A DNA stretch of 35,913 bases, from positions 1 to 35,913 of the forward strand of contig JAUWGT010000004.1 in the NCBI GenBank assembly GCA_030606265.1. Reading direction: 5' to 3'. This document shows positions 1-35,913 of the stretch, piece by piece. Position numbers and translations under genes: made by a program. Below the pieces are notes generated by a model. The model had not been told where the DNA came from. It worked only from the letters and a program-made list of their open reading frames with translations, and searched no databases. The number at the start of each line of letters is the position of its first letter. Position 1 is the stretch's first letter. Origin of the DNA: Candidatus Stahliibacteriota bacterium. GTDB taxonomy: Bacteria > Hydrothermota > Tepidihabitantia > SM23-42.

Positions 1-736
1 CGTGCGCCATCACATGTTCCATGAACTGATCGTGAATTTTATCACGTGCCGGATTGAGATTTTCACTTTCAAGAACCGGACGAAGGTTTTCAACGATGAC
101 CAACTCCGTACTTTCCTTCAAAGTATTGAGGATGATATCGCGGGCGTCTTTATTACCAGCATAGATAACTGGAAGTCGGTAACCGGTGCCGAACCTTGGT
201 CTTGGATCAGCAGCCTTTATGAGTTCTCCCAATTCGACAACGTGGGAAATAGTCCCACCATCAATACCACCGGACAGGAGTATCATGTCCGGTCGCAGGT
301 CCCTTATTCGCTTTATTTTTTGATGGGGTAGTCTGCCGTCGTTTGAGGCAATGACGTCCATCACGATTGCTCCTGCACCAAGGGCAGCACGCGCTGCACT
401 TTCTGCGGTCATTGTCAAAACGACACCTGCGACCATCATTTGTAGACCACCGCCTGCTGAAGAGGTTGAGACATAGAGATCAACGCCTTCTTTGTCCTTT
501 ACGCCTTTGATAATATCTTCACCATCCAGTAGCTTTATACCGGAGAGCTCCTCGACCTCACGCACTGAGTTTAGAACTCCTCTTGTGACATCCTCAAAAG
601 GAGCCTCCACAGTTGTTGGAGCTTCCCCTCTCACAACGAGTCGATACTCTTCACCTTTTTTCTCGATTAGAATAGCTTTGGTCGTAGTGCTGCCACAATC
701 AGTGGCCAGAATTCTTTTTGGCTCTTTTTGCTTCAT
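1..736 (-). CDS. glmL: Glutamate mutase L / MutL-family ASKHA protein, partial (C-terminus beyond window)
   Basis: Manual minus-strand translation from ATG at 736: MKQKEPKRILATDCGSTTTKAILIEKKGEEYRLVVRGEAPTTVEAPFEDVTRGVLNSVREVEEL...DLYVSTSSAGGGLQMMVAGVVLTMTAESAARAALGAGAIVMDVIASNDGRLPHQKIKRIRDLRPDMILLSGGIDGGTISHVVELGELIKAADP; ASKHA phosphate-binding DCGSTTTKA and family-typical YVSTSSAGGGLQMMVAG. Open to window edge, so missing from ORF track. Confidence 0.9.
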   Translation of the reverse strand, partial: MKQKEPKRILATDCGSTTTKAILIEKKGEEYRLVVRGEAPTTVEAPFEDVTRGVLNSVREVEELSGIKLLDGEDIIKGVKDKEGVDLYVSTSSAGGGLQMMVAGVVLTMTAESAARAALGAGAIVMDVIASNDGRLPHQKIKRIRDLRPDMILLSGGIDGGTISHVVELGELIKAADPRPRFGTGYRLPVIYAGNKDARDIILNTLKESTELVIVENLRPVLESENLNPARDKIHDQFMEHVMAH

Positions 737-1019
737 GCCTAGCCTCCTCAAGACGTTCGATTTCACATATTAACGCCTCAATGTTAGTTCGATCCTCCAA
801 CATTGCGGTTATTTCTTCGTATTCACGATAATTAAATAGCGCGCGGTAAAAAGGTTGCATAAATATCAAGAACTGATTTCCCAAAAAGGTGAGTGGTTTT
901 GCTGATTCCAACATAACGATTGCGACCGGCGATAAACGATAATCGATCGCCTTCTGAGCGATCTTATTGAGCAGAATTTTCTTTCTCTCTTCAGTTACTT
1001 CGAATTTTGGTTCGTCCAT
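699..1019 (-). CDS. Conserved hypothetical small protein between gcvPB and glmL
   Basis: 106-aa ORF overlapping both neighbours by a few tens of nt in operon arrangement. Confidence 0.65.
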   Translation of the reverse strand: MDEPKFEVTEERKKILLNKIAQKAIDYRLSPVAIVMLESAKPLTFLGNQFLIFMQPFYRALFNYREYEEITAMLEDRTNIEALICEIERLEEARHEAKRAKKNSGH

Positions 1020-2434
1020 TTTACCTTAAGTTCTTTTATCGCCTTCACTTCGTCAAGACGACGTACCGGTGTATTATGAGGTGCTGATTTTAGGATGTCG
1101 GGGTGATCCTTTGCGTCCTTTCGTATTTGTTTCATTACGTCGATAAAGTGATCCAAGGTCTCTTTTGATTCACTGTCAGTCGGTTCAATCATCAGTGCCT
1201 CACTAACGATAAGGGGAAAATATACGGTAGGTGCGTGCAGACCGAAGTCCAGGAGTCTTTTTGCGATGTCGAGTGTCTTGACTCCGTGGTCGCGTAATGC
1301 TTTCCCCGATAAAACACCTTCATGCATGCAAAATCCGTCAAACGGTAAATAATAATCATCTTTTAATGATTGAATGATATAATTAGCATTAAGAATCGCT
1401 GATTTGGATATTTTTTTTAACCCTTGTTCGCCGACCATTCTTAAATAAGTGTAGGCTCGCACCAGGACGAGAAAATTGCCATAAAAAGTCTGGACCTTGC
1501 CGATCGTGTCAGGTAAATCATAATCTAAAGTATACATAGTATCTTTTTTGGATACAATAGGAACTGGTAGATAGGGGGCAAGGGTTTTGGTAACTGCAAC
1601 CGGACCTGAACCAGGGCCGCCGCCGCCATGGGGTGTTGAAAATGTCTTGTGCAGGTTGAAATGGACTGCATCAAAGCCCATGTCACCCGGTCTTGTGATG
1701 CCCAGCAGAGGATTGAGATTGGCACCATCAAGGTAAACAAGACCGCCCTTTTCATGCACAATAGCCGTGATTTCTCTAACCTCTTTTTCAAAAAGGCCCA
1801 AGGTATTGGGGTTGGTCAGCATAATTCCGGCAACTTCTTCATTCATGAGTTCTTTGAGTTTGCTGACATCGACGAGTCCTTTGTTATTTGATGGTTGGGT
1901 AATGGGTTTGAACCCTGAAAAATTCACGCTTGCCGGGTTGGTACCGTGTGCTGAATCAGGGACCAGAATATACTGACGAGCCTCATTCTGTTTGTTAAAA
2001 TGAGTTTTGAACATGCTGATCGCGGTGAATTCACCCTGAGCGCCGGCAGCTGGTTGCAATGTTATTGCATCAAGGTTTACGATTTTCTTTAAATAATTAC
2101 CTAATTCATACATTAACCTTAAGGCACCTTGGGTCGTTTTTTCTTGCTGCAAAGGATGGAGATCAGTAAAACCGTCAAGCCGCGACGTTTCTTCGTTGAT
2201 CTTTGGATTATATTTCATTGTGCAAGAACCAAGCGGGTAGAAATCCTTATCAACATGATGATTCATTGAGGAGAGGTTGACAAAATGCCGCATTACTTGA
2301 GGTTCGCTTACTTCAGGCAATGTCGCGATTTTCTTGCGACGAAAACGATCTGAGATCTCTATTTCCGGAACATCGCAGGTCGGTAATGAGTAGCCTTTAC
2401 GTCCTTGTTTTGATATTTCAAAAATAAGTTCCAT
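995..2434 (-). CDS. gcvPB: Glycine dehydrogenase (decarboxylating) subunit 2 (P-protein beta subunit)
   Basis: 479 aa; PLP-enzyme motif HFNLHKTFSTPHGGGGPGSGPV and LGSCTMKYNPKINEE typical of GcvPB. Confidence 0.96.
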   Translation of the reverse strand: MELIFEISKQGRKGYSLPTCDVPEIEISDRFRRKKIATLPEVSEPQVMRHFVNLSSMNHHVDKDFYPLGSCTMKYNPKINEETSRLDGFTDLHPLQQEKTTQGALRLMYELGNYLKKIVNLDAITLQPAAGAQGEFTAISMFKTHFNKQNEARQYILVPDSAHGTNPASVNFSGFKPITQPSNNKGLVDVSKLKELMNEEVAGIMLTNPNTLGLFEKEVREITAIVHEKGGLVYLDGANLNPLLGITRPGDMGFDAVHFNLHKTFSTPHGGGGPGSGPVAVTKTLAPYLPVPIVSKKDTMYTLDYDLPDTIGKVQTFYGNFLVLVRAYTYLRMVGEQGLKKISKSAILNANYIIQSLKDDYYLPFDGFCMHEGVLSGKALRDHGVKTLDIAKRLLDFGLHAPTVYFPLIVSEALMIEPTDSESKETLDHFIDVMKQIRKDAKDHPDILKSAPHNTPVRRLDEVKAIKELKVKWTNQNSK

Positions 2435-2443
2435 TCAAAGCCT

Positions 2444-2641
2444 TCAGGACTCCTTGTAAATCTCTGCAAAACGTGCAAAAGATCGGTCATAGGTTTTTTC
2501 AATATCATCAGGAAAACAACAAGCGGGTAATTCATTAATGGACAGATGATAACTAATGCATTCACAACATTTACCCTTACGAGAACATGGCTCATAAGTG
2601 CAATTACAATGCTTCAGATTGGCTTCAATATTACAGTCCAT
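2444..2641 (-). CDS. DUF6485-like small cysteine-rich protein
   Basis: 65 aa [58 protein letters not shown]; Cys pattern recalled for DUF6485. Confidence 0.75.
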
Positions 2642-2648
2642 AACAAAT

Positions 2649-2676
2649 ATTATATACAGAATGAGCTTGATGTCAA
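2649..2676 (-). promoter_or_regulatory. Sigma70-like promoter TTGACA-N16-TATAAT for DUF6485-gcvPB-glmL operon
   Basis: Minus strand TTGACA tcaagctcattctgta TATAAT then atttgtt ATG; 7 nt between -10 and start codon. Confidence 0.75.
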
Positions 2677-2701
2677 CTGGCTTGGGATGGACAAGAGTGC
2701 C

Positions 2702-2729
2702 TTGACCAGGTGTGAATAATGATTATTAT
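2702..2729 (+). promoter_or_regulatory. Sigma70-like promoter TTGACC-N16-TATTAT for DUF711 gene
   Basis: -10 ends 8 nt before GTG at 2738. Confidence 0.6.
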
Positions 2730-2737
2730 TTTCCTAC

Positions 2738-3889
2738 GTGAAGATACGTACGATTACCTATGGTACTAATCTTGAATATCCATTAAGAGCATCTAAGATA
2801 AGAAAGATCGGACGATTTCTTGAAAAAGCCCGTGCCGTCTTTGAAGAGGCGGATATTTCTGTTCAGACAGTGCGTTTATCAAGCCAACCATGGTCATCAT
2901 ACCTGGCGAGCAAGAAGCTTAGTGCAAAGATCAATTATGTCAAAGATCTTGAAAAATTGTGCAAAGAAAACCAGATTGATTTTGCAAGCATCGGTACGGT
3001 CCAGGATCCATTTCATATCAGAGCGATTCCGGAAATATTGAGCGCGACTTCGATCGTCTCTGGCTCGGTGACTATTGGAAATCCTAAAAATGGTATAGAT
3101 TTTCTGGCTTGTCAAAAAACCGCAAAGTCAATTCTGGAAATTTCACGATGTACGAAAAGAGGTTTTGGCAATTTCCGTTTTGCCGGAATCGCTAGCTGTC
3201 CTTCTGATATCCCGTTTTTCCCTGCTTCATACCATGAGGGGAAAACATGTTTCTCGATAGGTGTTGAGTGCAGTGATCTGGTAGCCGGGGCTTTCTGCCG
3301 AGCAAGAAGTTTGGCAAAAGCTGAATATTATCTTAAGTTAGTTCTTGAAAAGCGGTTCAGGAAGATTGATAGACTAGCCCAAAACCTTGGGAAAAGAGAA
3401 AGAGTATCGTTCAAAGGGGTTGACTTATCTCCAGCGCCTTCATTGGTCAAGGATGAAAGTCTTGCGTATGCTTTTGAAAAGTTAAAACTCGGGAAATTCG
3501 GTGGACCAGGTACCCTGGCAATATCAGCGATATTGACCAGGGCTTTAAAATCTATGGATGTAAAAAAGTGTGGGTATTCTGGCTTGATGTTACCGGTTCT
3601 TGAAGACTATGGACTTGCTCGCAGGTGGAGCCGTGGAACCATTGATATTGGGATTATTTTGGCTTGCTCTTCAGTTTGTGGGACTGGGCTTGACTGTATC
3701 CCGTTGCCCGGGAACATATCTACTAAAGAGCTCTACGCGATCCTTCTTGATGTGGCGGCTTTATCGATTCAACTCAACAAACCCTTGTCAGCGCGTCTTT
3801 TCCCAGTGCCTGGCAAAAAAGCCGGTGACATGACTGATTTCAAGTCACACTATCTTGTAGATTGTAGAATAACCAGCGTAAAACAGTAA
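2738..3889 (+). CDS. DUF711 / UPF0210 family protein
   Basis: 383 aa, GTG start; GYSGLMLPVLEDYGLA...SSVCGTGLDCIPLPG...LLDVAALSIQLNKPLSARLFPVPGKKAGD. Confidence 0.88.
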   Translation: MKIRTITYGTNLEYPLRASKIRKIGRFLEKARAVFEEADISVQTVRLSSQPWSSYLASKKLSAKINYVKDLEKLCKENQIDFASIGTVQDPFHIRAIPEILSATSIVSGSVTIGNPKNGIDFLACQKTAKSILEISRCTKRGFGNFRFAGIASCPSDIPFFPASYHEGKTCFSIGVECSDLVAGAFCRARSLAKAEYYLKLVLEKRFRKIDRLAQNLGKRERVSFKGVDLSPAPSLVKDESLAYAFEKLKLGKFGGPGTLAISAILTRALKSMDVKKCGYSGLMLPVLEDYGLARRWSRGTIDIGIILACSSVCGTGLDCIPLPGNISTKELYAILLDVAALSIQLNKPLSARLFPVPGKKAGDMTDFKSHYLVDCRITSVKQ

Positions 3890-3971
3890 GGAGTATTATG
3901 ATCCTCTTGCTGGTGATCATGGTGAAGCAATGCGGAATTTCGGTTGGTCAACAATAGCCATTGATATGTAA
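3882..3971 (+). pseudogene. Probable C-terminal remnant of a glycoside-hydrolase-like (GH63/trehalase-type) protein
   Basis: Frame translates NSKEYYDPLAGDHGEAMRNFGWSTIAIDM*, resembling C-terminal (YDPxTGE..GxxxFGWST) motif of such enzymes; no upstream ORF in frame. Confidence 0.4.
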
Positions 3972-3976
3972 TTCTT

Positions 3977-6900
3977 CTAACCTAATTTAGTGGGTAATCT
4001 TAGACTTGGTCTCTTCCCAAACTTGGGGATTTTGGGTGGATTCTTCTTCATTAGTTTGAGACATTCTTTTATGCCTCTTGTCAGTTGCGGGTCACGACCT
4101 TTTACATAATCCTGAGGTTTATTTTCAACTTCGATATCTGGATCAGTTCCGTAATTCTCCACGTGCCAGCCTACATCAACAAACCAAAAAGAGTATTCTG
4201 GTTGGGTAGTTAAACCACCATCAGATAGCGTATAGTATGGAGAAATACCGACAACACCACCCCAGGTGCGTTTGCCGATAAGCGGTCCGATCTTGTAGAG
4301 TTTAAAAGCATGGCTGAATATATCACCATCTGACCCGGCGTTCTCATTGGTAAGACAGACAATTGGGCCGAGCACTGATTCTGAAGGATACGGCTCGGGC
4401 GGTGACCAGCGTGGGATATCATAGGCAATCCTTTTGCGCGTCAATTTTTCAAGGAGGAGTTGCGAAACATGACCACCACGATTGAACCTGACATCGACTA
4501 TAAGACCAGGAAATTGTATTTCACTCAAGAAATACCGGTGAAATTCAGCAAAGCCGGACGGTCCCATATCCGGGATGTGAACATATCCTATTTTGTTCTT
4601 GCTTGCTTGGTGGATCTTTGCGCGGTTTGCCTCAACCCAGTCACGGTAACGCGCACCGCTTTCATCCGGAAGCGTTTTTATGGTTACGGTCTTTTTGCTT
4701 CCGCCTCTAGAATTAGCAATTGTCATTGCGATTTCTGCACCAGCACGATTGATCAGCATTTCCTCAGGCGATGTTTTTTTGTTGACTCTCGTACCATCGA
4801 TATTGAATAGAAGATCGCCCTTTTTAATATTCAAGCCTGGTGTGAGCAAAGGCGAAGTCTTGGTTTGCTCCCAGGGATCACCTTTGATAATGTTCGCTAT
4901 GCGGTAAGCATTGGATTTTCTGTCATATTCCAGATCAGCACCAAGGAAACCCTGTTTGTACTGCGGATGTTTTCGGTAGTCGCCACCCCATTCATAGGCG
5001 TGTGACGTGCCGAGTTCACCCTGCATTTCCCAAATCAGATCTGAGAATTCTGAACGGGAACCAAGCCGATCTAATAAAGGCAGGTATTTCTTGTACACCT
5101 TTTTCCAGTCGATCCCAGACATATCTTTAGTCCAGAAATGATCGCGCTGCAGACGCCAGACATCGCGATACATCTGTCGCCATTCATTGCGCGGCTCAAC
5201 GAGTACTTTTATGCGCCTGAGATCAAACCAACCGCTTTTCGGTCCGGCTGGTTCTTTGGGGAGTTTTGTATCGAGATTTTCAATCGGCATAGCAATCCTC
5301 AAGCGGTTCTTGGCTCGGTATACAAGAATTTCACTGTTTTGGGAAATCTTAAAATCGGTGATACCTGAAGTAATAACACTCGCCTTTTGTTCTTTTAGGT
5401 CATAAATATGGAGCGTTGCTCTGGACTGAAGAGTGTCAGTAAACCAAAACTCGATACCACCGACAATCGGAGATTTCGTGTACAAAACCTTATCCTTGAC
5501 CGCCCAGATCTGTTCATATATGCCGGCTTGTACTGGAAAAGATATAACCCTATCTTGAATACCTGGGATGTCGATTTCCAAAGATTTCAACGGCTTCTTG
5601 GGTTGTAGCATCGATTTATCAAAAGCTGGTTTCTCAAGACCTTTTGGTGCAACCTGGGTGTACCTAAATGGTGATGCAGTTTTTTTACTCAGGGTTACTA
5701 AATAGGGTTTAATATTTGCTGGAAAGCCAAGCTCAAATTGCATTGTATCATATACCGGGTCAAAATGCCGATTGGACAGGAAATACAGGTATTTACCATC
5801 AGGATCAAAGGTCGGTGAGAAATCCTGCAATACAGTCCTCGTTGCAATATATGTTTTTCTGGTCATAGTATTACATAATTTGATACATGCGGTCCTTGCT
5901 GAATCTGGGTAACTGTATGCAAGCCATGTTCCGTCTGGTGACCAGGCTATATCATTGATTCGATAATGCTTGCTGCGGTCAAGGACAATGCGCTTCTTTG
6001 ATTTCAAATTTACAAGCACTAGTTCAAAACGATGATTGGTTAGGGCAACGAGCGGTTTAGTTGGTGAAGGTTCAAGTTCAATCGGTCGACCGATATCCAG
6101 TATCGGAAGGGCTTGTACCTTCTTACTACCTTTAGTATAGTGGATCTGCAGAGTATCTTCACCTTTATCGTCAGTGACAACGATTAGACGTTTTCCATCT
6201 GAAAGCCATCGACCAAGACGATAGCGCGCCTTAACTGTTTGCCCTGCTTGCATTACTGGACCTTCCCAGTTCGTTATTGAGAAAACCTTGCCGCGACTCG
6301 TTACTGAAATCATCTCACCTTTGGGGTGGACTGAGTAATCTTCTAGATAGTCGGCGGCACTGACGAATTTGCGATTAGTCTGAACTCGCGGACTATGGTA
6401 CTGGATTTTTACTTTCTTTGATTTATCCTGGGTAATATCATAGACATACAGATTACCGCCAGCCTGGTAAGTGATGTTCTTACCGTCAGTAGTTGCATTC
6501 CTTACGTAGAAATCAGTATGAAGGGTATGACGTTGTAGCGCTTTGCCACTGGGTAAACAAGAGTAGATATTGCCGACACCTTCATGATCGCATATGAAAT
6601 AAATTCTCTTACCGATCCACATCGGTGAGGCGAAATTACCTTTAAGGTCTATTAGCTTCCTGAAATTACCATTGCCGCGCGCATCTACCCAGAGTATACC
6701 TGCCGTGCCACCACGATATCTTTTCCAACGTGCTGGATCAACGGTGTGGCGACCAATAACAATGCCTGAATCAGAAGCAAATGCAATCTGCGTAGCTGGT
6801 CCGACGCGAATGATCTTTGGTGTATCCTTGGATTTACTTATTGAATAGATGTACATTGTTCTTAAGTACCACTGTTTGGTATTGCTCGCAAAAAAGATTC

Positions 6901-7192
6901 GCTTGCTGTTACGACTCCAGCCAACCACAGTACAATTCGCACCGAAGTAAGTTAGCCTTTTTGCGGTTCCGCCTTGAGCCGGCATGGAATATATTTCAGA
7001 CTGTCCTTCTTCAAAACCGACAAATGCGACATCTTTACCATTAGGTGAAATGAAGGGATGGCTTACTTGAGCGAGGTTTGAGGTCAACCTTCGTGCTAGA
7101 CCGCCCGGTGCAGGGACGGTCCATAGATCATCTTCACTAACAAAGATAATTGTGTTTTTATTAATTGTTGGAAAGCGATAATAACCCTGCAT
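3977..7192 (-). CDS. Tricorn protease homologue (PD40-type propellers, PDZ, S41 peptidase)
   Basis: 1071 aa; FPTINKNTIIFVSEDDLWTVPAPGGLARRLTS..., PDZ-like segment, LIVDVRFNRGGHVSQLLLEKL and GSDGDIFSHAFK. Confidence 0.95.
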   Translation of the reverse strand: MQGYYRFPTINKNTIIFVSEDDLWTVPAPGGLARRLTSNLAQVSHPFISPNGKDVAFVGFEEGQSEIYSMPAQGGTAKRLTYFGANCTVVGWSRNSKRIFFASNTKQWYLRTMYIYSISKSKDTPKIIRVGPATQIAFASDSGIVIGRHTVDPARWKRYRGGTAGILWVDARGNGNFRKLIDLKGNFASPMWIGKRIYFICDHEGVGNIYSCLPSGKALQRHTLHTDFYVRNATTDGKNITYQAGGNLYVYDITQDKSKKVKIQYHSPRVQTNRKFVSAADYLEDYSVHPKGEMISVTSRGKVFSITNWEGPVMQAGQTVKARYRLGRWLSDGKRLIVVTDDKGEDTLQIHYTKGSKKVQALPILDIGRPIELEPSPTKPLVALTNHRFELVLVNLKSKKRIVLDRSKHYRINDIAWSPDGTWLAYSYPDSARTACIKLCNTMTRKTYIATRTVLQDFSPTFDPDGKYLYFLSNRHFDPVYDTMQFELGFPANIKPYLVTLSKKTASPFRYTQVAPKGLEKPAFDKSMLQPKKPLKSLEIDIPGIQDRVISFPVQAGIYEQIWAVKDKVLYTKSPIVGGIEFWFTDTLQSRATLHIYDLKEQKASVITSGITDFKISQNSEILVYRAKNRLRIAMPIENLDTKLPKEPAGPKSGWFDLRRIKVLVEPRNEWRQMYRDVWRLQRDHFWTKDMSGIDWKKVYKKYLPLLDRLGSRSEFSDLIWEMQGELGTSHAYEWGGDYRKHPQYKQGFLGADLEYDRKSNAYRIANIIKGDPWEQTKTSPLLTPGLNIKKGDLLFNIDGTRVNKKTSPEEMLINRAGAEIAMTIANSRGGSKKTVTIKTLPDESGARYRDWVEANRAKIHQASKNKIGYVHIPDMGPSGFAEFHRYFLSEIQFPGLIVDVRFNRGGHVSQLLLEKLTRKRIAYDIPRWSPPEPYPSESVLGPIVCLTNENAGSDGDIFSHAFKLYKIGPLIGKRTWGGVVGISPYYTLSDGGLTTQPEYSFWFVDVGWHVENYGTDPDIEVENKPQDYVKGRDPQLTRGIKECLKLMKKNPPKIPKFGKRPSLRLPTKLG

Positions 7193-7224
7193 ATGATCTC
7201 CTTATATGTTTCATTATATGTTTT

Positions 7225-7252
7225 ATTATAACGATATTCAAAATCTTTGCAA
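7225..7252 (-). promoter_or_regulatory. Promoter TTGCAA-N16-TATAAT for tricorn gene
   Basis: Minus strand; followed by leader with aaggagat SD before ATG 7192. Confidence 0.6.
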
Positions 7253-7277
7253 GACTCCAATTACTTTGCTCTTCATC

Positions 7278-7305
7278 TTGACATATCATCCATTTAGAAT
7301 AGACT
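7278..7305 (+). promoter_or_regulatory. Promoter TTGACA-N16-TAGACT
   Basis: Followed by AAAGGAGG SD and ATG 7322. Confidence 0.65.
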
Positions 7306-7321
7306 AACAAAAGGAGGTACG

Positions 7322-7825
7322 ATGAAGAGATGGATTTGGTTTATTTTACCGCTACTTATTGTTGGTTGTGCTGGTCAGGCTGCAATTGAGTTCGGTGTTA
7401 ATGATGGTGCGCTCTTTGACGGGACCCTCGGTGATATCAGTATGACGGTTACAAGGATTGATATGAGTGAAGGTGATGGATACGTCACGGTCTGGGAAGG
7501 CGCAAAAGAAGTAGCAGTTGGCATCCAGGTTTCTGACTTCGTAAGTATTACTGATGCCTATGTTGAGGTGGCACCCGGTTCGTATCAGAATATCAGATTG
7601 ACGGTTGAATCAGTGCGCTATATCCAGGATAGCGTGAGTGTTCCACTTATTGATACGTCATACCAGTTTACAGCCACGGCTTTTACAGAACTTGTGGTCG
7701 AAGATAATGACGACCTAGAGTTTGTTGTTGGAATTATGAGCGCAACGTGGTTTGATGTTGATTCGCTAAAGATCAAGGACGGGTGCATAGCGTTTCAAGG
7801 AGCATCGCTTAGGATTTATTATTAA
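7322..7825 (+). CDS. Secreted lipoprotein (DUF4382-like?)
   Basis: Signal peptide with lipobox MKRWIWFILPLLIVGC; beta-rich single domain. Confidence 0.65.
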   Translation: MKRWIWFILPLLIVGCAGQAAIEFGVNDGALFDGTLGDISMTVTRIDMSEGDGYVTVWEGAKEVAVGIQVSDFVSITDAYVEVAPGSYQNIRLTVESVRYIQDSVSVPLIDTSYQFTATAFTELVVEDNDDLEFVVGIMSATWFDVDSLKIKDGCIAFQGASLRIYY

Positions 7826-7830
7826 TCTTA

Positions 7831-8526
7831 ATGATCAAACGGATCATCAGGTTCAAAGAAGCAATATCAACACAGGATACCGCAAAAAGATTTGTAAATC
7901 AAAATAAAGAGCTGGCGATTTTTTCTTTACGTCAGAAACATGGTCGTGGCAGACAGGGGCGGACGTGGTATTCACCACCCGGCGGGCTGTATGTTTCACT
8001 TTTGCTTTTTCCACGTACACGGTTAAGTTCGATCCCTTTATTAGCATCTCTGGTCATTGTGAAGGTCCTTGAGGATTATGGTTTTTCCCGGTTGTCAATA
8101 CACTGGCCCAATGATGTCCTGCTCAATGAGAAAAAGGTATCGGGTATCATCTGCGAACAGTCCGGGGATGCGGTTATCTGTGGGATAGGTTTGAATGTTA
8201 ATAATGATGGATTTATACCGACGTTGGAAAATGCCATATCTCTCAAGATCGATGCAGGAAAACCTTTTGATATCGACGAGATACTCACGCATCTTATCGA
8301 CAAATTCAATCCGCTGTATGATGAGTTGCAGAACCGAGGTATAAAAGTGAAGGAGGTATTAAATTACATCGATGGCATTGGTGAGTCAATTGAGGTGATC
8401 ACTTCCAGGGGTGTTTTCAGGGGTTTGGTGCATGGCATTGATGATGATTGGGCGCTTCTACTTAGGGATGAAACTGGGATGATCCGGAAGTTCTGTTACG
8501 GGGATGTCCGCAGGTTAAGATGGTAG
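7831..8526 (+). CDS. birA: Biotin--[acetyl-CoA-carboxylase] ligase
   Basis: KHGRGRQGRTWYSPPGGLYVSLLL and IHWPNDVLLNEKKVSGIICE motifs. Confidence 0.95.
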   Translation: MIKRIIRFKEAISTQDTAKRFVNQNKELAIFSLRQKHGRGRQGRTWYSPPGGLYVSLLLFPRTRLSSIPLLASLVIVKVLEDYGFSRLSIHWPNDVLLNEKKVSGIICEQSGDAVICGIGLNVNNDGFIPTLENAISLKIDAGKPFDIDEILTHLIDKFNPLYDELQNRGIKVKEVLNYIDGIGESIEVITSRGVFRGLVHGIDDDWALLLRDETGMIRKFCYGDVRRLRW

Positions 8527-9257
8527 CCGCTTTTGACATTGGCAATTCATACATCCATGTTGGTGTGTATCGCGACGGTCGTCTTGCGAAAAGGATAGTA
8601 TCCCCGGTCCAGAGTAAATATATCGAGCGCGATTTAATGAAGATGTTAGGCAGTAAAAAAATCGTTGGTGCCGCTATTGCGTCAGTTATACCCAGGATTA
8701 CGCCAAGAGTTGTACGTTTTCTAAAACGCCATTACAGAATAGAACCGGTGATTGTTTCTTCAAAAGCAGACTGTCATCTGAAATTTGACTATCGTAAGCC
8801 AATGACACTTGGTGCAGACCGTATTGCTAATGCAGTCGGCGGTTTAGCGCGGTATAGAAAAGATCTGCTCATCTTAAGTTTTGGAACGGCGACGACGCTT
8901 GATGTTGTTTTGAAGGACGGTCATTACTTGGGCGGACTTATCACACCGGGTATGGGTTTATTCATGGATGGGCTTGTAAGCCGTACTGCCCTTTTGAAAA
9001 AAGTAGCTCTTCAGTTACCTCAAAGAGTCATCGGTCAAAGTACTGAAGAGTGTATTCAGTCAGGTATTGTTAATGGTGCAGTGGTGATGTTCCAGGGTCT
9101 TATCCAGGCTATAAGACGGGAGTGTAAGAAGAGATTACTCTGTGTTGCAACTGGTGGGTGGGGTCAATTTATGGCCAACCAGATCAAGCAAATTGCTTAT
9201 TTTGATCAAGATCTTGGGATCTTTGGAGTTTTTAAGATCTATGAATACAATGCATGA
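8520..9257 (+). CDS. coaX: Type III pantothenate kinase
   Basis: AFDIGNSYIHVGVY, TLGADRIANAVGG, SFGTATTLDVV, GGLITPGMGLFMDGL; overlaps birA stop. Confidence 0.95.
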   Translation: MVAAFDIGNSYIHVGVYRDGRLAKRIVSPVQSKYIERDLMKMLGSKKIVGAAIASVIPRITPRVVRFLKRHYRIEPVIVSSKADCHLKFDYRKPMTLGADRIANAVGGLARYRKDLLILSFGTATTLDVVLKDGHYLGGLITPGMGLFMDGLVSRTALLKKVALQLPQRVIGQSTEECIQSGIVNGAVVMFQGLIQAIRRECKKRLLCVATGGWGQFMANQIKQIAYFDQDLGIFGVFKIYEYNA

Positions 9258-9684
9258 CACAAAACATATTCGGAGAATAATCTCATCTTCTTTCAAGAAG
9301 ACCATGGATATAGGTAAGAAACTCGCTGCCGAGCTTAAGCCAGGGGATATCATATATCTGTACGGTGAATTGGGAAGCGGCAAGACTGTTTTCGTAAAGG
9401 GTCTTTGTATTGGCCTGGGTGTTGAGGAAGAGGTTACCAGTTCAAGCTTTGTCATCGCTACTGACTACAAAGGAAGGCTGCCAGTCGCTCATATCGACCT
9501 CTACCGTCTCGAGGCAGAAGCGCTGGATATGTTACCGCTCGAAGAGTATATAGTCGACAAAGGTATTACCGTGATCGAGTGGGCGGATCGTCTCAATACA
9601 AAACCGACTGCCGGTATCCATGTAAAGATCGTTATAGATAAGCGAAATAGACGGGAGTTGACAGTTGAAGATATTAGGGATTGA
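9241..9684 (+). CDS. tsaE: tRNA t6A biosynthesis ATPase TsaE
   Basis: Walker A YGELGSGKTVFVKGL, HIDLYRLEAEALDMLPLEEY, VIEWADRL; likely start ATG 9241 (or 9250) rather than ORF-track 9142. Confidence 0.93.
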   Translation: MNTMHDTKHIRRIISSSFKKTMDIGKKLAAELKPGDIIYLYGELGSGKTVFVKGLCIGLGVEEEVTSSSFVIATDYKGRLPVAHIDLYRLEAEALDMLPLEEYIVDKGITVIEWADRLNTKPTAGIHVKIVIDKRNRRELTVEDIRD

Positions 9685-10351
9685 GACATCATCCACGGTT
9701 TTTTCTTTATCAATCAATGAAGATGAGAGACTGATTTGTGAAATAAAGAGGGAACGTCAGTTACATAGCGGGTCTCGGGATGCTGGGTTGTTTGCTGAGG
9801 CAAAGCGGCTTGTCAATGAATTTGATGAAGGAAAGATCAAAGCGCTGGCAATAAGCATTGGACCTGGCATGTTTACATCGTTGAGAGTCGGCCTTAGTTT
9901 AGCAAAAGGCTTGGCTTTGGCACAAAGGATCCCTGTGGTTGCGGTGAACACGCTTGATCTTATCGGTATCCCCTTATCGTTTACACAGGAACCTGTAATC
10001 GCCGTGATCAACGCGTTTCAAAAGGAGATATACGCTGCTGTATATGAGGGAGGTAAGAGAACGAGTGCGTATGAGCTCACAAGACCTGATATTATTCTTG
10101 ACCGCGTTCAAGGCAACACAATTATTGCGGGATCCGGTGTTGAAGTATTCAGGGAGCAAGGCTTGGCGACTAATAGCGAGAAGCTGATTTTCTTAGCGGA
10201 AGATTTTGTTTTACCTTCTGCAACAAAGGTTGTGATTATGGCATTACCGAGGATTAAGGCGAAGGACTTTGACGACCTTGAAGTCCTCGAACCTTTTTAT
10301 ATAAAGAAGACTGATGCTGAGAGAAATTACAATAAGACAAATGCACTTTGA
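9665..10351 (+). CDS. tsaB: tRNA t6A biosynthesis protein TsaB
   Basis: TTG start; KILGIETSSTVFSLSI, SIGPGMFTSLRVGLSLAKGLA. Confidence 0.93.
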   Translation: MKILGIETSSTVFSLSINEDERLICEIKRERQLHSGSRDAGLFAEAKRLVNEFDEGKIKALAISIGPGMFTSLRVGLSLAKGLALAQRIPVVAVNTLDLIGIPLSFTQEPVIAVINAFQKEIYAAVYEGGKRTSAYELTRPDIILDRVQGNTIIAGSGVEVFREQGLATNSEKLIFLAEDFVLPSATKVVIMALPRIKAKDFDDLEVLEPFYIKKTDAERNYNKTNAL

Positions 10352-10760
10352 TGACATAGATAACGTCTATGCATTAGAGGTACGATTTTTTCCAAATCCG
10401 TGGCCCAGGTCTTTTTTTGAACATGATCTGGTGGCGAAGAAAACGATTGCTTTTATCGTGGAATGCGAGAAAGAAGTGGTAGGGTATTCGTTGGCGTCGT
10501 GTAATGATGGGAAGTTCCACATAACAAATATCGCGGTAACCAAAGAGTGTCAGCGCAAGGGGATCGGGACTGAATTAATGCACCGGCTCGAAAGGATTGC
10601 TCTTGATCGAGATTGCACTTATGCCTATCTTGAGGTTAGGACAGATAATACTGCGGCGATCAAGATGTACGAAAATCTCGGTTATGCTATTTCGCATCGG
10701 CAGAGGTTATATTATATTAATGGTGATGACGCCTACGTCATGAATAAGGAGTTGAGATGA
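10314..10760 (+). CDS. rimI: Ribosomal protein S18-alanine N-acetyltransferase-like GNAT
   Basis: ITNIAVTKECQRKGIGTELMHRLE acetyl-CoA motif, LEVRTDNTAAIKMYENLGY; next to tsaB. Confidence 0.9.
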   Translation: MLREITIRQMHFDDIDNVYALEVRFFPNPWPRSFFEHDLVAKKTIAFIVECEKEVVGYSLASCNDGKFHITNIAVTKECQRKGIGTELMHRLERIALDRDCTYAYLEVRTDNTAAIKMYENLGYAISHRQRLYYINGDDAYVMNKELR

Positions 10761-11284
10761 ATACAGTCCTTATATTTGCAATTATTAGCGGTGTGAATCT
10801 TTATTATGTGAAGGATTCGCCCGATTTACTCGTTAGGATAAGTTCGGAAATTCAGGTTGAGAACCTGATTCTTTACTACAGTTTCTCAGGGGTCGATTGG
10901 GATTCCGTGGTTGTAGGACGGAAAGGTGGGTTGTTTGAGACTCAGTTGAAGTCACCCGACATACAACTTATAAAGGTCATCGGATTTTATTTTACATATG
11001 CAAATGGTGAAACCGATGACAATAATGGGGGGTTATACCTTTATGAATTGAGCATATACCCGCGTATCCTCATGCCGTTTTCTCTCAAAGATTTTGAGGT
11101 TATAATCAAGCAGGCAAGAAAGAAGATAGTGTCTCATACTCATGTTAGCGAAGCGGTCAGGTTGCTTGATTACGTGGGAGATATACTACAAGTAGTTCCC
11201 TATATCAAAGATGCACTGAGTGGATCAGAGAGGAATAGATTGCTCATTGAAGTTGATGACCTGAAGAGTAAAATCAGTCGATAA
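10757..11284 (+). CDS. Hypothetical protein
   Basis: 175-aa ORF in the operon; overlaps rimI stop (ATGA). Confidence 0.7.
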   Translation: MNTVLIFAIISGVNLYYVKDSPDLLVRISSEIQVENLILYYSFSGVDWDSVVVGRKGGLFETQLKSPDIQLIKVIGFYFTYANGETDDNNGGLYLYELSIYPRILMPFSLKDFEVIIKQARKKIVSHTHVSEAVRLLDYVGDILQVVPYIKDALSGSERNRLLIEVDDLKSKISR

Positions 11285-11296
11285 AATGAGTCCTTT

Positions 11297-14200
11297 ATGA
11301 AATGCACGAAGTGCGGTTTTAAGAATCCCAAAAGTGCCAGGTTCTGTAATCAATGCGGTGCTCAATTACAAGTTGTGGTATACCGCAGAGCCAAAGGGCA
11401 GCGAAGACGTGTCGCTGTGCTCTTCGCAGATATTTCGGGTTTCACGCCGCTTTCAGAAACTCTCGACCCCGAGGAACTTAGAGATTTAGTAGATGCTTGC
11501 TTGCAGCGTTTAGCCGGGGGGATATATAAATACGAAGGATACATAGATAAATTCATCGGCGATTGCATTATGGCGCTTTTTGGTGCACCGGTTGCGCATG
11601 AAGATGATCCGTTGCGTGCTGTTATTTCGGCACTCGAACTTCAGAAAGAGATAATAGAGTTTAACCGAGAAAAGAAATTAGATTTCTTTCTTTCCATCGG
11701 AATTAATTACGGGTTGGTTGCCACTGGTGACCTTGGTCGACCTGGTGAGTATACGGTTATGGGTGATGTTGTAAATCTGGCGCAGCGTCTCCAATATGCA
11801 GCTCCGAAAGGTCGAATCTATGCGAGCGAATCAGTTTATAAACATACCTTGGAAGAGATAAAATATAGGAAGCTGAAAAGCATAAAGGTTAAGGGTAAGA
11901 AAGTATCGGTCCTTGTTTATGAACCACAATCGGTCCAGCGTCAGTATTCGTTACGTCGGATCAAAGAATTACCTCTTGTTGGTCGTAGTCATGAGTTGAA
12001 TACACTCCTTGGACTCTACTCGAGAATAGAATCTGGATCAGGACAGATCGTATCGATCATTGGCGAAGCAGGGATAGGCAAGTCAAAGTTGACATACGAA
12101 TTCAAGAAACAGCTGACAAAAGACATCTATATTATCGAAGGAAGAGGTATTCAGTATCTCAATTCAGCTTCTTATCTTGTTTTACAGGACATTCTGAGAA
12201 ACCTTTTAGGTCTCGAGGAGATTGGCACAAAGGAAAAAGCTGCTCATCATGTTGACAAGTTCATCAAGGCAACACATTTATCTTCACTCGTAAAGATCGT
12301 GCCATTTTTGAAATACTTCCTGAAGTTGCCTTTGAATCGCATTGATCAGAATCGTTTTGCTTCGATGCAACCAAAAGACCGAATAAGAATGATAAGTGAA
12401 GCGCTGCATATGTTATTTTTGCGTATCTCGGACATAAAACCGCTTATTATTGTTTTTGAGGACTGCCATTGGATTGACCAGGAGACAATAGATTTCATGC
12501 ACCGGTTAGCAAGAGACATCAGTAGTACGAAGGTGATGATCGTTGATCTGTACCGTCCAGAATTTAATATTGGAAAGAAAACACCGCGCTTACCCTATTT
12601 CTCGCAACTCAGTTTAAAACCACTAAATCAGGATGATACAGTTACCCTCTTGTGTGGTCTGCTTCGCTGTAAGAATATCGAAGACAAATTGGTTACTTTG
12701 TTAATGAAGAAATCAGGTCGTGTACCGTTTTACGTCCATGAACTCGTCAATAACCTTTTGAATAATGATATAATATATATCGAAGAGAGTACGGCAAAAC
12801 TGCGACGTGGTAAGGAATCGGCCGTTCCACGTACGCTTGATGAAATAGTCATGGCAAAGGTAGACAAGCTCGGTGTTGAGCAAAGAGCGATCGTTGATAT
12901 CGCTGCAGTTATCGGCGACGAATTTTCTGTTAAGTTGCTTAATACGACACTTGAATTGGGCAAAAGACTGAAAGATGATCTACTCGTGCTTACTCAAAAG
13001 GGTATTGTGCAACCCATGCAAACTACCAAAGGGACGCCAACGAGCGAGGAGGAATATACCTTTGGTCACTCTCTTATGAAAGAAGCAATCTATCAATCCC
13101 TGCTAAGGAAAACAAGGAAAGAATACCACCGGCAAATTGGCTTTGCTGTTGAACAAGTATATGCTCATGATTTAAGTGAATATTACGATGCACTGGCAAA
13201 TCATTTTCTAATTGCTGGTGAAAAAGACAAGGCTGTACAATATTTGGAAAAGGCAGCAGACCGTAAAAAAGAGCTCTATGTTAACGAAGAAGCGATTGAT
13301 CTCTATCACAAGACGATCAAGCTTATCGACAAAGATAATTATAGAAAAATCGCTGAGATGTATGAAAAACTCGGTCAGATCTACGAACTCATCGGCCAGT
13401 ATGATAAAGCGAAGAGCGCCTATACAGAAATGGCGGAGAGCGGGAAAAAAGATGTTCTGACACAAGTACGTTCTTACATTGCGACGACCAAGGTGTTTAT
13501 CGGGCAAGGTTTATTTGACCAAGCCATAGCTATGCTTAACAAAGCAGGACGAGCTTTGAAGACAATCAGAACCGCTAGTATTGAAGCGAAGATTGAGCGA
13601 GCTGATATATTGCGACTTGAATGCTGGGTTTACCGAATAAAAGGCAAGATGGACATCGCTGAAAAAAAGGGTTTGCAGGCGATATCCATACTAAGGAAAG
13701 TGAAGAGCAAAAAAGAATGGCAGCTCAACAAAAAGCTCAAGCATACGCTATTAGTTTCTCATGCTCCACTCGCCATTGTCTATTCATTTTTAGGCGAATA
13801 TGAAAAAGCCGTGCACTTACTTGAGAAGGCGTTGCTAATTGCTGAGGATATTGGTGAACGTCGTGCACTTGGTGATGCATACAATAATTTAGGTACGATC
13901 TACCGCACCCAAAGTAAGTTCGATCAAGCAATAGATGCCTTTGCCATGAAATTGAAGATCAGTCAAGAATTGGGTGATAAGAGCGGTCTCGGTTTTGCCT
14001 ACTGCAATTTGGGTAATGTTTATGAGAACAAGGGAGAATATGAAAAGGCGATCGAATTGCTAAACAACTATTTGCAAATCAATGAAGAGCTCGGTAGTAA
14101 ACACGGTATCGGCATTGCCTACACCAATCTGGCGGTAGTTTATCAGCACTCGTGCCAATATGACAAAGCAGCCAAATCGCTTGAAGATGCATTGGAGATC

Positions 14201-14890
14201 ACTCGGGAAATCGGTGATAATAGATTGATGACCTTTTCTATGGAAGCTCTCGGTGAAGTCTACGTGAGCAGGCTTGAGTATAAGAAAGCGATTCCATTAT
14301 TTCAAAAGGCTTTGGACATAGGCAAGAAATCTGGTGATAAATGGACTATCGGCAGTACTTCACACCAGCTCAGTTTGGTTTATACTGAGCTGAATGAGTT
14401 TGCCAAAGCAGGGAAGTTTTTAAGTATCGCTAGAAAGATCTTTGAAGACATCGGTAATAAAAGGATCATGAGCGCTATCTATAATATCTGCTCAATGCTG
14501 AGAATAAAACAGAATCGATTGGATGATGCACTAGAGGCAGCCAATACGGCGGTTGATATTGAAAAGGAGATCGGCTCAACCGATATAAATATAATAACCC
14601 TCACTAATCTGGGGATAATATACAGTAAAGAGAGTCGCTTAAAGTCATTGGGTAAGTCCAAGAAGTACTTTGGGCAAGCGCTCAGTCTTGCCAGGGAATT
14701 TGGTAATAAGAGGTTATTAGCTGACTGCTATTTTGAATATGCACGTACTTTCTGGGTATTGGGAAGCAAACAGGACAAAAACACCGCGCGTAAAAACATA
14801 GCTAAGGCATTAAAGATCTACAACGAGATCGATCTTAAAGCACGCGTGAAAGAGATCGGAAGAATTACCAAGATGAACTTAAGAAACTAG
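11297..14890 (+). CDS. Zinc ribbon - class III adenylate/guanylate cyclase - AAA ATPase - TPR protein
   Basis: N-terminal CxxCGFKNPKSARFCNQCGAQL; cyclase RRVAVLFADISGFTPLSETLDPEEL...DKFIGDCIMALFGAP...YTVMGDVVNLAQRLQ; Walker A GEAGIGKSKL; ~10 TPRs. Confidence 0.95.
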   Translation: MKCTKCGFKNPKSARFCNQCGAQLQVVVYRRAKGQRRRVAVLFADISGFTPLSETLDPEELRDLVDACLQRLAGGIYKYEGYIDKFIGDCIMALFGAPVAHEDDPLRAVISALELQKEIIEFNREKKLDFFLSIGINYGLVATGDLGRPGEYTVMGDVVNLAQRLQYAAPKGRIYASESVYKHTLEEIKYRKLKSIKVKGKKVSVLVYEPQSVQRQYSLRRIKELPLVGRSHELNTLLGLYSRIESGSGQIVSIIGEAGIGKSKLTYEFKKQLTKDIYIIEGRGIQYLNSASYLVLQDILRNLLGLEEIGTKEKAAHHVDKFIKATHLSSLVKIVPFLKYFLKLPLNRIDQNRFASMQPKDRIRMISEALHMLFLRISDIKPLIIVFEDCHWIDQETIDFMHRLARDISSTKVMIVDLYRPEFNIGKKTPRLPYFSQLSLKPLNQDDTVTLLCGLLRCKNIEDKLVTLLMKKSGRVPFYVHELVNNLLNNDIIYIEESTAKLRRGKESAVPRTLDEIVMAKVDKLGVEQRAIVDIAAVIGDEFSVKLLNTTLELGKRLKDDLLVLTQKGIVQPMQTTKGTPTSEEEYTFGHSLMKEAIYQSLLRKTRKEYHRQIGFAVEQVYAHDLSEYYDALANHFLIAGEKDKAVQYLEKAADRKKELYVNEEAIDLYHKTIKLIDKDNYRKIAEMYEKLGQIYELIGQYDKAKSAYTEMAESGKKDVLTQVRSYIATTKVFIGQGLFDQAIAMLNKAGRALKTIRTASIEAKIERADILRLECWVYRIKGKMDIAEKKGLQAISILRKVKSKKEWQLNKKLKHTLLVSHAPLAIVYSFLGEYEKAVHLLEKALLIAEDIGERRALGDAYNNLGTIYRTQSKFDQAIDAFAMKLKISQELGDKSGLGFAYCNLGNVYENKGEYEKAIELLNNYLQINEELGSKHGIGIAYTNLAVVYQHSCQYDKAAKSLEDALEITREIGDNRLMTFSMEALGEVYVSRLEYKKAIPLFQKALDIGKKSGDKWTIGSTSHQLSLVYTELNEFAKAGKFLSIARKIFEDIGNKRIMSAIYNICSMLRIKQNRLDDALEAANTAVDIEKEIGSTDINIITLTNLGIIYSKESRLKSLGKSKKYFGQALSLAREFGNKRLLADCYFEYARTFWVLGSKQDKNTARKNIAKALKIYNEIDLKARVKEIGRITKMNLRN

Positions 14891-15038
14891 GAAGTTCAGA
14901 ACCTCGTAACCTCAAAACTTCAAAATACGACGTGCCCCCTGTTGAATAACGTAACAGAAATGCCTATGTTTCTTCCAGAAGTTTATTTGACAGGGCGGGT
15001 GTACGTTTCGTCCCGAGCTCAACATCGAGGGAAACGCC

Positions 15039-17222
15039 CTACTTCTGATCTTTGGTCAATTTTTCTATTCTCGACACGATATCCTGAATTATCTTGTGCT
15101 CGGTAAACCATTCAAGCATGGCTTGGTATGTATCTTTATCAGTCGTAGTGTATTCTATATCCTGTCCCAGAAAACGTTGTGCTCGTTCGACAAGATAGTC
15201 TTCAGTAGCGACCGTATATTTCTTTTTTGGGTCGAGCGTCGTTTCTATAATTCTAATATCTGAGTCTTCGAATACGTATTTGATTGTGAAACCAGAAATA
15301 TGACACCTTAAGTTTTCATCTTGATTCAGATTATACTCCAACATCTTTGTTAATTCCTTGCCCGTAACCTTGAATCGACAGATTTGATTCCGGTAATTGG
15401 CATCATATATGTCCTCAAGAAAAATACTGCTTGATATAATGTCGCTTCGAATCCCGCCACGATTTATCAAAGCAAGGTCTGCATCACCTGCTTCTTTTAT
15501 TACATCTGCTTTCCAGTAGCCGACAAGGGGGTCTTTACCTTTTCTTGTTAATTCAATATCAGTTTTTCCAACAAGGTGTTTGTTTGGAATATAGGTTTCA
15601 AATTCTCCGGTCCCCTCTGCTACGTTCCAGTAAACCCCAGTGCTGTCCATAGACCGCGTACAGATAAGCTCGTTTACGTCTTCCGTCAGTGCCTCATAAA
15701 CTACCACCCCATCGATTAGTAACATGGTTTCGTGCTCAGTGTTGAGAAAGTGCTTTGGTGGAAAGATACTCAGTTTTTTTATATTGGTTGTGTTTATCTT
15801 CAAGATATTACCATACTTAATTTCGGCAGTGAGCAGAGCAAGTTGTCCCCAGTTCTGTAAATCAGTTATCGCGGTCCAATACCATTTGCCGTCTCTTGGT
15901 AGTTCAGCAGCACCAAAGATTTTCTTGGGTGAGATACCTGTTGCTTCTTTGAGATGTTTGATCAATCGATTCTGTTCTGATACGAAAATATTGCCATCTT
16001 CTGCCCCGATATAGAACAACCGATCAGAATATTCGATCGATTTTGGCTTTTTCACTGCTGGGGGGATCAGAAAATAGTGCCATTTCTTGAGGTTCTCTGT
16101 CTTGGCGATATAGTATAGATCGTTTTTTTCAATAAGGAGGTATAAAGTATCTTCCTTCACCATTACATCGGCAAGTCTATCATAATCAAAATTCACTTTT
16201 TTGGTTCGCTTGCCGTCAAAACTAAAAAGGAGTGTTTTTGCCTGGGGTACGAGTTGTCGGTCTTTATTTAAATAGTCGATGTATTCACCAAAGAGCCCTG
16301 GTATATATAGTTTTTCTTTGAAGACAAATGGTCTGGTTATGTAGCAAAGCTTGTCTTTCGGTATGATATCTTCGCAACGCCATGTCTTACCATCGAAGAC
16401 AATGACATCGCACTGACCAAAAATATCATTCGAGAGTATGAGATATTCATTGTCTGAAGAATATCTATCCGATAGTGCTCCATGATATCGTGTAGGGATA
16501 TCTTCTTTGGTCAAACCACTGTAGGCAAAGGGGAATGCATATAATTTATTCTGGTAAGCGACAAGCGCCTGTATGCGGTAAACGCTTTTGTCATCGCTCG
16601 GTGTTGCGTACGAAAGAATCCAGGTTTTGCCAGTGTCTGCCGAACAGAATATCCCGCCAAAGGCGAAATCTATGTTCTCTCCGACATTAGCAAAAGCTCC
16701 GGTGCTGGCAAACAAATTCTCGTCATATGATGCAAGGTGGTTGACATGGATGCCATTCGGGATCGTTCTGTTTTTTATCCAGCCGGTATCTGTCAGCATG
16801 TAGAAATTACCAAAATCCCAGTCTTCAGTTGCATCTATGCCCGGGATCATCAATCTATTATCGATTAGCTGATAATAATAAATCGCTTCGTCGTCTACAG
16901 TAAACTCAGTGACAAACTCCTCATTATTCAAATCATAGTATACAATGTCAGTGGGACCGGTATTAACGACCGCATCACCATGACCAAGATACAATTTTCC
17001 TTCGTGGGCTATGAGGTCATGTATAGGCCATGCTGCCTGTTGTTTTTCGGCAGTGGGGAACCCGATAGATTCCAATTCCAAAAGGTAACACGGTGACAAG
17101 AGTTTCTGTCCCGCCCAGAGCATATTTGTTGATAAACATACAAGCACGATAAACCACAAACGTATAACGATACGGGCAGCGTTGCCATACAACAAATAAC
17201 AACTAACCAATCTTTTTGCCAT
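15039..17222 (-). CDS. Secreted beta-propeller-like protein with C-terminal 5'-nucleotidase C domain
   Basis: N-term signal; propeller-like middle; C-term DADLALINRGGIRSDI...GKELTKMLEYNL...YTVATEDYLVE matching 5_nucleotid_C. Confidence 0.82.
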   Translation of the reverse strand: MAKRLVSCYLLYGNAARIVIRLWFIVLVCLSTNMLWAGQKLLSPCYLLELESIGFPTAEKQQAAWPIHDLIAHEGKLYLGHGDAVVNTGPTDIVYYDLNNEEFVTEFTVDDEAIYYYQLIDNRLMIPGIDATEDWDFGNFYMLTDTGWIKNRTIPNGIHVNHLASYDENLFASTGAFANVGENIDFAFGGIFCSADTGKTWILSYATPSDDKSVYRIQALVAYQNKLYAFPFAYSGLTKEDIPTRYHGALSDRYSSDNEYLILSNDIFGQCDVIVFDGKTWRCEDIIPKDKLCYITRPFVFKEKLYIPGLFGEYIDYLNKDRQLVPQAKTLLFSFDGKRTKKVNFDYDRLADVMVKEDTLYLLIEKNDLYYIAKTENLKKWHYFLIPPAVKKPKSIEYSDRLFYIGAEDGNIFVSEQNRLIKHLKEATGISPKKIFGAAELPRDGKWYWTAITDLQNWGQLALLTAEIKYGNILKINTTNIKKLSIFPPKHFLNTEHETMLLIDGVVVYEALTEDVNELICTRSMDSTGVYWNVAEGTGEFETYIPNKHLVGKTDIELTRKGKDPLVGYWKADVIKEAGDADLALINRGGIRSDIISSSIFLEDIYDANYRNQICRFKVTGKELTKMLEYNLNQDENLRCHISGFTIKYVFEDSDIRIIETTLDPKKKYTVATEDYLVERAQRFLGQDIEYTTTDKDTYQAMLEWFTEHKIIQDIVSRIEKLTKDQK

Positions 17223-17237
17223 TTTTCCTCCTGATTG

Positions 17238-17265
17238 AGTATATGTGTTGGAGAGATGGAGTCAA
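17238..17265 (-). promoter_or_regulatory. Promoter TTGACT-N16-TATACT
   Basis: Minus strand, followed by AGGAGG SD and ATG 17222. Confidence 0.65.
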
Positions 17266-17274
17266 GCCCGTTAA

Positions 17275-19875
17275 TTAAAAGGCTATTGATAGTCCAATTC
17301 TTACCTTTCTTGGTGCAGTATAGGCGTTGGTCGAGTCTTCCATGTCTGCTGCGAAAGCGTAGAATGCTTCTGTTTGCTCCTCGCGGGTGAGTAGTCCATC
17401 ATGATTCTTATCCGCCGGAGGCACGTAAAATCGCCTGTTATGAAAATCATATTCGAATGGGAAACAAAGGGTATCGATAAGTCCTAAAGACACTAGTGGC
17501 GAATGGTCGCTAATCTTATATATGGTATTGAACACATTGATTATTTCCAGGTTGGCATTTAACAATACCTTACCTAATCTGAATGATTTCATAATAACGC
17601 AGTCAAATTGTTTCTGGAACTCATGTTTTAATACATTACGCTCTTCAGTTTGACCTTCGGCACCAGGCGGCGTATATGGAAAACCAATACCCAGATAACC
17701 GAAAAGATAGATTTTTGTCTGTAATGGAAGATTCGTAATACCCTGGATAAATATCCTGTGGCGCTGGTCAAAATCCAAATAATATTCTTCTGCATAATAC
17801 GTTAAAGTATCGTAGCTTTCCAGCCAATCATACAGATCATAGACTTCTTCTGCATAGGAACTTGTACCGCGCGCCCATGACAGCGTATAAGATATTTTGC
17901 CGGTGAATAATGAATTCGTAAATTCCAGAATCGCCTCACATCCTTTAATATTGGCTATTTCGATATTTTGGTAGCGCACATAATCTCTGGGATAACCTAA
18001 TACGAATCGAGTACCAATGAGGTCAGATATATCCTTGTAAAATATATTGAGCGTCGTGCTTAGATTGCGGTGCACCTGTCCTTGCAGTCCGATTTCATAG
18101 GCTATGGTTTTTTCCGGACCAAGGTCAGGATTACCAACCAAAGGCAACCATCTATAAAGATGGCGTGGTAATGGTATGAGATTATAGTACTGGTACACAT
18201 GATCATAGAGCGGCGGTTGAGTATACTTCCCCACATTGCTTCGGAAAAGGAATTTTTCAGTCACCATGACTGAAAATGCACAGCGCGGGGAAATAACTAT
18301 TTCAGGGTCACTATCTGGAATGCCGGTTTCAAAATGATCGATTCTGCAGCCGATTTTTGCATAGGCGCTTCTGATATCTATGTTATCTTGGAAAAATAGA
18401 GAATATTCTTTGGGATGAAAATGATATTGATCGATAAGCCGACCCGTATCAAGAGCATGTATATATCTATGAGGTACAAAGTGAATGAAATTTTCTAAAT
18501 CAAGATAGGTATATTCGAACCCTGCTTTTATTTCATGATATTTATGAGCCTGAATATTCGTGCTGAAATTTGCTTTCATGACTAGAGATGATTTATCCTG
18601 GTATTCAGGACCTTCCCCTTCAACTACAGGATAGTCATACAGCTGCAGTACGGGTGGTCCGTAATAAAACCAGTTGACGCCAAACGGATTTCTAGTAGTG
18701 AATGCCGGATATTTCAGTAAATGATAATCCCTAAAAGCAAAGTCATCAAAAATACCATACTCGCGTTTTTCCTTTGCCCCGAACTTCGTCTTTGAACATA
18801 ACCTGCTAAGGGTTATATTAAAGAGTTTGCGTGAATCCGGCAGAAAATTCAAGCTGAGAACCTGAAGGTCGCCTTTTCTCAAGTCTGAGCGGTAGTAATC
18901 AAGATTATATTTCCATTTTGTATCATAACGATCAAACTGGACCCTTGATTTTACGCCAGTGAACCCTACATTCAGTTTTCCTGATGGGATAAAAATCCAT
19001 TTGCCGTACAATGTATAATCATATCGCTGTTTATGCGGCATAATCTGAAGCCTTGGATTCCAGTCATCAGTACTCATTACGTCAAAAGATAGCAGTCCCT
19101 TAAATTTCCGTGAAACCGGAATATGTACTGAGGACTGGTAATTCTGGTACCCAAAACTATAGCAATCAAACATACTGGTTTCTGTTTTGCTTGAGAAATT
19201 GGTTTTGAAATGATTTGAAGGATATTCAGTTATTAAATTAATAACCCCCGACATTGCCCTGCCGTATTCAGCATCAAATCCGCCGGGTAAGAATATCACC
19301 TCATTGATAATACCTTTTGACATATTGATTGCCGGGGCGCCAGTTTGGGGATCGATGATCGATACATTATCAATTAGATAAAGAACTTCGGTCGCTCGTC
19401 CACCGCGTACATGCAAGGCAGTATCGAGCCGGGCAACTGATGGTTGGAATTGAATCAGATCGGTTGTATAATCAATAGGAAGCGCGGCAATTTCTTCCTT
19501 TTTAACAATATAGGTCGTGCTCGTCCAATCCTTTTCCACGAAAGGCGTCTCGTAGATTATCGTGATTGGTTCAACCTCGATGGGTGATTGTCTGAGACTT
19601 ACCTTCAGCCGAGCGGTTTGGTTTATTTCAACTGCAACGTTTTCAATCAATTGTGTTTCGTAACCTATACAGGAAACCTCAATAGTATAGGTGTTCGGTA
19701 GTACATAAAGAATGAAAAAGGCGCCCTCTTCATCCGTTGCCGTACCTGATTCTGTTTCGAGTATTATTACACTGGCATAGGGGATAGGTTGATCAGTGGC
19801 TTGGTCGATTACAATACCCTGGACCTTACCGGTTAGTTCACCAAATAGACATAGGACCAAAAAGATATTTATCAT
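17275..19875 (-). CDS. TonB-dependent receptor with N-terminal carboxypeptidase-regulatory-like domain
   Basis: GKVQGIVIDQATDQPIPYASVIILETESGTATDEEGAFFI; plug domain LHVRGGRATEVLYLIDNVSIIDPQTG..., EYGRAMSGVINLIT. Confidence 0.93.
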   Translation of the reverse strand: MINIFLVLCLFGELTGKVQGIVIDQATDQPIPYASVIILETESGTATDEEGAFFILYVLPNTYTIEVSCIGYETQLIENVAVEINQTARLKVSLRQSPIEVEPITIIYETPFVEKDWTSTTYIVKKEEIAALPIDYTTDLIQFQPSVARLDTALHVRGGRATEVLYLIDNVSIIDPQTGAPAINMSKGIINEVIFLPGGFDAEYGRAMSGVINLITEYPSNHFKTNFSSKTETSMFDCYSFGYQNYQSSVHIPVSRKFKGLLSFDVMSTDDWNPRLQIMPHKQRYDYTLYGKWIFIPSGKLNVGFTGVKSRVQFDRYDTKWKYNLDYYRSDLRKGDLQVLSLNFLPDSRKLFNITLSRLCSKTKFGAKEKREYGIFDDFAFRDYHLLKYPAFTTRNPFGVNWFYYGPPVLQLYDYPVVEGEGPEYQDKSSLVMKANFSTNIQAHKYHEIKAGFEYTYLDLENFIHFVPHRYIHALDTGRLIDQYHFHPKEYSLFFQDNIDIRSAYAKIGCRIDHFETGIPDSDPEIVISPRCAFSVMVTEKFLFRSNVGKYTQPPLYDHVYQYYNLIPLPRHLYRWLPLVGNPDLGPEKTIAYEIGLQGQVHRNLSTTLNIFYKDISDLIGTRFVLGYPRDYVRYQNIEIANIKGCEAILEFTNSLFTGKISYTLSWARGTSSYAEEVYDLYDWLESYDTLTYYAEEYYLDFDQRHRIFIQGITNLPLQTKIYLFGYLGIGFPYTPPGAEGQTEERNVLKHEFQKQFDCVIMKSFRLGKVLLNANLEIINVFNTIYKISDHSPLVSLGLIDTLCFPFEYDFHNRRFYVPPADKNHDGLLTREEQTEAFYAFAADMEDSTNAYTAPRKVRIGLSIAF

Positions 19876-19895
19876 TTTACGCCTCTTTTCATAAA

Positions 19896-19923
19896 ATTAT
19901 AGTAACAATACCAATATTGTCAA
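19896..19923 (-). promoter_or_regulatory. Promoter TTGACA-N16-TATAAT for TonB receptor gene
   Basis: Minus strand TTGACA atattggtattgttac TATAAT. Confidence 0.75.
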
Positions 19924-19946
19924 GGTTTTGAGGTCCATATTGATAC

Positions 19947-19974
19947 TTGACATGTACTCCATTTTGAGTACAAT
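19947..19974 (+). promoter_or_regulatory. Promoter TTGACA-N16-TACAAT for MNT-HEPN operon
   Basis: Consensus -35/-10; -10 lies inside the 42-bp palindrome. Confidence 0.75.
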
Positions 19975-19994
19975 TGTACTCAAAATGGAGTACA
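19953..19994. promoter_or_regulatory. 42-bp perfect palindrome, candidate autoregulatory operator
   Basis: TGTACTCCATTTTGAGTACAA|TTGTACTCAAAATGGAGTACA; four GTACTC/GAGTAC half sites. Confidence 0.85.
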
Positions 19995-19998
19995 AATA

Positions 19999-20574
19999 AT
20001 GTTAATGAGCCTATATATCACAAAATCAAAAATCAGACAAGATCTGTTTGCGCTTTACTTCACCAACCCAACTCAAAAATACTATCTAAGAGAACTGCAG
20101 CGCATTTTGGGTTATTCTGCTGGTAGTATTCGTCGAGAACTTTTAAAATTCCAAAAAGATGGTTTATTTGGTACACAAAAGGTCGGTAATCTGCTTTACT
20201 ATTCCTTGAACACCAAGCATCCGCTTTTTAATGAGCTGAAAGCTATTGTTTCAAAGACGGTAGGAATTGAGGGCAGTCTAAGGAGTTCCCTATTGACCAT
20301 CAAAGAAATAAAATTTGCATTCATATATGGATCTTTCGCCGCGAAGCGCGAAAAAGGCACGAGCGATATAGATCTCATGATAATAGGTGATCCAGATACA
20401 TCTAGATTGAATGAAAAAATCACTGAATTGGAAGAGAAACTGAAGCGAGACATAAATCCAACGGTCTACGCTTTAAAGGAATATAGAGCCAGAAAAAGAT
20501 CCAAGAGTGGTTTCATTACGGACTTGTTAAGAAATCCAAAAATCATGTTGATAGGTGAAGAAAATGATTTATGA
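19999..20574 (+). CDS. wHTH-fused minimal nucleotidyltransferase (MNT), antitoxin-like
   Basis: N-terminal wHTH (YYLRELQRILGYSAGSIRRELLKFQKDGLF) and GSFAAKREKGTSDIDLMIIG (GSx..DxD). Confidence 0.87.
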   Translation: MLMSLYITKSKIRQDLFALYFTNPTQKYYLRELQRILGYSAGSIRRELLKFQKDGLFGTQKVGNLLYYSLNTKHPLFNELKAIVSKTVGIEGSLRSSLLTIKEIKFAFIYGSFAAKREKGTSDIDLMIIGDPDTSRLNEKITELEEKLKRDINPTVYALKEYRARKRSKSGFITDLLRNPKIMLIGEENDL

Positions 20575-21010
20575 AGATTCAAAAGAGAATCTTTTAAAAC
20601 AGGGGTTGATCAAAAGATGTCCTGTAGACTGGAAAGCTGTCAATAATCTTATTAAAAGGGCTTATACTGACCTGAAAACTGCTGAACGAAATATTTCTGA
20701 TGATGAAGAATGTGCTTACAACTATGCCTATAATGCTATGTTGCGTTCAGGGTTGGCTTTGATGTTCAGTACAGGATTCAGACCTGAGATTAAAGATAAG
20801 CATTTAACTATTGTAAAATTTGCCAGCTCAATATTGGGGATAAAACTCAGAAAGATTATCAATGATTATGATTTCATGCGGAGAAAAAGACATCGCTTCG
20901 TTTATGAACCTGATATTCCCTGTTCAGGAAAAGAGGCATCAGATGCATTAAGAACCGCAAAGAAATTCGTAGACACGATCAGCAAAATGATAAAGACGAA
21001 AAATCCGTAA
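20564..21010 (+). CDS. HEPN-domain protein, partner of MNT
   Basis: Helical, AYNYAYNAMLRSGLALMFSTGFRP...DFMRRKRHRFVYEPDI; start overlaps MNT stop (ATG 20564; track GTG 20555). Confidence 0.8.
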   Translation: MIYEDSKENLLKQGLIKRCPVDWKAVNNLIKRAYTDLKTAERNISDDEECAYNYAYNAMLRSGLALMFSTGFRPEIKDKHLTIVKFASSILGIKLRKIINDYDFMRRKRHRFVYEPDIPCSGKEASDALRTAKKFVDTISKMIKTKNP

Positions 21011-21039
21011 ATCTGTTTAGATTTATAGCACTATATAGA

Positions 21040-21067
21040 TTGACAACCTACGTAAATTTGATATAAT
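21040..21067 (+). promoter_or_regulatory. Promoter TTGACA-N16-TATAAT, probably the ancestral tRNA-Asn promoter
   Basis: TTGACA acctacgtaaatttga TATAAT agaat TCCTCGGTAGC (tRNA-Asn 5' head). Confidence 0.7.
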
Positions 21068-21069
21068 AG

Positions 21070-21194
21070 AATTCCTCGGTAGCTTCAGCCCGAGGCTGAC
21101 TCCGACAATTGTCGGAGCAATGCTGAGTGAAACGAAGTCCGCCTTTGGCGGAGTAGAGCATTCTTCTCTGGCGGAGGTTGTTTAATGAAAGAAT
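21070..21194 (+). repeat. tRNA-Asn-head/hairpin repeat, copy 1 (125 bp)
   Basis: Near-identical to 21431-21560; contains CTCCGACAATTGTCGGAG and TCCGCCTTTGGCGGA hairpins. Confidence 0.92.
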
Positions 21195-21197
21195 ATT

Positions 21198-21443
21198 ATG
21201 TTTACGGTGTACATAATTGAGAGTTTACGAAATGGTAAGCGGTATACGGGTTTTACAACGAAGACTGCTTCTCAGCGACTTGTCCAGCATAATCGGGGAT
21301 GTAATAAATGGACAAGAGAAAATAGACCGTTTCGACTGATTTATGAAGAGTCATATGACACGGAGAGGGAAGCCCGTCAGCGTGAGATATTTCTAAAGAC
21401 GGGAAAAGGAAGACAACTGATTAATAATAAAATTCCTCGGTAG
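21198..21443 (+). CDS. GIY-YIG nuclease family protein
   Basis: TVYIIESLRNGKRYTGFTTKTASQRLVQHNRG; last codons and stop lie in repeat copy 2. Confidence 0.85.
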   Translation: MFTVYIIESLRNGKRYTGFTTKTASQRLVQHNRGCNKWTRENRPFRLIYEESYDTEREARQREIFLKTGKGRQLINNKIPR

Positions 21444-21560
21444 CTTCAGCCCGAGGCTGACTCCGACAATTGTCGGAGCAATGCTGAGTGAAACGAAGTC
21501 CGCCTTTGGCGGAGTAGAGCATTCTTCTCTGGTCTGGCGGAGGCTGTTTAATGAAAGAAT
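21431..21560 (+). repeat. tRNA-Asn-head/hairpin repeat, copy 2 (130 bp)
   Basis: Same as copy 1 with a 5-nt insertion (ggtctgg vs gg); directly abuts tRNA. Confidence 0.92.
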
Positions 21561-21632
21561 TCCTCGGTAGCTCAATGGTAGAGCATCCGGCTGTTAACCG
21601 GAGGGTTGCAGGTTCGAATCCTGCCCGAGGAG
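21561..21632 (+). tRNA. tRNA-Asn (anticodon GTT)
   Basis: TCCTCGG acceptor pairs CCGAGGA; anticodon arm TCCGG-CTGTTAA-CCGGA; T arm GCAGG-TTCGAAT-CCTGC; CCA not encoded. Confidence 0.96.
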
Positions 21633-21634
21633 TG

Positions 21635-21719
21635 CTTCGACAGGCTCAGCATTCCCGTGCTGGGTCTGTTCAAGCATACTGAGCGGAGCCCGGAGTATTA
21701 TCGAAGGGCGGAGTCGAAG
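21635..21719. repeat. Hairpin element with CTTCGAC/GTCGAAG ends between tRNA and second GIY-YIG gene
   Basis: CTTCGACaggCTCAG ... CTGAGcgg...GTCGAAG. Confidence 0.7.
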
Positions 21720-21727
21720 GTTACCAT

Positions 21728-21979
21728 ATGTGGTATGTCTATATCATCGAATGTTCCGATAAATCACTATATACTGGCGTGACTTCAGACATTAACCGCC
21801 GCCTAAAAGAACACAATTCTGGTAACGGCGGGAAATATACGAGGGGAAGAATTCCAGTTACCCTGGTATACTATAAATCCTTCAAATCCAAATCTGAAGC
21901 ACTAAGGAGAGAGATCCAACTTAAGGGGTGGACTCAGGCAAAAAAGATAGCGCTAATAGAAAAAACCATATTAAATTGA
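21728..21979 (+). CDS. GIY-YIG nuclease family protein (second, divergent)
   Basis: MWYVYIIECSDKSLYTGVTSDINRRLKEHNSGNGGKYTR. Confidence 0.9.
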   Translation: MWYVYIIECSDKSLYTGVTSDINRRLKEHNSGNGGKYTRGRIPVTLVYYKSFKSKSEALRREIQLKGWTQAKKIALIEKTILN

Positions 21980-22064
21980 AACAACTTAGTTGGAGTAATA
22001 GATAAAATAAGGTCATGTATAAACTTCTCCGTTCATTATGACTTAGAGAAAAGCATCGGACATT

Positions 22065-22191
22065 GCCTGATAAATCAGGCGACTACAGTTGATTGAATCA
22101 TAAGTCATTGGAAGTCACGCTGCGCTGTAGTTGTTCAATTCATTGGACTGTTTGATAAATCACCTGCTTGCCTCAGGCGGGGGCGACTACA
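22065..22191. repeat. Non-coding palindrome/repeat patch with two TGATAAATCA...GGCGACTACA modules
   Basis: GCCTGATAAATCAGGC then GACTACA at 22081; TGATAAATCACC...CAGGCGGGGGCGACTACA at 22153-22191. Confidence 0.5.
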
Positions 22192-22240
22192 AAGGAGAGC
22201 TTTGGTAGAATTGAGAGAGATGAGTGGACTTCTTTTACCC

Positions 22241-22268
22241 TTGACACATTGAGAATTATCATTATAAT
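22241..22268 (+). promoter_or_regulatory. Promoter TTGACA-N16-TATAAT
   Basis: -10 ends 9 nt before ATG 22278. Confidence 0.75.
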
Positions 22269-22277
22269 TATAAGGTT

Positions 22278-25200
22278 ATGAGGAGGCATTTTCGAGGTTA
22301 TAAAAACAGACTTAAGTATCTAGTGCTTTTAACAATTTTGGGTTCAATAGCCTATGCTCAAACAGGTGCCCGATACTTGGTCATAACCCCTGACAATTTC
22401 TATAATACATTACAGCCTCTGGTTGAATGGAAATACAAAAAAGGTATGAAGCCGGCAGTATACAAGCTCTCGCAGGTCGGTTATGATTCAGTCTCGATAA
22501 GGAATTTTATCCTCAATTGCTACGATACATGGGATATTCAACCTGAATTCGTAATTCTTGTCGGTCATCCAGGATACATCCCGATGTGCTATTATCCTTA
22601 TGGCGGGTACAACTATTACACGGATAACTACTATGGTAATATGGACGGCGATATTTACAATGAGATATTGCCGGGCAGGCTTTCAGTACAAGATACTACA
22701 CAGCTAAAAACTATCATTAATAAAGTCTTTGCTTATGAACGTCATCCATTTACAAGCGATTCACTATGGTTTAAGAAAGGCGTTGCAATAGCGAATTGTG
22801 ATGGTGATGATGATTCGATCTATCTTTATTGCATGAGGTATGCGGAAAGTCTGGCAGTAAACAATGGTTTTGCATTGGTAGATACGTTCTGCAATTATAC
22901 AGGACACAACTACACTCATATCCAAAATTCAATTAACCAAGGTCGTATGTTTGTCATGTACCGCGGTAATGCGAGCGTTCATTGGTATAATCCCTTTGAT
23001 CTTAACCCTTATTCATTAGCTAATGGCGATAAGCTACCGATCATACTTTCTACTACGTGCCGGACCGTTTCGCCGAGTTCATCGCCTATCCTTGGCGAAA
23101 ATTTTCTAAGGGTCGGTACGCCGACGAATTTGAGAGGTGCCGTTGCCTTTTATGGCGGTACGCGTAATACTGGCAATGCCGCCCATTTGAGAAATGCGGT
23201 TGCGATGGGTTTCCTCGATGCTATTTTCATCGATAACAAACGCACCTTTGGTGAAGCAGGGGAAGGGGGGAGAAAAAGAGTTTATCAACAGTGGGGTGAT
23301 CTCCGAGAATACAATAATTTCACCTGCCTCGGTGATCCTGAACTCAACCTTTGGACAGATTCACCTTGTTCTCTAGATGTTCAGCACCCTGAATTCGTAC
23401 CTTTCAGTGCATTCAATTTCGTTGTTACGGTTAAGAAAGCAGATGACCAAACATTGATCAGCGATGCATTTGTTTGTGTCGCGGGGAAACTGGATACGAC
23501 TGTCTATTTCCTTGACACAACTGACATCAACGGCGAGGTGAATTTCAACATTGATCCACAAATCCTTAACGATACACTCTACATAACAGTGACTGGCAGA
23601 AACCTCCTGCCTTACGAAGGATCAATGCAGGTAAAGATCCTCAACTATTGTCATATAGTATATTTAAATTCATTTGTTGATGATTCAGCGGCTGGTAATG
23701 ATGATGGTAGGATTAACCCCACTGAGGATATTGAACTGCCAGTCTGGATCAGCAATCTGAGCGAGAGCACCGGCGTTGCTATTACTGGCAAGCTGAGATC
23801 GAACGACAGTTATATTACATTGACTGATACGGTAAAGAACTTTGGTGATGTATTAGGTGGCGACTCTGCTTTTACGGGTTCAGACGGCTTCAATTTCACC
23901 GTCGTTCATTCATGTCCAGATGGTCATCAAATTGATTTTGAATTGCTATGTTCAGATATCAACGACTCAATCTGGATGTCTGAATTTTCAAAGGTCGTTC
24001 TTGCACCGAAATTTATACTGAGTGGAATAACCCTGAGTGGCGGTAATGGCAACAATATTCTGGAGCCAGCTGAGACTCTTGATGTTATTATTTCCTTGCG
24101 CAACCAAGGTGCTGCAGCAGCTGATAGTGTTAGTACAGTACTTCGTTGTGCAGCCCCTGAGGTTTTTATCCTTGATAGCATCGGAACATTTGGTCATATC
24201 GGTAGTGATAGCACGCAGGATAACGACCAGGATCCTTTTGTTATAGCTGCTGATTCTGGTGTTCCAATAGGCACGGTCGTCGACTTTGAAATGGTCGTGT
24301 ACTCGAACTACTGCAATGACACAATACGATTTGAGTTGGTCATTGGACAGAAAAACTATTATCTCTGGAACCCTGATCTATCACCATCATCTGGTGAAAA
24401 TATCCACGCTATTCTGAATAGTACAGGCTATAGTGGTGACTATGGAACTAACCTGCCTTCAGATTTGAATACCTATCAGACATTGCTCGTTTGTCTGGGT
24501 GTTTATTCAATTCGCTATTTGATAACGCAAGGGAGTACTGAGGCGGTGGCAATTACTGATTATTTGAACAACGGCGGCAGGGTTTATCTGGAGGGAAGTT
24601 CTGCGTGGTTTGTCGACCCGCAGTATCACAATGGACACGATTTTGGTCCACTTTTTGGCATCAATGCTACAACCTGGAGCTATGGTGATATGGGTCCAGT
24701 TGTTGGACATCCAAGTACCTTTACTAATAGTATGTATTTTGATTATGGTGGGGAGAATAGGTACATGGATCATATTGACCCAACAGGTAGCGGTTTCTTG
24801 ATCTTGCGCGATAACAACAATAGCTACAACTGCGGCATTGCTAATGATGCTGGTTCGTACCGGACCGTGGGCGTTTCTTTTGAACTGGGTGGACTAATTG
24901 ATGCGTCGCCACCTTCAACACGGGCCGCATTGCTTGATTCAATAATGAATTTTTTTGGGGTTCCATTGCCGGGTGTGTTTGAAAATTCTCAAGAGCGTTT
25001 GGATATTGCACATTTTAGCATTTCACCAAATCCGTTTATGAAGCTAACAGAAATCAGCTTCAGCACCGGGCATGGGGCAAAAGGCATAGAGTTTTTGGGA
25101 ATCTACGATATTTTAGGACGGTTGATTCGTATTTTACCTACCAGTCAGTGTAATCTGAATGAATCTGTGTTTTCTGTGTGCTGGGATGGTTCAGATGAAC

Positions 25201-25289
25201 ATGCTCGTCCTGTGCCAGCAGGGGTATACTTTGTGCGCGTTAAAGCAAAAGATATTGAAAAAACCGAGAAAGTAATAAAACTGAAGTAG
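22278..25289 (+). CDS. Gingipain/C25-like peptidase with C-terminal FlgD-like sorting domain
   Basis: Signal peptide; YLVITPDNFYNTLQPLVEWKYKKGMKPAVYKLS, LVGHPGYIP, LGENFLRVGTPTNLRGAVAFYGGTRNT; C-term FSISPNPFMKLTEISFS...GIYDILGRLIR...VPAGVYFVRVKA. Confidence 0.87.
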   Translation: MRRHFRGYKNRLKYLVLLTILGSIAYAQTGARYLVITPDNFYNTLQPLVEWKYKKGMKPAVYKLSQVGYDSVSIRNFILNCYDTWDIQPEFVILVGHPGYIPMCYYPYGGYNYYTDNYYGNMDGDIYNEILPGRLSVQDTTQLKTIINKVFAYERHPFTSDSLWFKKGVAIANCDGDDDSIYLYCMRYAESLAVNNGFALVDTFCNYTGHNYTHIQNSINQGRMFVMYRGNASVHWYNPFDLNPYSLANGDKLPIILSTTCRTVSPSSSPILGENFLRVGTPTNLRGAVAFYGGTRNTGNAAHLRNAVAMGFLDAIFIDNKRTFGEAGEGGRKRVYQQWGDLREYNNFTCLGDPELNLWTDSPCSLDVQHPEFVPFSAFNFVVTVKKADDQTLISDAFVCVAGKLDTTVYFLDTTDINGEVNFNIDPQILNDTLYITVTGRNLLPYEGSMQVKILNYCHIVYLNSFVDDSAAGNDDGRINPTEDIELPVWISNLSESTGVAITGKLRSNDSYITLTDTVKNFGDVLGGDSAFTGSDGFNFTVVHSCPDGHQIDFELLCSDINDSIWMSEFSKVVLAPKFILSGITLSGGNGNNILEPAETLDVIISLRNQGAAAADSVSTVLRCAAPEVFILDSIGTFGHIGSDSTQDNDQDPFVIAADSGVPIGTVVDFEMVVYSNYCNDTIRFELVIGQKNYYLWNPDLSPSSGENIHAILNSTGYSGDYGTNLPSDLNTYQTLLVCLGVYSIRYLITQGSTEAVAITDYLNNGGRVYLEGSSAWFVDPQYHNGHDFGPLFGINATTWSYGDMGPVVGHPSTFTNSMYFDYGGENRYMDHIDPTGSGFLILRDNNNSYNCGIANDAGSYRTVGVSFELGGLIDASPPSTRAALLDSIMNFFGVPLPGVFENSQERLDIAHFSISPNPFMKLTEISFSTGHGAKGIEFLGIYDILGRLIRILPTSQCNLNESVFSVCWDGSDEHARPVPAGVYFVRVKAKDIEKTEKVIKLK

Positions 25290-25324
25290 ACTGAAGTACA
25301 AAACTTACAGTCCATTCACTCTGT

Positions 25325-25355
25325 CACTTTGGTAATTACCAGAGTGGCGTTTTTT
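25325..25355 (+). terminator. Rho-independent terminator
   Basis: CACTTTGGTAATTACCAGAGTG hairpin followed by GCGTTTTTT. Confidence 0.75.
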
Positions 25356-26646
25356 AAATTTGTTTGGATAAAAGATTTTTTATCTTGCTGTACAACCTCG
25401 GTTTTGACTGAGGAAAATACCAGGTATAGAAGAGGTTATTGTGATATAAAGGATCGGTATTCTCGTCAAAGCCGGTTTTTTCAAACTCTTTGGTATGCGG
25501 GATAGGTGAAAATTCGCATAGGTGCGCGTGCACTTGCAATTCATGACATAGTTTGATCGAATCAATAATTTCTTCATGTTCCTGATCTGGCATGCCAAAC
25601 AATATGTAAGTATGTATTGCATCTGCAGAAAAGCCGGCTTGTTTTAGAACCTTGACTGCATTCATGAATTCCTCAGTATTTACCTTACCACCGGTACGTT
25701 GTTGAACCTCTGGGTTGGTCGTTTCCAGGCTCAAATACATTGTTTTAAAATTCGCCTTATACATTAGATGGGCGATCTCTTCAGTTATATACCGACAGTG
25801 CAAGCCATTAGAAGCGTGAAAATTTAGTTTGTATTGCCGCTGCACGATTTCATGGAGAAGACTGGGGAATTTTTTATTATAGAGCAATGCGTCATCAAAA
25901 AAAGCGATATTTTTTGTCTTTTGTGCAAATTGGTCTAATTGCCTGATGATTACCTTATTAACAAAAATGCGAAAGTTCGGGCATAATACCTTTATTGCGC
26001 AGTACGTGCAATTGAAGGGACAACCCCGTGAGGTTAGGATAATCCCATAATCGAGTTTATCATACAAAGAAAAATCAGGTGTAGCACGACCGGGATTCAA
26101 CTCAGTAGTTGCAGGATACCCTAAATCAGCTAGTAGATCGATAAGATGGGCTTCTGAAGGACCGGTGAAAATTATATCTGCACCAGAATATTTTTTCGCG
26201 TGTTTTTGGCAAATCGTGGCATAAATACCACCGAGGATAATCTTTGTTTCTGGAAACACTTCTCTTAGAATCTTTATTATTTCGAATACACCGAGATACC
26301 AGTAGGTCATGCTCGAAGTGACAAATACAATATCTGGTTGGGGCAATTTTCTTATCACTTTCACAAAACATTCTCTTGGTATGCCATATCGTTTATAGCA
26401 TCGCGGTACGATTTCAAATATTTCAGGTTTCTCAACAACTTCGTGGTGGTACTTACCCCGTCCATAAATATCAGTTTTGGTTTTGGTTTTGTAATAAGGA
26501 CTCAAGCGATCCATGCAATCGATAAAGTCGATTTCAAACCCGATTTTTTTTAGAATATTTGCAACGATCAATAGACCAACTGGTTTATTCCAAAAATCAA
26601 ACGCCTTGAAATCATAGACCCATGGGTTGACTAATAATGCGCGCAT
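25354..26646 (-). CDS. B12-binding-domain radical SAM protein
   Basis: N-terminal B12-like fold; SRGCPFNCTYCAIK [4Fe-4S] motif. Confidence 0.92.
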   Translation of the reverse strand: MRALLVNPWVYDFKAFDFWNKPVGLLIVANILKKIGFEIDFIDCMDRLSPYYKTKTKTDIYGRGKYHHEVVEKPEIFEIVPRCYKRYGIPRECFVKVIRKLPQPDIVFVTSSMTYWYLGVFEIIKILREVFPETKIILGGIYATICQKHAKKYSGADIIFTGPSEAHLIDLLADLGYPATTELNPGRATPDFSLYDKLDYGIILTSRGCPFNCTYCAIKVLCPNFRIFVNKVIIRQLDQFAQKTKNIAFFDDALLYNKKFPSLLHEIVQRQYKLNFHASNGLHCRYITEEIAHLMYKANFKTMYLSLETTNPEVQQRTGGKVNTEEFMNAVKVLKQAGFSADAIHTYILFGMPDQEHEEIIDSIKLCHELQVHAHLCEFSPIPHTKEFEKTGFDENTDPLYHNNLFYTWYFPQSKPRLYSKIKNLLSKQI

Positions 26647-26651
26647 GTTTG

Positions 26652-26679
26652 ATTGTACTTAATTGGAAAGAAATATCAA
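26652..26679 (-). promoter_or_regulatory. Promoter TTGATA-N16-TACAAT
   Basis: Minus strand; -10 is 5 nt from ATG 26646. Confidence 0.65.
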
Positions 26680-26767
26680 GGCTGCAATTTTTTCATAGGT
26701 GATGCCTATTTGTTACGTTCATACCTGCAGTAAAAATGGAGGTAAAGTAAGTTTCTGTTTTTTTATA

Positions 26768-26795
26768 TTGACTTTGCTCTGCAGATTTATAGAAT
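26768..26795 (+). promoter_or_regulatory. Promoter TTGACT-N16-TAGAAT
   Basis: -10 is 6 nt from ATG 26802. Confidence 0.65.
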
Positions 26796-26801
26796 TGTAG
26801 T

Positions 26802-27023
26802 ATGGAAATAATAATCGTTCTTTTCTGGTTAGTCGCAATGGGGATCGGGCTTCTTGGTACGGTATTTTGGATATGGATGATAATCGAAGTCGCGACAAAA
26901 GAGCCTGAAAATGGTAATGACAAGATCGTGTGGATTCTTGTCGTGGTATTGGCTGGTGTTATCGGCGCGGCAGTTTACTACTTTGTAAGAAGACCAGAAC
27001 GAATGAAGAAGTTCGGTAAATAA
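26802..27023 (+). CDS. PLDc_N-like small membrane protein
   Basis: Two TM helices, TVFWIWMIIEVATKEPENGNDKIVWILVVVLAGVIGAAVYYFVRRP. Confidence 0.8.
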   Translation: MEIIIVLFWLVAMGIGLLGTVFWIWMIIEVATKEPENGNDKIVWILVVVLAGVIGAAVYYFVRRPERMKKFGK

Positions 27024-27144
27024 ATACGAACAGAGCCAATACATAACTCAAATTAGCATTTCAAATAGCCGGTATATGGTATTAATCCAGCGGTTACCAA
27101 TCTGCAAGGTGCAACGGTTTATGCCTGGACAATGGGGACGGTGC

Positions 27145-27173
27145 TTGACAAAAGGGAAGATTCAAGATATATT
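27145..27173 (+). promoter_or_regulatory. Promoter TTGACA-N17-TATATT upstream of the AAA-TPR-BTAD regulator
   Basis: TTGACA aaagggaagattcaaga TATATT. Confidence 0.65.
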
Positions 27174-27231
27174 ACCTACTAGTAAATGTTGTCCCTTTTT
27201 CAATTGCAATTAACAGTAGGGCTATAATTTT

Positions 27232-30200
27232 ATGAATAAAGATACTTCATTTGAAATATTAAGTATGCATGAACCATTTGTCGGACGACAAAAAGAGTTA
27301 AAATGCTTAAGGCATCATTTAGAAAAGGCAATAGACTATAGCGGTCGTTTTATCCTTATTCAGGGTGAGATTGGTGTAGGAAAAACAAGACTTCTCAAGC
27401 AATTTGTTGATAAGATTCAAGAACGAAATTTTCACATTTTGAATGGCAGAGTAATAAAAGATGAGGTAAGACCTTTTTCGCCTTTTATTAAGATGATAGA
27501 GTATTATTTATGTAATTTAGAACATAACCGCGCGTGGCTCGTAAAATTCCTGGAGCCGGAAATCGCTCCCTATTTCATTCATCTCATACCTGAACTCAAG
27601 AATCACTATCCATTGGACATGCCACATCTGGCACATACTGTTGACAACCTGTCATTTGTCTATGTTTTCCAACGTTTTTTTGAAAATCTATCTAAATCCA
27701 AACCTCTTATCCTGATTCTGGATGACATCCAGTGGATGAGTGGAGAATCCATTGAACTACTAAAATACTTTGTTAAAAGGATAATCGACCAGCCTATTTT
27801 ATTTGTTGCAACTACACGTTTGTACAAAGATAATCCGGTATTACAACAAACCATAGATGAGTTTAATGAGATGCGTCTGGTCTTCGATATCAACCTTGTA
27901 AACTTTTCCCAGACTGAGACAGAAAACTTAGTAAATCAGAAGTTTAAAAACGACCTTCCCAATCATTTCGTGCACTGGCTTTTTACAACTACTAAAGGTA
28001 ATCCCTTATTCATTGAGGAAATAATCAAAACTTTCATCCGTCAAAATATTATCCGTTATGATGTTGACAAAAACGAATGGCTGGTTGAAGAGGATTATGA
28101 AGATTTTCCAATACCTGAAACAGTGGAGAGTATAGTCAGTTATCGCCTGGATAATTTAGCTGCGCCTGAATTAAAACTACTGCAGAGTGCAGCAGTAATC
28201 GGTGAAAGATTTAACCTCAAAATACTTGGTAAACTGGTTGGCTTAATGCCAAAAAAACAATTTTTGAGGTCATACAATATATTAATCGCTTCAGGACTGA
28301 TTAAAGATTTTGAAGATACAAAACAATTCTCCCATCCGTTAATTCATGAACTACTGTACCAGAGGATCAAGATAGACAAACGGCGCAAATTACATCGGAA
28401 ACTTGCCAATATTCTAAAGAATATCCAGGCAAACGATGAAGAGATCGCCTTTCATATGACAAAGGATTTGGTTCCAACCGAAGAGACTAAACAACTCGTC
28501 TCTTATCTATTTAAAATTTCCAAGGATTTGCTTAATAATTATAATTACCGTCTTGCCTGGAAATATCTAAGAATAGCACAAAGAATAGCCGATAAAATTT
28601 TGCCATTGAATAAACAAAGGATGAAGATTAAAGCTGAACTCAATCATCTTTCCTGGATATTGGGTAGGGATGTTCTATCATTTGAAGAAGCAGAGCGATT
28701 TGTTACGGAGTTAGTAAATAATGATCTGAGAAAAGAGGCGGCAATTCACTATCGAATGCTCTTTCACGATGCACTGGTTGCTCAAGATTTGAAAATAGCT
28801 GAAAAATATCTGGAAAAAGGAATATCCCTGGTGAAAAAGAATGATGCATTCTACTGGACATTAATAGTTGAACATTGTCTTCTGCAGAGAAGAAAGGGAT
28901 TATTAAAGGAGTCAGAAAAAGAGGCAAAAAGGCTCAGTACAGAAATTCCCCAGGTAAAGGCTCCTGAAGCATTGTACAAGGTATTCACCAATCTTGGATT
29001 AGTTTCATACTTAAAAGGGGACCTTAAAGAGGCACATCAATTTCTTTCTCGAGCTTTGAATATCGCAGAACAATATCATCTCCTTCTTTATATTGGCGAT
29101 GCTTATTCCAATTTAGGGCTTGTTGAAATGTCAATGGGTGAACTGGATTCTGCGCTTATGAAATTTAATGATTCAATAAAAGAGGCAGAGTTACTCCAGC
29201 GCGAACCCATAATTGGAATTGATTTGCTTTATATTGGATATTCTTTTTTACTTAAGGGCGAGTATGAGCGGGCGATTAAAATCTTTGAGCAGGCAGATAA
29301 AAAGGCTAAAAAGACCCATAATCCGAGATTGCAATTAAGTGCTCAGTTGGGCAAGGCAAGAGTATTCCTGGAATTAGGTGATATCGAAAAAGCAGAATCA
29401 ATAGTAAAAGAAATACCTGAACATAAAATGGAGAAAGGAGCCTACTGCGAGCTGCAGCTCATCAAAAGTTTAATTTATCTAAAGAAAGGTGAGCTGAATC
29501 TTGCTGAGAAATTTGCAAATAAAGCATTGAAATTTGCGAAAAAATTGAATCTCGAATTGCGTTCAGCACGGGCTCTGGGTATAAAGGCATTGGTCCTTTT
29601 ACATAGACAAGAACGAAAGAAAGCATTGAACTATTTGGAAAAAGCAAAAACCATGCTTTTATCAATAGGAGCAATTCCTCTTATTAGTGATATACTGGTT
29701 AACTTTGGACTTGCAATGGGTGGTGCTCAAGGAGAATCCCTGCTAATACAAGGATTAAACATGCTATTTGATATGCATGCTCATGCAAAGATTACTGCTC
29801 TTTGTAAAGTCATGAAGAAAAAGGGGTTTAATAGTGCCCTTAAATTTGTCCGTGAAAGAATACATGAAGTTGAGACAGATAAGATTGATGTATTCACTTT
29901 TGGTGGTCTATCAGTAAAGAAACATGGTGAGTTGAATGTGGTTTCCAAAAAAGAATGGCAATCCAGAAAGGCGCAGGAATTATTGGGTTTGATTCTTGTG
30001 CAGTCTGGTTCTGGCGGCGTGACCAGAGAAAAATTAACTTCATATCTCTGGCCAGAGACAACCAGAAAAAAATCACAGGCAAATTTCCGGGTTGCTTTGA
30101 CTCATCTTAATAATGTTCTGGGCAATAAAGTTATCCTTCAGAAAGGTACCTTTCTTACGTTCAACAAGGAACTTATTCAAGCAGATTTTTGGATATTTGA

Positions 30201-30627
30201 CTCGCTTGTTAAAGAGTGGCAAAACCTTAAGCAATGTGGCAAACTTCACCCAGCAGAAGATAAAGCGCGCAAGGCGGTTGCTCTATATAAGGGTATTTTC
30301 CTTTCTGAATTCTATAATCAACCCATACTAAATAAGCAGCGTGTATTGGAAAGTAATGTAAGGGACATCTTGTTCTGGTTAGCAACAAGATGTATGGAAC
30401 GGATTGAATGGCAAGAAGCAGTCTTGTTTGCGCAAAGACTTCTAACCTTTGATTTAAGTGACGAACGGGCATGCAAAATTATCATGGAGGGTTTGTATAA
30501 CCAGGGCGATCGGGTAGGTGCGATAAGGCAATTTGAACGTTTGAACAAAAGCCTTAAACAAGAATTAGATACCACACCGAGCCCTGAAACAATTAAACTC
30601 TATAAAAAAATCACTGGCGCAGGTTAA
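27232..30627 (+). CDS. AAA ATPase - TPR - SARP/BTAD transcriptional regulator (DNA-binding domain C-terminal)
   Basis: GEIGVGKTRLLKQF Walker A; LILILDDIQWMS Walker B; TPRs; C-term VFTFGGLSVKKHGE...SRKAQELLGLILVQ...REKLTSYLWPE..KSQANFRVALTHLNNVLG and BTAD. Confidence 0.93.
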   Translation: MNKDTSFEILSMHEPFVGRQKELKCLRHHLEKAIDYSGRFILIQGEIGVGKTRLLKQFVDKIQERNFHILNGRVIKDEVRPFSPFIKMIEYYLCNLEHNRAWLVKFLEPEIAPYFIHLIPELKNHYPLDMPHLAHTVDNLSFVYVFQRFFENLSKSKPLILILDDIQWMSGESIELLKYFVKRIIDQPILFVATTRLYKDNPVLQQTIDEFNEMRLVFDINLVNFSQTETENLVNQKFKNDLPNHFVHWLFTTTKGNPLFIEEIIKTFIRQNIIRYDVDKNEWLVEEDYEDFPIPETVESIVSYRLDNLAAPELKLLQSAAVIGERFNLKILGKLVGLMPKKQFLRSYNILIASGLIKDFEDTKQFSHPLIHELLYQRIKIDKRRKLHRKLANILKNIQANDEEIAFHMTKDLVPTEETKQLVSYLFKISKDLLNNYNYRLAWKYLRIAQRIADKILPLNKQRMKIKAELNHLSWILGRDVLSFEEAERFVTELVNNDLRKEAAIHYRMLFHDALVAQDLKIAEKYLEKGISLVKKNDAFYWTLIVEHCLLQRRKGLLKESEKEAKRLSTEIPQVKAPEALYKVFTNLGLVSYLKGDLKEAHQFLSRALNIAEQYHLLLYIGDAYSNLGLVEMSMGELDSALMKFNDSIKEAELLQREPIIGIDLLYIGYSFLLKGEYERAIKIFEQADKKAKKTHNPRLQLSAQLGKARVFLELGDIEKAESIVKEIPEHKMEKGAYCELQLIKSLIYLKKGELNLAEKFANKALKFAKKLNLELRSARALGIKALVLLHRQERKKALNYLEKAKTMLLSIGAIPLISDILVNFGLAMGGAQGESLLIQGLNMLFDMHAHAKITALCKVMKKKGFNSALKFVRERIHEVETDKIDVFTFGGLSVKKHGELNVVSKKEWQSRKAQELLGLILVQSGSGGVTREKLTSYLWPETTRKKSQANFRVALTHLNNVLGNKVILQKGTFLTFNKELIQADFWIFDSLVKEWQNLKQCGKLHPAEDKARKAVALYKGIFLSEFYNQPILNKQRVLESNVRDILFWLATRCMERIEWQEAVLFAQRLLTFDLSDERACKIIMEGLYNQGDRVGAIRQFERLNKSLKQELDTTPSPETIKLYKKITGAG

Positions 30628-30729
30628 CTGCGCATAAGAGAGCTCTAAAAGACTGTTTTCGAGTTCTCTCCATAACTACAATATCTATCCCCTCTTTTCA
30701 TAGCTTAATCTCCTTTTTTCCGTATTTTC

Positions 30730-30760
30730 TTAACGTTTTTTTAACGCTTGCCATTATAAT
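30730..30760 (+). promoter_or_regulatory. Candidate SARP-type operator/promoter: two TTAACG repeats 11 bp apart, 8 bp upstream of TATAAT
   Basis: TTAACG 30730-30735 and 30741-30746; TATAAT 30755-30760; no -35 consensus. Confidence 0.55.
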
Positions 30761-30766
30761 TATGTG

Positions 30767-31021
30767 ATGCAGAATACAAACAAGAAAATCTGTTCTCAAT
30801 GCAACTATCTGGGCAAAGAAACAGACAATTCCTGCCCATATTGTGGTATAAGGTTAATCTCAGTATGCCCAAGTTGTAGAGCACCAATACGGGTTGCATT
30901 TGCTGAATACTGTTATTCATGCGGAATTCGGTTTAAGGATGTGGTAGAGAAAAAAGCATCAAACAGAAAGGAGGCGATGAAAAAAGACAAAGAGACTACG
31001 AGACCCGGTGACAAATCATGA
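30767..31021 (+). CDS. Small double zinc-ribbon protein
   Basis: CSQCNYLG..CPYCG..CPSCRAP..CYSCGIRF; ATG 30767 (track start GTG 30764). Confidence 0.8.
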   Translation: MQNTNKKICSQCNYLGKETDNSCPYCGIRLISVCPSCRAPIRVAFAEYCYSCGIRFKDVVEKKASNRKEAMKKDKETTRPGDKS

Positions 31022-31140
31022 TATCGTATTCGTGAATCGTAATTCGTGCTCGTATAATGAGTTAAACGATATTAACGAATATGAAAGATATGGGGTTAAT
31101 CCCGGGTCACAGGGAGAAAAATAAACACAAAAAAAGGAGG
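31010..31140 (+). repeat. Leader/promoter repeat, copy A
   Basis: gacaaatcatgatatcgtattcgtgaatcgtaattcgtgctcgTATAATgagttaaacgatattaacgaat... near-identical to copy B. Confidence 0.9.
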
Positions 31141-31145
31141 ATAAA

Positions 31146-32591
31146 ATGAATAAGTGTTTAATAATCCTATTATTGACAATATTTGTTATCCCAAAGATAG
31201 TACTTGCTGAAGACCCGCCCATAGAAGTCTGGGTCCGAACCTTGGGATTACTCGGTGATGATTGGGGAGAGGATATTACAGTGGACCCAGCAGGTTATGT
31301 CTATGTGACTGGTAATACCTATAATCCCTATGGTGTACCAAGTTATAATTGGCTTACTGTCAAATACGATGCGGACGGCACTCCGATATGGGGGGAAATC
31401 TATGACTCAGGGTATGGTGATGATATAGCCACAGCAGTTGTAGTGGACAACGCTGGTAATGTTTATGTAGTCGGTTGTAGCCCGGATAATACAATTCGTG
31501 ACTGGCGCTACATAAAGTACGATGCAGACGGTAATCTTCTATGGAATAAGATCGGTGATTGGGGGGCAAATGTGGACAAGGTCTGCAATGATATTGTGGT
31601 GGACACAGTGGGAGGATATCTGTATATGACCGGGGAATTTATAGCTCCAGATGGCTCATGGGACTATCTCACTGCCCAATGCGACCTGGACGGCAATTAT
31701 ATCCGCGATAGATCCTGGGGTAGTGCAATTTATAACAGCGGACGGGCTATTGCAATAGACCCAGCGGGGTATATTTATGTGACCGGTGTCAACGGGTCTG
31801 CAGACTTATTCTGGGCAACTCTTAAATACGATATGGACTTGAACTTCCAGTGGTCAAAAGTCTACAACTCCTCAGGAGCAGATGACCATATACCTGCAGG
31901 TGGTACAATAACGGTGGATCACGCGGGGTGTTTTATTGTCGTTGGTTGGGTGGAGAATGCAAGCACTGATTGGCAGATCGTCAAGTATCTCCCAGATGGC
32001 ACTTTTATATGGAATAAAATTATTGATACAGGCAATAATGATGAAGGCGCCTGGGGTGTTGTGGTGGACTCCGCAGATTACATCTATGTAAACGGTGATT
32101 TTGCTGCCGGCACTACAGGTTGGGATTGTCGAACCATCAAATTTGACGTGAATAGCAATATCCAGTGGACCGTGACCTATGATGGAGGCTACGGCAATGA
32201 TGCCGGTCGCGGTATAGCAATTGATGATTCGGGATTCGTATATGTAGTCGGCCATTCTTATAGAACAGTAGATCACGACTTTTTGACAATAAAATACGAA
32301 CAGCAGACAGGAATTGAAGAGCAGTCATCAGGCGGTTATTTTTCCCTTCTCAGTCTTGAGGTAGTTAATAACCCTACATCTACTCCGACACTCAGTTACA
32401 CGCTTCCTGCTGGAATAAAGGCTAGTTTGAGTTTCTACTCTGCCGATGGGAGAAGAATCGAGGAATTCTCACTTAACTCATCTCAGTCCACCTTTACCTG
32501 GGATGCGAGTGAGTTACCTTGCGGTGTGTATTTTGCGCGATTATGGTTGGGTAATCAATCAATATCTGCGAAAATTTGTTTGACAAGGTGA
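31146..32591 (+). CDS. Secreted SBBP-type beta-propeller protein with C-terminal sorting-like domain
   Basis: Signal peptide ending VLA|ED; repeated WxxxKYDADGxxxW...GNVYVVG motifs; C-term SLEVVNNPTSTPTLSYTLPA...ELPCGVYFARL. Confidence 0.85.
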   Translation: MNKCLIILLLTIFVIPKIVLAEDPPIEVWVRTLGLLGDDWGEDITVDPAGYVYVTGNTYNPYGVPSYNWLTVKYDADGTPIWGEIYDSGYGDDIATAVVVDNAGNVYVVGCSPDNTIRDWRYIKYDADGNLLWNKIGDWGANVDKVCNDIVVDTVGGYLYMTGEFIAPDGSWDYLTAQCDLDGNYIRDRSWGSAIYNSGRAIAIDPAGYIYVTGVNGSADLFWATLKYDMDLNFQWSKVYNSSGADDHIPAGGTITVDHAGCFIVVGWVENASTDWQIVKYLPDGTFIWNKIIDTGNNDEGAWGVVVDSADYIYVNGDFAAGTTGWDCRTIKFDVNSNIQWTVTYDGGYGNDAGRGIAIDDSGFVYVVGHSYRTVDHDFLTIKYEQQTGIEEQSSGGYFSLLSLEVVNNPTSTPTLSYTLPAGIKASLSFYSADGRRIEEFSLNSSQSTFTWDASELPCGVYFARLWLGNQSISAKICLTR

Positions 32592-32632
32592 AATAGAGAA
32601 AAAGATGGAAGATAGGTTTTGGTATGAATGCG

Positions 32633-32750
32633 GACAAATCATGATATCGTATTCGTGAATCGTAGTTCGTGCTCGTATAATGAGTTAAACGATATTAACG
32701 AATATTGAAGATATAGGGTCTCAGGGTAATAAATAAGCAAAACAAGGAGG
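32633..32750 (+). repeat. Leader/promoter repeat, copy B
   Basis: Same as copy A through TATAAT (32676-32681) and gagttaaacgatattaacgaatat. Confidence 0.9.
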
Positions 32751-32754
32751 AAAG

Positions 32755-34128
32755 ATGAAGAAGGTTTTATCAGTATTTGCCATATGTCTGTTAGTGTGGA
32801 TAGGTTGCGGTGGTGATAGTGAAGCACCAGTTGTAGAGATCACCAATCCGGCTGACGGTTCATTTGTAAGCGGGACAGTTAACATTACTGCTGATGCAAC
32901 CGATGATAATGAGGTTGACAGTGTTCAATTTTACATTGACGATACACTCAGGTCTACCTCAACAGCAGAACCTTATACCTATTCATGGGTGACAACCGCT
33001 CTTGAGAATAACTCATCCCACACTATTTATGCCAGGGCTTATGATGCTGCTGAGAACGAGAGCGTTTCGGAAACTATTTCAGTAATTGTTGTAATTGAAG
33101 GCATACTTAAATGGCGCTATTCAACAGGTGGTTATGTGAATTCTTCGCCGGCGATTGATGCTGATGGTATGATCTATGTCGGATCCAATGATAATTATCT
33201 ATATGCGATAAATTCCGATGGTACATTCAAATGGTCTTACTCAACAGGCGGTTATGTGTATTCTTCACCAGCAATTGGTGTTGATGGTATGATCTATGTC
33301 GGATCCGGTGATAATTATCTTTATGCGATAAACCCCAATGGAACCTTCAATTGGTCATACCAAACAGGTGGTGATGTGAGTTCTTCGCCTGCAATAGGCG
33401 CGGACGGTACGATCTATGTCGGGTCCTGGGATAATTATCTTTATGCGATAAACCCCAATGGAACCTTAAAATGGTCATGCCAAACAGGTGGTGATGTGAG
33501 TTCTTCGCCTGCAATAGGTGCTGATAGTACGATCTATGTCGGGTCCTGGGATAATTATCTTTATGCGATAAACCCCAATGGTACATTCAAATGGTCATAC
33601 CAAACAAACGCATCTGTGCGTTCTTCGCCGGCGATTGGCGCTGATGGTACGATCTATGTCGGGTCCCATGATAATAATCTCTATGCGATAAACCCTAATG
33701 GTATATTAAAATGGTCTTACCAAACAGGTAGTCATGTGGGTTCTTCGCCGGCAATAGGTGTTGATGGTACGATCTATGTCGGATCCCTTGATAATTCTCT
33801 CTATGCGATAAACCCCGATGGCACCTTAAAATGGTCCTATCAAACAGGTGGTTATGTGTGTTCTTCGCCGGCAATAGGTGTTGATGGTACGATCTATATC
33901 GGTTCTGATGATAATTATCTCTATGCGATAAACCCCGATGGCACCTTAAAATGGTCATACCAAACAGGCGGTTATGTGGGTTCTTCGCCGGCAATTGGTG
34001 CTGATGGTACGATCTATATCGGGTCTAATGATAATTATCTCTATGTAACTCAGGGTTTAGGACCTCTTGCAAATACTCCCTGGCCAATGTTCCATCACGA
34101 TTTGAAACATACCGGAAGAATAGATTGA
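32755..34128 (+). CDS. Lipoprotein with bacterial Ig-like domain and 8 near-identical PQQ-like propeller blades
   Basis: MKKVLSVFAICLLVWIGC; VEITNPADGSFVSGTVNITADATDDNEVDSVQFYID; 8x 40-aa LKWSYQTGGYVxSSPAIGADGTIYVGSxDNYLYAINPNGT. Confidence 0.9.
   Translation: MKKVLSVFAICLLVWIGCGGDSEAPVVEITNPADGSFVSGTVNITADATDDNEVDSVQFYIDDTLRSTSTAEPYTYSWVTTALENNSSHTIYARAYDAAENESVSETISVIVVIEGILKWRYSTGGYVNSSPAIDADGMIYVGSNDNYLYAINSDGTFKWSYSTGGYVYSSPAIGVDGMIYVGSGDNYLYAINPNGTFNWSYQTGGDVSSSPAIGADGTIYVGSWDNYLYAINPNGTLKWSCQTGGDVSSSPAIGADSTIYVGSWDNYLYAINPNGTFKWSYQTNASVRSSPAIGADGTIYVGSHDNNLYAINPNGILKWSYQTGSHVGSSPAIGVDGTIYVGSLDNSLYAINPDGTLKWSYQTGGYVCSSPAIGVDGTIYIGSDDNYLYAINPDGTLKWSYQTGGYVGSSPAIGADGTIYIGSNDNYLYVTQGLGPLANTPWPMFHHDLKHTGRID
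33106..34050 (+). repeat. 120-bp in-frame tandem repeat, 8 units
   Basis: Period exactly 120 nt; seen directly. Confidence 0.97.
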
Positions 34129-34151
34129 GGGGGGTCCATTAGAATTTCAGG

Positions 34152-34214
34152 GAAGATATGGGGTCAATCCCGGGTCTTGAGGGAAAAAATAAACAAAAAA
34201 AGGAGGTTAAAATG
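34152..34214 (+). repeat. Partial leader repeat, copy C (SD-proximal half only)
   Basis: gaagatatggggtcaatcccgggtcttgagggaaaaaataaacaaaaaaaggaggttaaaatg resembles 3' half of copy A. Confidence 0.75.
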
Positions 34215-34268
34215 GGCATAAGTGGGATCAGGATTCAATATAAATAATGGAATGTATGTACAATATCA

Positions 34269-34344
34269 GTTTACCCCGTTGGAACGCCTCGCCATTTACC
34301 CTGCTAGATAGCAAACATCTTACGGGGTTTCCTACGGGGTAAAC
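34269..34344. mobile_element. 76-bp MITE/REP-like element with 11-bp perfect terminal inverted repeats
   Basis: GTTTACCCCGT ... ACGGGGTAAAC. Confidence 0.55.
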
Positions 34345-34362
34345 TTACAAGGAGGTGTTAAG

Positions 34363-35913
34363 ATGAGATATATTATTATTATTATACTTTGCTTTGGCTT
34401 GGTCGGGATCGCCAATGCCCAATGGCTGGAGACCACTATCTTCTTGCCAGACGGATTTGGTAGTATGGGAGACCCGAGGTGCCTTGCCTATAATTCTACC
34501 AACAACACAGTCTATGCTGGTGGAGACGGTGGATACGTATTTGTAATCGATGGTGAAACTAACCAGAGGATTGCACGGATATGGGCAGGAGAGAATATAT
34601 ACGATATGGTCTGGAACTCGACCAATAATAAGGTATACTGCGCCAACTATGGAAGCGATGATATCACAATCATTGATGGTGCATTCAACTCGGTAATCAC
34701 AACGGTCGGGGTTGGAAATGGACCTTATGCCCTTGTCTGGAACTCGACCAATAATAAGGTATACTGCGCTAATAATCTTAGCGATAACGTCACGATCATT
34801 GATGGTGCAACCAACTCGGTGCTCACAACGGTCCCGGTCGGAGACGGCCCTCGTGCCCTTGTCTGGAACTCGACCAATAATAAGGTATACTGCGCCAACG
34901 GTGGTAGTGATAATATCACAATCATTGATGGTGCAACCAACTCGGTAATCACAACGGTCTCGGTTGGAGATGGCCCTCGTGCCCTTGTCTGGAGCTCGAC
35001 CACTAATAAGGTATACTGCGCCAACTATGATAGCGATAGTGTCACAATCATTAGTGGTGCATACAACTCGGTGATGACAACGGTTCCGGTTGGAAATGGA
35101 CCTTATGCTTTTACCTGGAACTCGACCAATAATAAGATATACTGTGCTAATAATCTTAGCGATGATGTTACAATCATTGATGGTGCAACCAACTCGGTAA
35201 TCACAACGGTTCCGGTTGGAGATGGCCCTTATGCTCTTACCTGGAACTTGACCAATAATAAGGTATACTGCGCCGACTACTGGGACGATAGTGTCACGAT
35301 CATTCAAGGTGCAACCAATTCAGTGGTCACAACGGTCTCGGTTGGAGATGAACCTGGTGCCCTTGTTTGGAACTCGACCAATAATAAGGTATACTGCGCC
35401 AGCTACCGCACTTCCTACGCTTCTGTCACGATCATTGATGGTGTAACCAACTCGGTGATCACAACGGTCCCAGTTGGAGATGGACCTCGTGCCCTTGTCT
35501 GGGACTCGACTAATAATAAGGTATACTGTGCCAACTTTTTGGACGATGATGTCACAATCATTGATGGTGCAACCGATTCAGTAATCACAACGATCCAGGT
35601 TGGAGATGGACCTTGGGCTCTTGTCTGGAACCAGATCAATAACCGGACTTATGTGGCTAATTATAATGATAACAGCATATCAGTTATCAGGGATCAAACA
35701 GGAGTAGAAGAAATAGATGATAATCAGTCATCAGTGACCAGGCTAGCGCAGAACTTTCCCAATCCATTTACCCGATTTACCAGTATCAGGTATCAGATTG
35801 CCGGTACTGGGTCGCAGGAACAGCAAGTGACGCTTAAAGTCTACGATATTACTGGTAGATTAGTGCGAACTCTGGTTGATGCCAATAAGGAGTTAGGTAA
35901 TCACATGGCTGTT
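34363..35913 (+). CDS. Secreted YVTN/YNCE-type beta-propeller protein, partial (3' end beyond window), with start of a sorting-type C-terminal domain
   Basis: Manual translation MRYIIIIILCFGLVGIANAQWLETTIFLPDG...; repeats VWNSTNNKVYCANYGSDDITIIDGATNSVITTVPVGDGPYAL; C-term VTRLAQNFPNPFTRFTSIRYQIAG...VYDITGRLVRTLVD. Open to window edge, so missing from ORF track. Confidence 0.92.
   Translation, partial: MRYIIIIILCFGLVGIANAQWLETTIFLPDGFGSMGDPRCLAYNSTNNTVYAGGDGGYVFVIDGETNQRIARIWAGENIYDMVWNSTNNKVYCANYGSDDITIIDGAFNSVITTVGVGNGPYALVWNSTNNKVYCANNLSDNVTIIDGATNSVLTTVPVGDGPRALVWNSTNNKVYCANGGSDNITIIDGATNSVITTVSVGDGPRALVWSSTTNKVYCANYDSDSVTIISGAYNSVMTTVPVGNGPYAFTWNSTNNKIYCANNLSDDVTIIDGATNSVITTVPVGDGPYALTWNLTNNKVYCADYWDDSVTIIQGATNSVVTTVSVGDEPGALVWNSTNNKVYCASYRTSYASVTIIDGVTNSVITTVPVGDGPRALVWDSTNNKVYCANFLDDDVTIIDGATDSVITTIQVGDGPWALVWNQINNRTYVANYNDNSISVIRDQTGVEEIDDNQSSVTRLAQNFPNPFTRFTSIRYQIAGTGSQEQQVTLKVYDITGRLVRTLVDANKELGNHMAV
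34609..35690 (+). repeat. 126-bp in-frame tandem repeat, 8 units plus a degenerate ninth
   Basis: Unit starts at 34609, 34735, 34861, 34987, 35113, 35239, 35365, 35497 (one unit 132 nt), 35623. Confidence 0.95.

Follow-up and report, generated by a model that had tools for sequence, protein, structure and literature searches.

Two adjoining plus-strand genes of the window (the whole 35,913-nt stretch of DNA that was analysed) are preceded by a promoter that is overlain by a long palindrome (Table 1). The product of the first gene matches the nucleotidyltransferase families NTP_transf_2 and Polbeta of Pfam and, over nearly its full length, the PADLOC profile PDC-M05A (7.6e-56); that of the second matches the HEPN family PF05168 and PDC-M05B (9.3e-12). 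The AlphaFold model of the first protein (mean pLDDT 87) has an N-terminal wHTH, with helices at residues 11-22 and 30-37, a recognition helix at 41-53 and a wing at 57-70, followed by a C-terminal MNT domain. Matching folds in the PDB include MntA (7bxo), other HEPN-MNT antitoxins and ArsR-family repressors, the N-terminal domain resembling the ArsR-type repressors PagR, HlyU, SqrR and CadC. A first-pass annotation of this DNA had described an operon for an MNT with its own wHTH and a HEPN protein, and both the profiles and the model bear this out.

Profiles and motifs identify the operon as a class II HEPN/MNT (PDC-M05) pair. A PDC-M05A-type MNT adjoins a PDC-M05B-type HEPN, the GSX10DXD motif of the MNT is intact (GSFAAKREKGTSDID), and the assignment to class II follows from the replacement of RX4HXY in the PF05168 HEPN by R-x-K-R-[NH]-x3-Y, the form seen in homologues and, as FMRRKRHRFVY, in the window. 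The RX4HXY motif of class I (type VII HepT/MntA) is thus absent from the HEPN, and the MntA_antitoxin equivalog of NCBIfam scores 28.5 bits against a cut-off of 60. Nor is there a DUF1814/AbiEii toxin gene downstream, as in AbiE type IV systems, this place being taken by the HEPN gene. Class II modules (PF05168/PF01909) likewise keep GSX10DXD and the conserved Tyr and lack RX4H, and their HEPN toxicity is unproven (PMC7641770); PDC-M05 itself appears in the literature as a candidate defence system with the architecture of a toxin-antitoxin pair (PMC12988326). We infer the roles of toxin and antitoxin for the HEPN and MNT proteins, respectively.

Table 1. Features of the wHTH-MNT/HEPN operon, its putative operator and the adjoining promoter (window coordinates).
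Feature	Position	Strand	Basis or remark
Promoter of divergent TonB-dependent receptor gene	19896-19923	-	Consensus match; outside module
Module extent	19932-21044	+	Left, end of homology with module-free same-genus genome G002; right, end of homology with the G003 copy
-35 box TTGACA, MNT/HEPN operon	19947-19952	+	Promoter match; TTGAC(A) in same place in many homologues
Perfect 42-bp palindrome, putative four-half-site operator	19953-19994		Sequence; layout conserved, words changing in homologues
Inverted repeat 1, GTACTC-CATTTT-GAGTAC	19954-19971		Promoter spacer into -10 box
Core inner palindrome GAGTAC-AATT-GTACTC	19966-19981		Centred on -10 box
-10 box TACAAT	19969-19974	+	Overlain by inner half-sites
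Inverted repeat 2, GTACTC-AAAATG-GAGTAC	19976-19993		Over predicted start site and Shine-Dalgarno
Shine-Dalgarno GGAG	19987-19990	+	Sequence; part of fourth half-site
wHTH-MNT protein, 191 aa, proposed antitoxin and autorepressor	19999-20574	+	Profile matches, model, GSX10DXD
HEPN protein, proposed toxin, 151 aa (listed start, GTG 20555)	20555-21010	+	Profile matches, class II type motif

The palindrome, which reads TGTACTCCATTTTGAGTACAATTGTACTCAAAATGGAGTACA, is perfect over 42 bp, and no other near-neighbour inverted repeat of the window comes close to it in length, the two runners-up having 14-nt arms with mismatches. Both copies of GTACTC-N6-GAGTAC that had been proposed to compose it are present. 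The whole is better described as four 6-bp half-sites, GTACTC-N6-GAGTAC-N4-GTACTC-N6-GAGTAC, with two repeat centres 22 bp apart; as this is about two helical turns, the two repeats lie on one face of the DNA. With up to two mismatches allowed, GTACTC-N6-GAGTAC matches twice in the window, both times in the palindrome (0.56 expected). No further exact site exists in the 2.28-Mb assembly, where the nearest other one (C165:7438) has one mismatch, and a regulon elsewhere in the same genome was rejected on this ground. The operon promoter, TTGACA-N16-TACAAT, agrees with the consensus at 11 of 12 bases, and the palindrome spans its spacer, its -10 box, the expected start site and the Shine-Dalgarno sequence, which lies 8 nt ahead of the ATG of the MNT gene. 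The overlaps with the spacer, TACAAT and GGAG reported in the first-pass annotation therefore hold.

Relatives were drawn from 147 genomes of the phylum of the window and, beyond this phylum, from GTDB genome contigs and plasmids. In homologues that are 46-73% identical the four half-sites recur in the same arrangement and at the same point of the promoter, and many of these promoters also have TTGAC(A) in the equivalent place. Loss of the palindrome upstream of orthologous MNT genes, named beforehand as an outcome that would speak against an operator, was thus not what was found. The homologues in question come from MAGs labelled WOR-3, Omnitrophota, Cloacimonadota, Aerophobetes, Spirochaetes and others, and close ones (68-73% identical), from MAGs labelled as several other phyla, have the same promoter and the same half-site word; phylum labels of single MAGs could be affected by binning errors. 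One Omnitrophota homologue (L034) is likely a decayed copy: it is 68% identical from residue 16 on, but where a start codon and an operator would be expected it has neither. A search of the 147 genomes for the core 16-mer, GAGTACAATTGTACTC, with at most one mismatch gave six matches, and five of these immediately precede a wHTH-MNT gene; the reversed control gave none. Among viral contigs no MNT homologues were found; tetrad matches there were set aside as chance, those examined adjoining unrelated genes.

In distant relatives the layout persists while the letters of the half-sites are altered together within a site. Apart from GTACTC, the words are GTAACC (L009, L035, L063), GTAGTC (all four half-sites of L053), GTACCC (L010, L017, L020, L062) and GTTCNC (L013, L014, L016, L019), the GTACCC class having a 5/4/5 spacing that places the repeat centres 21 bp apart. 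An architecture-only scan, blind to the word, scored 24 of 45 non-Bacteroidota loci above all 200 of their dinucleotide shuffles (about 0.2 expected; the window and L025, both among the 24, are near-identical), and in an independent sample of eight plasmid loci it gave P <= 0.06 in seven. Half-sites within a locus agree with a mean identity of 0.80, against 0.58 when permuted (maximum of 5000 permutations, 0.63), a contrast that is inflated by the choice of loci for internal agreement, so that the shuffle test and the partial Mantel test described below carry more weight. Outer or inner half-sites are degenerate at some loci (L008, L055, L063), and some distant loci (L060, L071) have weak tetrads or none. 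In a subgroup of loci (L015, L018, L061, L065) the operator resembles a direct repeat, with two copies of TTGACTACAAAATGTATACAA spaced by about 21 bp. In several distant homologues (L012, L016, L017, L062) the operator reaches into the predicted coding sequence of the MNT, its last half-site overlapping the start codon and the codons next to it.

The word of the half-sites follows the recognition helix of the adjoining MNT protein. In 25 loci, chosen because their tetrads are internally consistent, words differ more between loci the more the recognition helices do, also once divergence in the remainder of the MNT is accounted for (partial Mantel r = 0.41, P = 0.0006), and the reverse test, word against the rest of the MNT given the helix, is not significant (P = 0.07); tests of this kind do not fully remove phylogeny. 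Locus L056, at only 46% identity, retains both SAGSIRRE and GTACTC, while others at about 50% identity combine IPVSMI with GTAACC. In the loci compared, base 5 of the half-site is T or G where residue 40 is S, and C where it is G, and residues 40, 42 and 45 are candidates for setting the word. Since the word tracks the helix and the core 16-mer occurs mostly at wHTH-MNT promoters, the wHTH-MNT protein itself appears by far the likeliest reader of the site.

The palindrome is thus very probably the autoregulatory operator of a toxin-antitoxin-like wHTH-MNT/HEPN operon, which the wHTH-MNT protein would repress at the level of DNA. Autorepression by this protein had been expected in the first-pass annotation, and the conservation of the site and the coupling of word and helix support it at the sequence level. 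The operon also combines the traits of an autoregulated toxin-antitoxin system, a DNA-binding domain linked to the antitoxin and a repeated operator on its own promoter. From the observed anatomy, conservation, helix coupling and genomic uniqueness of the site we infer binding, dimer stoichiometry and repression as follows. The ArsR-type wHTH would bind the GTACTC half-sites, probably as two dimers seated side by side on one DNA face, 22 bp apart, and covering the -10 box, the start site and the upstream end of the leader. Because the -10 box, start region and Shine-Dalgarno sequence lie inside the site, bound protein should keep RNA polymerase from starting, and the level of the protein would then govern its own synthesis, the operon restarting when antitoxin is lost. 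HEPN may join wHTH-MNT in repression, perhaps with an effect of its own on binding.

The palindrome might instead work as RNA, through a 19-bp leader hairpin that hides the Shine-Dalgarno sequence, as the first-pass annotation had also considered, and the 42 nt do fold stably as RNA (-29.2 kcal/mol, z = -10). However, with the -10 box inside the palindrome the expected transcript begins at about 19980, within the right arm, so that the hairpin would not be part of the mRNA; the fold of the mRNA from 19980 onward is no better than that of shuffles (z = 0.19), and the gene upstream of the palindrome is divergent. Words A and B agree, moreover, the half-sites thus recurring in direct orientation too, which would be superfluous for a hairpin. 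The start codon of several homologues is overlapped by the final half-site, and no Rfam family was matched. Occlusion of this kind is consequently highly improbable. Recognition by a host regulator other than wHTH-MNT deserves mention since the case for wHTH-MNT as the binder is built on sequence comparison, but it too is very unlikely: the genome has no other exact site, the core 16-mer is nearly confined to wHTH-MNT promoters in the 147 genomes, changes of word go with those of the MNT recognition helix, and the module takes the site along from phylum to phylum.

The borders of the module bear on two other readings. Genome G002, of the same genus, keeps the divergent gene for a TonB-dependent receptor (96% identical protein) and its upstream region and lacks both operator and module; its homology with the window ends at 19931, before the operon -35 box and operator, and the intervening DNA differs. 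The module of G003 matches at 96% identity as far as window position 21044. With the operator absent where the module is absent, and with the G003 copy, operator and genes thus act as one cassette of about 1.1 kb. As the left module edge is only some 20 bp from the palindrome and the module seems mobile between phyla, the palindrome could be a mobility signal, either a transposon end or a recombination site. It is, however, present on one side of the module only, with no second copy in the window, no copy at the right junction and no target duplication seen, and in homologues it keeps its place with respect to the -10 box and the start codon; a mobility signal is extremely improbable. The TonB gene has a minus-strand promoter matching the consensus at 12 of 12 bases (TTGACA from 19923, TATAAT to 19896), and its co-regulation was earlier thought possible. 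Its -35 box starts only 29 bp from the palindrome and the arrangement is retained in G003, but G002 has the same TonB promoter region with neither operator nor module, and joint control is unlikely, although repressor bound to the operator could have a side effect on this neighbour.

Downstream of the module, a tRNA-Asn(GTT) gene (window 21560-21633) is intact in the window and split in both G002 and G003 by a group I intron (Rfam RF00028, 94-99 bits; L108 552-900, L109 1529-1792). A GIY-YIG ORF (21198-21443, in the region 21060-21560) is flanked by two copies, 95% identical, of an element of about 130 bp that starts like the nearby tRNA-Asn (TTCCTCGGTAGC), and a further GIY-YIG-like ORF is found at 21728-21979.

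In type VII HepT/MntA systems the MNT AMPylates a tyrosine of the HEPN protein, neutralising it. The operon of the window resembles HepT/MntA of Shewanella oneidensis (SO_3166/SO_3165) in the order MNT then HEPN (PMC7641770, PMC4621449), in the GSX10DXD of the MNT, the conserved Tyr of the HEPN and the fold match to 7bxo. SO_3165 (MntA) binds its own promoter, in which there are two dissimilar palindromes near -10 and -35, and has no recognised DNA-binding domain (PMC4621449). In contrast, the MNT described here has an N-terminal wHTH, its putative operator is one symmetric block of four half-sites, and its partner is a class II HEPN (PF05168) without RX4H rather than a class I HEPN with RX4HXY. 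A regulatory parallel is offered by the AbiEi-family antitoxins of AbiE (type IV) systems, which repress their own operon via inverted repeats over the promoter (PMC7319586, PMC3985639); they also have an N-terminal DNA-binding domain, and in Rv2827c there are four repeats, the two pairs being separated by 4 bp (PMC7319586). The AbiE repeats, however, are 23 bp long, and it is the nucleotidyltransferase-like protein, DUF1814, that acts as toxin there, HEPN playing no part. The N-terminal domain of the MNT protein of the window shares its fold with the ArsR/SmtB-family wHTH repressors, but no sensor site was recognised and the wHTH is fused to a nucleotidyltransferase. In the literature searched, no operator or regulatory mechanism was found for class II HEPN/MNT (PDC-M05) modules, nor any report of a wHTH-MNT operator.

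A conserved, co-evolving operator offers a direct handle by which autoregulation, and effects of HEPN or of the NTP state, are open to reporter assay, and the natural pairs of word and helix make a ready set of orthogonal repressors. In a broader reading, for and against which the case is about evenly balanced, wHTH-MNT and its operator would form a portable, re-codable specificity unit whose word is set by the recognition helix, and which in Bacteroidota would have been retired from toxin-antitoxin duty to become a dedicated regulator of extracellular polysaccharide clusters, with no more of the site left than the core GAGTA-N7-TACTC over the TAnnTTTG -7 box. This side branch looks like a domestication and suggests a concrete path from a toxin-antitoxin module to a surface polysaccharide regulator. 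It comprises 16 related loci of Bacteroidota and Ignavibacteria (within L036-L052), in which GSX10DXD is absent and no recognisable HEPN was found. Most of those examined adjoin Wzz, UDP-sugar dehydrogenase, NusG-type, ABC2 or glycosyltransferase genes. GAGTA-N7-TACTC is perfect in 11 and has a single mismatch in one more, and at several loci it is placed over a TAnnTTTG -7 box.

Follow-up and report, generated by a model that had tools for sequence, protein, structure and literature searches.

Does the short direct repeat that separates a large regulator gene from a small zinc-ribbon gene serve as the operator of that regulator, or is it an accident of the T-rich DNA in which it lies? The stretch analysed here (35,913 nucleotides from a Candidatus Stahliibacteriota bacterium, host phylum WOR-3; hereafter the window) carries the features presented in Table 1. 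Read directly, TCTTAACGTTT (30728-30738) and TTTTAACGCTT (30739-30749) are identical at nine of 11 positions at an offset of 11 bp, and the full arrangement is TTAACG-N5-TTAACG-N8-TATAAT (30730-30760), situated 3 nt ahead of the double-zinc-ribbon gene. An earlier note on this DNA had claimed both the alignment of the two 11-mers and the 8-bp distance between the second TTAACG and TATAAT, and the sequence and its coordinates agree with it on both points. Exact 6-mer pairs at offset 11 with TATAAT (0-1 mismatch) 8 bp beyond were found only here in the window, on both strands, and a pattern search returned a single occurrence of TTAACG-N5-TTAACG in the 2.28-Mb genome. The claimed absence of a -35 hexamer also holds: at spacings of 15-18 bp only 0-1 of six positions match TTGACA, and the best -35-like match is the upstream half-site itself (four of six positions, at 19 bp). 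Standard -35/-10 scans miss this promoter. In the published rule for SARP-controlled promoters, direct repeats lie 11 or 22 bp apart, with 8 bp between the 3' repeat and the -10 box (PMC10936776), and the comparison with this Streptomyces geometry made in the note proved to be apt.

Table 1 Features of the regulator and zinc-ribbon locus in the window
Feature	Coordinates	Strand	Basis
Regulator gene, 1131 aa: AAA_16 ATPase - TPR - C-terminal OmpR-like winged helix + BTAD	27232..30627	+	Pfam; alignment-based model (winged helix + BTAD)
RNA hairpin just past the regulator stop codon	30637..30669	+	-13.7 kcal/mol, z -2.8
Upstream SARP half-site TTAACG (predicted)	30730..30735	+	direct read; kept in orthologous promoters
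Downstream SARP half-site TTAACG (predicted), offset 11 bp	30741..30746	+	direct read; conserved
-10 box TATAAT, 8 bp past the downstream half-site	30755..30760	+	direct read; same position in relatives
Double zinc-ribbon protein gene, 84-85 aa, 8 Cys; start GTG 30764 or ATG 30767	30764..31021	+	Pfam DZR 3.8e-07
SBBP beta-propeller protein gene with T9SS type A sorting domain	31146..32591	+	Pfam SBBP 3.1e-18; TIGR04183 25.2 bits, cut-off 23

We propose, with a probability of about 0.86, that the regulator from the gene directly upstream uses the repeat as its operator and would activate a leaderless zinc-ribbon gene through it; this large protein very probably docks on the tandem repeat. In the published mechanism, two SARP protomers lie side by side on the DNA, and sigma region 4 rests on the protomers rather than on -35 DNA (PMC10936776). 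By analogy with the AfsR structure, from which we infer binding, recruitment of sigma and RNA polymerase, activation and control by the ATPase, two protomers of the C-terminal SARP domain would bind the TTAACG pair next to each other, on the same DNA face, substitute for the -35 element and recruit RNA polymerase to TATAAT. A leaderless mRNA would thereby be switched on at the zinc-ribbon gene, probably running into the gene for the T9SS-sorted beta-propeller protein, with the AAA-TPR part presumably acting as the signal-sensing switch. This mechanism accords with the site, with the fold and with the lack of a -35 element.

The first element of this proposal is the protein. The domains that the earlier note had assigned to the genes on either side of the repeat were recovered by Pfam: AAA_16 (7e-22), TPR and BTAD (3.2e-18; PF03704, 66.9 bits against a cut-off of 22.1) upstream, and DZR downstream. 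The SARP domain occupies about residues 880-1131, and within it an OmpR-like winged helix directly precedes BTAD. Modelled from a 13-sequence alignment, residues 879-1131 (the last 253) adopt the overall SARP fold at a mean pLDDT of 93, against only 48 for a single-sequence fold. The model matches AfsR in its complexes with RNA polymerase and the afsS promoter (8k60 and 8hvr) at Z 20-21, the top solved match being 8k60_J (Z 21.1 over 242 residues), and EmbR at Z 18.5, all far above other structures, and the profile match of the regulator to AfsR reaches 1.6e-25. With the winged helix alone, phmmer gave no convincing match, whereas profiles and folds succeeded, and a contig scan with the single regulator protein found nothing, whereas the alignment as query gave matches. 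By its domains, its fold and its operator geometry, the regulator is a SARP. It is not AfsR proper, since its domain order is reversed (AAA - TPR - SARP) and the AfsR model NCBIfam NF053617 is missed widely (28.7 bits against a cut-off of 1430). Moreover, AfsR D71 aligns with Ser in the regulator, and the residues T88 and R92, which contact bases in AfsR (PMC10936776), align with Val and His, so the details of the contact with RNA polymerase may differ from those in AfsR.

Is the arrangement maintained outside this genome? The pattern TTAAC[GA]-N5-TTAAC[GA]-N8/9 followed by a TATAAT-like box is kept before zinc-ribbon orthologues in five WOR-3 relatives (G001, G011, where it occurs twice, G013, G023 and G096) and in three records of Fermentibacteria, another candidate phylum, in which the repeat reads TTTAACACTTTTTTAACG and TTAACATTTTTTTAACA. 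The intergenic DNA flanking the conserved repeat differs among the relatives. The two neighbouring targets in G011 both retain the repeat in front, although the regulator gene there is oriented convergently to them; the repeat thus stays with the targets and does not belong to the 3' end of the regulator gene. One of the TTAACG-driven genes of that genome (L066, 1602-2312) encodes a second zinc-ribbon-like protein of 236 aa with most cysteines lost, which may be a decaying or repurposed duplicate. When TTAACGNNNNTTTAACG was searched for in 150 genomes, sites with a T-rich spacer were located solely near BTAD/zinc-ribbon loci, and the remaining matches were no commoner than those of a reversed control. 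There are one or two TTAACG-class sites per genome, at the locus, and the second site of G023 is an exact duplicate located where a contig ends. With its sites restricted in this way, the TTAACG regulator looks local.

Related BTAD regulators of these genomes likewise have small zinc-ribbon genes or surface-protein genes nearby. Do they possess comparable sites? PF03704 was detected at 73 places in 26 of the 61 genomes, and the first 350 bp past each of 61 usable BTAD genes were surveyed. Exact 6-mer repeats at offset 11 were found in 42 of these 61 regions (5.1 expected), a count that includes orthologues and hence non-independent regions, so that the 33 clusters described below are the fairer unit. 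Every other offset from 7 to 30 was represented in 1-12 regions, and the maximum of 12 falls at offset 22, as triple repeats, which are present downstream of some paralogues, would give. An offset-11 repeat followed 5-11 bp further by a TATAAT-like box was detected in 25 regions (0.4 expected), whereas among 2224 control segments from the same loci the repeat occurred in 8.3% and the repeat with a -10 box in 0.9%. About a third of the regions have no clear repeat, in some cases because the next gene is on the opposite strand, another BTAD gene follows or the contig ends.

The half-sites themselves differ among the paralogues: TTAACG, GTAATG, TCTAAT, TAATAG (offset 12), TTTAGG, TTGACA, GTGAAG (offset 12), GGTAAG, GATAAC (offset 12), GTTATG, GTAACA, TTCACG, TTCACA/ATCACA, TTCACC and TGTGAG. 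Several classes are therefore found at offset 12; the loci L074, L075, L077, L128, L102 and L140 depart from the Streptomyces rule in this way. Grouped at 60% identity, the regulators form 33 clusters, none of which contains more than one half-site type. The recognition helices vary as well, for example, NFRVALTHLN in the TTAACG class, SLRKALQHIR in the TTCACA class, NNFHFTLSTLR in the TCTAAT class and NFRTTAYRMR in the GTTATG class, and the positions of AfsR T88 and R92 fall within this helix, where the residues vary between classes. Across 33 representatives, the similarity of the helices predicts the similarity of the half-sites even when the remainder of the domain is accounted for (partial Mantel r 0.36, p 0.0002), with half-site registers set by hand and shared ancestry only partly removed; the correlation is partly phylogenetic because the regulator and the operator are both inherited.

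Another important question is whether the site could have a different origin or a different user. The intergenic region is indeed T-rich (57 of 136 bases), and TTAACG resembles TTGACA at four of six positions, so that two other origins have to be weighed: chance assembly from T-rich DNA, or duplication of a -35 element. However, the exact configuration arose in only 10 of 200,000 first-order Markov shuffles of the 136-bp region, which makes composition, the refutation foreseen in the earlier note, an insufficient explanation; the distances of the two copies from the -10 box (8 and 19 bp) are not working -35 spacings, and the half-sites of other classes, such as TAATAG and TTTAGG, are unlike TTGACA. 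Together with the conservation in relatives, which had been named in advance as a check, these statistics refute both.

Direct repeats of 11 bp that stand in for a -35 element are also bound by PhoB-like proteins, which belong to the same winged-helix superfamily and have the same repeat period. The winged-helix profile A4 weakly matches PhoB/OmpR structures, and the box could belong to a different response regulator of the OmpR/PhoB type. We regard this as very improbable, given that the half-site varies with the adjacent BTAD paralogue and its recognition helix, that the site and the BTAD gene co-occur in the relatives and in Fermentibacteria, and that the genome contains the TTAACG repeat only once. 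It is also unlikely that the neighbouring SARP protein represses from this site, or binds it constitutively without control by a ligand: a consensus -10 box without a -35 element at the usual spacing predicts dependence on an activator, and the placement of the repeat equals the activating position of AfsR (PMC10936776). Activation by the neighbouring regulator is the reading that we retain.

What would be activated? In the window, the zinc-ribbon start codon is only 3-6 nt past the -10 box, and all 18 zinc-ribbon genes examined that are linked to BTAD regulators (that of the window and those of 17 homologous loci) begin 3-9 nt past it. This spacing leaves no room for a ribosome-binding site, so the mRNA is predicted to be leaderless, and its constancy in 18 genes is independent support for the -10 box being real. 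The propeller gene, which has its own Shine-Dalgarno sequence (AGGAGG) and follows the zinc-ribbon gene in the same order in G001 and G096, is probably the second gene of the transcription unit. Elsewhere in the window (22278-25289), a protein related to the T9SS sortase PorU and C25 peptidases is encoded, with a sorting tail of its own.

The TTCACA class is distributed more widely. A scan of 26 genomes for TTCACA-N4-TTTCACA yielded ~ 75 sites compared with one for the reversed pattern; among the genomes sampled, they are restricted to the family of the host and a neighbouring order, and none was found in the more distant classes sampled. The sites are dispersed (G000: C17, C43, C62, C66 and C171; 21 sites in G008; and other family members), and a TATAAT-like box follows at exactly 9 bp in 44 of 62 distinct sites and at 8 bp in six. 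Most of the genes downstream encode a hydrophobic signal-like N-terminal segment, and they include those for T9SS-tailed proteins, a C25 peptidase and a TonB receptor; the motif appears to mark promoters at scattered positions, chiefly those of genes for exported proteins. Unlike the zinc-ribbon genes, most targets of this class have a Shine-Dalgarno sequence. The operator also precedes the TTCACA-class regulator gene itself at L245 (G000:C62) and L254 (G001:C355), which suggests that this regulator is likely autoregulated in G000 and G001.

The closest known counterpart is AfsR-afsS of Streptomyces coelicolor, in which a large SARP regulator activates a small-protein gene via the afs box. Both systems combine a SARP domain with a nucleotide-binding domain and TPRs, a small-protein target and two 11-bp direct repeats 8 bp from a -10 box that has no good -35 element, and the domain folds agree at Z 21. 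They differ in that the SARP domain is C-terminal here and N-terminal in AfsR (SARP - nucleotide-binding - TPR), the ATPase is AAA_16 by Pfam, the half-site is TTAACG rather than CGTT(T/C)ATCG, and the small protein is a double zinc ribbon with a predicted leaderless mRNA in a WOR-3 host. The small SARPs ActII-ORF4, DnrI and RedD, with heptameric repeats at 11 bp, share the operator geometry including triple repeats; however, the regulator here is fused to AAA-TPR, and the targets are zinc-ribbon and surface or secreted protein genes instead of antibiotic clusters. EmbR of Mycobacterium tuberculosis has the same winged helix and BTAD fold but carries an FHA domain and has different targets, while PhoB/OmpR response regulators share the winged helix and the tandem binding, predicted here, to 11-bp repeats replacing the -35 element but have a receiver domain where BTAD and AAA-TPR are found in the present protein.

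SARP promoter architecture has so far been worked out almost wholly in Streptomyces and its relatives. New here are promoters of SARP geometry outside Actinobacteria, the reversed domain order and the co-varying operators; the open-access literature yielded no description of SARP-type operators outside Actinobacteria, which is weak evidence of absence because most subscription papers fell outside the search, and no mention of SARP regulators or promoters was found in the WOR-3 literature examined. At about even odds, WOR-3 and some Fermentibacteria harbor a radiated SARP family whose paralogues have each evolved a separate half-site and mostly act on an adjacent gene, forming natural matched pairs; the TTCACA branch would have expanded to control exported proteins globally, and the leaderless zinc ribbon would be the partner of the AAA branch, as AfsS is to AfsR. 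If the operator reading is correct, the 11-bp/8-bp architecture is much older or wider-spread than antibiotic regulation, ~ 33 divergent regulator-operator pairs become usable for reading the recognition code of the SARP winged helix, and genes under SARP control, largely exported with T9SS-type tails, can be predicted in an essentially uncultured phylum.

Several minor observations concern the regulator gene and its surroundings. Upstream of it, a single TTAACA 7 bp before TATAAT, without a second copy and conserved in G001 only, was not taken as a sign of autoregulation. The hairpin past its stop codon is kept in the same-genus G001 (z -4.1), is followed by no strong T tract and possibly represents the 3' end of the regulator transcript. 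Between the zinc-ribbon and propeller genes, repeated TTCGTG/TCGTAATTCGTG motifs (31028-31058) precede a second TATAAT and may be an internal promoter or a dispersed repeat. The regulator of G096 (L064 / L168; contig 31, JAGLZA010000126.1), a genome of another family than that of the window, is 80% identical to the window's regulator, compared with 71% for the same-genus copy, pointing to horizontal transfer or a misbinned contig.
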